Shown here one piece after another: positions 1-64,000 of a DNA stretch of 64,000 nt; the stretch's first letter is position 1, and each line of letters starts with the position of its first letter. The translations under genes and the position numbers were made by a program. The DNA is taken from positions 124,001 through 188,000 of the forward strand of contig JAQTTU010000003.1 in assembly GCA_028710605.1 (NCBI GenBank), given 5' to 3'. Under the pieces are notes generated by a model. It made no database searches. It had not been told where the DNA came from and saw nothing but the letters and a program-made list of their open reading frames with translations. Source of the stretch: Sideroxydans sp. Its GTDB lineage: Bacteria > Pseudomonadota > Gammaproteobacteria > Burkholderiales > Gallionellaceae.

Positions 1-416
1 TCCTCGCACATCAGGAAGTAGCGCACGACGGTTACGACGAAGCGCTGTTGCTGGATGTGGACGGCTACGTGGCCGAAGGCGCGGGCGAAAATATTTTCGT
101 GGTGAAAAAAGGCAAGCTCTACACGCCCGATCTGACTTCGTGTCTGGAAGGCATCACGCGCGATTCCATCGTCACGCTGGCGAAAGACATGGGGCTGGAG
201 TTGATCGAGAAACGCATCACGCGCGATGAAGTGTATTGCGCCGACGAGGCGTTCTTCACCGGTACGGCGGCGGAAGTCACGCCCATCCGCGAACTGGATA
301 CGCGCACCATAGGCAGCGGCAGTCGCGGGCCGATCACCGCCAAATTGCAGGCGGCGTTCTTCGACATCGTGGCGGGCAAGAATGACAAGTACGCGCACTG
401 GCTGGCGCACGTTTAA
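1..416 (+). CDS. ilvE: Branched-chain amino acid aminotransferase, C-terminal part (5' end outside window)
   Basis: Translation [49 protein letters not shown] is typical of class IV aminotransferase IlvE; reading frame open from the window edge. Confidence 0.93.
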
Positions 417-445
417 CATGGGCTTTTCGTTAGCCGTATTTTCAC

Positions 446-498
446 TGTAGGAGCGAGCTTGCTCGCGAAGTGCTTTCGCGAGCAAGCTCGCTCCTACA
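446..498. repeat. Palindromic repeat TGTAGGAGCGAGCTTGCTCGCGAA...TTCGCGAGCAAGCTCGCTCCTACA
   Basis: Near-perfect inverted repeat read directly; REP-like hairpin downstream of ilvE. Confidence 0.9.
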
Positions 499-555
499 AA
501 TATTCTCGGCCTAATGAACTATCCGGTTTTAACTTTACGCAACAAAGGGAAATAC

Positions 556-756
556 ATGTCCAACGAAAACATCACGCAGCGTTATGTTGAAGTCACCGCA
601 GAAGCCTTGCCTTTGTTCTGCCCGACACCGGATGCCAGCCTGTGGAACGCGCATCCGCGTGTCGCCATTCCGGTGGACAAGCTGGGCGAAGCGCGCTGCC
701 CGTATTGCGGCACGCTGTACAAATTCAAAGGCGATTTGCCCAAAGGCCACCATTAA
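556..756 (+). CDS. Small zinc-finger (CHCC-type) domain protein
   Basis: MSNENITQRYVEVTAEALPLFCPTPDASLWNAHPRVAIPVDKLGEARCPYCGTLYKFKG; C...H...CPYC pattern of the zf-CHCC family often found next to ilvE/waaF. Confidence 0.88.
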   Translation: MSNENITQRYVEVTAEALPLFCPTPDASLWNAHPRVAIPVDKLGEARCPYCGTLYKFKGDLPKGHH

Positions 757-780
757 ATCGCGCCTGTTTGTCCAATCCCA

Positions 781-1793
781 TGAATAAAATTCTCGTCATC
801 GCGCCAAGCTGGGTCGGCGACTGCGTGCTGATGCAGCCCATGCTGCATCGCTTACTGCAACGCCACCCCGGAGCCATCATCGACGTGCTCGCGCCGTCGT
901 GGACGGCAAAATTGCTGCACCAGTTGCCGGAAGTGAACGAGGTCATCGACAACCCGTTCCCGCACGGCAAGCTGGGATTGGGCGAGCGCCGACGGCTGGG
1001 TGTGCAGTTGCGCGATGCCCAATACGACCAAGCCATCGTGCTGCCCAACTCGTGGAAATCCGCGCTGGTTCCGTTCTTCGCCGACATCCCGCTGCGCACC
1101 GGCTTCGTCGGCGAAATGCGCTACGGCCTGCTCAACGACGCGCGCAAATTGAACGAGAAAAAACTGCCGCTGATGGTGGAACGTTTCGCGCAACTGGCCG
1201 AAGCGGTACAGGACGAAATCGCGCGCCCGCTACCGTCGCCCAGCTTGCGGGCAAGCGAGGCGCAACGCGCGGCGGCGCTGGCAAAATTCGGCTTGACGCT
1301 GGAAAAGCCAGTCGCGGTATTTTGCCCCGGCGCGGAATACGGCGAAGCGAAACGCTGGCCCGCGCATTACTACGCCGAACTGGCGCAGCATCTGCGCGCG
1401 GATGGTTATGAAGTGTGGTTGATCGGCTCGCCCAAGGACAAGGAAGTCGCCGACAAAATCGTGGCGCTGGGCAATGAGCCGTGCCGCAATTTTTGCGGTG
1501 CAACCGATTTGACGGAAGCCATCGCGCTGCTGTCGTGCGCCGATCTGGTAGTGAGCAACGATTCCGGTTTGATGCATATCGCCGCCGCGCTGGACAGGCC
1601 GCTGCTGGCGATCTTCGGCTCCAGCAGCCCGCAATTCACCCCGCCGCTGTCGGACAACGCGCAAGTGCTCAAGATTGATATTTCATGCAGCCCCTGCTTC
1701 AAACGCGAATGCCCGCAGGGGCATTTCAACTGCATGCTCAAACTGACCCCGAAACTGGTCGAACGCTACATTCCGGTGCATCATAAGAAATAG
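781..1793 (+). CDS. waaF: ADP-heptose:LPS heptosyltransferase II
   Basis: MNKILVIAPSWVGDCVLMQPMLHRL..., GT9 family motifs (FCPGAEYGEAKRWP, SNDSGLMHIAAAL). Confidence 0.93.
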
Positions 1794-1802
1794 CAACCTC
1801 TT

Positions 1803-1860
1803 GCAGATCGCCTATTGACGGACATCTTCACGAAGTGGGGTGAACGGAGTTGTATTTCGA
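1803..1860. repeat. Copy (half element) of dispersed GATCGCCTATTGACGGGC repeat
   Basis: GCAGATCGCCTATTGACGGACATCTTCACGAAGTGGGG. Confidence 0.8.
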
Positions 1861-1880
1861 TTGGAGCGTAAGCGCACAGC

Positions 1881-1951
1881 GTAGGGTGGATAAGCGTAGC
1901 GCATCCACCAGCACACTTTGAAGGTGGATGCGCTACGCTTATCCACCCTAC
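1881..1951. repeat. Inverted repeat GTAGGGTGGATAAGCGTAGCGCATCCACC...GGTGGATGCGCTACGCTTATCCACCCTAC
   Basis: 29-bp near-perfect arms read directly, between waaF and alaS 3' ends. Confidence 0.92.
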
Positions 1952-1955
1952 AAGA

Positions 1956-4664
1956 TTACAACTTCACCTTCACCCAGCCTTGAACAGAAGCCAACGCCGC
2001 CGCCAGATGTTCCGGCTGCGTGCCACCCGCCTGTGCCATGTCCGGCCTGCCGCCGCCTTTGCCGCCGACTTGTTGCGCGACGAAGTTGACCAGCTCGCCC
2101 GCTTTGACTTTGGAGGTTGCATCCGCCGTCACGCCCGCGATCAGACTCACTTTGCCGTCGTTGACCGAGGCCAACAAAATCACGGCGGATTTGAGTTTGT
2201 CTTTCAGTTTGTCCAGCGTCTCGCGCAACACCGCCGCGTCCGCACCGTCCAGCTTGGCGGCCAGCACTTTCACGCCGTTGATGTCTTGCGCCTGATTCAA
2301 TAATTCGTCGCCTTGCGCGGAAGCGAGTTTGGATTTCAATGCAGCCAGTTCTTTTTCCAGCGACTTCACGTTGTCGAGGATTTGAGCTATGCGCGCGGCG
2401 GCTTCCTGCGGCTGAGATTTCACCGCATCGGCCACTTGTTGCAACTGCTGTTCCTGTTGTTGCACCAGCGCCAATGCGCCTTCACCGGTCACCGCTTCCA
2501 CGCGGCGCACGCCAGCGGCCACGCCGCTCTCGGCCACGATCTTGAACAGGCCGATGTCGCCGGTACGCTTCACATGTGTACCGCCGCACAACTCGATGGA
2601 AGAGCCGATGTTCAGCACGCGCACCACGTCGCCGTATTTCTCGCCGAACAGCATCATCGCGCCGGTCTTCTGTGCATCGTCGATCGCCATCACGCGCGAC
2701 TGGCATTCGGCATTCGCCAGAATCTCGGCATTCACCAGCGCTTCCACTTTGCGAATCTCGGCATCGCTCATCGGCTGCGTATGCACGAAATCGAAGCGCG
2801 TCTTGTCGCCATCCACTTGCGAACCTTTTTGCTGCACATGCGTGCCCAGCACTTCGCGCAAGGCCTTGTGCATCAGGTGCGTGGCACTGTGGTTGCGCAT
2901 GGTCGCGTAGCGCGCCGCCACATCCACTTTGGCGGTCACACCGTTGCCCACCCTCAGCTTGCCGGTCTTCACCACGCCGTGGTGTCCGAACACCGTGGCT
3001 TGAATCTTCTGCGTGTCTTCCACCGCGAAGATGCCATGCACACTGCGCAATTCGCCGCTGTCGCCGACCTGGCCGCCGGACTCGGCGTAGAACGGTGTGT
3101 CGTCCAACACCACCACGCCCATGTCGCCTTCGACCAGTTCATTCACTTCAGCGCCGTCCTTGTACAGCGCGAGGATGTTGCCCTTGTGTTCCAGCGTGTC
3201 GTAACCGTGGAAAGTCGTGGCTGGACCGGAATATTCGAGGTTGGTCGCCATCTTGAATTTGCCCGCGGCGCGCGCCTGCTCTTTTTGCTGCGCCATCGCT
3301 TTGTCGAACGCGGCCACATCCACCGTCACGCCGTGTTCGCGGCACACGTCCTGCGTCAGGTCGAGCGGAAAGCCGTAGGTGTCGTGCAGCTTGAAGGCCA
3401 ACTCGCCAGGCAGCACGCTTGTCGGAAAAAATCCCGTTAATGGTATGGTTAGGCGCTGACTTGTACGCAATTCATTCCCGACTCGCTCCTCAGTAACTGT
3501 ACTCCTGTAGTACTCACCTTTAACTTTGGCAATCTCCACATTCAAGATTTCCATACCGTGCTCCAAAGTTTCGAAGAAGCGCTCTTCTTCCTGCTTGAGA
3601 ATTTCCATCACGCGCACTTGCGCCGCAGCCAAATCGGGAAATGCCACGCCCATTTCGCCAACTAAGTCCGGTACCAGCTTGTAGAAGAACGCATCGCGCG
3701 CGCCCAGCTTGTAGCCGTGGCGGATGGCGCGACGGATGATGCGGCGCAGCACGTAGCCGCGACCTTCGTTGCCGGGGATCACGCCGTCGGCGATGAGGAA
3801 GGAGCAGGCGCGGATGTGATCGGCCAGCACTTTAAGCGAAGGCGAATCCAGGTCGGCGCAATTGGTCTCGCGTGCCGCCGCTTTGATCAGCGCCTGGAAC
3901 AGATCGATCTCGTAGTTGGCATGCACATGCTGCAACACCGCCGAGATGCGCTCCAGGCCCATGCCGGTATCGACGGAAGGCTTGGGCAGCGGATGCATCA
4001 CGCCCGCTTCGTCGCGGTTGAACTGCATGAACACGTTGTTCCAGATTTCGATGAAGCGGTCACCGTCTTCACCGGGGCTGCCGGGCGGGCCGCCGGGAAT
4101 ATGTTCGCCGTGGTCGTAAAATATTTCGGTGCAAGGACCGCACGGGCCGGTGTCGCCCATCATCCAGAAATTGTCGGAGGCATAACGCGCACCCTTGTTG
4201 TCGCCGATGCGGATCACGCGCTCGGCAGGCACGCCGATCTCTTTGGTCCAGATGTCATACGCCTCGTCGTCCTCGGCATACACGGTGACCGTGAGCTTAT
4301 CCTTGGGCAGCTTGAACACCACCGTGAGCAGTTCCCACGCGTAGTTGATCGCGTCGCGCTTGAAGTAATCGCCGAAACTGAAGTTGCCCAGCATCTCGAA
4401 GAAAGTGTGGTGGCGCGCGGTGTAGCCGACGTTCTCCAGATCGTTGTGCTTGCCCCCGGCGCGCACGCATTTCTGCGAAGAAGCGGCGCGCGTGTAAGGA
4501 CGCTTGTCGAAACCGAGAAACACATCCTTGAACTGGTTCATGCCCGCGTTGGTGAACAACAGCGTCGGATCCTCGTGCGGCACCAGCGAACTGGAAGCGA
4601 CTACCGTGTGGCCTTTGGAGGCGAAAAAATCGAGAAACTGCTGGCGGATTTCACTGCTTTTCAT
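1956..4664 (-). CDS. alaS: Alanyl-tRNA synthetase
   Basis: [51 protein letters not shown]...; [28 protein letters not shown]. Carries an apparent internal insertion (see findings). Confidence 0.97.
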
Positions 4665-4782
4665 CGTTGCACCTTGAGCTTAAAAGTCACATTCCAGGCA
4701 GGCTGGAAAAGGCGCGCATCATACCATGGAGAGGGATTTAGACGCTTTGGCGGGGAACGTCTAAACTGACAACCTGCGTGGC

Positions 4783-4814
4783 AAAAAAGAACCGCCCCTT
4801 TCGAGGCGGTTTTG
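4783..4814 (-). terminator. Rho-independent terminator
   Basis: On minus strand: AACCGCCTCGAAAGGGGCGGTTCTTTTTT. Confidence 0.85.
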
Positions 4815-4817
4815 GTA

Positions 4818-4904
4818 CTAGCTTGAGAAGAACATGAGCAATAGGCCAATCATCTGTACCACCTGCTTGTAGCTCAACTCTAGTTTTATTGTCAGTTTCA
4901 ACAT
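4818..4904 (-). CDS. Candidate small ORF (28 aa) directly before terminator: MLKLTIKLELSYKQVVQMIGLLLMFFSS
   Basis: ATG-to-stop ORF read on minus strand, ending 4 nt before the terminator hairpin; too short for the ORF track. Confidence 0.4.
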   Translation of the reverse strand: MLKLTIKLELSYKQVVQMIGLLLMFFSS

Positions 4905-5228
4905 GGTTTGCACCTTGTTTACGCTGGCAGCGCTGCCAACTTGTTAAGGGTCGGCTATTTGTAACACGCCGTTGCGTAGCGTGGCTCTCGGCTTACCGCG
5001 AATAGCTTTGAGCAGCGGCTTGGTTATTCCATTGGGTAGCTATGAAAGCGCGCCTACATTTGTTAACGCGGTTAAGTTTCCGCGATTTCTTCGCGCTTTC
5101 GAACGCCCTTTGGAGCCGCACCTTTAGCGGTCATCACACCGCATTCCGAGGCTGATGACCTCGAAAACCGTATTCCCCATTCCCACTTTTCGTAGTCTTA
5201 AGGTTATTAATACCAAAGCTCGAATGCT

Positions 5229-5474
5229 CTAAATGCTCGATCCCGTATTTCTTGGGAGTTGAGCGCTAATACTCTTATATGCATCATTCACTGCCACAAT
5301 AAGTTCCTTGTCCGGGTGTTCTGCTTTATTGAGCCTTTGGATAAGGGGTATAAATTGTTGAGAGAATTCAAAGTTTAGTTCAGTCTTCCTTACCTCTTTC
5401 CAAGCAAGAGCTTGTAGCAACGCGCCTTGAACGATAACAAGACCGTGGATTGTTTTGATATTGGACTCACTCAT
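5229..5474 (-). CDS. Hypothetical protein
   Basis: 81 aa ORF preceded by a strong RBS (AAGGAGGTTATATG on minus strand); no family recognised. Confidence 0.65.
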   Translation of the reverse strand: MSESNIKTIHGLVIVQGALLQALAWKEVRKTELNFEFSQQFIPLIQRLNKAEHPDKELIVAVNDAYKSISAQLPRNTGSSI

Positions 5475-5551
5475 ATAACCTCCTTAGGCAAAACTATATA
5501 TGTAACGTAAAAAAATGCGGTTCTCCAAGCTGCGCAATATAGCAGTCATCG

Positions 5552-5990
5552 TCAATCTTCCATTTCCGCCACACGCAACACCTTAAAAATCACCTCCATC
5601 GAAAACCCCCGCGATTGCAAAAAACGCATCTGCTTGGCCTTTTCTTTGGCATCCTGCGCCACAACACCGAACTTCCTTCGCCACACTTCCCTCGCCGCTT
5701 CCAGTTCAGTTTCTTTCAGTTGCGGAATCGCATCGGCGATCAAATTTTCGTCTATGCCTTTCTGGCGGAGTTCGTGGGTGATGCGTTGGGTGCCGTAGCG
5801 GCTGCGTTTGGCGTGGACCAGTTGGGTGGCGGCGCGTGCGTCGGAGAGCCAGTCGCGTTTCTCCAGCTCGTCCAGCACGGCATTGAGGTCTTCGCCTTGC
5901 TGCACGTGCGGCAACAATTTGCTGTGCAGTTCGGCGCGACTATGCTCGCGCCGCGCCAGATATTGCATGGCGCGGACGCGCAGGCTTAAT

Positions 5991-6007
<17 letters not shown>
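5552..6007 (-). CDS. recX: Regulatory protein RecX
   Basis: [34 protein letters not shown]...; adjacent to and overlapping the recA end. Confidence 0.95.
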
Positions 6008-7007
<1,000 letters not shown>

Positions 7008-7090
7008 GGTGTTTCCCCTTTGAAAAAATTGTGGGACGGATTGTGGCACAACATATTGCAGTTGTACAGAACGTTCGTTCTCGATTTATT

Positions 7091-7582
7091 TCAGGCTGTT
7101 TTGCTGAGGTTTTGCAGCAGTTCGAGCACGCCTTGCAACGCGATGCGCACCGACTGTTCACGCACGGCGGCGCGGTCACCCGGCAGCAGATGGCGGCGCG
7201 CAAACACTGCGCCGTCACGCAACGCCCAAGCGAACCACACCGTGCCGACCGGCTTTTCCGGCGTGCCGCCGGTGGGTCCGGCGACTCCGCTGATGGCCAG
7301 TGCGATGTGGGCATGGCTGTGCTGCAACGCGCCCGCCGCCATCTCGCGCACGGTGGCTTCGGACACTGCACCATGCGCCTCCAGCGTGGCTTGGCGCACG
7401 CCCAGCATCTCGACTTTGGCTGTGTTGGTGTAGGTAACAAAACCGCGCTCGAACCACGCCGAACTGCCGGAGATTTCCGTGACCGCCTGCGCCACACCGC
7501 CGCCCGTGCAGGACTCGGCGGTGGTCAACATCATGCCTTGGGCTTTGAGCGCTGCGCCGACTTGTGTGGAAAGTTCGTTCAT
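7091..7582 (-). CDS. pncC: CinA C-terminal domain protein / nicotinamide-nucleotide amidohydrolase
   Basis: MNELSTQVGAALKAQGMMLTTAESCTGGGVAQAVTEISGSSAWFERGFVTYTNTAK...GVAGPTGGTPEKPVGTVW. Confidence 0.94.
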   Translation of the reverse strand: MNELSTQVGAALKAQGMMLTTAESCTGGGVAQAVTEISGSSAWFERGFVTYTNTAKVEMLGVRQATLEAHGAVSEATVREMAAGALQHSHAHIALAISGVAGPTGGTPEKPVGTVWFAWALRDGAVFARRHLLPGDRAAVREQSVRIALQGVLELLQNLSKTA

Positions 7583-7606
7583 ATTTTGAAAACCTTAAAC
7601 CCAATT

Positions 7607-7695
7607 TGCCACAGAGTACACAGAGATCACAGAGAAAACCGCGTTACGGAAAGTTTCTGCCTTACCTCTCTGTGTACTCTGTGTCCTCTGTGGCT
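7607..7695. repeat. Facing CACAGAG short-period repeat
   Basis: GCCACAGAGTACACAGAGATCACAGAG...CTCTGTGTACTCTGTGTCCTCTGTGGC. Confidence 0.93.
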
Positions 7696-7706
7696 AAAAT
7701 TGTTTT

Positions 7707-8876
7707 TTAAGCCAACCCGCGCGCCAGATCGTTCTGAATATCCACTACCGCTTCCAGCCCTACCGCGATGCGGATCAGGCCGTCGCTGATGCCCGCCGCC
7801 GCGCGCGCTTCCGGCGAGATGCGCGCATGCGTGGTGGTCGCGGGATGGGTGATGGTGGTCTTGGTGTCGCCCAGATTGGCGGTGATGGACAGCATTCTAG
7901 TGTTGTCGATCACGCGCCACGCCGCCGCTTTGCCGCCCTTCACCTCGAACGCCACGATGCCGCCGCCGGTCTTCTGTTGCTGCATCGCCAGCGCGTGTTG
8001 CGGGTGCGATGGCAGGCCGGGATAGAACACGCGCGCCACATTGGGTTGCTGTTCCAGCCATTGCGCCAGTTGCAGCGCGTTAGCCGAATGCGCGTCCATG
8101 CGCAGTTTGAGCGTCTCCAGCCCTTTCAAAAACACCCACGCGTTGAACGCGCTCATGGTCGGGCCGGTGGTGCGCAGGAAACCATAGACCGGCTCCATCA
8201 ATTTCTTGCTGCCCAGCACCGCGCCGCCCAGCACGCGGCCTTGGCCGTCGATGTATTTGGTGGCGGAATGGATCACGATGTCCGCGCCCAAGTCCAGCGG
8301 GCGTTGCAGTATCGGCGTGCAGAAACAGTTATCGACCGCCAGCAGTGCACCGCAGCTTTTCGCCACGGCAGCAATCGCCGCGATGTCGGAAATTTCGGTG
8401 AGCGGATTGGACGGCGTTTCCAGAAAAAACAGTTTGGTGTTGGGACGCACCGCCGCCTGCCACTCAGCCACATCGGTGGCGGAAACATAAGTAGTTTCTA
8501 CGCCAAATTTCTTGAAGTAGTTGTTGAAGGTGTTGGTGGTCGCGCCGAATAAACTGCGCGATGCGACGATGTGGTCGCCCGACTTCAGCAGCGCCATGAC
8601 AGTCGCCAGAATCGCGGCCATGCCGCTCGCCACCGCCACGCATTGCTCCGCACCTTCCAAGGCCGCGAGTCGCTGCTCGAACATGGTGACGGTGGGATTG
8701 GTGAAGCGCGCGTAGATGTTGCCCGGCTCTTCGCCGATGAAGCGTTTCGCGGCCTGCTCGGCACTGTCGAACGTGAAGCTGGAAGTGAGGAACAGCGCTT
8801 CGCTGTGTTCGTGAAACTGGCTGCGCTCTATGCCCGCGCGCACGGCCAGTGTTTCCGGTTGATATGACTCGCTCAT
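7707..8876 (-). CDS. metZ: O-succinylhomoserine sulfhydrylase
   Basis: MSESYQPETLAVRAGIERSQFHEHSEALFLTSSFTFDSAEQAAKRF...SATKYIDGQGRVLGG; Cys/Met metabolism PLP enzyme. Confidence 0.94.
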   Translation of the reverse strand: MSESYQPETLAVRAGIERSQFHEHSEALFLTSSFTFDSAEQAAKRFIGEEPGNIYARFTNPTVTMFEQRLAALEGAEQCVAVASGMAAILATVMALLKSGDHIVASRSLFGATTNTFNNYFKKFGVETTYVSATDVAEWQAAVRPNTKLFFLETPSNPLTEISDIAAIAAVAKSCGALLAVDNCFCTPILQRPLDLGADIVIHSATKYIDGQGRVLGGAVLGSKKLMEPVYGFLRTTGPTMSAFNAWVFLKGLETLKLRMDAHSANALQLAQWLEQQPNVARVFYPGLPSHPQHALAMQQQKTGGGIVAFEVKGGKAAAWRVIDNTRMLSITANLGDTKTTITHPATTTHARISPEARAAAGISDGLIRIAVGLEAVVDIQNDLARGLA

Positions 8877-8904
8877 GTTAATTTCCTTTTTAGTGATCGG
8901 CCCG

Positions 8905-8990
8905 CAAGCCAGCAAATACGGGCATCTCCATCATTCGCATAACGTAGAACGCCTATTGACGGGCGTTCCCGAGCAGATGGCATTTCAAAA
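8905..8990. repeat. Copy of dispersed GATCGCCTATTGACGGGC repeat (both arms)
   Basis: GCCCGCAAGCCAGCAAATACGGGCATCTCCATCATTCGCATAACGTAGAACGCCTATTGACGGGCGTTCCC. Confidence 0.88.
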
Positions 8991-9006
8991 CCGGATTTTT
9001 GACCGC

Positions 9007-9045
9007 ATAAAAAACCCGGCAAGCTTTGCGCTAAACCGGGTTTCC
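9007..9045 (-). terminator. Probable Rho-independent terminator
   Basis: AAAAAACCCGGCAAGCTTTGCGCTAAACCGGGTTT; A-run on + strand gives a U-tract for minus-strand transcription. Confidence 0.7.
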
Positions 9046-9154
9046 CTCGCTTTAGCTGTATTTGTAAAGCGCCCGCAAGCTGTTACTCAAATCGGCGCAG
9101 ACGAAAAGTAGCACTCGCAATCACTAGCCGTCAATCGGCATCGGTGTTTTTCGA

Positions 9155-9403
9155 TCAAACTGCGACCGAATCGTCGTAAAGCGTTTCCGGCGCAATATCA
9201 ATTTCCCCAGGCCATACCACCGTGCCGTAATCGACGTGCGCCCGACCAAACAAAGCGGGCTGCGCGATTCGATTCCACGGCTTCATCGCAAGCAGCGGTC
9301 GCATGTCAAATCTGCGGCGTTCACCATTCTCAAACTCAAGATCGAGTTGAAAATCCGGGCGGGTATGGACGGCAATAACATCTATCAACATTTTCGGCCT
9401 CAC
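9155..9403 (-). CDS. DUF2442 domain protein
   Basis: MLIDVIAVHTRPDFQLDLEFENGERRRFDMRPLLAMKPWNRIAQPALFGRAHVDYGTVVWPGEIDIAPETLYDDS. Confidence 0.85.
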   Translation of the reverse strand: MRPKMLIDVIAVHTRPDFQLDLEFENGERRRFDMRPLLAMKPWNRIAQPALFGRAHVDYGTVVWPGEIDIAPETLYDDSVAV

Positions 9404-9669
9404 TGAAGCGGGGCGATGCGGAATGGTTGGTCACCATTGACCGCCAATTCCCAATCGACCAGCAATTCTTCCTTGTGAATTTCAATCCAAGCCTGAACCA
9501 TTTTCAACTGCTTAGGGGGCAAGCTCCCTTCAAGCAGCACACCATCATCCAAGGAAACGGAAGACTCTTCGCCTTGGTATCTGATATGAATATGCGGAAG
9601 ATGATGGCGACGATTGTCCCGAAAATACATCAGAACCAGAATCCCATAAAACATACTGATAGTTGGCAT
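9400..9669 (-). CDS. DUF4160 domain protein (putative partner of DUF2442)
   Basis: MPTISMFYGILVLMYFRDNRRHHLPHIHIRYQGEESSVSLDDGVLLEGSLPPKQLKMVQAWIEIHKEEL; 4-nt overlap with DUF2442 gene. Confidence 0.87.
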   Translation of the reverse strand: MPTISMFYGILVLMYFRDNRRHHLPHIHIRYQGEESSVSLDDGVLLEGSLPPKQLKMVQAWIEIHKEELLVDWELAVNGDQPFRIAPLQ

Positions 9670-9678
9670 GAAATCTCC

Positions 9679-11205
<1,527 letters not shown>

Positions 11206-11237
11206 AGTTTTTTTGCTTCTCTGTAAAGTTGAACCGT

Positions 11238-11717
11238 TTATTTGATTGCCGCGTTTTGCGGCACATAATCCTTGGCGTACAGCGCGGCTGATTGCAGCGC
11301 CTTGCTCGACCACGCATCGCGCCAGAACGGCTGCTGCGGCAAACTGGTCAGGCCGCCCAGCCACACCAGCGCGATCACCACCAATATCCCGCGCACCAAG
11401 CCGAACATCGCGCCGAATTTTCCATCCAGCCCGCCCAGCCCGGCGAACTTGGCCAGCTTCGCCAATAGCCATGCCGCAATGGCACACACCAGCAGCGTCA
11501 CGATGAACAAAGCCGCGAATGCCACCGCCGCGCGGATGTTGTCTGCCCCCACTGCCTCGGGAATATACGGCAACGCCTGTGCCGAAAAGGTGCGCGCCAC
11601 GATGTATGCCGCAGCCCAGCCGATCAGCGAAAACAACTCGTACATGAACCCGCGCCACCACCCCACCAAGGCCGACAACGCGATGATGCCGACGACTGCG
11701 TAATCGAAAGATGTCAC
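11238..11717 (-). CDS. cvpA: CvpA family (colicin V production) protein
   Basis: [42 protein letters not shown]; upstream of purF. Confidence 0.93.
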
Positions 11718-11726
11718 TTTTTAAAC

Positions 11727-12371
11727 CTATTCCAGATTGACCACATTGCACTTTGTTCCCTGCGCTTGCAGCTTGCGCTGAACTTTTTCAGCCGCCTCGC
11801 GCGTCGGATAGCTGCCCACGCGCACGCGCAGCACGCTGCCCGCTTTCTCGGTGTAGGCGTGATAGCCGAGCTTGCTCAACTTGGCTTGCAGACTATGCGC
11901 CGTATCCGCATTGGAAAACGCACCGGCCTGCAACACCCAGCCGGATTTCGGCACGGCTTGCGCCTTGGCGACAGGTTTGCTCTCGACCTTGGGTTTTGTT
12001 TCGGATTTGGGTTTAACGACAGGAGCGGGTTTGCTCACCGCTACTGCGGGTTTTGGTTCTGCTACGGGAGGAGGCACTGCTACCGGCGCGCTGGCGGCAA
12101 CCGGAGCGCTCGCCACTGCCGAAACGGCAACCACACCGGAGGCTGCCGACACCGCCGATTCCGGCAGCGTGCCCTGCGGCAGAAACTCGCCCGCATTGTC
12201 TTTACTCGGGATGCGCAGCTCGATGTCGTTGCCCTTGGAAGGCGCAGGCTCGCTGTCGAACACGACCGGCAACAAAATCACCACCAACACTACCAGCGCA
12301 ATCGCGCCGATCAAGCGGCGGCGCGTTTGGCGCTTCAAATTGAATTCTTCTTCAGTCGTCTGTTTTGCCAT
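11727..12371 (-). CDS. SPOR domain protein (DedD-like)
   Basis: N-terminal TM segment, Pro/Ala/Val/Lys-rich linker, C-terminal SPOR ([57 protein letters not shown]). Confidence 0.92.
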
Positions 12372-12387
12372 AGTTCTTTCAGGAAGA

Positions 12388-13956
12388 TCAGCCGCCGCGC
12401 AAACCGCGCAACCGCATCACTTCCGCCACCGTATAGAATGATCCGAAGGCGGCGATTCTATCATTTTCACCCGCCTGCTTGGCGGCTTGCTTGAGTGCTT
12501 CGGCAATGGAAGAACAAACATGAACCGCCCCGCGAACCCGGGCGTTTTGCAGCACCTGCGCCAGTTCATCAGCCGTCGCCCCGCGCGGCGCATCAATGCC
12601 CGCCACCAGCCACACATCGACCTGCGCATCCAGCGCCTGCACCACCCCCGCCATGTCCTTGTCCTTGAGCATGGCAAACACCGCAAAGGTTTTCGAGGGT
12701 GGCAGCGCTGCCAGATTCTGCGCCAGCGACCGCGCCGCATGCGGGTTGTGTGCCACATCCAGAATCAACTGCGGCAACCCCGGCACGAACTGGAAACGCC
12801 CGGCCAACTGCACCTCCACCAGCCCGCGCCGCACGGCTTCCATGCTCACCGGCAGCTTATCCTTCAGCGCATCCAGCGCCGCCAATACCGCGCTGGCGTT
12901 ATGCAACTGGAACGCGCCGCGCAGGGCGGGGAATGGCAGTGAACTGCGAGTCCCCACTTTGCTGTAGAAATTCCATTGTCCTTTGGATAGCCCCTCTCCC
13001 GCAGGCGGGAGATAACCAGCGACTTGGCGGTCGTAGTTTGACCGCCTAGTCGAATGGCTAGTTGTTTCATCAGGGGGTGGGGTGAGGGTCTTCACTATGG
13101 AAGTAGGATTGGCAAAATCTCCACTACCCTCACCCTCAATCCCTCTCCCGCCTGCGGGAGAGGGAAGCGAAAACCCAAACTCGCTGCCAATGCACCGCAA
13201 CTCCGCCCCGATCTCCCGCGCATGTTCGCGCAACGCCAACGGCACATCACTGTCCGCACAAATCGCCACCCGCCCTTGCCTGAAAATCCCCGCCTTCTCA
13301 AACCCGATCAACTCGCGCGTATCGCCCAAATAATCCACATGGTCAATATCGACACTGGTCACCACCGAGCAATCCGCATCGAACACATTCACCGCATCCA
13401 GCCTGCCGCCCAGCCCCACTTCGAGGATGGCGACATCCACCTTGTGCGAAATGAAACACTGCATGGCGGCCAGCGTGCCGAACTCGAAATAGGTCAGCGG
13501 AATTTCAGCTTCCCCTTTCTTCCCCCTTGCAGGGGGAAGGTTAGGATGGGGGTAGAAATCATGAGCGTCATCATGTCCAGCTTCTACCCCCACCCCAGCC
13601 CTCCCCCTGCAAGGGGGAGGGTGTTGTCCTTTGCGCGCCCGCTCAATCTTCTCAAACGACTCACACAACTCCGCATCACTCGCCTGTTGTTTGCCAATGC
13701 GCACCCGCTCGTTGTAATCCAGCAAATGCGGCGAGGTGTAACAGCCGACACGGTATCCGGCGGCATGCAGCATGGCTTCCAGCATCGCGCACACCGAACC
13801 TTTGCCGTTGGTACCGCCGACGATGATGATGGGGAAATCAGCTTGCAGATCGAGGCGCTGCCTGACTTGCGCCATCCGCTCCAGACCGAGCGCGATGGTT
13901 TTGGGATGCAGGGATTCGAGGTAGGTTAGCCAGTCGGAAAGAGTTCGGGAAGCCAC
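12388..13956 (-). CDS. folC: Dihydrofolate synthase / folylpolyglutamate synthase with in-frame repeat insertions
   Basis: TNGKGSVCAMLEAMLHAAGYRVGCYTSPHLLDYNERVRIG...LTYFEFGTLAAMQCFI...HNPHAARSLAQNLAALP; 522 aa because of two low-complexity insertions. Confidence 0.93.
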   Translation of the reverse strand: MASRTLSDWLTYLESLHPKTIALGLERMAQVRQRLDLQADFPIIIVGGTNGKGSVCAMLEAMLHAAGYRVGCYTSPHLLDYNERVRIGKQQASDAELCESFEKIERARKGQHPPPCRGRAGVGVEAGHDDAHDFYPHPNLPPARGKKGEAEIPLTYFEFGTLAAMQCFISHKVDVAILEVGLGGRLDAVNVFDADCSVVTSVDIDHVDYLGDTRELIGFEKAGIFRQGRVAICADSDVPLALREHAREIGAELRCIGSEFGFSLPSPAGGRGIEGEGSGDFANPTSIVKTLTPPPDETTSHSTRRSNYDRQVAGYLPPAGEGLSKGQWNFYSKVGTRSSLPFPALRGAFQLHNASAVLAALDALKDKLPVSMEAVRRGLVEVQLAGRFQFVPGLPQLILDVAHNPHAARSLAQNLAALPPSKTFAVFAMLKDKDMAGVVQALDAQVDVWLVAGIDAPRGATADELAQVLQNARVRGAVHVCSSIAEALKQAAKQAGENDRIAAFGSFYTVAEVMRLRGLRGG

Positions 13957-14079
13957 AGAAAAAACCTAAAGCGAACCACAGAGACACTGAGACACAAAGA
14001 ATTCATAAACAAAATACCCACTGGCACATCCGCCAGAAAGCAACTGCCTTTCTCTGTGCCTCTGTGTCTTTGTGGTGAA
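13953..14079. repeat. Facing CACAGAG short-period repeat
   Basis: ACCACAGAGACACTGAGACACAAAG...CTTTCTCTGTGCCTCTGTGTCTTTGTGGTG. Confidence 0.88.
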
Positions 14080-14092
14080 TGGTTTTGACATG

Positions 14093-14977
14093 CTACGCCG
14101 CTTCCAGCTTCACCACCGCATCCTGCTTGGTCAGCAGCGTGATCAGCGTCGCCAGTTGGTCGCGCATCTCGCGTCTGTCAACGATCATGTCGATCGCGCC
14201 ATGTTCCAGCAGGAACTCCGCACGCTGAAAGCCGTCCGGCAAGGTTTCGCGCACGGTCTGTTGAATCACGCGCGCGCCGGCGAAGCCGATCAGTGCGCCG
14301 GGTTCGGCGATAACCACGTCGCCCAAGAAGGCGAAGCTGGCGGAGACTCCGCCCATGGTGGGGTCGGTCAACACGGAGATGAAGGGTAGTCTGGCTTCGC
14401 TCAATTGCGTGAGCGCGGCGCTGGTTTTGGCCATCTGCATCAGCGACAGCAGGCCTTCCTGCATACGCGCACCGCCGCTGGCAGCGAAGCAGATGAACGG
14501 GCATTTTTGTTCCAGCGCGACTTGCACGCCGCGCACGAAACGTTCGCCGGTCACCGAGCCCATCGAGCCGCCCATGAAGGTGAATTCGAACGAGGCCGCG
14601 ACGACAGGCAGCGCGTGGATGCTGCCTTGCAGCACCACCAGCGAATCGTCTTCGCCGGTAACGCGTTTGGCTTCGACCAGACGGTCGCTGTATTTCTTCT
14701 GGTCCTTGAATTTGAGGGTATCGACCGGCAACACTTCCGCACCGATCTCGAAACGACCTTCGCTGTCCAGCAGCCAGTCGAGACGGGTGCGCGCGGTGAT
14801 GCGGTGATGGTGGCTGCACTTGGGGCAGACGCTGTGGTTTTTTTCCAGGTCGGAGTAATACAGCACCGTCTGGCACGACGGGCATTTGTGCCACAAGCCT
14901 TCGGGTACGTTCTTCTTTGTCTCTTCGCTCTCGCGGCGTTTGATCTTCGGGGGCAACAGTTTCTGGAACCAGCTCAT
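14093..14977 (-). CDS. accD: Acetyl-CoA carboxylase carboxyltransferase subunit beta
   Basis: [60 protein letters not shown]; zinc ribbon + carboxyltransferase. Confidence 0.97.
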
Positions 14978-15003
14978 GGTGTTCTCCTCATTAGAATCTT
15001 TTT

Positions 15004-15106
15004 TTGCCCGCAGATTACACAGATTGACGCAGATTAACTGCAAAATCATTGTGAATGGATTTGGTTTTAATCCGGGTTAATCTGTGTAATCTGCGGGCAC
15101 AGTTTT
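15004..15106. repeat. Facing CGCAGATT short-period repeat
   Basis: GCCCGCAGATTACACAGATTGACGCAGATTAA...GGTTAATCTGTGTAATCTGCGGGC. Confidence 0.92.
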
Positions 15107-15112
15107 TTTGCT

Positions 15113-15910
15113 TTATTGATCTATCGCCAGCCTTAATTCTTTCACCAACTTGCCGACGTTGGCGACTACATTTTGTTCATTTGATTTTTCGATTTCCTGC
15201 ACGATGCGACTGCCCACCACCACGCCGTCGCACAATTTCGATACCGCTTGTGCGGTCGCTGCGTCGCGGATGCCGAAGCCGACACCGATGGGCAGCTTGA
15301 TGTGTTTGCGCAGTTGCGGCAGTTTTTGTTCGATAGCCGACAGGTCGAGATTGCCCGCTCCGGTCACGCCTTTGAGCGAGACGTAATACACATAGCCGCG
15401 CGCCAGTTTGGCCACGTGTTCAATGCGCGCTTCGTTGGTGGTCGGTGCCAGCAGGAAGATAGGCGCGATGTTGTGACGTTGCAGATGCTCGAACGCTTCG
15501 TGGCTTTCTTCCGGCGGAAAATCAACCGTGAGCACGCCATCCACGCCGACTTCGGCGCAACGCTGCGCGAATACTTCCCAGCCCATAGCCTCAATCGGAT
15601 TGCCGTAGCCCATCAACACCACCGGCGTGGTCGTATCCTGCTTGCGGAATTCCGCCACCATGCCCAGCACGCCGCGCAGCGACATGCCTTGTTTGAGCGC
15701 ACGCTCGGAAGCGCGCTGGATCACCGGGCCATCGGCCATCGGATCGGAGAACGGCACACCGAGTTCCAGCACATCCGCACCCGCCGCCACCAGACCGTGC
15801 ATCAGCGGTACGGTGAGTTGTTGCGACGGATCACCGGCGGTGATGAACGGGATCAGCGCTTTGCGCTGTTGCTGTTTGAGATTATTGAAGGTGGTATCTA
15901 TGCGGCTCAT
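15113..15910 (-). CDS. trpA: Tryptophan synthase alpha chain
   Basis: MSRIDTTFNNLKQQQRKALIPFITAGDPSQQLTVPLMHGLVAAGADVLELGVPFSDPMADGPVIQRA. Confidence 0.97.
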   Translation of the reverse strand: MSRIDTTFNNLKQQQRKALIPFITAGDPSQQLTVPLMHGLVAAGADVLELGVPFSDPMADGPVIQRASERALKQGMSLRGVLGMVAEFRKQDTTTPVVLMGYGNPIEAMGWEVFAQRCAEVGVDGVLTVDFPPEESHEAFEHLQRHNIAPIFLLAPTTNEARIEHVAKLARGYVYYVSLKGVTGAGNLDLSAIEQKLPQLRKHIKLPIGVGFGIRDAATAQAVSKLCDGVVVGSRIVQEIEKSNEQNVVANVGKLVKELRLAIDQ

Positions 15911-15937
15911 AACATCGTTTTTCCGTGGTAATTCATT

Positions 15938-16147
15938 TCACGCATACATCAGTCGTCCGCGCGGCTCGGGGATTGAGCGTTCAAATTCTTTTGCAACTTC
16001 CAACCACAGCGCCATCACATCTTTCACGTTACTCAATGCAGCTTCGTAGCTTTCACCGTGCGCCATGCAGCTTGGAAGCTCAGGGACTTCCGCAATATAT
16101 GCGGCATCTTCTTCGCTCCAATACAGGATAATTTCGTAGCGTTCCAT
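15938..16147 (-). CDS. HicB-family antitoxin-like protein
   Basis: MERYEIILYWSEEDAAYIAEVPELPSCMAHGESYEAALSNVKDVMALWLEVAKEFERSIPEPRGRLMYA; start placed at 16147. Confidence 0.87.
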   Translation of the reverse strand: MERYEIILYWSEEDAAYIAEVPELPSCMAHGESYEAALSNVKDVMALWLEVAKEFERSIPEPRGRLMYA

Positions 16148-16165
16148 AATGTCTTTTTCCACCAA

Positions 16166-16292
16166 CGTCATTCCCGCGCAGGCTGGAATCCAGATAATCA
16201 AACAATCCCCGCAACGCGGGACAACAACTCAATTTCGTCCGCTTCGCGGAATTTATTTTTTTTGCTGGATTCCCGCCTGCGCGGGAATGACG
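16166..16292. repeat. Inverted repeat CGTCATTCCCGCGCAGGCTGGAATCCA...TGGATTCCCGCCTGCGCGGGAATGACG
   Basis: 27-bp near-perfect arms read directly. Confidence 0.92.
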
Positions 16293-16308
16293 AAACAGCA
16301 TTGTAATT

Positions 16309-17505
16309 TTACAGTGTGATGCCCTTGATGCGCGCCACGGTGTTCATGTCTTTGTCGCCGCGACCGGAGAGGTTCACCAGCAGCACTTTATCCTTGTTCA
16401 TCGTCGGCGCGATCTTCATCGCGTGCGCGATAGCATGACTGGATTCCAGCGCGGGAATAATGCCTTCAAAGCGGCACAGCGCATCGAACGCGGCGATGGC
16501 TTCGTCGTCGTTGATGGCGACATATTGCGCGCGCCCCATATCCTTCAACAGACAATGCTCGGGGCCCACGCCGGGATAATCCAGTCCGGCTGAGATGGAA
16601 TGCGTTTCGATGATCTGGCCGTTCTCGTCCTGCATCAGATACACCTTGTTGCCGTGCAACACGCCGACCTTGGCGTTGCCGGTGAGCGGCGCGGCATGTT
16701 GTCCGCTGGCGATGCCGTGACCGCCCGCTTCCACGCCGATGATCTGCACGCCGTTTTCTTCGATGTAGGGATAGAACAAGCCAATCGCGTTGGAGCCGCC
16801 GCCGACACAGGCAATCACCGCATCCGGCTGACGACCAATCATTTCCGGCATCTGCACCTTGGCTTCGTTGCCGATCACGCACTGGAAGTCGCGCACCATC
16901 ATCGGGTACGGATGCGGGCCTGCCGCTGTACCAAAAATGTAGAACGTGCTTTCGACGTTGGTCACCCAATCACGGATGGCTTCGTTGCACGCATCCTTGA
17001 GCGTCTTGGAACCGCTCTCCACCGGCACAACAGTCGCGCCCAGCAGTTTCATGCGGAACACGTTGGGCGCCTGGCGCTGGATGTCTTCCGCGCCCATATA
17101 CACGACGCATTCCATGCCGAAACGTGCCGCCACGGTGGCCGTTGCCACGCCGTGCATGCCCGCGCCGGTTTCTGCAATGACGCGCTTCTTGCCCATGCGT
17201 TTGGCCAGCAAAGCCTGGCCGATGGCATTGTTGATCTTGTGCGCGCCGGTGTGGTTCAGGTCTTCGCGCTTCAGATAAATCTGCGCGCCGCCCAGACTCT
17301 CCGACAGGCGCTTGGCGTGATAGATCGGGCTGGGACGTCCGACATAATGTTTCAATTCGTAAGCAAACTCGGCCTTGAATTCGGGATCGTCGCGGAAGCG
17401 CAGATACTGCTGTCGCAATTCCTCCACTGCCGGGATCAGCGTCTCGGCCATATAGATGCCGCCGAACTGGCCGAAGTGGCCGCTGCTATCTGGATAGTTG
17501 TACAT
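16309..17505 (-). CDS. trpB: Tryptophan synthase beta chain
   Basis: [37 protein letters not shown]...[28 protein letters not shown]; start placed at 17505. Confidence 0.97.
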
Positions 17506-18211
17506 CTGTCTGCATAACCTCGTTGATGAATGCAGCGACCTTCGCCGCATCCTTGATTCCCTTGCCGGCCTCCACGCCGCTGGACACATCCACCGCGTAA
17601 GGCTGCACCTGTTTAATCGCCGCCGCCACATTGCCCGCATGCAAGCCGCCGGAAAGGATCACCGGTAACGGCAGATCACGCGGAATCAGCGCCCAGTCGA
17701 ACGGCTCGCCCGTGCCGCCTTGCGTACCTTCGACGAAAGCATCCAGCAACAAACCCTGAGCCCCTGCGTAACGGGTCGCGCATTCTACCAAATCAACCCC
17801 CGCTTTGACCCGAATCGCTTTCAGATAGGGTTTGCCGAACTGTTGGCAGAACTCCGGCGCTTCTTCGCCGTGGAACTGCAACACGTCAAGCGCCACATTT
17901 GCCAGCACTTCGCGCACGTAATCGACCGTTGGATTCACGAACAAACCAACCACTGTCACAAACGGCGGCACGGCACGCGCCAGTTGCGCAGCCTGCTGTA
18001 CGCTGACATGGCGCGGACTTTTTTCGTAGAACACCAGACCGAGCGCATCTGCGCCGCTATTTGCTACAGCCAGCAAATCTTGCTCGCGAGTAATGCCGCA
18101 GATTTTGATTCTGGTCTTTACTGAGAATTGAGGATTGAGGATTGAGGATTTGGAAACCCCTATCCCTGCTTCTTCTTTATCGCGCTGCAACCTCGCCACC
18201 ATTCCGCTCAT
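17486..18211 (-). CDS. trpF: Phosphoribosylanthranilate isomerase, with atypical N-terminal extension
   Basis: [39 protein letters not shown]; exact start uncertain (see findings). Confidence 0.94.
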
Positions 18212-18302
18212 CCGTTTTCAGTTTACTAGTGAAACAAGTATAAATGATTAAGAAAACCCGCCACTCCGCTTTTCACTCGATCCTCAGTCCTCGATCCTCA
18301 AT
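18122..18302. repeat. Facing GAGGATT / AATCCTC heptamer repeat arms
   Basis: GAATTGAGGATTGAGGATTGAGGATT at 18125-18150 and TCGATCCTCAGTCCTCGATCCTCAATCCT at 18278-18304. Confidence 0.85.
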
Positions 18303-19069
18303 CCTGTTCCTTGCGGCAAGCCCCACTTCGCATCGTAGGTGATGTGGCGCAAATACAGGCCGTCCGGCGCAAAAGTCGGCGCGGCGAACTTGCGTTCGCG
18401 GCCTTGCAACACTTCCTGCATCCACTGCGGCGGGTGTTTGCCTTTGCCGACGTACAGCAGGCAACCCACGATGTTGCGCACCATGTGGTGCAGAAAAGCA
18501 TTGGCAGTCAGATTGAAAATGAGGGTATCGCCCTGCTGTTCAATATCAAGACAGGCAAGATTTTTCACCGGGGTTTTGGCCTGGCATTGCGAAGCGCGAA
18601 ACGCGCTGAAATCATGTTCGCCCAGCAGGTATTGCGCGGCATCCCGCATGGCCTCCACATCCAGCGGCATGTGGAACCAGCCCACTTTGCCATGATGCAC
18701 GGCACTGCGCGAAGGACGGTTAACCAGCACATATTGATAGCTGCGCGCCTGCGCCGAGAAACGCGCATGGAATTCGTCCGACACCGGATGCGCCCACAGC
18801 ACGGCAATGTCTTTCGGCAACAGCGCGTTGGTGCCGCGCACCCAGGCGTTGAGCGGCCTGTCGGTATTGGTATCGAAATGCACCACTTGCTCCAGCGCAT
18901 GCACGCCGGTATCGGTGCGTCCGGCGGCAGTCACGGCGATGCTTTCTCCGGCGATACCGCCCAATGCCAATTGCAGCGCATCCTGCACATTAGGCACATC
19001 GGGCTGGCTCTGCCAGCCGTTGTAGGCACTGCCGTCGTATTCCACGCCGAGCGCTATTCTCATCGCCAC
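18284..19069 (-). CDS. truA: tRNA pseudouridine(38-40) synthase
   Basis: MRIALGVEYDGSAYNGWQSQPDVPNVQDALQLALGGIAGESIAVTAAGRTDTGVHALEQVVHFDT. Confidence 0.96.
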   Translation of the reverse strand: MAMRIALGVEYDGSAYNGWQSQPDVPNVQDALQLALGGIAGESIAVTAAGRTDTGVHALEQVVHFDTNTDRPLNAWVRGTNALLPKDIAVLWAHPVSDEFHARFSAQARSYQYVLVNRPSRSAVHHGKVGWFHMPLDVEAMRDAAQYLLGEHDFSAFRASQCQAKTPVKNLACLDIEQQGDTLIFNLTANAFLHHMVRNIVGCLLYVGKGKHPPQWMQEVLQGRERKFAAPTFAPDGLYLRHITYDAKWGLPQGTGLRIED

Positions 19070-19680
19070 ACTCCCATCAACACTGCCGCGCTTGCCACCA
19101 GCATCAGCACATCGACGAGCCCAAAAGCTTGCAGCCGCAATTCGATGTGCGTCGCGCCATTGGTGGAAGGCTGCATGGCATTAGCAATGGTTGCTTTCCA
19201 ATCGCCCGCCGTATCGCGCATGGCGGATTCCGCGTATTCCAGCGTGAGCGCCAGACGCACCGCGATGCGTTCGCGCGACAAACCCAGCCAGCGTAGCGGG
19301 TAGGCCAGCGAATACAACCCGCTGATGAGCTGGGTCTGCGGCAACAGTTCCAGCAGGATGGCCAGACCGGACAGCACGCTTATCAAGCGCCCCAACTGCA
19401 ATAGCCCGTCCAGCAAGCCTTCGTGCGTGGGAGAAGCAATACCAAGCTGCGGCCACAGCGCGGTTCCCGGCGTGGTATAGGCATAGATCAACAGCAACGA
19501 GAAAAAAATCCAGCGCGTGCGCCGCAGCAAACTCAGCAATTGTTTTGCACACAGCTTCAATGCGATTCCGAACAACACGGCACACAACGCCAGCAAAGCC
19601 AGCGCTTGCAGGCGTTGCACCAGCAAGGCGAGCAACATCCAAACAAGAATCTGCACGGCGGGATGCGGGACAAGTTTCAT
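19060..19680 (-). CDS. CbiQ/EcfT-family transmembrane protein
   Basis: Multiple TM segments; ARTRWIFFSLLLIYAYTTPG...LPQTQLISGLYSLAYPLRWLGLSRERIAVRLALTLEYAE resembles ECF transporter T component. Confidence 0.7.
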   Translation of the reverse strand: MKLVPHPAVQILVWMLLALLVQRLQALALLALCAVLFGIALKLCAKQLLSLLRRTRWIFFSLLLIYAYTTPGTALWPQLGIASPTHEGLLDGLLQLGRLISVLSGLAILLELLPQTQLISGLYSLAYPLRWLGLSRERIAVRLALTLEYAESAMRDTAGDWKATIANAMQPSTNGATHIELRLQAFGLVDVLMLVASAAVLMGVWR

Positions 19681-19691
19681 ATTGTTAAAAC

Positions 19692-19718
19692 AAAAACGGC
19701 AGCCGGACAGGCTGCCGT
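19692..19718 (-). terminator. Terminator downstream of fimV
   Basis: Minus-strand ACGGCAGCCTGTCCGGCTGCCGTTTTTG. Confidence 0.82.
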
Positions 19719-19736
19719 GAGATTAAGCATGATTGC

Positions 19737-22526
19737 TTACAACTGCTTGAGCATGGTTTGGGCGCTCGCGCGTTGCTGCTCGTCGCCATCGCGCAATACT
19801 TCTTCCAGAATTTCCTTGGCTCCGTTGGCATCGCCCATCTCCTGATAGGCCTTGGCCAGATCAAGCTTGGTTGCCACTTCCTGCCAACGCTCGTCTTTGG
19901 CTGCGCCACTTGAGGAGCTCGAAGGAGCCGCAGCAGGCGCATTAAAACTGTCCAGATTCAGGCTGATTTCACTTAAACCGATGTCAACAGGAGCGGCGAC
20001 TTTAGGCGCAGGCTCTGCTTTAAACTCGGTGGGGAAATCCAGCGTAAACGACATGCTCTCTTCCGCTGCCGGAACCGGAGCGGCTACAGCTGCGGCAGCC
20101 GTTGCAGCGGGTTGCCCCTGATTGGTCGTAGTCACATCGAAGATCAAATCATCGATACTCGCCTCTTCCGGTTTGGTTGTAGCGGTTGCGGTTGAACCGG
20201 ACGCGGACATAGATTTGCGGCTCGATGTTATATCGAACATCATTTCGTCCATGTTGAACATGGGATTCACTTCCAACCCGCTTTCCGACTTGTTTTCCGA
20301 GTGCGAACCGGTCACATCGAAATCCATCGGAGTTTCCTGAGAAACGCGCAACTCATCAGCCGTGAGCACAGTCGTCTGTTCATGCGGCGCGTTTGGCATC
20401 ACCGCAGTATTCATGAAATCGTCAACTTGCGATGCCTGAAAACTTGTCGTTCCAAACCCTAAATCGAAATCGACGGCATGATCTTCTACTTTGGGTTTGA
20501 CCTCTGTTGTTTGCTCTGAGCTGCTGCCATCACCGCCGTAGAACGGGTTGCCCGGCTCCAATTCTCGACCCATCGCAGCCGCATCATTCCAGGCCGCATC
20601 ATCGCCACCGTCCTTGATTTCACGCGCAAGGGTGTAGAAAGAATTCGTGTCCTTGCGGTTTGCGTAGATGGACATCAGCTTGAGTTTGACCGGAACATTT
20701 CCCGGATTGCCGCTCAGCGCTTCCTTCAACACGGCCTCGGCCTGGGCATCGCGTCCGAATGTAAGGAACAGGTCGGCCTCGCCGATGGGATCGACTTCGT
20801 CGGCATGGCTCGTGACAGCTGTCTCAACAGCAGCCGTGTGTGTGAAATCGCCCGTATCGGGAGAAGGCACAACAGGGGCGGCGATTTTTACGGTTGCCTG
20901 ACTGTCCTCTTCCGTTTTAGCCGCTTTGGCTTTTCCGCGTTTCAGGCTGGGCATCTTCGGCAAGCTGAAATTCAATTTGCCGCTGCGCACCAGCCAATAC
21001 CCGGCACCGCCCATAATCAGCAACAGCACAACCACGCCCGCCAGCAGCATAGGATCTTGCAATACATCATCCACCAGCGAGGTTTCAACAGCCGCCTTGG
21101 GCGGAGGCACTGTTTTGGGAACATCCGTTTTGGGTTTCGCAGTTGCCGCAACCGAACTCGCGGCAGCCACGCCCGATGTTGCTTGTCCCGTCAGCGCTTT
21201 CTTTTTCAACTCGGCCAAGCGCTGCATGTCTTTCAAATTCTTTTCCAGAAGCGCCGTGCGCTCCTGCACTTCCTTCAGCGCCTTGCTCTTTGCAATAGCT
21301 TCTTCCGCTTTGGCATTGGCCTTGTCCTGTGCGGCTGGTTTGCTGCCTCCTGCCGACTTGTCGCCGGGCGCTTCGCCTTTGGAAAGCTTTAGCACCCCTT
21401 TCGCAGCTTCTTTGCCGACAGTCGCTTTCTCGGTGACCGCAGTTGTAATCTTGCCGGAGGATTCCTGGCGGCCGGCCTGTTCGCGCGCTTCGGCACGAAC
21501 AGAAGCGAGTTGCTGGCGATAGGCATTCCAATCGACCACGTGCGCGTGAACTTCTTTCACCGCCTCGCTTTGCTGCACATTTTCCAGTTCGGCCGCATCG
21601 GGCAGACGAATGATCTTCCCTGTCTTCAGCCGGTTCATGTTGTGTCCGACGAACGCATCGGTATTGGCGCGATACATCGCCACCAGCATGCGATCCAGAC
21701 TGACTTCAGCCGGTTTGACTCTTAAGGCGATCTTGCTTAGCGAGTCGCCGCGCACTACGGTAACTTCCTCCGGCGCAGTTTCCAATGCCGGAATTGCATC
21801 TGCTGCATTCGCGGCCTCGGCCGCTTTTCCCGAAACTGTTTCTGCTGCAGGTGCTGCTTCCGGTTGCGCAAGCGGCTGTTCCATACTCGGAGGGGGGGTA
21901 GTTTCCGCTGCTTCTTGTTGCGTTGCTTCAACTGCCGCAGGCTGGGCAACTAATGGCGTGACTGGTGCGGGAGCAGTCACCACCGGAGCGGCGGGAGTAA
22001 TAGCAGGAGCCGGACTTGCGGGAATAGCCGGGGTTGCCACGACCGGCTCAATCGGCTTAACTACTTCGGCCTTGGCTTGGACGTTAAAATCCACCGGATC
22101 GAGCAGGAATGTATATTCGCGCAACAGCTTGCCGGATGACCAGGTGGCCTCAACCAGCAAAGTAACAAAAGGCTCGTTGATCGCTTGCGCAGAAGTGACT
22201 TTAACGTAGGGATCGCCACTATCGCGATTGACGACCTCAAATTTCAACTTGGGCAACGAGTAGGGATAATCGATACCTGCATTCTTGAACGCTTCCGCAG
22301 AAGCCAGCTTTACTACAATGCCTGTTCTATCGGCCCTATCAACTGAAACTAAATCAATTTCCGCCTTGAGTGGTTGCCCCAGATAAGTGCTAACGTTGAT
22401 CTCTCCCAAGCCCGTCGCGCAGACACTAGCCGTCCACGCCAAACAGACAATGTAACCAAACGTTTTAAGAATCGATTTCAGCACTCTGCCACCCTTTACT
22501 TTCCAAGATTCTTTCCAGACTAACAT
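19737..22526 (-). CDS. fimV: FimV/HubP-family pilus assembly / peptidoglycan-binding protein
   Basis: GLGEINVSTYLGQPLKAEIDLVSVDRADR N-terminal domain, LysM-like VVRGDSLSKIALRVKP, TM segment, acidic region and C-terminal FimV motif. Confidence 0.93.
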   Translation of the reverse strand: MLVWKESWKVKGGRVLKSILKTFGYIVCLAWTASVCATGLGEINVSTYLGQPLKAEIDLVSVDRADRTGIVVKLASAEAFKNAGIDYPYSLPKLKFEVVNRDSGDPYVKVTSAQAINEPFVTLLVEATWSSGKLLREYTFLLDPVDFNVQAKAEVVKPIEPVVATPAIPASPAPAITPAAPVVTAPAPVTPLVAQPAAVEATQQEAAETTPPPSMEQPLAQPEAAPAAETVSGKAAEAANAADAIPALETAPEEVTVVRGDSLSKIALRVKPAEVSLDRMLVAMYRANTDAFVGHNMNRLKTGKIIRLPDAAELENVQQSEAVKEVHAHVVDWNAYRQQLASVRAEAREQAGRQESSGKITTAVTEKATVGKEAAKGVLKLSKGEAPGDKSAGGSKPAAQDKANAKAEEAIAKSKALKEVQERTALLEKNLKDMQRLAELKKKALTGQATSGVAAASSVAATAKPKTDVPKTVPPPKAAVETSLVDDVLQDPMLLAGVVVLLLIMGGAGYWLVRSGKLNFSLPKMPSLKRGKAKAAKTEEDSQATVKIAAPVVPSPDTGDFTHTAAVETAVTSHADEVDPIGEADLFLTFGRDAQAEAVLKEALSGNPGNVPVKLKLMSIYANRKDTNSFYTLAREIKDGGDDAAWNDAAAMGRELEPGNPFYGGDGSSSEQTTEVKPKVEDHAVDFDLGFGTTSFQASQVDDFMNTAVMPNAPHEQTTVLTADELRVSQETPMDFDVTGSHSENKSESGLEVNPMFNMDEMMFDITSSRKSMSASGSTATATTKPEEASIDDLIFDVTTTNQGQPAATAAAAVAAPVPAAEESMSFTLDFPTEFKAEPAPKVAAPVDIGLSEISLNLDSFNAPAAAPSSSSSGAAKDERWQEVATKLDLAKAYQEMGDANGAKEILEEVLRDGDEQQRASAQTMLKQL

Positions 22527-22606
22527 CAGAGGGTTAGTGATGCAAGCTCACTTTCCCTCTAATTTCATGCACTAACCTGCGGTAATCAACCGAATTTCTC
22601 AGCGTC

Positions 22607-23710
22607 CTACTTGTCCAGCAAAATACGCAACATGCGGCGCAACGGCTCTGCCGCGCCCCACAGCAACTGGTCGCCGCACACAAAGGCACTCACGTACTCC
22701 GGCCCGAGTTCCATTTTGCGCACACGACCAACCGCAATATCCAGCTTGCCGGTCACGGCGACCGGAGTGAGTTCGCGCACCGAAATTTCGCGCTGGTTGG
22801 GCACGAATTTGACCCAGGGATTGCCGCCCTTGATGAGCGTTTCGATCTCGCTCAACGGCACATCCTTGTTCAGTTTGAGGGTCAGCGCCAGACTGTGACA
22901 GCGCATCGCGCCGATGCGCACGCACAAGCCATCCACCGGAATACGCTGGCTAGCACCCAATATCTTGTTGACCTCGGCTTGCCCCTTCCACTCTTCTTTG
23001 GACTGTCCATTGTCGAGCTGCTTGTCGATCCACGGGATCAGGCTGCCAGCCAATGGCACGCCGAAGTTCTCGGTGGGCATATCGGCAGAGCGCAGCTTCT
23101 CCGCAAGACGGCGATCTATCTCCAGAATCGCCGACTTCGGATCAGCCAGCAAATCGGCCACCGATGCGTAAGCCACGCCCATCTGGTTCAGCAGCTCGCG
23201 CATGTTCTGTGCGCCCGCACCGGATGCAGCCTGATATGTCATGGACGACACCCACTCCACCAAACCCGCATTGAACAAGCCGTTCAAGCCCATCAGCAAA
23301 ATGCTGTTGGTGCAGTTGCCGCCGATGAAATTCTTGCCGCCGTTCGCCAATGATTTCTTGATCAGATCGAGATTGACCGGATCGAGGATGATGACTGCAT
23401 CCTTTTCCATACGCAGTGTGGAAGCCGCGTCTATCCAGTAGCCTTGCCAACCTGATGCGCGCAACTTGGGGAACATCGCCGTGGTGTAATCGCCGCCTTG
23501 GCAGGAAATGATGGTATCCATTGCCATCAACGAGTTCAGATCGCTCGCATCCTTCAACGGCACGCCGCGCCCTTCGGCTGGAGCTTCGCCGCCAACGTTG
23601 GAGGTGGTGAAAAATACCGCCTCGATCAGATCGAAATCCTTCTCCTCACGCATACGTTGCATGAGCACCGAACCCACCATGCCGCGCCAACCGATTAGAC
23701 CAACTTTCAT
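22607..23710 (-). CDS. asd: Aspartate-semialdehyde dehydrogenase
   Basis: [41 protein letters not shown]...[17 protein letters not shown]. Confidence 0.97.
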
Positions 23711-23757
23711 TTCTCGTTTCCTTAACTATAGTTGAGAAGAGTTCGCACCTGTGGTGC

Positions 23758-23832
23758 TCAAGGGAGAAGGGGGAAGGGTAAAACCTTGGTGCGGTTGTTA
23801 CCCTTCGCCCTTCCCTCTTTACCCTTCTCCAG
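23758..23832. repeat. Facing GAAGGG short-period repeat
   Basis: AAGGGAGAAGGGGGAAGGGTAAAAC...GTTACCCTTCGCCCTTCCCTCTTTACCCTTCTCC between asd and leuB. Confidence 0.85.
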
Positions 23833-23834
23833 AA

Positions 23835-24899
23835 TTACAAAGCCGCCACCACCGCATCGCCCATCGCCGCACAACCGACCTTCTTCATGCCTTCTTCGTA
23901 AATATCGCCAGTGCGCAGACCCTGTTGCAACACCTTGCGCACCGCACCCTCGATACGCTGCGCCATGTCGGCACGACCGAAGGTGTACTGCATCATCATC
24001 GCCACCGACAAAATCGTCGCCAGCGGATTGGCGATGTCTTTGCCCGCGATGTCCGGCGCGGAACCGTGGCACGGCTCGTACAGCCCCTTGTTGTTCGCAT
24101 CCAGCGAGGCCGACGGCAACATGCCGATGGAGCCGGTCAGCATGGATGCTTCATCCGACAGGATGTCGCCGAAGATGTTCCCGGTGAGTATCACATCGAA
24201 CTGTTTTGGCGCGCGCACCAGTTGCATCGCGGCGTTATCCACATACATGTGCGACGTGGCAACTTGCGGATATTCCTTCGCCACTTCGGTCACGATCTCG
24301 CGCCAGAACATGCTGGTATCCAGCACGTTGGCCTTGTCCACCGAGCACAATTTCTTGTTGCGCTTCATGGCGATCTGGAAGCCGACATGCGCCACGCGAC
24401 GAATCTCGGATTCGCTGTAATGCATGGTATCAAAACCTTGGCGCTCGCCATTCTCCAGCGTGCGGATGCCGCGCGGCTGGCCAAAATAAATGTCGCCGGT
24501 CAGTTCGCGCAGGATCATGATGTCCAGACCGGACACGATGTCGGAGCGCAAGGTCGAAGCATTCACCAGCTCGGGATACACCATCGCCGGACGCAGATTG
24601 GCGAACAAGCCCAAGCCCTTGCGGATGCGCAACAAACCTTGCTCGGGGCGCATCGGTCGCGGCAAATTGTCATATTGGTAACCGCCCACAGCACCGAGCA
24701 GCACCGCGTCGGATTCCTTGGACAACTTCAAGGTTGCTTCCGGCAACGGATCCTTCGCCGCGTCATAGCCCGCGCCGCCGATATGCCCATGCTCCATCTC
24801 GATCTTCAATCCGTCGCTGCGCAACGCTTCCAACACTTTGGTCGCCTGTGCAACGATTTCAGGGCCGATGCCATCACCCGGCAAAACTGCAATTTTCAT
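23835..24899 (-). CDS. leuB: 3-isopropylmalate dehydrogenase
   Basis: [26 protein letters not shown]...[32 protein letters not shown]. Confidence 0.97.
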
Positions 24900-24930
24900 T
24901 TATTTCTCCATCCTTAAAAGTCAAAACCTT

Positions 24931-25005
24931 TTCCCGCAGATTTCGCAGATTGACGCAGATTTTTTTGTTTTTAATCTATTTAATCTGTGTAATCTGCGGG
25001 CGACT
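24931..25005. repeat. Facing CGCAGATT short-period repeat
   Basis: CCCGCAGATTTCGCAGATTGACGCAGATTTTTTT...TTTAATCTGTGTAATCTGCGGGC. Confidence 0.92.
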
Positions 25006-25014
25006 GTTTTTGAA

Positions 25015-25653
25015 TCAAGCAAACAACCACGGCTGCGCCGCGCGATGTTTCGCCTCGAACGCTTTGATCTCATCCACGTGCTGCAAGGTCAGGCCGATGT
25101 CGTCCAGCCCGTTCAACAGGCAATGTTTGCGGAAGGCATCCACTTCAAACTTGTAGCTTGTGCCGTCCGGCGCAGTGATGGTTTGCTGTTCCAGATCGAC
25201 TTTCAACTTGAAGCCGACATTGGCTTCCACCGCCTTGAACAGCGCATCGACTTTTTCCGCGTCCAGCCTGATCGGCAACAAGCCGTTTTTGAAACAGTTG
25301 TTGAAAAAAATGTCGGCATAACTGGGCGCGATGATGACGCGGAAGCCGTAGTCTTCCAGCGCCCACGGCGCGTGTTCGCGCGACGAGCCGCAACCGAAAT
25401 TCTCGCGCGCCAGCAATACTTGCGCACCTTGGTAGCGCGGCTGGTTCAGCACGAAATCCTTGTTCAGCGGGCGCGTGCTGTTATCCATGCCCGGCTCGCC
25501 GTGATCCAGATACCGCCATTCGTCGAACGCGTTCGGGCCGAAGCCGGAGCGTTTGATCGACTTCAGAAACTGCTTGGGAATAATCGCGTCGGTATCCACG
25601 TTGGCTCTGTCCAACGGCATCACCAACCCGTCCAGCAAGGTAAATTTGCGCAT
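25015..25653 (-). CDS. leuD: 3-isopropylmalate dehydratase small subunit
   Basis: [48 protein letters not shown]. Confidence 0.97.
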
Positions 25654-25655
25654 GG

Positions 25656-25778
25656 TTATTTTGAGGCGGCCTTCTCGATTGCCTGCCCACCTTTTTGAAT
25701 GTCTTCGCCCAAGCCTTTGAACGTACTGCAAGCCGCCAATACGCCCAGCGCCAACAACAATATCGCCACCTTCTTCAT
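25656..25778 (-). CDS. Entericidin A/B-family small lipoprotein (40 aa)
   Basis: Read on minus strand: [40 protein letters not shown]; lipobox LAAC, entericidin-like GxGxDIQKGGxxIExAA. Not in the ORF track because of length. Confidence 0.88.
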
Positions 25779-25792
25779 GCTCGTTCCTTTCA

Positions 25793-27193
25793 TCAGTTAC
25801 TCACGTCAACAAAATGTCCGGCAATTGCTGCCGCCGCCGCCATCTCCGGGCTGACCAGATGCGTGCGTCCGCCCTGCCCTTGCCTGCCTTCAAAGTTGCG
25901 ATTGGAAGTCGCCGCGCAACGCTCGCCCGGTGACAAGCGATCATCGTTCATCGCCAGACACATCGAGCAACCCGGATCGCGCCATTCGAAACCCGCCGCG
26001 ATCAGGATCTTGTCCAGGCCTTCCTGCTCCGCCTGCGCTTTAACCAGGCCGGAACCCGGAACCACCATCGCCAGCTTCACATTCGCCGCCACTTTCTTGC
26101 CCTTGGCGACCGCCGCTGCCGCGCGCATATCTTCGATGCGTCCGTTGGTACATGAGCCGATGAACACCTTATCAATCTGAATTTCATTGATCGGCGTATT
26201 CGCCTGCAATCCCATGTAAGCCAGCGCACGTTCCCAGTCGGCACGCTTCACCGCATCGGGTGCGGAAGCCGGATCAGGCACGCGCCCATCCACCGCCACC
26301 ACCATCTCCGGCGAGGTGCCCCAAGTCACTTGCGGCTTGATCTGCGCGGCATCCACTTCCACCAGCGCATCGAATTTCGCGCCCTCGTCGGAATGCAAGG
26401 TGCGCCAGTACGCCTCGGCCTTCTCCCAATTTTCGCCCTGCGGCGAGAACGGACGGCCTTGGCAATATGCGATAGTCGTTTCGTCCGCCGCCACCATCCC
26501 GGCGCGCGCACCCGCTTCGATTGCCATGTTGCACAGAGTCATGCGGCCTTCCATGCTCAAGGCACGAATCGCACTGCCCGCAAATTCGATGGCAAAGCCC
26601 GTGCCGCCTGCCGTGCCGATCTTGCCGATCACCGCCAGCGCGATGTCTTTCGCCGTCACGCCTTTGCCCAGCACGCCTTCCACTTTGACCTGCATCGCTT
26701 TGGATTTTTTCGCCACCAGACATTGCGTGGCCATCACATGCTCGACCTCCGACGTGCCGATGCCATGCGCCAACGCCGCGAACGCGCCGTGCGTACTGGT
26801 ATGCGAATCGCCGCACACCACCGTCATGCCGGGCAAAGTCGCACCCTGCTCGGGGCCGATCACGTGCACGATGCCCTGACGGATGTCGTTCATCTTGAAT
26901 TCGGTAAGACCAAACTCGGCGCAGTTCGCATCCAGCGTTTCCACCTGCAAACGCGCAATCGGATCGGTGATGCCTGCCGCGCGGTTGGCGGTCGGCACGT
27001 TGTGATCCGGCACTGCCAGCATCGACGCGACGCGCCAAGGCTTGCGCTGCGCCAGCTTCAATCCCTCGAAGGCTTGCGGGCTGGTGACTTCATGCACCAA
27101 TTGACGGTCGATATAGATCAACGCGGTGCCGTCGGCATCCTGCCGCACCACGTGCGAATCCCAGAGTTTGTCGTAAAGTGTTTTTGCGCTCAT
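25793..27193 (-). CDS. leuC: 3-isopropylmalate dehydratase large subunit
   Basis: [45 protein letters not shown]...[16 protein letters not shown]. Confidence 0.97.
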
Positions 27194-27309
27194 TGCAGTT
27201 CCTAACAAGAGCGGTGGATTATGCCATAGGCATGCTGCACTCTGCCATGTCGCGCTGCTTCCAAATCATACAAAAGCGACACCTCGGCGTGAATTTTCAA
27301 GAGGCAACC

Positions 27310-27397
27310 TCATGGAAACGCCCGTCAATAGGCGATCTACGTCAAGCGATTGATGGAGAATGGCGTATTTATTGGCTTGCGGGGAAGTTGCGTTTCG
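27310..27397. repeat. Copy of dispersed GATCGCCTATTGACGGGC repeat (inverted orientation)
   Basis: GGAAACGCCCGTCAATAGGCGATCTACGTCAAGCGATTGATGGAGAATGGCGTATTTATTGGCTTGCGGGG. Confidence 0.85.
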
Positions 27398-27582
27398 ATC
27401 ACTACGCTTGGCGCAACAACGGGCGGCTTCAACTTTGAATTGGTCGCCAGTTTTTCAAACTTCTTGTCGAATGTCGCCAGCGCCTTGCAGCCCGCCGTGC
27501 TGACCTCGTTGGCTGTTCCTGCGGCTAACAAACTCCGGGTTTGGCGTTGCTTGCTGACAGCATATATGCTACCTTTTATCGC

Positions 27583-28023
27583 ATGACTCAACTCGTAATT
27601 GATACCGATGTATTTATCGCGGCACTGCTCTCACGCAACGACAGCAGCGTGGCGCGAGAAGTTGTTCGCAGATGTTTGCAAGGCCACTACCAGCCTTTGT
27701 TTGGCGTGGCGTTATTTGCCGAATATGAAACCTTGTTGTCGCGCGGCAAATTATTTGCAGATTGCCAACTGAGCGGCAAAGAACGGGAGGCAGTATTTGC
27801 CGCCCTGCTCAAGCAGGCAAAGTGGATCGAAATATATTTTGCATGGCGACCCAACCTGCAAGATGAAGGCGACAACCATCTGATTGAACTGGCTGTCGCA
27901 GGCGGCGCGCAAGCAATCGTATCGCGCAACACGCGCGATCTAAAAAATGCAGAACTGCTTTTCCCGGACACACAAATTTTGACCCCGAAACAATGCCTGG
28001 AGGTATTCAAATGTCCATCATGA
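27583..28023 (+). CDS. PIN-domain putative toxin
   Basis: MTQLVIDTDVFIAALLSRNDSSVAREVVRRCLQGHYQPLFGVALFAEYETLLSR...DEGDNHLIELAVAGGAQAIVSRNTRDL; acidic PIN residues. Confidence 0.88.
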   Translation: MTQLVIDTDVFIAALLSRNDSSVAREVVRRCLQGHYQPLFGVALFAEYETLLSRGKLFADCQLSGKEREAVFAALLKQAKWIEIYFAWRPNLQDEGDNHLIELAVAGGAQAIVSRNTRDLKNAELLFPDTQILTPKQCLEVFKCPS

Positions 28024-28232
28024 CCATCAGACTCCCCGACGACAAACACCTGCGCCTGAAACAGCTCGCCAAGTCGCGGCATCTCAGCATCAACAAACTG
28101 GTAGAAGAGCTCACCACCTCGGTCTTATCCGCGCACGATGCCGAAATCCGCTTCCGCGCCCTCGCCCTGCGCGGCAATCCGAAAACGGCATTGGCATTGC
28201 TCGACAGATTGGATAACAGTCAAAAAGGTTGA
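28011..28232 (+). CDS. Ribbon-helix-helix-like antitoxin
   Basis: MSIMTIRLPDDKHLRLKQLAKSRHLSINKLVEELTTSVL; RHH pattern; overlaps the PIN gene end. Confidence 0.8.
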   Translation: MSIMTIRLPDDKHLRLKQLAKSRHLSINKLVEELTTSVLSAHDAEIRFRALALRGNPKTALALLDRLDNSQKG

Positions 28233-28311
28233 TGGAATTGGTTGTTGCAAACAATGCGAATCTGGCCCGCTATTCTTTACGCGCAACCACGCGCCATTTC
28301 AAAAACAAAAC

Positions 28312-28390
28312 TTCACGGGAACGCCCGTCAATAGGCGATCTACATCATGTACCGCATGTAGAACGCCTATTGGCGGGCATCTTCGGGCGA
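28312..28390. repeat. Copy of dispersed GATCGCCTATTGACGGGC repeat (symmetrical palindrome)
   Basis: GGGAACGCCCGTCAATAGGCGATCTACATCATGTACCGCATGTAGAACGCCTATTGGCGGGCATCTTC. Confidence 0.9.
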
Positions 28391-28408
28391 TGGGGTATTG
28401 AAAAAGCC

Positions 28409-28443
28409 CAACAAAACGCCCCGATTGCGGGGCGTTTTGTTGG
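28409..28443. terminator. Strong bidirectional terminator hairpin
   Basis: CCAACAAAACGCCCCGATTGCGGGGCGTTTTGTTGG. Confidence 0.88.
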
Positions 28444-28604
28444 GTGGCGACGGCTATATCGAACCTGACCCTATTTATTAATTTATTAAAGCCTCTGTGC
28501 GGCAGCTATTTCCCCGTCATCATTCGCATCACCTTCTCGCTATCAGGTTGACGCTACTCCGTAAAACTTTACAATCCCCTTAAGTACCGCTCTCCAATGG
28601 TTCA

Positions 28605-28690
28605 GTCCAACGAGGTTTATCCGCCGCCAATATGGTGTCGTGGATGAAACAGGTTTGGGGAGGGCGGCGGATAAACGCTATTCGTTAGGC
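28605..28690 (+). other. attC-like integron recombination site
   Basis: R'' GTCCAAC (RYYYAAC) ... GTTTATCCGCCGCC / GGCGGCGGATAAAC stem ... R' GTTAGGC (GTTRRRY). Confidence 0.75.
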
Positions 28691-28712
28691 GAATTCAAGA
28701 AACGAGTACTAA

Positions 28713-29474
28713 ATGACATTAGAGGAAAGAATGTTTTCACTATTTAATAAAGAAAAAAGCTCTAATGGTCTTCACTCGCTAGCTGCAGATAAACTGAGAA
28801 TGAAATATGAAGAAGAAAGCTTTCTAGCTAAATTTCATGCAAAAGAATCAAATGACTGGCACGATTTTGAAGAGAATGGACACAGTCACAAGGATTTTAG
28901 CGTGGGTCTTTTCTTTATTTTTGCCTTAAAAATATACAGAGCTATCAACTCTGACAATAACACTCTTTCGGTTTTAGATAAAAAACAATCAGAAAAAATA
29001 TTCCTTGAATGTGTTTCCTTTAGTTGCCTCTCTCTATCAAAACTTGATGACGAAGGCTGCCTAGTTGACTTATATGGTATGGCTGGAAGCTTCTATAAGC
29101 TTGATGGCTCAGATGCTGTTCTAGATGAAGTAATTGATTTGTACGCAGGCACTCAAGAATTGTCGTCAATTCACCCCCAAGAAACTGTCGATTTTTGGGA
29201 AGATAGGGTCGAATACTATTACCAACTAAAAAATCAGACTACAGACAATTTTTTTAATGCATTATGTTATCTATTTAGTCTGGCTGTTCGTAGCTATAGT
29301 GATATGCCGAAAAATAATGTTTTAGACATTGATCTTCAAGATGTTGCGCTGTTAACCCCGCCATCACCTTTTGCCGGGATGGCACTTCAAGGTGCAGCAG
29401 AGCAATCATTATTGGAAATTATTGATATTGCTAAAAGGACTATGTATGGATACCGAGAGCAAGATTTCAAATAA
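28713..29474 (+). CDS. Hypothetical protein encoded in putative integron cassette
   Basis: 253 aa AT-rich ORF located between two attC-like sites; no family recognised. Confidence 0.8.
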   Translation: MTLEERMFSLFNKEKSSNGLHSLAADKLRMKYEEESFLAKFHAKESNDWHDFEENGHSHKDFSVGLFFIFALKIYRAINSDNNTLSVLDKKQSEKIFLECVSFSCLSLSKLDDEGCLVDLYGMAGSFYKLDGSDAVLDEVIDLYAGTQELSSIHPQETVDFWEDRVEYYYQLKNQTTDNFFNALCYLFSLAVRSYSDMPKNNVLDIDLQDVALLTPPSPFAGMALQGAAEQSLLEIIDIAKRTMYGYREQDFK

Positions 29475-29482
29475 ACCACATC

Positions 29483-29554
29483 GCCTAACAAGTTGCTGCA
29501 CTCGGAAAAATTACTCGCTACGCTCCTAATTTTCCGGTGAGCAAAGCGTTAGGT
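29483..29554 (+). other. attC integron recombination site
   Basis: GCCTAACAAGTTGCTGCACTCGGAAAAATTACTCGCTACGCTCCTAATTTTCCGGTGAGCAAAGCGTTAGGT: R'' GCCTAAC, R' GTTAGGT, imperfect palindromic arms. Confidence 0.88.
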
Positions 29555-29557
29555 GCC

Positions 29558-30104
29558 ATGAACACCATACCCGATGCGCTTGCGGACGTTGAACGTGCTT
29601 TCAAGCATCTGGAGTTTGCTATCAAACTTATGTGCTATGCCGAAGCCGATCACATTGATCGAGAGAAGTTCGATACAGACGTCACATTGCTTCTCGAAGC
29701 AGAGAATGTTGGCTTTCCTGCGAGCACCTTTCAATCTCTCGATTCATTGGTCTTGGCAGCCCAAGCCAATGTTGGCATCTCATTTGGCGTTTCGGCTATC
29801 GTTCTAGACGCAGCATTCGAGGCTGCCGGTATCAGTCGAAAACCCGAATCAAATGCGCCTGCCGATCTTCTTCGTACTCTTGTTTTTTATGATTCGCAGC
29901 GCCTTTGCACACAATCCCGCAATGCCATGCTGGGAAGTGCGCGGTCCCTATCTACGAACGCTCACTCTTTTACTTGAAGGGGAAGGCATATCGGTCAATC
30001 TGCCCCAACTGCATGGCGCGCCGTTCGACTACAAAGACATTGGAGGTTTAGCTAATTGGTATCGCATTTGTCGTGCCGCCGAGCGGTTGATAAATGGCAC
30101 CTAA
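29558..30104 (+). pseudogene. Frameshifted cassette ORF (hypothetical protein, two overlapping frames)
   Basis: MNTIPDALADVERAFKHLEFAIKLMCYAEADHIDREKF... shifts at a TTTTTT run near 29882-29887 into MIRSAFAHNPAMPCWEVRGPYLRTLTLLLEGEGISVNLPQLHGAPFDYKDIGGLANWYRICRAAERLINGT. Confidence 0.75.
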
Positions 30105-30173
30105 CCCGGCGGTCAACAGGAAAAAATCGTGGGGTCGGTTCTAACATTCCAACATTTCCACCCCCACACCTCT

Positions 30174-30248
30174 CGAAGATGCCCGTCAATAGCCGCTCTA
30201 CAGACAACACATGATGTAGATCGCCTATTGACGGGCGTTCCCACGAAG
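30174..30248. repeat. Copy of dispersed GATCGCCTATTGACGGGC repeat (symmetrical palindrome)
   Basis: GAAGATGCCCGTCAATAGCCGCTCTACAGACAACACATGATGTAGATCGCCTATTGACGGGCGTTCCC. Confidence 0.9.
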
Positions 30249-30386
30249 TGTGTATTTGAAAATTGAATTTTGATTGGCAGTTGGAGAGGAACTTCTGCTA
30301 GTTGGATTCGCCGCAGCACCCATGCAGTCAACGGCGATTATTCCTGCGCAGGCACACTATCGTACCTGCCCTTCCAAGCTAACGCG

Positions 30387-30617
30387 TTAGTGCGCTTGCC
30401 CAACCAGTGGATGAGATTTTTTCAGTTTGGTCAGTTCGGTTTTGATGTCGGCAAGCGAAGTCGTTTCCAGCCATTTATTCCTGTCCGTCGTGTAATCACC
30501 CCAACCCGCTTCGCTTTGTTGTAAGAAACGTACCATCCCCACCGTCCCCAATCCTTGCGTCAGGGCATCAAGCCCTGCCCGTCTGATTTCATTGGGAGTC
30601 ATATTGTGTGCGTTCAT
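30387..30617 (-). CDS. Hypothetical small protein, possible partner of PIN toxin
   Basis: MNAHNMTPNEIRRAGLDALTQGLGTVGMVRFLQQSEAGWGDYTTDRNKWLETTSLADIKTELTKLK; directly abuts the PIN gene. Confidence 0.7.
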   Translation of the reverse strand: MNAHNMTPNEIRRAGLDALTQGLGTVGMVRFLQQSEAGWGDYTTDRNKWLETTSLADIKTELTKLKKSHPLVGQAH

Positions 30618-31058
30618 TTAGATTACCTCCTGTAGCCATGCCAACGGATTCACGGCATGTAGTTCGATTTCGCCAATATGTTGCCGCACTTTTTTCAGCA
30701 GCTTGTCGTCCGTGCTCAAGAATACATCCACGTCCGCCATTCGCGCACATGAAATATGCAGCGCATCCAGCGCGGTAAAGCCCAGTTGCTGAATCTTTTC
30801 AGCTTCTTGATAAATCGCCTCAGTCAACTCAAGCCGCAACGAAGCACCCGATTCCAATGACCACAACCGCTCCTTGCGTTCCTCATTCGGAGTTTTGCTG
30901 ATTTCATATAGCACCGCATCACTGCTTACCCACGTCCATTCCGCCTGCTCAACCTGCCTGATAATCCCCAGCACCGCCTCTGCCTCAAGATGCACCCGCA
31001 TTTGTGACTGATCGTCAAATGGGCGATTCAAGCAACAAACATCAAGGTATATCTTCAT
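30618..31058 (-). CDS. PIN-domain putative toxin (VapC-like)
   Basis: MKIYLDVCCLNRPFDDQSQMRVHLEAEAVLGIIRQ...LGFTALDALHISCARMADVDVFLSTDDKLL. Confidence 0.88.
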   Translation of the reverse strand: MKIYLDVCCLNRPFDDQSQMRVHLEAEAVLGIIRQVEQAEWTWVSSDAVLYEISKTPNEERKERLWSLESGASLRLELTEAIYQEAEKIQQLGFTALDALHISCARMADVDVFLSTDDKLLKKVRQHIGEIELHAVNPLAWLQEVI

Positions 31059-31114
31059 GTTGTCCGTTTAATTCCAGCCGTAGTTAAGAATCGGATGCGA
31101 ACCACGATTTATTT

Positions 31115-31339
31115 TCAAATCGCCAAACAATCCATTCGATTAATGTGAGTCAGCCGTGCTGCATATGACAGCGCCGCCAGAATGTCTTCGCGTTCAAGGT
31201 CTTCGTAATCGGCCAAAATCTCTTCGGTGGTCATGCCGCTGGTCAGCCACTCCAACACGTTTTCCACCGGATAGCGCAAGCCGCGAATGCAGGGCTTGCC
31301 GTGGCATACCAACGGATCAACTGTAATGCGCTCGCTCAT
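31115..31339 (-). CDS. DUF433 domain antitoxin-like protein
   Basis: MSERITVDPLVCHGKPCIRGLRYPVENVLEWLTSGMTTEEILADYEDLEREDILAALSYAA. Confidence 0.9.
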   Translation of the reverse strand: MSERITVDPLVCHGKPCIRGLRYPVENVLEWLTSGMTTEEILADYEDLEREDILAALSYAARLTHINRMDCLAI

Positions 31340-31459
31340 TTATTGGCCTCCTGTTTTCCTGAGAAATATTGACGCTGTCTATTCACAACCAGCGACCGCA
31401 TCTTACACCAGCCCCGATAATATATGCCTCCGAGCCAGCCGATTTAAAACACCAACCTC

Positions 31460-31540
31460 TTGGGAACGCCCGTCAATAGGCGATCTACGCTATGCACTTG
31501 ATGTAGATGCCCGAAAATAGGGGCTTGCGGGCAAGGTGCG
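31460..31540. repeat. Copy of dispersed GATCGCCTATTGACGGGC repeat (inverted)
   Basis: TGGGAACGCCCGTCAATAGGCGATCTACGCTATGCACTTGATGTAGATGCCCGAAAATAGGGGCTTGCGGGC. Confidence 0.88.
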
Positions 31541-31563
31541 TTTGGATTTTCCTGCAATGCCGC

Positions 31564-32724
31564 CTAACTATGCCCTTCCGCCCCGTTGCGCAGTTTCCAC
31601 CACATCAGCAACATCCCCAGCAGCGCCATGCCCGCGCTGAACGAATACAACGCCGACGCGCCCCAGTGTTGCCAGATCGGGCCGCTGGCCAGCCCGCCCA
31701 GCATGCCGCCCGCGCCGTAGGTGAAGCTGCCGTAGAGCGCCTGACCTTTGGATTGATGGCGGCCTTGAAAGAACTCATGCACCAAGCCCACTGAGGCGGC
31801 GTGGAACGAGCCGAAGCTGAGCGCGTGCAGCACTTGTGCGAACAGCAGCAACACGACGACATCCACCGCCCAGCCAATCAGCAAAAAGCGCAGCACCGCC
31901 GCGCCGAAGCTGATGAGCAGGATGCGTGTGAAGCCGAAGCGTTTCACTAGCACAGGCATGACGAAGAACACGCCGATCTCGCAGATCACACCCAGCGCCC
32001 ACAGCATGCCCACCGTGCTTTTGGCGTAGCCGTGTTCGACCAGATAGATGGAATAGAAAGTGTAGTAAGGGCCGTGCGCCACCGCCATCAGGAAGCATGC
32101 GCCGAACAAGGCCAGCACGCGCGGCTGCATTACGATTTGTTTGATCGGCTGATGGTCGGTGTGATGCGCGATCACCTCGGTATGCGGAATCTGGCGCGAG
32201 AAGATCAGGATGCCGACCTCGCACACCAGTCCCGCCCATAGCAGCCACGCGATGGCGATGTAGTCGAAGGCATAGCCCAACCCCACCACCGAGACGATGA
32301 AGCCGATGGAACCCCAGGAACGGATGCGCCCGTAATGCGCGGTATTTTTGCCCAGATAAGAAAGCGTGGTCGCCTCCACCAGCGGCATCGACGCGCTCCA
32401 GAAAAAGCTCATCAGCACCAGCACCAGAAACATGCCCCAGAAACTGGTGGTGGCGAACACGCCCAGATAAAACAGCGCGCTCAATGTCGCCGCCACTTGC
32501 ACCACCAATAGTCGCTTGCCCGTGTGGTCGGCCAGCCAGCCCCACAGGTTGGGCGCGACCATGCGCATCACCGGCTGGATGGACATCAGCACGGAAATCT
32601 CGATGGCGCTGAAATGGATGGATTGCAGGTACAAACTCCAGTAAGGCGAGAACAATCCCACAAAGGAGTAGTAGAAAAAATAGAATCCGGCGATGCGCCA
32701 GTGGTAGTTCTTGGTGGTGGACAT
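31564..32724 (-). CDS. MFS transporter (3-phenylpropionate/HcaT-like family)
   Basis: MSTTKNYHWRIAGFYFFYYSFVGLFSPYWSLYLQSIHFSAIEISVLMSIQPVMRMVAPNLWGWLADHTGKR; 12-TM pattern. Confidence 0.88.
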   Translation of the reverse strand: MSTTKNYHWRIAGFYFFYYSFVGLFSPYWSLYLQSIHFSAIEISVLMSIQPVMRMVAPNLWGWLADHTGKRLLVVQVAATLSALFYLGVFATTSFWGMFLVLVLMSFFWSASMPLVEATTLSYLGKNTAHYGRIRSWGSIGFIVSVVGLGYAFDYIAIAWLLWAGLVCEVGILIFSRQIPHTEVIAHHTDHQPIKQIVMQPRVLALFGACFLMAVAHGPYYTFYSIYLVEHGYAKSTVGMLWALGVICEIGVFFVMPVLVKRFGFTRILLISFGAAVLRFLLIGWAVDVVVLLLFAQVLHALSFGSFHAASVGLVHEFFQGRHQSKGQALYGSFTYGAGGMLGGLASGPIWQHWGASALYSFSAGMALLGMLLMWWKLRNGAEGHS

Positions 32725-32787
32725 AACGGGTAAACGACTAAACGGCGCGCATTTTACATCGCGCCGCTCAATCGGGATTCGTTATGG

Positions 32788-34509
32788 TTACAACTTGTCC
32801 AGCAGCTTGATGAAATTGCGCTTGGCTTTGTATTTGGCGCGCAGTAGCGCGGTGTATTGGCCGAATTCCAGCGGATGTTGCAGACGCGCAAACAGCGGCT
32901 TCAATTTTTTTAGCAGTTTGATCGCCTCTTCGTAGGCGGTGTTATTGGTTTGCTCGACTGCCTTTTCGATCAGCCTCCGATAGACCGGCGCAGCATCGCC
33001 CGGATGTTCTACCTCGCGCGCGATGGCGAGCCCCAGCCACAACGGATCGCCGATGTCTCCCCGCTGTGCGGCCTGCCATGCGGCCTCGGCGTTCTTTTCC
33101 CACAGATGAATTTCCACCAGAATCGCGGCGCTCGAATAGTAATTCCGCTTGCCGCTCTCGCTGGTGATCAGCTTGTCCAGCAGCTCGAACGCTTGTTGCC
33201 GATAGGTCGTCCAACACTTGGCTTTATCGGAAAAATGCTTCAATTTTTGGTATTGATCCAAGCCGGGCCGTTCGGCGAATTGCACCCAGATCAAGCGCAT
33301 CGCCTCATCGCCGCGCTTGCGCCGCAAATATTCCTCGGCGAGAAAATCGCGCAAGCGGTTGTCCGGCTTATCGGGAAACGCTTTCATACCGCGCTCCGCC
33401 CAGTCCAGCGCCTGATCGTGTAGCCGGTGGCTACGGTAAATTTCGGCAATGCCGAGATAATTCCACACGCCGGATAAATCGCGCGACTTCACCGCGACCA
33501 AGGCTTCGACATCGCCGGAAAGTTCGGCGATGGCCTCCATAACGCGGGTGATGCGCCAACGCTGGCTATCGTATTCTCCGCGCGCTTTTTCCTGCGTGAT
33601 CGGCTCAATTTTGCGCCAAGCCTCTTCGGCCAGCTGTATGAATCTGGCTTTCCCTTCTTTACCCAACACCTTGGCATAGCGGCGCAAACTATCGTAAAAA
33701 GCGTCGAAACCGCCGCCCGTTTCATACTTGAATAAACGCTCCGCCAATGCCACAGGATCGGGGCGGGATGCCGCGCACGCCTTGTGGTGCAGCGCGCCCA
33801 AGCGCTCCAGCATATCGGTCATTTCGCCGCCGTTCGAATCGTCCACATACTCGCAAGCCGCTTCGACGCGGGTGATGGCATATTCGGCCAGCTCGACCAG
33901 CATGTCCGCCTGACCTTGCTGCAACAACTCCTCAAGCGCAGCGGCAATGTTGTCCAGGCTCGCCGCGTAGCTCGGCATCTCGTGCCAATCCACATATCCG
34001 CCCGTATTTATTGCCTTATCTATGGCCGCGCGAAAACCTTTGATAGTCGAAGCCGGCCCCGCCGCGCGCCGCGCTTTCAGCAGCAAATTTTCGTACAAGA
34101 CATCATCGCGCTTCGCGCTTTCCAAAAGCCACGCCGCCAGCGTTGGCGCATCCTGCAAGCCAACAAAATCGCTGATTTCCAGCCACGGGTTACTCTTCTT
34201 TTTTCTGCCTGACTTCGCCCCGGCCTCCCCGCCAGATTCAGCCAACCAAGCCAAACCCACCGCGACGCAATGCTTGCAAAAATTGCCGTCCAGCCCTTGC
34301 GGGCAGGAACACTCAGACTCGATTTCGCCGTCCTCCACCCACAACTTGACCGTATATGAATACGAACCCGCAACCCGCGCCGATAACACGTCATCCGCCA
34401 CCTTCATACGACTGACGGCGGAACTGTTGAAGTAAGCCTCACCCCGCCCGAACACAGCAGAGCCTGCGAGTTTTTTTAGCTTTGCGGAGGATAAATGGTC
34501 GGTGAGCAT
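32788..34509 (-). CDS. SWIM zinc finger protein
   Basis: MLTDHLSSAKLKKLAGSAVFGRGEAYFNSSAV...ESECSCPQGLDGNFCKHCVAVGLAW (CxCx(n)CxH); long helical-repeat C-terminus. Confidence 0.9.
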   Translation of the reverse strand: MLTDHLSSAKLKKLAGSAVFGRGEAYFNSSAVSRMKVADDVLSARVAGSYSYTVKLWVEDGEIESECSCPQGLDGNFCKHCVAVGLAWLAESGGEAGAKSGRKKKSNPWLEISDFVGLQDAPTLAAWLLESAKRDDVLYENLLLKARRAAGPASTIKGFRAAIDKAINTGGYVDWHEMPSYAASLDNIAAALEELLQQGQADMLVELAEYAITRVEAACEYVDDSNGGEMTDMLERLGALHHKACAASRPDPVALAERLFKYETGGGFDAFYDSLRRYAKVLGKEGKARFIQLAEEAWRKIEPITQEKARGEYDSQRWRITRVMEAIAELSGDVEALVAVKSRDLSGVWNYLGIAEIYRSHRLHDQALDWAERGMKAFPDKPDNRLRDFLAEEYLRRKRGDEAMRLIWVQFAERPGLDQYQKLKHFSDKAKCWTTYRQQAFELLDKLITSESGKRNYYSSAAILVEIHLWEKNAEAAWQAAQRGDIGDPLWLGLAIAREVEHPGDAAPVYRRLIEKAVEQTNNTAYEEAIKLLKKLKPLFARLQHPLEFGQYTALLRAKYKAKRNFIKLLDKL

Positions 34510-34601
34510 AATGATGAGCCTAATGAACTTCCTTGGATTATGGGGATTCGGGCTGTAATGTCGAATTACATCCATACCGTGAGAAACCGGGTACGGCGAC
34601 C

Positions 34602-34919
34602 TTACACAGAAGAATGCGTTTTAAGCCAGTCGCGCAAAGCTGCATTTACGCGCGTTTGCCAGCCTGCACCCGATGCGCGAAAAGCGGCCAGCACATCTTT
34701 ATCGAGGCGGATTGCCACTTGCTCTTTTGTGCCAGAGCCCGCCGGACGACCGCGCTTGGCGCGATAGGATTCCATCGCGGCATTCAATTCTTCCGCAGTG
34801 GCCGGGCGATCATCTTCATCTTTGCCATCCCAGACGAAATCTTTTTTTGGTGGAATAGCGCGAACCGCTGCCAACACTTCTTTACGACTCATTGCATTCG
34901 TTTTCGAGCCAGTCATCGT
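34602..34919 (-). CDS. brnA: BrnA-family antitoxin
   Basis: MTGSKTNAMSRKEVLAAVRAIPPKKDFVWDGKDEDDRPATAEELNAAMESYRAKRGRPAGSGTKEQVAIRLDKDVLAAFRASGAGWQTRVNAALRDWL. Confidence 0.88.
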   Translation of the reverse strand, partial: TMTGSKTNAMSRKEVLAAVRAIPPKKDFVWDGKDEDDRPATAEELNAAMESYRAKRGRPAGSGTKEQVAIRLDKDVLAAFRASGAGWQTRVNAALRDWLKTHSSV

Positions 34920-35181
34920 ACACCTCACGTTCTTTGTTGCTTGCAGGTCGAAAGCTGATGACGCGCGTTGCACCTTCGCGCCCGGTATGAACCACCGTCA
35001 GCACCGCCAGAAAGCCCAGCGCATAGGAAACCGATTGCACTCGAACCTCGCCGCCTCTCACCGTCGAGACATCCATACGGTAACGCGAATCCAGCACCTC
35101 GCTCGCATCGGCGAAATCGAAACCATGCTTGCGCAAATTTACGCGGCGTTTGGTTTCATCCCAGATCAGCTTGGTTTCCAT
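34882..35181 (-). CDS. brnT: BrnT-family toxin
   Basis: METKLIWDETKRRVNLRKHGFDFADASEVLDSRYRMDVSTVRGGEVRVQSVSYALGFLAVLTVVHTGREGATRVISFRPASNKEREVYDDW. Confidence 0.9.
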   Translation of the reverse strand: METKLIWDETKRRVNLRKHGFDFADASEVLDSRYRMDVSTVRGGEVRVQSVSYALGFLAVLTVVHTGREGATRVISFRPASNKEREVYDDWLENECNES

Positions 35182-35354
35182 GCAAATAAGTGTATATGCG
35201 TTAATTAAGGCAATCAAGCATTATTCGTAGATGCAAAAAATGAGCTGGATCACTCGCGAGTTTTGCCAGACGTGGTGATTTTCTACGTGCATTCACGCAC
35301 AGACTGTAATCAGCGCGATACCAGAAAATTTGCATGACTTTTTTCACATCAGCC

Positions 35355-35381
35355 CTTGAAATACCCAACCCCGCCCCAATA
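35355..35381 (+). promoter_or_regulatory. Candidate sigma-32 (heat shock) promoter upstream of grpE
   Basis: CTTGAAA - 12 nt - CCCCAATA, close to the RpoH consensus (CTTGAAA / CCCCATNT). Confidence 0.72.
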
Positions 35382-35409
35382 AACCACCAGTCGAAACAAG
35401 GAGAGCCGC

Positions 35410-35937
35410 ATGGAACAGAACGAGAACACCCCGCAAAACGAACAAGCACAAGCAAACGCCGAAACTCCGGCGGAGACGATGCCCAGTCTGGAAGAGATGT
35501 TGAAAGCAGCCGAACTCAAAGCGCAGGAGCACTACGATGCCTGGATGTACGCCAAGGCCGAAGGCGAGAACATCCGCCGCCGTGCAGCGGAAGATGTGAG
35601 CAAGGCGCAGAAGTTCGCGGTGGAGCGTTTTTCCAACGAGATGCTGGCGGTGATGGATAGCCTGCAAGCCGGGTTGGCGGTGGAAACCGCCACTGTGGAA
35701 AGTTTCAAGAGCGGCATGGAGCTGACCCTGAAGCAACTTTCCAACGTGTTCGAGAAATTCAACATCAAGGAAGTCAACCCGGTCGGCGAAAAGCTCGACC
35801 CGCACAAGCATCAGGCGATCACCATGGTGGAAAGCGACCAGCCTGCCAATACGGTAGTGAGCGTGATGCAAAAGGGTTACACGCTGAACGAGCGCGTGTT
35901 GCGTCCGGCATTGGTGATGGTGGCCAAAGGAAAATAA
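35410..35937 (+). CDS. grpE: Nucleotide exchange factor GrpE
   Basis: [36 protein letters not shown]...[52 protein letters not shown]. Confidence 0.96.
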
Positions 35938-35938
35938 T

Positions 35939-36151
35939 ATGTCCTTAGCTATTTACTCAAAACTAGATTGCCGCAAAGAATTTGCTCGCGTCCACAATTC
36001 TTTAGTTCAAGTTCAGCTAAATCTGAATTTACAACGATTTCTTGACCAGTTCAGTGACGATCAACTTCATATTGCATTCGACAAACTTGTTGAAGACGGA
36101 ATACTTGAGAAACGTGGCGACAATTATTTTATCGTCGAAACAAAATTATAG
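35939..36151 (+). CDS. Hypothetical small protein between grpE and dnaK
   Basis: 70 aa ORF starting just after the grpE stop; no family recognised. Confidence 0.6.
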   Translation: MSLAIYSKLDCRKEFARVHNSLVQVQLNLNLQRFLDQFSDDQLHIAFDKLVEDGILEKRGDNYFIVETKL

Positions 36152-36233
36152 AGCTTCGCGCTATTGAAATCAGTAACACGCACCCCCAGTTTATGCAGCA
36201 TCGAATTAAACAAACTTTTGAAAGGAAAGCATC

Positions 36234-38177
36234 ATGGGAAAAATCATCGGTATTGACTTGGGCACGACGAACTCTTGTGTGGCCATCATGGAAAACGGCA
36301 AGACCAAGGTGATCGAGAACGCGGAAGGCACGCGCACGACACCGTCCATCATTGCCTACATGGAAGACGGCGAAGTGCTGGTGGGCGCGCCCGCCAAGCG
36401 TCAGGCCGTGACCAACCCCAAGAACACCTTGTACGGCGTGAAACGCCTGATCGGTCGTCGCTTCGAAGAACCGATGGTGCAGAAGGACATCAACATGGTG
36501 CCCTACTCCATCGTCAAGGCCAAGAACGGCGACGCTTGGGTGAAGGTGCGCGACAAGGAAATCTCCGCGCCGGAAATCTCCGCGCAAGTGCTGGCCAAAA
36601 TGAAAAAGACCGCCGAAGATTATCTGGGCGAGCCCGTCACCGAAGCCGTCATCACTGTGCCCGCTTACTTCAACGACTCGCAGCGTCAAGCGACCAAGGA
36701 CGCGGGCCGCATCGCCGGTCTGGACGTGAAACGTATCATCAACGAACCGACCGCAGCCGCATTGGCCTTCGGCTTGGACAAGCAGGAAGGCGATCGCAAG
36801 ATCGCGGTGTATGACCTGGGCGGCGGCACGTTCGACATCTCCATCATCGACATCGCCGAAATCGACGGCGAGCACCAGTTCGAAGTGATGTCCACCAACG
36901 GCGACACCTTCCTCGGCGGCGAAGACTTCGACATGCGCGTGATCGAATTCCTGGTGGAAGAGTTCAAGAAAGAAAGCGGCGTTGACCTGAAGAAGGACAT
37001 GCTGGCCTTGCAACGCCTGAAAGACGCGGCGGAAAAAGCCAAGATCGAATTGTCTTCCGCACAACAGACCGAAGTGAACCTGCCTTACATCACTGCCGAT
37101 GCCACCGGCCCGAAACACCTGGCCGTGAAGATCACCCGCGCCAAGCTGGAAAGCATCGTGGAAGACTTGGTCGCGCGCACCATCGAGCCGTGCAAGATCG
37201 CGATGAAGGATGCAGGCGTGACCAATGCCGACATCGCCGACGTGATTCTGGTCGGCGGCCAGACCCGTATGCCCATGGTGCAGGAGAAGGTGAAAGCGTT
37301 TTTCGGCAAGGAAGCGCGCAAGGACGTGAACCCGGACGAAGCCGTGGCCGTTGGCGCTGCGATCCAGGGCGGCGTGCTGCAAGGCGAAGTGAAGGACGTG
37401 CTGTTGCTCGACGTGACTCCGTTGTCTCTGGGTATCGAGACCATGGGCGGCGTGATGACCAAGCTCATCAAGAAAAACACCACCATCCCGACCAAGGCAT
37501 CGCAAGTGTTCTCCACTGCCGATGACAACCAGTCCGCCGTGACCATCCACGTGCTGCAAGGCGAGCGCGAGATGTCTTCCGGCAACAAGAGCCTGGGCCA
37601 GTTCAACCTGTCCGACATCCCGCCCGCACCGCGCGGCATGCCGCAGATCGAAGTGACTTTCAACATCGACGCGAACGGTATTTTGCACGTGAGCGCGAAA
37701 GACAAAGCCACCGGCAAGGAAGCCAACATCACCATCAAGGCCAGCTCCGGCTTGAGCGAGGAAGAAATCAACCGCATGGTGGCCGATGCCGAAGCGCACG
37801 CCGACGAAGACAAGAAGGCCATGGAACTGGTGACCGCGCGCAACCAACTGGACGCGCTGATCCACTCCACCAACAAGTCGATGAAGGAATACGGCGAACA
37901 TCTGACAGCTGACGAAAAAGCCGCCGTCGAAGCTGCACTGAAGTCCGCCGAAGAAGTCGTAAAAGGCGACGACAAGGAAGCCATCGAAGCCAAAGCCGAA
38001 GCACTGGCCACTGCCGCGCAAAAGCTGGGCGAGAAGATGTATGCCGCCGAGCAAGCCAAGGCCGGAGCGGGCGCGGAAGCTGGCGGATGCGAAGGCTGTG
38101 CACCGGGCAGCGAAGGCAAGGCGAATGACGCGGACGTAGTGGATGCCGAATTCACCGAAGTGAAGGACAAAAAGTAA
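36234..38177 (+). CDS. dnaK: Chaperone DnaK (Hsp70)
   Basis: [58 protein letters not shown]. Confidence 0.98.
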
Positions 38178-38183
38178 AACCCA

Positions 38184-38268
38184 TTAGCCACAGAGAACAC
38201 AGAGCACACAGAGAAATTTGTTACACGCTCCACGTTCTCTGTGACCTCTGTGTTCTCTGTGGCAAATA
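38184..38268. repeat. Facing CACAGAG short-period repeat
   Basis: GCCACAGAGAACACAGAGCACACAGAG...GTTCTCTGTGACCTCTGTGTTCTCTGTGGC. Confidence 0.93.
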
Positions 38269-38274
38269 ATCGAA

Positions 38275-38357
38275 TGTAGGATGGGTTGAGCGCAGCGATA
38301 CCCATCAATACGCGCGATAAGCAATGATGGGTATCGCTGCGCTCCACCCATCCTACA
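38275..38357. repeat. Inverted repeat TGTAGGATGGGTTGAGCGCAGCGATACCCATCA...TGATGGGTATCGCTGCGCTCCACCCATCCTACA
   Basis: Long near-perfect arms in the dnaK-dnaJ intergenic region. Confidence 0.92.
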
Positions 38358-38410
38358 AATGCAGGCTCGCTTTTCAACTGACGAATAGCGACTAATTACT
38401 AACGACTGTT

Positions 38411-39538
38411 ATGTCCAAAAAAGATTATTACGAAGTCCTCGGCGTTAATCGCGACGCGTCGGAGGAAGAGATCAAGAAGGCTTATCGCAAACTGGCGATG
38501 AAGCACCATCCTGACCGCAACCCGGACAATCCGAAAGCGGAGGAGCATTTCAAGGAAGCGAAGGAAGCCTACGAGACCTTGTCCGACGGGCAGAAACGCG
38601 CGGCTTACGACCAGTACGGCCACTCGGCATTCGAGGCGGGCGGCATGGGCGGCGGCAATCCGTTTGGCGCGGGCGGCGCGCAGGGTTTCGATTTCGGCGA
38701 CATCTTCGGCGACATTTTTGGCGGCGGACGTGGCGGCGGTCGCGCTCAAGCGCATCGCGGTGCGGACTTGCGCTACAACATGGAAATCACGCTGGAAGAA
38801 GCGGCGCGCGGCGCGCAAAAACAGATCCGCATTCCGGTGATGGAAGAGTGCGAAACCTGTAGCGGCTCGGGCGCGAAACCCGGCACCTCGGCTTCCACTT
38901 GCACCACCTGCGCCGGTCACGGCCAGGTGCGCATGCAGCAGGGATTCTTCTCGGTGCAACAGACCTGTCCGCGCTGCCACGGCAGCGGCAAGCAGATCAG
39001 CTCGCCATGCAAAGATTGCCAGGGCAGCGGTCGCGTGAAGAAACAGAAGACGCTGGAGATCAAGATTCCGGCGGGCATAGACACGGGCATGCGTCTGCGC
39101 CACAGCGGCCACGGCGAAGCGGGCAGCCACGGCGCGCCGCACGGCGATCTGTATGTGGAAATTCACATCAAGCCGCACAGCGTGTTCCAGCGCGACGGCG
39201 ACGACCTGCATTGCGAAATGCCGATCAGCTTCACCACGGCGGCGCTCGGCGGCGAGATCGAGATTCCCACGCTGGACGGCGCGGCGCGCATCAAGATTCC
39301 GGCAGAAACGCAGAGCGGCAAACAGTTCCGCCTGCGCGGCAAAGGCATCAAAGGCATGCGCACCCACACCCACGGCGACCTGCATTGTCACGTGGTCGTG
39401 GAGACACCCGCCAACCTGACCGAGCGCCAGAAAGAATTGCTGCGCGAGTTCGAGACCATCAGCGAAAAAGACAGTGCCCGGCACAGCCCGCGCGCCAAAT
39501 CGTGGATGGGCAAGGTGAAGGAATTCTTCGGGCAGTAA
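38411..39538 (+). CDS. dnaJ: Chaperone DnaJ
   Basis: [59 protein letters not shown]; four CxxCxGxG motifs. Confidence 0.97.
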
Positions 39539-39627
39539 TGTGCTGGGTGGGCACGATCAGGTGCTCGCCCTGTCCACCCCGCTCGTTCGCAAGCCAGAAA
39601 ACACGCCACTCTCCGTCAACCGCATTG

Positions 39628-39680
39628 CGCGGATCGCCTATTGACGGGCATCTCCAGCCATCCGCCTATTTGAATCCGAA
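39628..39680. repeat. Copy (half element) of dispersed GATCGCCTATTGACGGGC repeat
   Basis: GCGGATCGCCTATTGACGGGCATCTCCAGCCATCCGCCTATTTGAA. Confidence 0.8.
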
Positions 39681-39731
39681 AAACCCGGATGGAAATGAAT
39701 GCGTTGAATACTCACCGCGTCACGCTGTTTT

Positions 39732-39791
39732 TGTAGGTGCGAATTCATTCGCACGCTCAACGTGATTTGTGCGAATAAATTCGCACCTACA
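39732..39791. repeat. Inverted repeat TGTAGGTGCGAATTCATTCGCAC...GTGCGAATAAATTCGCACCTACA
   Basis: Arms read directly; second copy at 49681-49740. Confidence 0.92.
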
Positions 39792-39832
39792 AACCCTCAA
39801 TTTCGTTTTTATTGGTTGCAGCGTTTCCAGAA

Positions 39833-41581
39833 TCACGCGTACAAGCCCGCCAATTCCAGGCCGGAATGCGCATCCGGCTTTTCCGTGTTGCGCGGAATTT
39901 TAAAATTCAGCAGCGCTTCGCCCTGCCACGGCTCATTGTTAAAACAGGCTCTATCCAACTGACTCAACGCTGCTTTGATCGCGGCATCATCCATTCGCGC
40001 CGACAAGGCATTGAGCCCGCCGGGCGGATTTTGCGGCCAGACGGCTTTGGCCCAGGCCAGTAAGTGGCGGCGCGCGGACTGCGCATCGTTGTCGCGGCAG
40101 GCTTGCTGAAAGGCTTTGCGCGCTTCAGCCAAACGTGGTTCGGAGGCGGACACAACTTGATGCGGTTGCGGCTGGCGCGCCGGATTGCGTCGGCTGACAT
40201 ACCACCAGGCCGCCAGCGTGCCCAACCAGAGCAGCGCGAAACCCAGACTGATCCAGCGCCAGCGATTATTTTCCGGCGGAGTTGCTGCGGCGGGTTGCGG
40301 CGGTATCGCCACAGCATTATCGCCCGAGCCCGGATCGCCGCCCGGCGCTGCGGTGCCGATGGCGATGCCGCCTGCGGCGGGCAGCACTTCCAGCGTGCGC
40401 GCGGGCAGCACGATTTCCTGCTGCGCGTTTTTGGCGGTGTCCCACCAGAGCAAATGCAGGGCGGGAATTTCGTAGCTTCCGGGAAGATTGGCGATGATGG
40501 CGATGTCTTGTTCGCGCGTGCCGATGACGCTGTTGCCACCCGCCTCGTTGTTCAATTTCGGCTGGTCGGGATAGGCGCGCAGACCGGCGGGCAACTGCAC
40601 GAGCTGCCCCAGATCGGACAGTTGCGCGGCGGTCAGCCCTGCGGCTTGCAGCTTGAGATGGCGGGTGATCGGATCGCCCGCTCGAATAGGCGCGTTATCG
40701 GGTTGCCAGCTTTCTTCCAGCGTTATTTTCTGCGCCGGTAACCAGTCGCGGCCGGTGGCGCTGGCGGGTCGGGGGCGCACATTCAGCACGATAGTTTCGC
40801 CTTTAATTCGTATCGGTTTGGTGGCATTCATCATCCCTGCAAACGGATTGCGCCCGAAAATATTTCCGAACGGGTCGTTGGCGTTAGCGCTGGCATCCTG
40901 CACCTGCGCGTTGAGCACCGGCCCGTCCAGTTGAATCTTGCCGCTGCGTTGCGGGAACAATAAATATTTGCGCTCGATGACCTGATAGCTGCGACCGTTG
41001 CGCGTTTCGTTGCCCTGTTTGTCCTGCCCGATTTGCTGGAGCTGCACATCGCTGCCGGGCTGGAAATCGAGGCTGGCCTGATACAGCGGCTGGTCGGTAT
41101 AAAGCCGCACGGTGAGCGCGACCGCCGCCTGCACATAAGGCTGCTTCTGCTCGGGCGCGACGGTGATGAAGACATGCTGTGCGTTGCCCGCAGAAGCGCT
41201 TGCAGACTGGCTTGGCGCACCGCTGGCGCTTACATTCAGGGTAAGCGGCACTGAACTTTTCCCGTTCCATTGCAGCGCGGGAATTACCAGCTTGCCGTCA
41301 TGTTTGGGCAGCAGCATCAGGTTCACCTGAACTTTGGAATTCATTTTGCCGTTGACGATCTGGATGTTGGAACCCGTGCTGCGCCCGACGATTTCAAACT
41401 CCTGCTTGAGCGGGCTCAAGTCGGGCTGGCTGTCGGTCTGGCCGTCGTGTTGCAGCGTGAGTTGCACCGTTTCGCCGGGGGCGATCTGGTCGTGATCCAG
41501 CCACGCGTTGAGCGCGGCCAGCGCGGGCAAACTCAAACAAAAAAATAACAGCGCAAGCAAAATGCGGAGTGTGTTGTTCAT
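39833..41581 (-). CDS. batD: BatD / oxygen-tolerance-type protein
   Basis: Signal peptide, AALNAWLDHDQIAPGETVQLTLQHDGQTDSQPDLSPLKQEFEIVGRSTGSNIQIVNGK; downstream of the batABC genes. Confidence 0.9.
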   Translation of the reverse strand: MNNTLRILLALLFFCLSLPALAALNAWLDHDQIAPGETVQLTLQHDGQTDSQPDLSPLKQEFEIVGRSTGSNIQIVNGKMNSKVQVNLMLLPKHDGKLVIPALQWNGKSSVPLTLNVSASGAPSQSASASAGNAQHVFITVAPEQKQPYVQAAVALTVRLYTDQPLYQASLDFQPGSDVQLQQIGQDKQGNETRNGRSYQVIERKYLLFPQRSGKIQLDGPVLNAQVQDASANANDPFGNIFGRNPFAGMMNATKPIRIKGETIVLNVRPRPASATGRDWLPAQKITLEESWQPDNAPIRAGDPITRHLKLQAAGLTAAQLSDLGQLVQLPAGLRAYPDQPKLNNEAGGNSVIGTREQDIAIIANLPGSYEIPALHLLWWDTAKNAQQEIVLPARTLEVLPAAGGIAIGTAAPGGDPGSGDNAVAIPPQPAAATPPENNRWRWISLGFALLWLGTLAAWWYVSRRNPARQPQPHQVVSASEPRLAEARKAFQQACRDNDAQSARRHLLAWAKAVWPQNPPGGLNALSARMDDAAIKAALSQLDRACFNNEPWQGEALLNFKIPRNTEKPDAHSGLELAGLYA

Positions 41582-42474
41582 TGTTTTCCACCTTGTTGTC
41601 GGATTAAATGTTCAATCATGAATTTGCGCCGCAGCAAGCCGCCGGGATCGTCCGGGATGGCGCGCAGCCATTGCTCCTGCGCCAGCTGGCGTTCGCTCGC
41701 GGGAGCATCCGCCTGCGTTGCGGCAGCAGTGCCGGGAGCCGGTTTGCCCAGTGCGGCGGCGGCATCGCGCTGCGCCTGCTCGGCGCTGTCGGCTTGCGCT
41801 TTGCCGGAAGCATTGTCGCGGGCTTGGGCTTGCAAGTCTGGCTGCCCGCCGCCTTCCTTGTCCTTGTCTTTCCCGGCTTTGCCCTGCGGGTTTTGTCCGT
41901 TTTGCTGTTGGCTGCCGGAACGTTGATTGGAAGAATCTTTCGCCTCCTGCTGCTTGCCTGAATCCTTGTTGCCTGAATCCTTGTTGCCTGAATCCTTGCT
42001 GCCTGATTGGCCGGACTGGTTCTTGTCGCCGTTCTGCTTGTCCTTGTCCGAATTATCCTGATCCGAATTTTGTTTCGATTGAGGCGGCTGCTGTTGCAGC
42101 ACTTTGGCCACCAGCTCGCGGTTACGCTTGGCATCCTGATTATTGGCATCGCGCGCCAGCGCGGCATCGTAGGCGCTCAGCGCTTGCTGCAACTGCCCCG
42201 CCTGCGCCAGCGCGTTGCCGCGATTGTAGTGGGCATCGCTGTCGTCGAAAGCCGCGAAATCCCGCGCGGCATCCCGGTATTCCCCGGCTTGCAATTCGGC
42301 GTAAGCCTTGCGGCGCGGGTCGTTGTAGGTGCGGGCAGCTTCTGCAGCCTTGCCTTGTTGCAGCAATTTTTCGCCGCGCTGGTCGGCGTTGCGCCACAAG
42401 CTGTCCCAGCCGCCATCCGCCTGCGCCGTCGCCGCCCACAACGCCAGCAACAGCAACCAACTGCCGCGCTTCAT
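41578..42474 (-). CDS. batC: BatC-like TPR protein with low-complexity linker
   Basis: MKRGSWLLLLALWAATAQADGGWDSLWRNADQRGEKLLQQGKAAEAARTYNDPRRKAYAELQAGEYRDAARDFAAF...; start placed at 42474. Confidence 0.88.
   Translation of the reverse strand: MKRGSWLLLLALWAATAQADGGWDSLWRNADQRGEKLLQQGKAAEAARTYNDPRRKAYAELQAGEYRDAARDFAAFDDSDAHYNRGNALAQAGQLQQALSAYDAALARDANNQDAKRNRELVAKVLQQQPPQSKQNSDQDNSDKDKQNGDKNQSGQSGSKDSGNKDSGNKDSGKQQEAKDSSNQRSGSQQQNGQNPQGKAGKDKDKEGGGQPDLQAQARDNASGKAQADSAEQAQRDAAAALGKPAPGTAAATQADAPASERQLAQEQWLRAIPDDPGGLLRRKFMIEHLIRQQGGKQ
41954..42004. repeat. 15-bp in-gene tandem repeat (DSGNK units) in batC
   Basis: TTGCCTGAATCCTTGTTGCCTGAATCCTTGTTGCCTGAATCCTTGCTGCCTG. Confidence 0.88.
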
Positions 42475-43457
42475 AACCACCCCCGTCGCGCCAACAGCGC
42501 CGCCAGCACCAGCAGCAGCGGCAACAGCCACACCCCGCCGTCCAGCCAGTGCGCCACGTGAATATCCTTGTCCCCGTCCCTTTTGCCGCCGTGTTCGGCG
42601 CTGACTTGCAGCGCGGCGATCAGGCCGGGCAACTGCGGCAGTTCCGCGTAGCGTCCTCCGCCGCTGGCGGCCAGTTGTTGCAGGCGTTCCGCATCCAGCC
42701 GGGCGAGACTCAACTGCCCGCGCCCGTTCTGCGCGAAGCCGCCGCCCGCCTGCGCCAGCGGCGCGCCGCTGCGCGTGCCTATGCCCACCACATTGACCGC
42801 GATATTTTGCGCTTGCAGTTTGCGGGCTTCGGCAAAAGCGCTCGCCGGATCGCTGAAGCCGTCGGTCAGCACCACGACCTGCGCGTTCTTGCCGCCGCCC
42901 TGTTCGAGCAGCGCGCCCGCCTGTTGCAAGGCCGGGGCGAGGTTGTCGCCCGCTTTGGGCATGATGTCCGGGGCAAGCGGCGGCAGCAGCGCGCGCAGGG
43001 TGTCCACGTCGTCGGTCATGGGCGCGACGGTAAAGGCTTCGTCGCCGAAAGCCACCAGCCCCACCCGCGCATCCCGCGCCGCGCCGAGCAGGTCTTCCAG
43101 CGCATAGCGCGCGCGGGTGATGCGGTCGGGCGACACATCCGCCGCCAGCATGGAGGGCGACAAATCCAGCACCAGCAGCCAGGTCTGATTGCCGCGATAG
43201 GCGATGGCGGATTGCTGTTGCCAGCTGGGTCCGGCCAACGCAATGGCGGCCAATGTCCAGGCCAGCGCCAGCCACGGCCAAGGCGAACCGCCGCGTTTTC
43301 CGCCAGCCCGCAATTGCAGGCTCGGCAGCAGCTCGGGGTCTATGAGTTGCGCCCATACTCCTCCGCCGTTGCGCCGCCGCGCCAGCCACAAAATCAAGCC
43401 CCACAATACGGGCAGCGCCAGCAGCCACAGCGGGCGCAGAAAATGAAAATCCGCCAT
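42471..43457 (-). CDS. batB: von Willebrand factor A domain protein, BatB
   Basis: MADFHFLRPLWLLALPVLWGLILWLARR...WLLVLDLSPSMLAADVSPDRITRARYALEDLL (MIDAS DLSPS). Confidence 0.9.
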   Translation of the reverse strand: MADFHFLRPLWLLALPVLWGLILWLARRRNGGGVWAQLIDPELLPSLQLRAGGKRGGSPWPWLALAWTLAAIALAGPSWQQQSAIAYRGNQTWLLVLDLSPSMLAADVSPDRITRARYALEDLLGAARDARVGLVAFGDEAFTVAPMTDDVDTLRALLPPLAPDIMPKAGDNLAPALQQAGALLEQGGGKNAQVVVLTDGFSDPASAFAEARKLQAQNIAVNVVGIGTRSGAPLAQAGGGFAQNGRGQLSLARLDAERLQQLAASGGGRYAELPQLPGLIAALQVSAEHGGKRDGDKDIHVAHWLDGGVWLLPLLLVLAALLARRGWL

Positions 43458-44431
43458 CAACTCCATCTCCGTCCACTCCATAACACGGCGAGCAAACTCA
43501 GCAACAACGCCAGCCCCAGCGGCCATTGAAACCATTCTTCGCTCGGCCTGTACCATTGCTGCCGCGCGTCACTGGGTTCGAGCCGGTCTATGCGCGCATA
43601 CACTTTTTGCAAATTTCCTGCATCGGTCGCGCGGAAATATTCGCCGCCGCTGGTTTGGGCGATGAGCTTGAGCGTGTCTTCATCCAGTTCGCCGTTGCCC
43701 GCGCTCAAACCGAAAAATCCGGCTTGCATTTCCGAACCCACGCCTATGGTGTAAATGCGCAGCCCCGCTGCGGCGGCCATTTTCGCGGCTTGCGCGGGCG
43801 GCATGGCTCCGGCGTTGCTGCTGCCGTCGGTGAGCAGGATCAACACCATCTCGCTTTTGTCTGTCGCCTTTTCCGCATGCTCGCGCAGACGTTTCAGCGC
43901 CAGACCGATGGCATCGCCGATGGCGGTTTGCGTTCCCGCCATGCCTATCATGGCTTCGTTCAGAAATTGCCCCACCGTGTCCAGATCGGTGGTGAGCGGC
44001 GCTTGCAAATAGGGTTGCGTGCCGAACAAAATCAGCCCCACCTGATCGCCGTGGCGGCGGCGGATGAAGTCTCCCGCCACTTTCTGCACCACTTGCAGGC
44101 GGCTGGCATTTCCGGCCATATCCTGCGTTGACATAGAGCCGGAGACATCCACCGCCAACATCAGCTTGCGTCCGGTGGATGGGATGGGCTGCGGCTCGCC
44201 CAGCCATTGCGGGCGCACGGCGGCGAGCAACAGCAGCAACCAGACCAGCGCGAACAACATCAAACGTGGGCGTGACATGGATTGCGTTTCAATGGTCGCC
44301 CCGCCAGCGACATCGTCGGCAAACGGCAGGAACAGCGCCGCCCCCTGCGGTCGCGCGGGCGGCAACCAGCGCGCCAGCAACCACGGCAACGGCAGCAGCA
44401 ACAACATCCACGGCCATTCGAAATGGATCAT
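43457..44431 (-). CDS. batA: von Willebrand factor A domain protein, BatA
   Basis: MIHFEWPWMLLLLPLPWLLARWLPPARPQ...LMLAVDVSGSMSTQDM (MIDAS DVSGS). Confidence 0.92.
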   Translation of the reverse strand: MIHFEWPWMLLLLPLPWLLARWLPPARPQGAALFLPFADDVAGGATIETQSMSRPRLMLFALVWLLLLLAAVRPQWLGEPQPIPSTGRKLMLAVDVSGSMSTQDMAGNASRLQVVQKVAGDFIRRRHGDQVGLILFGTQPYLQAPLTTDLDTVGQFLNEAMIGMAGTQTAIGDAIGLALKRLREHAEKATDKSEMVLILLTDGSSNAGAMPPAQAAKMAAAAGLRIYTIGVGSEMQAGFFGLSAGNGELDEDTLKLIAQTSGGEYFRATDAGNLQKVYARIDRLEPSDARQQWYRPSEEWFQWPLGLALLLSLLAVLWSGRRWS

Positions 44432-44880
44432 CGCCGCCCCCGCAAAAACTCGCGCGCGCCATCGAGCCAAGGGGCGCGATCGTTCAACAGGCGGCTGCCG
44501 TAAGCGGCGCGCAGCAGGCTTTGTCCGGCATCGCCCGCCAGCGCGTTGCCGCCGTGGGCGACGACGAACGCCAGCCATGCGTCGCCGCTCAGATGCGCGA
44601 CCGTCTCGCGCCCATACACGGCAACGGCATAGCGCCGCAACAAATCCTGCAAGCCGCCCGCCAGTTGCCGGTCATCGTGCGCGTGCGTTTGCAGATGCTT
44701 CAGTTCGCGCAGCGCGATACGGCGCAGCCGGGCGGGTTTGCGCCAGTACCAATACGCCAGCGCCGCCGCCAGCAACAACAGCAACAGCGCCAATCCCCAC
44801 CATCCCGGCGCGGGCGGCCACCAACCGGGCGGCGGCGGCGCGTGGGGCGGTGCGAGCTGTTTTAATAATTCGTTGTTCAT
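44428..44880 (-). CDS. DUF4381 domain protein
   Basis: MNNELLKQLAPPHAPPPPGWWPPAPGWWGLALLLLLLAAALAYWYWRKPARLRRIALRELKHLQ; position between DUF58 and batA genes. Confidence 0.88.
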   Translation of the reverse strand: MNNELLKQLAPPHAPPPPGWWPPAPGWWGLALLLLLLAAALAYWYWRKPARLRRIALRELKHLQTHAHDDRQLAGGLQDLLRRYAVAVYGRETVAHLSGDAWLAFVVAHGGNALAGDAGQSLLRAAYGSRLLNDRAPWLDGAREFLRGRR

Positions 44881-44899
44881 TTTTGAAAACCTGAAATTC

Positions 44900-45039
44900 T
44901 AGCCACAGAGAACACAGAGATCACAGAGAGGAACGGCGGAGTTGCAACATGAGCGCAATTCCCCAATTGAGTTAAAAACGGCGAAATGTTGAATACCCGC
45001 CACTGTCTCTGTGTCCTCTGTGCCCTCTGTGGCAAATGC
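44900..45039. repeat. Facing CACAGAG short-period repeat
   Basis: GCCACAGAGAACACAGAGATCACAGAG...CTGTCTCTGTGTCCTCTGTGCCCTCTGTGGC. Confidence 0.92.
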
Positions 45040-45048
45040 TTTCCAAAT

Positions 45049-45951
45049 TCACACTTTCCATAGCGGCTCCCGCAACATGGGCGGCAATGCTTCGCTGACC
45101 GGATCGCTTGTCTCCAGCCGGATCAGCGACAGGTTGAGGCGTTGCGCCAGTTCGTTCAAACGGTGTTCGCGCGCCGCCCATTTTTCCTGCCATGCGTTGC
45201 GGCTGCGCGCGCCGTCCAGCCACCACAGGCGACCGGGCAATCCGGCGCGGTAGCTGCCGTCCGGCAGGCCGCCGCTTTCCAGCGGGTCGGTCAGCCACAG
45301 CAGGCGGCAGTCGCAACGCGGCGCGATGCTCGCCAACAGGGTTTCGGTGCGTTCATCCAGCCCGCTGAAATCGCTCAGAATCAACACCAGACTGCCGGGT
45401 TGCAGCAGCGGCCTCAGGGCAGTCAGCGATGCATTCAAATTTTCCGCTGCGGGCATGCCGGGGCTGCGCGGCTGCGCCTCGATCAGCGCTTCCAGAATGG
45501 GCAACACACCGGCTTCGCGCGCGCGCGGACGGAAGATGCGCTGCGGCTGGTCGCCGCCGGAAATCATTGCGCCCACGCGGTCGCCGTCCATCGCGGCCAC
45601 CCACGCCAGCAAAGCCGCCGCGCGCAACAGCAGCGCGGACTTGAGCTGGTAGCGGCTGCCGAAATACAGGCCGGGATGCAAGTCGGCCAACAGCCACACC
45701 GGACGCTCGCGCTCTTCGCGGAACAGTTTGGTATGCGGCTGTCCGCGCCGCGCCGTGACGCGCCAGTCGATATTGCGCGCGTCGTCTCCCGCCGCATACA
45801 GGCGCACCTCTTCAAACTCCAGCCCGCGCCCGCGTTGCGCGCTGCGGTGCGCTCCCTGCAAACGCGCCAGCACCGGGCGGCGCGCGTGCAGGTTGAGGTC
45901 GCGCGCGGTGCTGCGCAAACCCACCAGTTCTGCCAGATCGGGCAGGATCAT
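45049..45951 (-). CDS. DUF58 domain protein
   Basis: MILPDLAELVGLRSTARDLNLHARRPVLARLQGAHRSAQRGRGLEFEEVRLYAAGDDARNIDWRVTARRGQPHTKLFREERE. Confidence 0.93.
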   Translation of the reverse strand: MILPDLAELVGLRSTARDLNLHARRPVLARLQGAHRSAQRGRGLEFEEVRLYAAGDDARNIDWRVTARRGQPHTKLFREERERPVWLLADLHPGLYFGSRYQLKSALLLRAAALLAWVAAMDGDRVGAMISGGDQPQRIFRPRAREAGVLPILEALIEAQPRSPGMPAAENLNASLTALRPLLQPGSLVLILSDFSGLDERTETLLASIAPRCDCRLLWLTDPLESGGLPDGSYRAGLPGRLWWLDGARSRNAWQEKWAAREHRLNELAQRLNLSLIRLETSDPVSEALPPMLREPLWKV

Positions 45952-46940
45952 GGAGCGGGAACCTGACGCAACAGTTCGAGCACGCAATCCTGTGCCGAGA
46001 TGCCGTGCGCCTGCGCGGCGTAGTCCAGCAACAAGCGGTGGCGCAAAGCATCCGGCGCGATGGCTTGCACATCTTCCGGGCTGACGTAATCGCGCCCGTC
46101 CAGCCAGGCCAGCGCACGCGCGCCGCGCTCCATGGCGATGGCCGCGCGCGGGCTGGCTCCCCAGCGCAGCCATTCGGCCAGCTTGCTGCTGTATTTGTCC
46201 GGGATGTGCGTGGCTTCGACCAGCGCGGCGATATATTCGGCGACCGGATCGGCCAGTGTCAGTTGCAGCACTTCGCGCCGCGCGGCGAACACTTGTTCCT
46301 GCGTCAAAGCCGCGCGCGGCGGCGGCAGTTCGCGCGCATCGAGCGCTTCGCGCCGCGACAATTCCATGATGCGCAAGGTGGTGGCGCGGTCGGGATAATC
46401 AACCAGCGTGTGCAGCATGAAGCGGTCCAGCTGCGCTTCCGGCAAGGGATACGTGCCTTCGTGTTCGATGGGGTTTTGCGTGGCCATCACCAGGAACAGG
46501 CGCGGCAATGGATAGGTCGCTGCGCCGACGCTGATCTGGCGTTCGGCCATGGCTTCCAGCAGCGCGGACTGCACCTTGGCCGGAGCGCGGTTGATCTCGT
46601 CGGCCAGAATCAAATTATGGAATAAAGGGCCGCGCTGGAAATGGAAACCGCCCTGTTCGGGGCGGTAAATATCGGAACCGGTGAGGTCTGCCGGAAGCAT
46701 GTCGGGCGTGAATTGCAAACGCTGGAAGTCGCCTTCGATGCCGTGCGCCAAGGCCTTGATGGCGCGGGTTTTGGCCAGCCCCGGCGCGCCTTCCACCAGC
46801 AGGTGACCGTCCGCCAGCAAGGCCGCCAGCAGGCGTTCCACCAGATTGTCCTGCCCCAGAATTTGTTGGTTGAGATATACGCGCAGCGCGTGGAATGCGG
46901 CCTGCGCCGTGTTTGCATGAGAAATGTTGCCGTCTTCCAT
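45948..46940 (-). CDS. MoxR-family AAA+ ATPase
   Basis: LLVEGAPGLAKTRAIKALAHGIEGDFQRLQFTPDMLPADLTGSDIYRPEQGGFHFQRGPLFHNLILADEINRAPAKVQSALLEAMAERQI. Confidence 0.95.
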   Translation of the reverse strand: MEDGNISHANTAQAAFHALRVYLNQQILGQDNLVERLLAALLADGHLLVEGAPGLAKTRAIKALAHGIEGDFQRLQFTPDMLPADLTGSDIYRPEQGGFHFQRGPLFHNLILADEINRAPAKVQSALLEAMAERQISVGAATYPLPRLFLVMATQNPIEHEGTYPLPEAQLDRFMLHTLVDYPDRATTLRIMELSRREALDARELPPPRAALTQEQVFAARREVLQLTLADPVAEYIAALVEATHIPDKYSSKLAEWLRWGASPRAAIAMERGARALAWLDGRDYVSPEDVQAIAPDALRHRLLLDYAAQAHGISAQDCVLELLRQVPAP

Positions 46941-47034
46941 TTGCTATCCTTTCTGCCGGGTAATTTCGTGGCATACAGAAAGAATATTTTTTAAAAAGTT
47001 CCCAAAAAGATTTATTGAAACGGCTCAAGCGAAG

Positions 47035-47100
47035 AACCAGCAAATACGGGCATCTCCATCGGGCGCATGATGCAGATCGCCTATTGACGGGCATCTTCAC
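47035..47100. repeat. Copy of dispersed GATCGCCTATTGACGGGC repeat (both arms)
   Basis: AACCAGCAAATACGGGCATCTCCATCGGGCGCATGATGCAGATCGCCTATTGACGGGCATCTTC. Confidence 0.9.
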
Positions 47101-47372
47101 GATGTTCGGTTTTGAATTAAGCGCCTTGCCTGTTGAATGATGCGGAAATAAAAAGTATTTCTCACGCGGAGGCGCGTCCGACTTGGGAATAATGGATTGG
47201 CTGCTTGCCGCCGCCGTGGGGAATGTACAAAACCGGCAATCTTTTATGGTTCATTTTGGTCACCCAGCTATATACGCAATGCGCCTATGTTACCCGTCAT
47301 ATCGGGGCGCTCCGGCCCACTTTCAATTGCGTTATCATGCGGCCTGTTTCAAATTCCCAAAGGAGTTTCACC

Positions 47373-47942
47373 ATGTCCAGCGCGCTCATTCTTCTCGGCA
47401 TCTGCATTGTTTCTCTGGTTTACGGTGTCAGCCTGTACAACAATCTGGTCAGCATGAAACACGCGGTGAGCAAGGCGTGGGCGAACATCGACGTGTTGCT
47501 CAAGCAGCGCCACGACGAACTGCCCAAGCTGGTCGAGGTGTGCAAGCAGTACAAGCAGTTCGAGCAGGAAACCTTGCAGCGCGTGATCGCCGCGCGCCAG
47601 CAAGTGCAGACGGCGCGCGAAGGGCAGGACATCGCGGCGCTGGGCGTGGCGGAAGGCATGATGCGCAGCAGTCTGGGCGGGCTGTTCGCGGTGGCCGAAG
47701 CGTACCCCGACCTAAAAACCAACCAGCAGTTCATGCAGCTGCAAACGCGCATCACCGGGCTGGAGAACGGCATCGCCGACCGGCGCGAGCTGTATAACGA
47801 GTCGGTGAATATTTACAACGTGGGCATAGAGCAATTCCCGGCGGTGCTGATCGCCAACATGTTCGCCTACTCGCCAAAACCCCTGCTAGAATTCGCCGCA
47901 GCAGAAAAAACCGATGTCGATATCAAGGCGTTGTTCGGCTAG
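47373..47942 (+). CDS. lemA: LemA family protein
   Basis: MSSALILLGICIVSLVYGVSLYNNLVSMKHAVSKAWANIDVLLKQRHDELPKLVEVCKQYKQFEQETLQRVIAARQQ. Confidence 0.94.
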   Translation: MSSALILLGICIVSLVYGVSLYNNLVSMKHAVSKAWANIDVLLKQRHDELPKLVEVCKQYKQFEQETLQRVIAARQQVQTAREGQDIAALGVAEGMMRSSLGGLFAVAEAYPDLKTNQQFMQLQTRITGLENGIADRRELYNESVNIYNVGIEQFPAVLIANMFAYSPKPLLEFAAAEKTDVDIKALFG

Positions 47943-48027
47943 GAAGTGATGGAGGTAAAGTCATTCATGGCAACAGCAGGGGATGTTGGTTCGACACTTA
48001 TAAAACTTGTATCCAAGGAAAAATAAC

Positions 48028-48735
48028 ATGAAAAAAATTCTCGTATTGGCGCTCGCAATGGGCATTTCTCAAACCGCTTCGGCCGGGATCAACACGCTGC
48101 AAAATCTGGCTCAAGGCGAATTCCGCAATTTCTCCGAAGACCTCGGCTCGGCATTGAGCTCCAAGGCAGTTTCTCCCGCCGAGGGGCTGGGAATCGTCGG
48201 CTTTGACGTGGGCGTGGAACTCACCCAGACCAAGCTGGCCAAGAGCGAAGCGCTGTGGAACAAAGTCGGCACCGGCTCGCTCAGCAATCTGTACGTGCCG
48301 AAACTGCACGTCACCAAAGGTCTGCCGCTGGACATCGACATCGGCGGTTTCATTTCCGCTGTGCCCACCACCGGCATCACCCTGTACGGCGGCGAAGCCA
48401 AGTGGGCATTCATGCCGGGCAGCACCGTGATGCCCGCCGTTGCCGTGCGCGGTGCGCTCACCAAGTTGTCCGGCGTAAGCCAGCTGGCTTTGAATACCAA
48501 GAGTCTGGACGTGTCAGTTTCCAAGGGGCTCGCCATGCTCACGCCTTACGCCGGTATCGGTCGGGTGTGGACCACCAGCACGCCGAACGCAGGCAGCCTG
48601 ACCGAGGAAAGCTTCTCGCAAAGCAAACTGTTCGTGGGAGCCAATTTCAATTTGGGGGTGATGAACCTGGCCGCCGAGTATGACAAGACCGGTTCGGCAG
48701 CTTCCATCAGCGGCAAGCTGGGCATGCGCTTCTAA
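48028..48735 (+). CDS. Secreted / outer-membrane beta-barrel-like hypothetical protein
   Basis: Signal peptide MKKILVLALAMGISQTASAG; repetitive amphipathic strands and C-terminal aromatic (...GKLGMRF). Confidence 0.75.
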   Translation: MKKILVLALAMGISQTASAGINTLQNLAQGEFRNFSEDLGSALSSKAVSPAEGLGIVGFDVGVELTQTKLAKSEALWNKVGTGSLSNLYVPKLHVTKGLPLDIDIGGFISAVPTTGITLYGGEAKWAFMPGSTVMPAVAVRGALTKLSGVSQLALNTKSLDVSVSKGLAMLTPYAGIGRVWTTSTPNAGSLTEESFSQSKLFVGANFNLGVMNLAAEYDKTGSAASISGKLGMRF

Positions 48736-48761
48736 GCGTCGTCGCAGTCGGCGCAAAGGGG

Positions 48762-49658
48762 TTGGCGATGCTCACTTCCTTGCGCCGCTCCTACTCGCAA
48801 CTCATCACTTCCGGCGGACAACTTTTACTGTTGTTCGCCGGATTTCATTTGGGCAGCCGCACTGCGTGGTTATGGTGTCTGGGCAGCATGGCGCTCATCA
48901 GCCTGTTTGTCTGGTATTCGGCGCTGCACCGCTTGCGCATCGTCAACGGCACGCCCACTTCGCGTATCGGATCAGCCGCGCAGGGGTATGTGGAATTGCT
49001 GGGCCATGCCCGGCCGCAGGGCGCGCCCATTCTGGGCAAATGTTCGCTGCTGCCCTGCCTGTGGTATCGCTACCAGATCGAGCGCAAGAATTACAAGAAC
49101 GAATGGCATACCGAATCTTCCGGCGAAAGCGATGCGCCCTTCCTGATCGACGACGGCAGCGGGCAATGCGTGATAGACCCCGCAGGCGCGGAGATCATCA
49201 CGCAGCACAAGAGCACATGGCGGGTCGCGGACTATCGCTATACCGAATGGACGTTGCTGCAACAGGATGCGCTGTATGCGCTGGGCGAATTCAAAACCGT
49301 TGGCGGCAGCACCAGCACGCTCACGCAGAACGATCTGGTGAACCAGGTGCTGTTCGAATGGAAGAAGGACAACGCGGACTTGCTCAAACGTTTCGATCTG
49401 GACAACAGCGGCGAACTCGATATGCAGGAATGGATGCTGGCGCGCCAGGCCGCCAAACGCGAAGCCAACAAACATCTGGCCGAAGCGCGCGCCGAGGCGG
49501 ACACCAACTTCCTGCTGCAACCGCACGACGGACGGCTATTTCTCATCAGCAATCTGCCGCCGGAAAAACTCGCCAGCCGCTACGCGCTGTGGACTTGGCT
49601 GCATCTGGCGATATTGTTTGGCGCATTGGGCGGGATGGCGTGGATGTTGGCTGGCTGA
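48762..49658 (+). CDS. GIDE-domain membrane protein with EF-hand motif
   Basis: Two TM regions flanking a GIDE-like domain; contains DLDNSGELDMQE EF-hand loop. Confidence 0.78.
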   Translation: MAMLTSLRRSYSQLITSGGQLLLLFAGFHLGSRTAWLWCLGSMALISLFVWYSALHRLRIVNGTPTSRIGSAAQGYVELLGHARPQGAPILGKCSLLPCLWYRYQIERKNYKNEWHTESSGESDAPFLIDDGSGQCVIDPAGAEIITQHKSTWRVADYRYTEWTLLQQDALYALGEFKTVGGSTSTLTQNDLVNQVLFEWKKDNADLLKRFDLDNSGELDMQEWMLARQAAKREANKHLAEARAEADTNFLLQPHDGRLFLISNLPPEKLASRYALWTWLHLAILFGALGGMAWMLAG

Positions 49659-49680
49659 GCGAACGATGTTGCCTCGCTTT

Positions 49681-49740
49681 TGTAGGTGCGAATTCATTCG
49701 CACATAACATGTTCTCCGTGCGAATGAATTCGCACCTACA
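49681..49740. repeat. Inverted repeat TGTAGGTGCGAATTCATTCGCAC...GTGCGAATGAATTCGCACCTACA
   Basis: Perfect 23-bp arms. Confidence 0.95.
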
Positions 49741-49763
49741 AACGCTTCTCCTGCCTCTCAGGT

Positions 49764-50720
49764 TCAAACCGAAATCCGGTGTCCCGGATTCAGCAGATCA
49801 ATAATGCTCTGATGTCCGGCCTTGACGGCGAGATCGAGCGGCGTGCTGCCATCCTGATATTGCGCGTAGCGGTTCGCGCCTTTGTCCAGCAGCAGTTTGA
49901 CGATCTGGGTATGACCGTTGTTGGCGGCTTTGTGCAGCGCCGTCCAGCCGTCCATACTGGCCAGATTCACATCGGCTCCTTTCGCGATCAAATAGGCGCA
50001 TGCCAGCAGATGTCCGCGCGTGGCGGCCTGCATCAGCGCGGTCCAGCCGAACTGGCTCTGGATATTCGGATCGGCTCCCTTCTCCAGCAACAGATTCACC
50101 ACTTTGTCGTAGCCGTTGTAGGCCGCCCAATGCAATGGCGTGTAGCCGGTCTTGTCGCAGGCGGTAATTTTTGCGCCGCATTTGATCAGCAGCAGCGCGA
50201 ATTCTTCGTTGCCGTTGAATGCCGAGATCATCAGCGGAGTCCAGTCGCGCTCGTCGCGGATTTCCAGATCCACGCCGCACGACAGGAACACCTGCACCGC
50301 ATCCTGATTGCCATCCTCCACCGATTTCAGCAGCCCTTGCGGGGTGAATTCGTAACCGAGCTGCTCGACTTCCAGACGTTTAAACTCGGGGATGTCATCC
50401 CATGCATTGATTGTTAGATCCTGGCCGTGCAACGAGTGCAGATAGTTGCTGATGCGGATGATTTCCGCCGCCGCTTCCGGCGGAAAACCCGCCCGGTCTC
50501 CGCCGCGTTTGTCCACCATCAAGTCTTGCAGATAGTCCTCGATGTGCTCGGTCTCTATCAGTTCCTGAATTTTGCCGAACACGCGCGGAAAACGCGCTTC
50601 CAGCACGTTGGGGTAAATGCTTTCGTTATTGCCAAGCAGTTTGAGTAGTCTCTGATCCACAGTCTGAATACCATCCCGGAAATTGCCGACATTGGTTTTG
50701 AAATGACAACATAGCGACAA
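49764..50720 (-). CDS. Ankyrin-repeat protein with shared N-terminal domain (paralog 1)
   Basis: Five or so ankyrin repeats (DWTPLMISAFNGNEEFALLLIKCGAKITACDKTGYTPLHWAAYNGYDKVVNLLLEKGADPN). Confidence 0.9.
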   Translation of the reverse strand: MSLCCHFKTNVGNFRDGIQTVDQRLLKLLGNNESIYPNVLEARFPRVFGKIQELIETEHIEDYLQDLMVDKRGGDRAGFPPEAAAEIIRISNYLHSLHGQDLTINAWDDIPEFKRLEVEQLGYEFTPQGLLKSVEDGNQDAVQVFLSCGVDLEIRDERDWTPLMISAFNGNEEFALLLIKCGAKITACDKTGYTPLHWAAYNGYDKVVNLLLEKGADPNIQSQFGWTALMQAATRGHLLACAYLIAKGADVNLASMDGWTALHKAANNGHTQIVKLLLDKGANRYAQYQDGSTPLDLAVKAGHQSIIDLLNPGHRISV

Positions 50721-50830
50721 ACCAATTCATTCCCGCGCAAAATCCTTTGCGCGAACAAACAGATAATACTCTCAGGCGGGGGTTTCAGAGCGTCAAATTC
50801 TTTTCCGTTTTCGGCAATACACCAAGTCCC

Positions 50831-52345
50831 CTACTCCGCGCTGACCTGGACGGGCGCGGGCGCACCTTTGGGCGGCGTGCGCACCAGCAGGATCAGCGGC
50901 AGCATCACCAGAAAATTCAGCGTGGCGAACCAGAAGCTGTCGATGTAGGCGATGTTCTGCGCTTGATGCATGACGGCTTTGGCGGCGAGCGCGATGCCTT
51001 GCGGGTCTTGCACGCCCAGATGCAGCGGTGAAAGATACGCGTGCAACGATTCGCTGTACGGCGTGATCTCGCCGCGCAACAGCCCCCAGTTTTGTTGCGC
51101 GCTGCGCGAAAAATAAGTGGCCAGCACCGAGATGCCCAAGGCCGAACCGAAGGTGCGGATCAGGCTGTAAATCCCCGCCGCCTCGGCGGCGACCGCTTTG
51201 GGCAGCGTGGTGAACGCCAGCGTGGAAATGGGAACGAACACCAGCCCCATGCCCATGCCTTGCAAAATCATCGGCCACATCAAATCGCTGGCGGTGATGT
51301 CGCCGGTGAAGCGCGTCATCAGATAATTTCCAGCGACGCTGCATGCGATGCCGATCAGCACGAAATTGCGCGGCGGGAATCTGCCGGAAAATTTGCCGAC
51401 GAAGATCATCACGAAAAACGAGGCTAGCCCGCGCGGAGCCATGTACAGCCCGGCATCGAACGTGGGGTAGCCGAGAAAGTTTTGCAGGAACAAGGATTGC
51501 AGCACCATACCGCCGAAAAAGCCGACACCGATGGTGGTCATAATCAGGCAGGCGACCAGAAAATTGCGGTCGCGGAAGATGCGCAAATCGAACAGCGGAT
51601 GATGTTTGCCGGTGAGCGTATAGACGATGAAAAAGATCAGGGCGATGACCGCCAGCACGGTGGCGAAAACAAGCGTTTGCGAGCTGAACCAGTCATCCTG
51701 ATTGCCTCTATCCAGCACCAGTTGCGCCGCGCCGATCGCCACCGCCAGCGAAGCGAAGCCCAGCCAGTCCATGCGCCGTTCGCGCGTTTCGCTATCCGGC
51801 ACGTGACGCAGGGCGAGGATGAAGGAAATGATGCCGACCGGCAAATTGATATAGAACGTCCAGCGCCAGCTGATCACATCGGTGAGCCAGCCGCCCAGCG
51901 TCGGCCCCAGAATCGGCGCGACCATCACGCCCATCGCCCAAATCGCCATCGCTTTGCCGCGCTGTTCGCCAGGAAATGTTTGCAGCATGATGGATTGCGA
52001 CAGCGGCACCAGCGACGCGCCGAACACGCCTTGCAAAAAACGGAACAGCACCATTTGCGCCAGACTGTTCGCCATGCCGCACAGCGCGGAAGCGATGACG
52101 AAACCGGCGATGCAGATCAGCAAAAAACGCTTCTGCCCCAGACGGTCGGTGAAGAAGCCGGTGAGCGGCATGAAGATGGCGGAAGCGATCAGGTACGAGG
52201 TGAGCACCCAGCCGATGTTGTCCGGCGTGGCATCGAGTTGCCCCGCCATGTTGGGCAGCGCCACGTTGATGATGGTGGTGTCCAGCACCTGCATGATGGT
52301 CGCCGACATCACGGCGATGCTGGTGAGAACGCGGCTTTTGCTCAT
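50831..52345 (-). CDS. emrB: DHA2-family MFS efflux transporter (EmrB-like)
   Basis: MSATIMQVLDTTIINVALPNMAGQLDATPDNIGWVLTSYLIASAIFMPLTGFFTDRLGQKRF; 14-TM DHA2 pattern. Confidence 0.92.
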   Translation of the reverse strand: MSKSRVLTSIAVMSATIMQVLDTTIINVALPNMAGQLDATPDNIGWVLTSYLIASAIFMPLTGFFTDRLGQKRFLLICIAGFVIASALCGMANSLAQMVLFRFLQGVFGASLVPLSQSIMLQTFPGEQRGKAMAIWAMGVMVAPILGPTLGGWLTDVISWRWTFYINLPVGIISFILALRHVPDSETRERRMDWLGFASLAVAIGAAQLVLDRGNQDDWFSSQTLVFATVLAVIALIFFIVYTLTGKHHPLFDLRIFRDRNFLVACLIMTTIGVGFFGGMVLQSLFLQNFLGYPTFDAGLYMAPRGLASFFVMIFVGKFSGRFPPRNFVLIGIACSVAGNYLMTRFTGDITASDLMWPMILQGMGMGLVFVPISTLAFTTLPKAVAAEAAGIYSLIRTFGSALGISVLATYFSRSAQQNWGLLRGEITPYSESLHAYLSPLHLGVQDPQGIALAAKAVMHQAQNIAYIDSFWFATLNFLVMLPLILLVRTPPKGAPAPVQVSAE

Positions 52346-52352
52346 AATTATT

Positions 52353-52460
52353 CAGCCACGGATGAACACGGATAGGCACGGATAAAATCCAAAGCGCGTG
52401 CAGACCCGCTGACAATCCGATAGCGATAATCCGTGATCACCTGTGTTTATCCGTGGCTTG
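52353..52460. repeat. Facing CACGGAT short-period repeat
   Basis: GCCACGGATGAACACGGATAGGCACGGATAA...ATAATCCGTGATCACCTGTGTTTATCCGTGGC. Confidence 0.9.
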
Positions 52461-53451
52461 ATTTTGAATTCAAATTTACCGTCACCGTCGCCGTCGCGCC
52501 TATGCGCAACGGATGCTCGGCATCGGTCGGCGCGAGCTTGATACGCACCGGCACGCGTTGCGCGATCTTCACCCAGTTGCCGGTGGCATTCTGCGGCGGC
52601 AGCAGCGAGAACGCCGTGCCCGTGCCGCCGGAGAGACTTTCCACCGAGCCTTTGAAATGCTGGCCGGAATACATATCGATCAGGATGTCCACATCCTGGC
52701 CGACATGAATTCCAGACAATTCGGTTTCCTTGAAATTCGCTTCGATGTGAAAACTGTCCTGCGCGATCAGCGCGAACAGCGGCGCACCGGCATTCACCAG
52801 CGATCCCGCCGTCAGCGTCAGGTTGCTGATCTGCCCGTCCTGCATCGCGGTGATGTGCGTGTGTTGCAAATCGAGTTTGGCCTGCGCGATGGCGGCCTGC
52901 GCCTTCAGCACGTCGCCGCGCTCTTCGGTCTTCTGCGGCGCGGAGAGCGCCTTGGCCAACTTGGCGCGCGCCTGATCCAGCGAGGCCTGCAAAGCCTGCA
53001 TACGCGTCTGCGCGTCGTCCACGGCTTGCTGCGAAAGGAAGTGTTGCGCGACGAGTTCCTTGTCGCGCGCATAACTGCTGCGCGCATTGGCCAGATCGCC
53101 CTCGGTCTGCGCAACTTGCGCCCGCGCTGCGGCGGCTTCCGCATTGTCCTGCCGCGCGTTTTGCTTCGCCACGGCCAGATCGGCCTGGGCGCGGCTCAAT
53201 GCGATGGCGAAAGGTTCGGGGTCGATGTCGAACAGCACGTCGCCTTTGTGAACATACTGGTTGTCCTGGACATGCACGGCGACCACGCGCCCACCGACTT
53301 GCGCCGCCACGTTCACCACATCCGCGTTGATGTAAGCATTTTCTGTGCTGCGCGACTGCCCGGAGAAATGCGCGATGGCAAAGCCGATCAGCAAGGCAAG
53401 CAGCAACAGCGCGATGGCGACAGGTTTCTTGTTTTCGGCGATACGTTTCAT
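52447..53451 (-). CDS. emrA: HlyD/EmrA-family membrane fusion protein
   Basis: MKRIAENKKPVAIALLLLALLIGFAIAHFSGQSRSTENAYINADVVNVAAQVGGRVVAVHVQDNQYVHKGDVLFDIDPEPFAI. Confidence 0.93.
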   Translation of the reverse strand: MKRIAENKKPVAIALLLLALLIGFAIAHFSGQSRSTENAYINADVVNVAAQVGGRVVAVHVQDNQYVHKGDVLFDIDPEPFAIALSRAQADLAVAKQNARQDNAEAAAARAQVAQTEGDLANARSSYARDKELVAQHFLSQQAVDDAQTRMQALQASLDQARAKLAKALSAPQKTEERGDVLKAQAAIAQAKLDLQHTHITAMQDGQISNLTLTAGSLVNAGAPLFALIAQDSFHIEANFKETELSGIHVGQDVDILIDMYSGQHFKGSVESLSGGTGTAFSLLPPQNATGNWVKIAQRVPVRIKLAPTDAEHPLRIGATATVTVNLNSKSSHG

Positions 53452-53921
53452 GCGATTGTTCCCAGTTTGCCGCGAATGCTGTTCAGCACATCGCAGGCGG
53501 TTTTAATCTCGGCCTGACTCAGGCCGTCCAGCAATTCCTTGCGCAAATCGGCGGCGTAAGCGCGGATATCTATCACCACTTTCTTGCCGCTATCGGACAA
53601 GCACAGATGCTTCACGCGCCGGTCGGTTTCGCTGCCGCAGCGGCTGAGCAAGCCTTCCTTTTCCATGTGATCGACCAGCCTGACCAGCGTCGCGGCTTCG
53701 ATGCCCATGTGCTGCGCCAGTTCGTGGTGGGTGCAACCGTCATGGCGCGAAAGATGCAACAGCAGCATCCAGCGCGAATGCGAAAACCCCAAAGGGCGCA
53801 AGCGCCTGTCCAGCTCGTTGCGCCAGGCGCGCACTGCCATAAACATCGACTCCGAAAATTGCTCGTTCAGGGATTTCATTATAGTTGGCCAGCTAATTGT
53901 TTGCTTGCTAACTATTTTCAC
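53448..53921 (-). CDS. MarR-family transcriptional regulator
   Basis: RAWRNELDRRLRPLGFSHSRWMLLLHLSRHDGCTHHELAQHMGIEAATLVRLVDHMEKEGLLSRCGSETDRRVKHLCLSDSGK. Confidence 0.93.
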   Translation of the reverse strand: MKIVSKQTISWPTIMKSLNEQFSESMFMAVRAWRNELDRRLRPLGFSHSRWMLLLHLSRHDGCTHHELAQHMGIEAATLVRLVDHMEKEGLLSRCGSETDRRVKHLCLSDSGKKVVIDIRAYAADLRKELLDGLSQAEIKTACDVLNSIRGKLGTIA

Positions 53922-54047
53922 GGAAAGCGGCGGTTTTGTCGAGCGCGGGATTCGTAACGCCGGATGCTGCGGGAGGGGCGATGCCCGGAACAGAAAATTT
54001 CGGACATCGAAAATGCGCGGAGCGACGCTACACTCCGTGTATGCGTC

Positions 54048-54935
54048 TCAATCGGTTTGGCACAGCAGCGCGACAATCTCCGAATGACCGAATTTGCTGG
54101 CCAGATTGAGCGGCGAACTGCCGTCTTTCTGCCGCGCCTGACGGTCGGCACCTTTTTCGATGAGCAATTTGACCACGGCAAGGTGTCCGTTTTGGCAAGC
54201 TCTATGCAACGCCACACTGCCATCCTCGCTGACCTGATTCACATCCCCACCGAAAGCGATCAGGTAGGCGGAAGCGACCAGATGCCCGCGCGCCGCTGCC
54301 AACATCAGCGGAGTCCAGCCAACTTTGCATTGCTGATTCGGATTGACACCGTGATCCAGCAGCAATTTCGCCACGTTGCCATGGCCGTTATAGGCGGCCC
54401 AATGCAGTGCGGAGTAACCCTTCATATCGCGCACATCGGTCTTTGCGCCGCTCTCCAGCAGCATCTTGACCACGTCATCCGACCCCTTGGCCGAGGCAAT
54501 GATCAGTGCGGTCCAATTGCGCTCGTCGCGCACCTCAAGATTGGCACCAAAATCAATCAGTCTTTTCGCAACCTCGAGATTGCCGTCTTCCACCGCTTTC
54601 AGAAAACTTTTTGTTGTCACTTCATAGCCGGATTGCATAATGACCTTGCGCTTCTTGTCGGCATCGACACCGCCCCAGACATCAAGCTCTTTGTCTTGCA
54701 CATGAATTTCGCTGTGGTAACTGCTGAGGCGGAAAATTTCCTTGGCGGCCTCGGGCGGAAAACCTTCGCGATCCCCTCCGCGCGTGTTCAACAACAGGTC
54801 TTGCAGATACGCATCAATTCTAGGGGTTTCCCACAATTCGAGCAGCTTGCTGAAAACGCGCGGAAACCTGGCTTCCAGCACATGGGGATAAACCGCCTCG
54901 TTGCCATCCAGCATTCTCAATAGCGTCGGATTCAT
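54048..54935 (-). CDS. Ankyrin-repeat protein with shared N-terminal domain (paralog 2)
   Basis: MNPTLLRMLDGNEAVYPHVLEARFPRVFSKLLELWETPRIDAYLQDLLLNTRGGDREGFPPEAAKEI... then ankyrin repeats (NWTALIIASAKGSDDVVKMLLESGAKTDVRDMKGYSALHWAAYNGHGNVAKLLLDHGVNPN). Confidence 0.9.
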   Translation of the reverse strand: MNPTLLRMLDGNEAVYPHVLEARFPRVFSKLLELWETPRIDAYLQDLLLNTRGGDREGFPPEAAKEIFRLSSYHSEIHVQDKELDVWGGVDADKKRKVIMQSGYEVTTKSFLKAVEDGNLEVAKRLIDFGANLEVRDERNWTALIIASAKGSDDVVKMLLESGAKTDVRDMKGYSALHWAAYNGHGNVAKLLLDHGVNPNQQCKVGWTPLMLAAARGHLVASAYLIAFGGDVNQVSEDGSVALHRACQNGHLAVVKLLIEKGADRQARQKDGSSPLNLASKFGHSEIVALLCQTD

Positions 54936-55058
54936 AACCTTGATCCCTTTTGTAGTTTTGCAACATATTACATTGTATCCGCATCGTATTGATCCGATGC
55001 ACATTACTTTCTACTGCGGCGAAAAAAGCAACAAGTCGGTTTCGGTGAAGTGTGAAAA

Positions 55059-56993
55059 TTATAGTGAATCTTTAGGGTTGAAAAAAGCCACCGCCTCCGC
55101 TTCGTCGCGCGTGCGCTTGAACGGCGGCAGGCTTTGCCAGATACGTTTGCCGTAATGTTTTGAAATCAGGCGCGGGTCGCAAATCATCAGCACACCCCGG
55201 TCGCTCTCGTCGCGGATCAATCGCCCCGCGCCTTGCTTGAGATTGATGATGGTGCGCGGCAACTGGTATTCCATGAAGGCGTTGCGTCCCTGCTTGTTCA
55301 GCTCCGCGATGCGCGCAGACAGCACCGGATCGTCCGGCGGCGCGAACGGCAGCTTGTCGATGATGACCAGCGACAAGGCCTCGCCGCGCACATCCACGCC
55401 TTCCCAAAACGACTGGCTGCCCAGCAGCACCGCGTTGCCGTGTTCGCGGAAACGCGTGAGCAACTCGTTGCGCGAACCCTCGCCCTGAATCAGCAACGGG
55501 AATGTCAAATTCTTGCGGTCGAATTCGGCTTGCAGGATTTCGTATGCGCGTTGCATAGCGCGCAAACTGGTGAACAACAAAAATGCACGGCCTTTGCTCG
55601 CCTCGATCAACGGCAGCGCCGCCTGCACCACGGCATCGGTATAACCCTCGGTGTTCGGCTCCGGCAGATTCTGCGGCACATACAGCAACGCCTGTTGCTG
55701 ATAATCGAACGGACTGTCCCAGCAGGCGGTGCGCGCTTCGAGCAGCCCCATCTCGTTTTGATAATGTGAAAAGTTCTGCTTCACCGCGAGGGTGGCCGAG
55801 GTGAATATCCAGGCGCGCGGATGGCCGCTGATCTGTTTGGCGAAGATGTCGGCGATGGATAACGGCGTGGTGTTGAGTTGCAGCGAGTGATGAAAAACTT
55901 CCAGCCAGCGCACCGTCTCCGGCACATCGTCGTCCTGCCAATGCTTGAGTTGTTGCGCCAACGCCAGTGCGCGCTGCCAGCAATTCTCCAACCCTTCGCT
56001 GCGCTCGGCCTGCCTTTCCAACAGCCCGGCGAGCTTGGTCAACTTCTCGCCCAGCGTCTTCAACGCAGGTGCAAACTCCTTGATGCTTTGCGTCGCATCC
56101 GCCGCCATGCGTCCCTCCTTTTTGAACGCGAGGCGCAAATCGCGCGCGGCTTTTTCCAGCTCATCGCATGCCAGCGGCAGCGGCGCAAAATCCTTGGCCG
56201 AGGTCAGCGCCTCGATGCGCGCATCGCGTGTCAAGTCGAGCAATTGCGAGGTGGAAAGACTTTCGCCGAAAAACAGGCTGGCCGTCTCCGGCAACTGGTG
56301 CGCCTCGTCGAAGATCACCGTGTTGCAAGCGGGCAGTAACTCTGCCACGCCCTCGTCGCGCAGCATCACATCGGCGAAAAACAAATGATGGTTCACCACC
56401 ACCACGTCTGCTTCCATCGCCTCCTTGCGCGCCTTGAGCACGAAACATTCCTTGTGCTGCGGGCAGTCCTGTCCGAGACAGTTGTCGCGCGTCGAAGTCA
56501 CGTGCATCCAGATAGGCGCGCTCTCCGACACATCCGCCAATCCGCTCTTGTCGCCGCTCTGCGTCACCTTGGCGTACTGCACGATCTTCGCCAAATGCTT
56601 CACATCCTCGCGCGTCTTGAACAACCCGTTCGATTGCGCCAGTTCCAGATGGTAATGGCACACATAATTCGAGCGCCCCTTGAGCAGCGCCACCGACACC
56701 GGCGCTTTCAAGGCATCGCGCACCATGGGCAAATCTTTTTGGAACAGTTGGTCTTGCAGGTTTTTGGTACCGGTGGAAATCACCACCTTGCCGCCCGCCA
56801 GCAGCGCGGGCACCAGATAGGCGAAAGTTTTGCCCGTACCCGTTCCCGCTTCGGCCACCAGAATCGCGTTGTCGCGTATTGCTTCCGCCACGGCTATTGC
56901 CATGTCGCGCTGTTGCGCGCGCGGACGGAACGATGCAACTTCGGTGGCAAGCGGGCTTTGCTCGGAAAAAAAACGATCTACTTCGGTGGGCAC
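55059..56993 (-). CDS. dinG: DinG/YoaA-family ATP-dependent DNA helicase
   Basis: FRPRAQQRDMAIAVAEAIRDNAILVAEAGTGTGKTFAYLVPAL, DEAHQLPETAS, four cysteines of Fe-S cluster region (CHYHLE...CLGQDCPQHKECFV). Confidence 0.94.
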   Translation of the reverse strand: MPTEVDRFFSEQSPLATEVASFRPRAQQRDMAIAVAEAIRDNAILVAEAGTGTGKTFAYLVPALLAGGKVVISTGTKNLQDQLFQKDLPMVRDALKAPVSVALLKGRSNYVCHYHLELAQSNGLFKTREDVKHLAKIVQYAKVTQSGDKSGLADVSESAPIWMHVTSTRDNCLGQDCPQHKECFVLKARKEAMEADVVVVNHHLFFADVMLRDEGVAELLPACNTVIFDEAHQLPETASLFFGESLSTSQLLDLTRDARIEALTSAKDFAPLPLACDELEKAARDLRLAFKKEGRMAADATQSIKEFAPALKTLGEKLTKLAGLLERQAERSEGLENCWQRALALAQQLKHWQDDDVPETVRWLEVFHHSLQLNTTPLSIADIFAKQISGHPRAWIFTSATLAVKQNFSHYQNEMGLLEARTACWDSPFDYQQQALLYVPQNLPEPNTEGYTDAVVQAALPLIEASKGRAFLLFTSLRAMQRAYEILQAEFDRKNLTFPLLIQGEGSRNELLTRFREHGNAVLLGSQSFWEGVDVRGEALSLVIIDKLPFAPPDDPVLSARIAELNKQGRNAFMEYQLPRTIINLKQGAGRLIRDESDRGVLMICDPRLISKHYGKRIWQSLPPFKRTRDEAEAVAFFNPKDSL

Positions 56994-57169
56994 AGGAGAG
57001 GATGTTAAAAATATTTAGGTCGCAAGTTCGGTGTAAATTTTTCGCTATAATCCATCGCTGAAGATAATGCTATAGTCTGAAAAGACCACAAATGATTTTA
57101 CGCGAAAGATCGCGCAAAGAGTTCTGGAAAATGATTTCCTAACAATGATTGAAGAAATGGTGCTTGCTT

Positions 57170-59485
57170 GTGAGTGACTCACAATATCCGAATATTTCGG
57201 ACGCAACCGAACGGGAAGGCATCGCCTTCCCGGCATTCATGGCGGAACACTATCCGCGCATCCTGCTGCAAATCGAACAAAACTGGGGCGGCATTACTGC
57301 CAACAATTTCTTCGACACGCTGCTGCTCGACAACCGCGAAGACCGCGAGGGCTTCCCCCAGGAAGCAATCCGGGAAATCGAGCTGCTCAAGGAATTCCAC
57401 AACTTTCTCTTTCCCCTACTCTCCGTCAACCCTTACGATCCGTTCAGCAGCGGCGGAATTCTCTCTCCCTTGGCCGAAACGTTCGCGCACAATCCGGCCG
57501 CCAATTCCAGCGCAACCGCAACCGCATTTTCACTGGGCGACGACACGATCCCGCCCGCCTCCGCCCCCGCAAAAAACGCGGAAAAGCCGGTGCACGGGCG
57601 CGGCAACTGGCCCAAGGTTCGCACCCAGCACGAGCTGTCCGCCATTTCCGAACTGCGCCGCAGCAATCAAAAACTTTATGCGCAACAGGGAAAACCTGTC
57701 GGCGAAATTCTGGTTCATTTCGGTTTTTCCGACGAGAAGTCGTTACGTGTCGTGCGCCGCATGCAGGAAAGAAATGAACAGGAAGCCAAGCCTATCGGGC
57801 AAGTGATGGTCGAACTCGGCATGATTGCCCAGGAAGACTTGACTTGCGCGCTGTGCGTCCAGTCCGGGATCATCATGGTGGATTTGGCGGCGATCACCAT
57901 TCCGCCCGAAACCAGCAAAATCATCCCCAACGACCGGGCCAGGGAAAGAATGGTCGTGCCCGTCGGCATTTACCACGACACGCTTTATCTGGCCGTGGAG
58001 GATCCGTTCACGTTCAAGGACGCATCGTTTTTCACCATGCTGACCATGCATAAAGTGGAACCCGTTTATGCGCCGCACAATGAAATTGTGAACCGTCTGA
58101 ATATGCACGGTTTTGCAAAAAGCAATTTCGTCATGCGCGAGGCCAAGGAAGAGTTCCGCAATCTGGCGCAACTGGCGTGCGATGCGCTGCCCAGCAGCCC
58201 GGAGTTTGAGTCCGAAAAGCTTGAAGCCAGCCTGTCCGAAAACGATGCCACCATCATCAAGCTGGTCAACAAGATGATATTGAATGCCTACTTTGAGGGG
58301 GCATCCGACATCCACGTCGAACTGTTTCAGGGCAGCCCGGAAACCGAGATCCGTTTTCGCCGCGACGGAGTTCTGGAGCATTTCTCCAGCTTTCCGCGCT
58401 CGTATCACCCGGCTGTCATATCGCGCATCAAAATCATGTCGGGGCTGGACATCTCGGAACGTCGCCAGCCGCAGGACGGAAAAATATCTTTCGGCCTGCC
58501 GGAAGGAGAGCGCATCGACTTGCGCGTATCCACCATCCCCGGCTTGCGCGGGATTGAATTCATCACCATCCGCATTTTGTCTTCCGGCGAGCCGATTCCG
58601 TTATCCGATCTCGGCATGTCCGAGCGCGACATGAAAGTCTTCCGCGAATCGACACAGCGCACCTACGGACTGATTCTGGTATGCGGCCCGACCGGCAGCG
58701 GCAAAACCACCACCCTGCATTCGGCCATCAAGGAACTGAACACCCCCGACCGCAAAATCTGGACGGCAGAAGATCCGGTGGAAATTGTGCAGCCGCATTT
58801 GTGCCAAGTGCAGGTGCATAACAAAATCGGCCTGGATTTCGCCAAGATATTGCGCGCCATGCTGCGCGCCGACCCCGATGTCATCATGATCGGCGAAATG
58901 CGCGATCAGGAAACGGCAAAGATCGCATTGGAAGCCTCCATGACCGGCCATCTGGTGCTGTCCACGCTGCACACCAACTCGGCCTCCGACACGGTGGCGC
59001 GACTGCTGGACATGGCGACCGACCCCTACAATTTGTCGGATGCGCTGCTATGCATACTCGCCCAGCGGCTCGCGCGCAAGCTATGCAGCCAATGCGCGAC
59101 ACGCGAGGAAGCCACCGCGTTTGAACTTGAAGAACTCGCCAACGAATACCACCAGTCCGGCCATGACAAGCGCCCGTCACGCGCCGAGCGCGAAGCGCTT
59201 ATTCGCGCATGGCACGAAGCTTACGCCGATGCCGATGGCAAGCTGTATCTCAAACACGCGGTCGGATGCAAGGCATGCAGCGAAGGCTACAAGGGGCGCA
59301 TCGGCTTGTACGAACTGCTGCAAATCACCCCCAAGGTGCGCCACCTGATTCGCTTGCAGTCGTCCGCCCAAGAATACAAAGCGGCCGGAATAGCCGAAGG
59401 CATGAGAACACTGAAACAGGACGGTATTGAAAAAGTTTTTCGCGGCATCACCGATATTATTCAGGTTCACAGCGCATGTGCCTGA
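57170..59485 (+). CDS. GspE/PilB-family assembly ATPase with MshEN-like domain and extra N-terminal domain
   Basis: GPTGSGKTTTLHSAIKELNTPDRKIWTAEDPVEIVQPHLCQVQV, AMLRADPDVIMIGEMRDQETAKIALEASMTGHLVLSTLHTNSA; CSQC...CKAC zinc motif; start taken as GTG 57170. Confidence 0.94.
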   Translation: MSDSQYPNISDATEREGIAFPAFMAEHYPRILLQIEQNWGGITANNFFDTLLLDNREDREGFPQEAIREIELLKEFHNFLFPLLSVNPYDPFSSGGILSPLAETFAHNPAANSSATATAFSLGDDTIPPASAPAKNAEKPVHGRGNWPKVRTQHELSAISELRRSNQKLYAQQGKPVGEILVHFGFSDEKSLRVVRRMQERNEQEAKPIGQVMVELGMIAQEDLTCALCVQSGIIMVDLAAITIPPETSKIIPNDRARERMVVPVGIYHDTLYLAVEDPFTFKDASFFTMLTMHKVEPVYAPHNEIVNRLNMHGFAKSNFVMREAKEEFRNLAQLACDALPSSPEFESEKLEASLSENDATIIKLVNKMILNAYFEGASDIHVELFQGSPETEIRFRRDGVLEHFSSFPRSYHPAVISRIKIMSGLDISERRQPQDGKISFGLPEGERIDLRVSTIPGLRGIEFITIRILSSGEPIPLSDLGMSERDMKVFRESTQRTYGLILVCGPTGSGKTTTLHSAIKELNTPDRKIWTAEDPVEIVQPHLCQVQVHNKIGLDFAKILRAMLRADPDVIMIGEMRDQETAKIALEASMTGHLVLSTLHTNSASDTVARLLDMATDPYNLSDALLCILAQRLARKLCSQCATREEATAFELEELANEYHQSGHDKRPSRAEREALIRAWHEAYADADGKLYLKHAVGCKACSEGYKGRIGLYELLQITPKVRHLIRLQSSAQEYKAAGIAEGMRTLKQDGIEKVFRGITDIIQVHSACA

Positions 59486-59543
59486 AGTTTGACCGTTGTA
59501 CAGCGACCATAAAAACAACATTTCACGCAAGGTGCTCCTTTAG

Positions 59544-61523
59544 ATGATGCGCACGGCCTACGAAAAATCTTTGCCTCAATTCAGATTGAAGCGCAACTTT
59601 CACCTGCGGGTGAAAAACGTTCTGACGACTTCACTTTTTTTAACGCCCTGTCTCGCTTACGCAGTCGGTATCGGCGAAGCTGAAATGCAAAGCCGCCTGG
59701 GCGAACCCTTGCGCGTTCGCGTGGAATTGACGGCTGACAAGTCGGAACATATCGAAAGCGCCTGCTTATCTCTGGCCAAGCCGAACTCGGATGAGGATCA
59801 AAACAGCTTCCTTACCCGCGCACGCATTTCCCTTCTGGCGGCAGCCGGTCGGTCGTATGTCGAAATCCGCACCAATGAACCGTTCAACGAACCGTTCGCC
59901 ATGATGCGCTTACAGATCAAGTGTCCCGGCTCGGGGATGGGGGTCTTCCTCAAGACGCTCGCCATATTGCCCGATCTGCCAGGCGCGACCGAGCTGGCGC
60001 AGAATGCCCCCATCAGCGCCCCGGCAGAAATGCCGGAAAGCGCGCAACCGGCTGCCGACGAGGCTATCGCACCCGGCACAGCCGTTCCCGCCGCGCCGCA
60101 ACCAACCCTTGCCACATTGCCGGAAAATCCCGCACTGCCAACGAACAACGCGATGGCCGCCTCTGCACCGGCGCAGACCGCCAAAGTGGAGACAGCCCCT
60201 GCCGCCCAATTGCCGCCCGTTGTCGCGCCATCGCCGCGCCCCAAAGCCGCGCCTACCCGGCGCAACGGTCTGGAAACCGTACTGGCCAAGCCTCGTTCCC
60301 GCGCGAAACGTCAGGCGCAAAGCGGTCGCTCCAAAGCATTTTACAAACCGGCTTTCAGGCTCAAACTTTCCGGTTCGCTGCTGACTGAATCGCCCGCAGG
60401 AATGACCAGTGAAAAAAGAAAAGCGCTGTTGCGGGAACAGCAAAAAGATCAGGATGCGGACAACCAGACCGCCCAGTATTTAACGCTGCTGCACCAGGTC
60501 AAACTGTTGCAGGAAGAACTGGAAAGCGTAAAACTGCAACTGGCGCAATTGCAAACCACGCCCAGTCTCGCTGCATCATCGGCGGAAGCCGCTTCGGCCA
60601 TCGCGGCAGCACCGGTCGCCGCATCCGCTGCCGAACCGGCGCAGGAAACACCGCCCCGCCCCGTCGCCAACCCGCCCGTCGCGACACCCAGCCAGCCGTC
60701 CTCGTCTCCCTTCGGCAAGATGAACATCGCCTATTTTGTCGCCGAACTGTTTTCTGCGGCATTGATCATTTTGCTGGGCATGCGTTTTATCAGCCGGAGA
60801 AAAACCCATCTGCAAGACGAAGACCTGTTCCAAACATTTACCCCCAAACCCGCGCAAGAGCCAGCGCCCGCCAAACAAAAGATTGAGCCCTCTCTTGCCA
60901 ATGTCCCGCCGTCAGGATTCCTGCGTACCCAGCCGCCTTCCCGTCCGGTAACAACATCGGTGAACACCTATTTCCCGGAGCCGCCGACGGAAACTTCCGA
61001 AGCGGATTTGCTCATGGAAGAAGCGGAGCTTTACAACATCCACGGCCACCCCGACAAAGCCGCCGTTATTCTGGGAGAGATCATCCAGAAATACCCGGAC
61101 AAGAACGAAGCCAGACTGTTGCTGTTGAACATCTATTCGTCCACCGGGAAGAAGCAGGAATTCGAACGCGCCGCCCAAGACCTCATGCGTCTCAATCCCG
61201 ACGAGGCGACCATGCAAACCATTCAAACACTGGAGCGCGTCTTCAATCAAAAGAAACCGCTTAGCACCGGCGAAACCACCGCCAAAATTCCTGCCGCAAA
61301 ACCGACGACCCCGCTGGATCTTGAGTTCGAATTGCCTTCCAGCAGCGAAAAGAAACCCGAGATCAATTTTGAAATCCCCACCCAGAAAATAGCCGTGGCG
61401 GACATCAACTTCGACATCCCCGCCGCCGGGCCGGACACAGACAACCCCGTACCCGCGCCGTCCGGCAAACCGAACCAGGAGATCGCCGTCGATCTGGATG
61501 CGCTGATGAAAAACCTCAAATAA
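59544..61523 (+). CDS. FimV-like protein (N-terminal FimV domain, TM, C-terminal TPR-like region; no LysM seen)
   Basis: YAVGIGEAEMQSRLGEPLRVRVELTADKSEHIESACLSL; EADLLMEEAELYNIHGHPDKAAVILGEIIQKYPDKNEARLLLLNIYSSTG; IAVDLDALMKNLK. Confidence 0.85.
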   Translation: MMRTAYEKSLPQFRLKRNFHLRVKNVLTTSLFLTPCLAYAVGIGEAEMQSRLGEPLRVRVELTADKSEHIESACLSLAKPNSDEDQNSFLTRARISLLAAAGRSYVEIRTNEPFNEPFAMMRLQIKCPGSGMGVFLKTLAILPDLPGATELAQNAPISAPAEMPESAQPAADEAIAPGTAVPAAPQPTLATLPENPALPTNNAMAASAPAQTAKVETAPAAQLPPVVAPSPRPKAAPTRRNGLETVLAKPRSRAKRQAQSGRSKAFYKPAFRLKLSGSLLTESPAGMTSEKRKALLREQQKDQDADNQTAQYLTLLHQVKLLQEELESVKLQLAQLQTTPSLAASSAEAASAIAAAPVAASAAEPAQETPPRPVANPPVATPSQPSSSPFGKMNIAYFVAELFSAALIILLGMRFISRRKTHLQDEDLFQTFTPKPAQEPAPAKQKIEPSLANVPPSGFLRTQPPSRPVTTSVNTYFPEPPTETSEADLLMEEAELYNIHGHPDKAAVILGEIIQKYPDKNEARLLLLNIYSSTGKKQEFERAAQDLMRLNPDEATMQTIQTLERVFNQKKPLSTGETTAKIPAAKPTTPLDLEFELPSSSEKKPEINFEIPTQKIAVADINFDIPAAGPDTDNPVPAPSGKPNQEIAVDLDALMKNLK

Positions 61524-61537
61524 CAAAATCCCCCTCC

Positions 61538-61613
61538 TCCGCAACGCCCGCCAACAGGCGTTCTGCACCATGCACCTCATGGAGATGGCCGTGTCTATTG
61601 GCTTGCCATCAAG
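61538..61613. repeat. Diverged copy of dispersed GATCGCCTATTGACGGGC repeat (inverted)
   Basis: CCGCAACGCCCGCCAACAGGCGTTCTGCACCATGCACCTCATGGAGATGGCCGTGTCTATTGGCTTGCCATCAAG. Confidence 0.8.
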
Positions 61614-61752
61614 TAATAAATTCCAATTCCTCCCCGCATCAACGAATGTCAGCCCGCATCAGTCTTTGCTTGACGGAAGCAAGTGGAAGGTCAAAAATCC
61701 CGCCGTCAGAATTGAAATACCGTTCAACGCAGTTCTATTTGGGGGAGGCAAT

Positions 61753-62682
61753 ATGAACAAGCATCTGGTTGTATGGCTGACTGTTGCAGCAGGTTTCATT
61801 TTTTCCAACGCGTATGCCGCAAGCGGCGAGCAGTGGGAAGTCACCACCAAAACGGAAATGCCCGGCATGCCCGCCGGGATGGGGGATACGACGATGACCG
61901 TGTGCCTCGTCAAGGGTGCGGAAAAAGACCCCAGACAAATGATGCAGCAGGATAGCGACTGCAAAGTCACCGACATGAAAACTGCGGGCAATAAAACCAC
62001 TTGGAAGATGCGCTGCGACAAAAACGGCGAAGTGATGACCGGTACGGGCGAGGTCACGCATAAATCCAGCAGTTATCAGGGCGTGACCAAACTGTCTGGG
62101 AAGTCTGACAGCCAGACTATCAACATGACCGCGAGTTTCAGCGGAAAGCGCATCGGCACGGCGTGCGATTCTTCGGCTGCGCCGGTGGCGACCGTCAAGG
62201 GCATGGAGAACATGAACGACATGATGGGCATGGCGAAATCGCAAATGGCCAGCGCGATGGCCGAGCAATGCGAAGTCTCCAACTATCAAGCCGCCGAATT
62301 AATTTCCAGCAGATTCTTTGGCGACAACGCCGCCTGTCCCGGCAAGGAAAAATTCGCGTGCAAGGTTATCAGCAAGGACGTAAAAAGGAACACCGAAGTC
62401 TATGTCAAGCTGGCGAAGCATGACGACACCTCGGATGTCGCCATCGCCAAGACTTGCGGCATAGATATGGCGGCAGCGACCAAGGCGATTTGTGCCAAAG
62501 TCGATGGCAGCAATTATGAAGAACTCGCCGACTATTGCCCGTCCGAAGCCAAGGCGTTCGAGGCGCAACGCAGCTATTCCAGCACGCCCAGATCAGCCGA
62601 CGTGATTACCGACAACCCGGTCGGCAACACCATCGACAACGTGCAAAAACTGAAAAGCCTGAAAGGCATGTTCGGATTCTGA
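61753..62682 (+). CDS. DUF3617 family periplasmic protein
   Basis: Signal peptide MNKHLVVWLTVAAGFIFSNAYAA; GEQWEVTTKTEMPGMPAGMGDTTMTVCLVKGAEKDPRQMMQQDSDCKVTDMKTAGNKTTWKMRC. Confidence 0.86.
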   Translation: MNKHLVVWLTVAAGFIFSNAYAASGEQWEVTTKTEMPGMPAGMGDTTMTVCLVKGAEKDPRQMMQQDSDCKVTDMKTAGNKTTWKMRCDKNGEVMTGTGEVTHKSSSYQGVTKLSGKSDSQTINMTASFSGKRIGTACDSSAAPVATVKGMENMNDMMGMAKSQMASAMAEQCEVSNYQAAELISSRFFGDNAACPGKEKFACKVISKDVKRNTEVYVKLAKHDDTSDVAIAKTCGIDMAAATKAICAKVDGSNYEELADYCPSEAKAFEAQRSYSSTPRSADVITDNPVGNTIDNVQKLKSLKGMFGF

Positions 62683-62686
62683 TCGC

Positions 62687-63487
62687 GTGGTGAAATTTCT
62701 TTTCGGGGTGTTGCTGTTCTGCCAGGCATTTTCGGCAGCAGCGCACCCCGATGCTTTTTCAAAAGTTGCATCGGCGTATCTGGTCGAGCGCAACGGAGCT
62801 TTACTTCGGGAAAAACAATCTCATCAACGCCTGCCTCCCGCCAGCCTGACCAAGCTGATGACCGCATTGCTGGTGGCAGAGCATAAGCAACCCGATGCAC
62901 TGGTTACCGTGAGCCGGGCTGCCGCGCACGAGACCGGCACGCGCATCGGCCTCAAAGCGGGCGAACTATTTCGCAGCGACGACTTGCTGGCTGCCGCGCT
63001 AATCGCCTCGGCCAATGATGCTTGTCACGCCTTGGCCGATTTTGTCGGCGGCGACCAAATCCGTTTCGAGCAATTGATGAACCGCCGCGCCAAAGAACTG
63101 GGCATGCACGACACCCATTTCGCCAACGCCTGCGGCCACGATGCGCCGGACCACTTTTCCAGCGCGTTCGATTTATCGTTGCTGGCGCACGAAGTGCTCA
63201 AGCATCCGGCGCTGCTGAAATTCACCTCGCAGATCGACGCGCGCATCAGCACACAAGATGGCACGCACAGCTTCCATTTTGAAAACAAGAACGAATTGAT
63301 CGGCCGCTATCCCGGCGCGTTCGGCCTGAAAAGCGGCTTCACCCCCAACGCCGGAAAATGTCTGGTCGCCTTTGCCAAACGCGGCGAGCAGCGCGTGCTG
63401 CTGGTGATGCTGCACGGCAAGAATCGCTGGTGGGATGCGGTGGATATGCTGGATGCGGCGTTTGCCCATGCGCAGCCTGAAAACTGA
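62687..63487 (+). CDS. D-alanyl-D-alanine carboxypeptidase (serine-type, PBP5/6-like)
   Basis: SLTK (SxxK), SAND (SxN), KSG motifs in order; signal peptide. Confidence 0.92.
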   Translation: MVKFLFGVLLFCQAFSAAAHPDAFSKVASAYLVERNGALLREKQSHQRLPPASLTKLMTALLVAEHKQPDALVTVSRAAAHETGTRIGLKAGELFRSDDLLAAALIASANDACHALADFVGGDQIRFEQLMNRRAKELGMHDTHFANACGHDAPDHFSSAFDLSLLAHEVLKHPALLKFTSQIDARISTQDGTHSFHFENKNELIGRYPGAFGLKSGFTPNAGKCLVAFAKRGEQRVLLVMLHGKNRWWDAVDMLDAAFAHAQPEN

Positions 63488-63521
63488 AACAGTGCTTGTG
63501 CTTATCCTCGCCAAGCCCCAG

Positions 63522-63688
63522 CCCGTCATTCCGGCGCAGGCCGGAATCCAGCCACAACAAAAACGCCGCGTAGCGGACAAAACCAACAACTTGCCATGAG
63601 CAGCGATGCAAAAACAAACAGTGAAGTTGCCCCGCTTGCGCGGGAAATTTCCTATCAACTGGATTCCGGCCTGCGCCGGAATGACGGG
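63522..63688. repeat. Inverted repeat CCCGTCATTCCGGCGCAGGCCGGAATCCA...TGGATTCCGGCCTGCGCCGGAATGACGGG
   Basis: Near-perfect arms read directly; right arm inside the next ORF. Confidence 0.92.
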
Positions 63689-64000
63689 CGTTTTACTAGT
63701 GGAAGATTGGCGCAGCTATGGCTCACGCTGGCCGTGTGCATCAGCTACGCCAATGCGTTGACCGGCACGTTCCAGTTCGACGACTACAACGTCATCGTCA
63801 ACGAAGCACAAGTGCATAGCTGGGCAAACTGGTTCGATCATCTCGGCAGCGGCATCCGTCCGCTGCTCAAATTCACTTACACCCTGAACTGGACCCTGGG
63901 CGCGGGCGTGGTCGGTTTTCACCTGACCAATCTGCTGCTTCATCTGGCAAATAGTTTTCTGGTGTATCGCCTCGCGCAGGAGTTCGTGCGGCAACAATGG
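63596..64000 (+). CDS. Multi-pass membrane protein, N-terminal part (TMTC/glycosyltransferase-like; 3' end outside window)
   Basis: Open frame to window end, not in ORF track: MSSDAKTNSEVAPLAREISYQLDSGLRRNDGRFTSGRLAQLWLTLAVCISYANALTGTFQFDDYNVIVNEAQVHSWANWFDHLGSGIRPLLKFTYTLNWTLGAGVVGFHLTNLLLHLANSFLVYRLAQEF; FDDYxxI motif common in TMTC/TPR membrane proteins. Confidence 0.75.
   Translation, partial: MSSDAKTNSEVAPLAREISYQLDSGLRRNDGRFTSGRLAQLWLTLAVCISYANALTGTFQFDDYNVIVNEAQVHSWANWFDHLGSGIRPLLKFTYTLNWTLGAGVVGFHLTNLLLHLANSFLVYRLAQEFVRQQW

Follow-up and report, generated by a model that had tools for sequence, protein, structure and literature searches.

A previously unnamed helical domain of betaproteobacteria carried by ankyrin-repeat proteins, a PilB-like ATPase and FimV-family proteins

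Pilus ATPases are controlled through their N-terminal domains, and the N-terminal domain of PilB is the place where regulators bind (PMC8389850). The known case of regulators acting in this way is the Xanthomonas PilB-PilZ-FimX complex, in which the site is ND0/ND1 (MshEN-like) and not an added helical domain (PMC8389850). The second related system is that of the polar landmark proteins FimV/HubP, whose cytoplasmic C-terminal domain is a hub for client proteins and brings a c-di-GMP phosphodiesterase to the cell pole (PMC9061725, PMC12918733). The locus described here lies in a stretch of 64,000 nucleotides from Sideroxydans sp., which is called the window below. Two ankyrin-repeat proteins (Ank1 and Ank2) and a PilB/GspE-type ATPase in the window share an N-terminal domain, called X here, and a FimV-family gene stands directly downstream of the gene for the ATPase (X-ATPase). 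The features are as follows.

49764..50660, minus strand: Ank1 (X domain and ankyrin repeats), 298 aa from GTG 50660
50415..50660, minus strand: X domain of Ank1 (alignment, genome profile)
49791..50324, minus strand: ankyrin repeats of Ank1 (Pfam Ank_2, E 1.4e-57 over the whole protein)
54048..54935, minus strand: Ank2 (X domain and ankyrin repeats), 295 aa from ATG 54935, ribosome-binding site AAGGGA
54687..54935, minus strand: X domain of Ank2 (alignment, genome profile, AF2 model)
54060..54596, minus strand: ankyrin repeats of Ank2 (Pfam Ank_2, E 1.4e-68 over the whole protein)
57170..59485, plus strand: X-ATPase (X, linker, MshEN, T2SSE; PilB/GspE-type), GTG start
57188..57424, plus strand: X domain of the ATPase (alignment, genome profile, AF2 model)
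57875..58108, plus strand: MshEN domain of the X-ATPase (PF05157, 38.8 bits, cut-off 23.1)
58238..59467, plus strand: T2SSE ATPase domain (PF00437, 393 bits, cut-off 24.9)
59544..61523, plus strand: FimV-family protein (FimV_N, TPR), directly downstream of the X-ATPase

The preliminary description had aligned the N-termini of the two ankyrin proteins and the ATPase, and pairwise local alignment against shuffled sequences confirmed that they are homologous at the positions it gave. The two ATPase pairs scored 74 (Ank1) and 94 (Ank2) against shuffle maxima of 59 and 58, so that none of 5000 shuffles of either pair reached the observed score (z of 10.4 and 14.9), and the same was true of all 500 shuffles for Ank1-Ank2 (z of 58). 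When a profile of the three segments was run against the 3.36 Mb genome, it matched exactly the Ank1, Ank2 and ATPase sites. All three genes are intact, and their dN/dS values against the sister genome G017 (ATPase 0.10, Ank2 0.11, Ank1 0.12; 0.09-0.24 inside the X domains alone) indicate real genes under purifying selection. The likely true starts, judged from start codon, ribosome-binding site and ortholog alignment, are ATG 54935 for Ank2, GTG 50660 for Ank1 and GTG 57170 for the ATPase, and the reading frames as originally given are therefore slightly too long for the genes.

The shared domain is about 65 residues long and has five helices. In the AlphaFold2 model of the ATPase copy, the helices span residues 6-13, 19-24, 26-35, 41-50 and 61-77, with pLDDT above 90 for most of the core, and those of the Ank2 copy (3-8, 18-23, 25-34, 40-49 and 61-81) occupy the aligned positions. 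The signature of the domain is yPrIxxKIxxLWgtPexxxYLxxLlvDxRGgRxGFPxevxxEIxxL, in which the R..R.GF residues, located in the loop that joins helix 4 to helix 5, are invariant in alignment A5. With 23 diverse members searched against each library, X matched no family in Pfam, NCBIfam or PHROGs; PDB sequence profiles gave nothing significant (best E 0.045 and 0.062), and Foldseek with the AF2 model gave nothing credible (best E 2.1 in the PDB and 1.5 among the BFVD viral models). On the strength of these searches, an already named family was rejected as an explanation of X. The preliminary description had likewise recognised no named family, and it had listed a Pfam match or unrelated folds of the ankyrin and ATPase N-termini as signs against its proposal; no Pfam match was found, and the predicted helices of the two kinds of copy coincide. 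X was also absent from the viral contigs and phages searched, and a phage or mobile origin was dropped for want of any such relative. As shown here, X is a real, previously unnamed domain family of betaproteobacteria.

The family is widespread in the order of the window's organism, where 163 of 399 sampled genomes carry it; a sample of 399 genomes from across the phylum gave 8 carriers, and 7 of these belong to the same order. Carriers include Gallionella, Ferriphaselus, Methylobacillus, Thauera, Azoarcus, Aromatoleum, Rhodoferax, Cupriavidus, Chitinibacter and Thiobacillus, as well as the gammaproteobacteria Methylobacter and Methylovulum; the laboratory strains Aromatoleum aromaticum EbN1, Chitinibacter tainanensis and Cupriavidus metallidurans CH34 have it too. 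The order and the near hits suggest Gallionellaceae-like organisms as the closest relatives of the window. Five architectures were found: ankyrin proteins with an N-terminal X (97 distinct examples in a sample biased towards the genus); PilB-like ATPases (MshEN and T2SSE) with an N-terminal X; FimV-family proteins that end, or nearly end, in one or two X domains placed after TPR; a coil or acidic linker followed by X; and short X proteins (about 60-140 aa), in some cases with a membrane segment. Single variants were also seen. Two X-ankyrin proteins (L110:3799-5199 and L115:2631-4046) have an extra unnamed N-terminal region of about 150 residues, which in L110 has no Pfam match; a short X protein gene of Cupriavidus metallidurans CH34 (NC_007974.2:2340263-2340598) has no feature listed in the plasmid collection; and one X match (G137:C16:121-318) belongs to an ORF that a single in-frame TAG codon interrupts and is a possible pseudogene.

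A tree was built from 148 X sequences of less than 80% identity, taken from ankyrin, ATPase, FimV and short proteins. In it, the X domains of the ATPases make up a single clade (support 0.976) that is separate from those of the ankyrin proteins, and the Ank1 and Ank2 domains are placed among those of other ankyrin proteins; judged from this tree, ATPase X is an old, separate branch. These data bear on the simplest explanation of the locus, namely that the ATPase took X from the adjoining ankyrin gene and that the clustering reflects nothing but shuffling within the locus. The proximity of the three genes, all within 10 kb, would fit such an event, but the ATPase clade spans five genera and the X-ATPase architecture is conserved in distant families, which makes the explanation extremely improbable; we regard local domain shuffling as refuted by the X tree together with the X-ATPase distribution.

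The X-ATPase resembles the PilB/GspE/MshE-type assembly ATPases in that T2SSE, with its Walker motifs, and MshEN both exceed their Pfam cut-offs, and PilB and PilF are its best sequence relatives in the PDB. It differs from them in the additional N-terminal X and in falling below the equivalog cut-offs for PilB (TIGR02538, 492.6 bits against 675.65) and GspE (TIGR02533, 446.1 bits against 630.25); its NF053729 score is likewise below the cut-off (20.4 bits against 38). MshEN receptors of c-di-GMP are defined by two tandem RLGxx...LxxxLxxQ motifs. By eye, the second half-motif of the X-ATPase agrees with the published motif in its relaxed form, with Pro where the motif has Arg, and the first is degenerate, so that c-di-GMP binding by this protein appears doubtful. 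No pilin, PilC or secretin genes were seen beside it, and it can be described as a conserved orphan of five genera and 6 of 399 genomes. Full-length orthologs (G000, G265, G273, G044, G172 and G192) score above 1200 bits with coverage from the first residues; below them there is a gap to about 700 bits, where paralogs align only from about residue 194, after X. The X-ATPase is conserved over its full length in G017 too. Other ATPase genes were noted in the course of this search. The window's own genome encodes a second long T2SSE ATPase of 837 aa (L119:2310-4820, C15), whose N-terminal region is GAF-like by eye and whose gene adjoins one resembling a GAF-HD protein. Genome G000 carries a 545-aa T2SSE-family gene twice, at a distance of about 80 kb (C15:326407-327540 and 406114-407247, equal score 5.2e-98); the copy examined has a lytic-transglycosylase-like neighbour, and the pair points to duplication of a conjugation-type region or to an artefact of assembly.

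The FimV-family proteins with X share with FimV/HubP the FimV_N domain, a membrane segment and cytoplasmic TPR, and differ in the TPR+X module, which is usually C-terminal. A TPR+X model matched 46 of the 399 genomes of the order in 20 genera, mostly with both parts and in a few cases with just one half, TPR or X. FimV_N exceeded its Pfam cut-off in five of these proteins (L100, L254, L256, L257 and L267) and stayed under it in three (L106, L243 and L246). Among nine proteins tested, the NCBIfam FimV C-terminal model had no match and FimV_core had one weak match below its cut-off. The possibility that the X-bearing form is the canonical FimV gene was rejected, since the 12 loci examined have mostly differing gene contexts with no asd-truA arrangement by eye. 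The window's own FimV-like gene (59544-61523) matched FimV_N with 43.4 bits (cut-off 27) and TPR_19 with 26.4 bits (cut-off 25), and neither the LysM core TIGR03505 nor the FimV C-terminal model at E 0.01; according to the genome-wide X profile, its product has no X. X-ATPase and X-FimV co-occur weakly, in 3 of 6 genomes (Fisher p = 0.02; p = 0.12 at genus level).

Both ankyrin proteins are above the Ank_2 cut-off (192.6 and 227.9 bits), and like other bacterial ankyrin-repeat proteins (Ank_2 and others) they have several repeats (pLDDT about 98), differing from these in the N-terminal X. Against the listed Dot/Icm effector models they score far under the cut-offs and match via the repeats only. 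In the window and in G017 the gene order is FimV-family gene, X-ATPase, DinG helicase, Ank2 and Ank1, so that a FimV_N gene adjoins the X-ATPase in G017 also, and this neighbourhood is kept in that one sister genome only. The window has MFS efflux pump, EmrA-like and MarR-like genes between Ank1 and Ank2 (50831-53921), which are missing there in G017; in G176, an MFS gene and an EmrA-like gene form a pair next to Ank1. The preliminary description had proposed a shared recruitment or localisation module, possibly linking the ankyrin proteins to the ATPase. The first part has gained strength because X is modular on several scaffolds, FimV-family proteins included. The specific link is not supported: among own and same-genus genomes, an X-ankyrin is present in 22 of 25 and an X-ATPase in 2 of 25, so that the ankyrin proteins must be able to do without the X-ATPase, and both the separate branch of ATPase X and the narrow conservation of the locus speak against it.

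Beyond the genus, all-against-all clustering of 720 neighbouring ORFs from 80 loci revealed no conserved neighbour of X genes and yielded just a generic ABC ATPase and synteny of close relatives; a conserved cross-genus X operon was rejected on this basis. It is quite possible, if less probable than the reading we prefer, that betaproteobacteria use X as a generic and mobile helical interaction domain whose copies bind unrelated partners, with the ankyrin, ATPase and FimV fusions belonging to no common pathway. The very varied contexts with neighbours that change between genera, the weak co-occurrence of X-ATPase and X-FimV and the separate branching of the ATPase copies all agree with such a domain, but not the fact that the two recurring larger non-ankyrin scaffolds, FimV-family proteins and the PilB-like ATPase, both belong to type IV pilus or pole biology.

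Some neighbours within the genus and elsewhere concern c-di-GMP. In six same-genus species (L226-L230 and L233), a gene for an HD-GYP phosphodiesterase (HD_5, E 1e-31) stands directly before the Ank gene or overlaps it, and several of these species also have a gene for a globin-coupled GGDEF cyclase close to the pair; neither the window nor G017 or G176 shows this arrangement. In G044, HslU separates the X-ATPase from a PilZNR-PilZ gene on its upstream side. GGDEF/EAL neighbours were counted by motif at 15 of 100 X loci, a raw count without background that we do not use as evidence. X could accordingly be imagined as a ligand-sensing domain, for a nucleotide such as c-di-GMP for example, with the D.RG.R.GFP loop as putative binding site and each attached output being tuned by it. 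The invariant basic loop that follows helix 4, the HD-GYP gene beside Ank in sister species and the PilZNR-PilZ gene near one X-ATPase are in keeping with this, but X matches no known nucleotide-binding domain in fold or motif and the loop may just as well be structural, so that we consider ligand sensing unlikely.

In conclusion, we propose that X is an undescribed all-helical family of betaproteobacteria and most likely serves as a module for protein docking in the type IV pilus or cell-pole apparatus with a common partner, to which we give a probability of about 0.5. We infer protein binding by X, a partner common to the copies, and a setting in the pilus or pole and c-di-GMP control. Shared docking at the pole or pilus is the simplest reading because X sits at the C-terminus of FimV-family proteins and at the N-terminus of the extra ATPase, which are the published client and regulator sites; the FimV fusions, the FimV_N gene downstream of the X-ATPase and the overlap of Ank and HD-GYP genes in sister species support recruitment. 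Against docking stand the missing cross-genus operon, the weak co-occurrence of X-ATPase and X-FimV, the window's FimV without X and the X-ankyrins that mostly occur without an X-ATPase. In the proposed mechanism, X would form the end of the cytoplasmic TPR region in membrane proteins of the FimV family and cap the N-terminus of the extra PilB-like ATPase, on the side where known PilB/GspE ATPases receive regulators, and the ankyrin scaffolds, coiled-coil linkers and free-standing forms would acquire the same binding face through it. Proteins bearing X may then dock to, or compete for, the common partner, and the ankyrin and short X proteins could act as adaptors or competitors at the pole or pilus apparatus. 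More speculatively, and somewhat improbably as we see it, X might be a dedicated docking domain by which FimV-type polar hubs take on ankyrin scaffolds, small adaptors and an additional pilus motor, forming a modular polar-recruitment code coupled to c-di-GMP turnover.

X is carried by about 40% of the sampled genomes of the order, yet it has no model in the curated libraries searched, and X proteins therefore tend to be labelled hypothetical or just ankyrin. The clients of FimV are poorly known, and the repeated fusion of X to FimV-family proteins and to a pilus-type ATPase offers a handle on the placement and regulation of type IV pili in betaproteobacteria.
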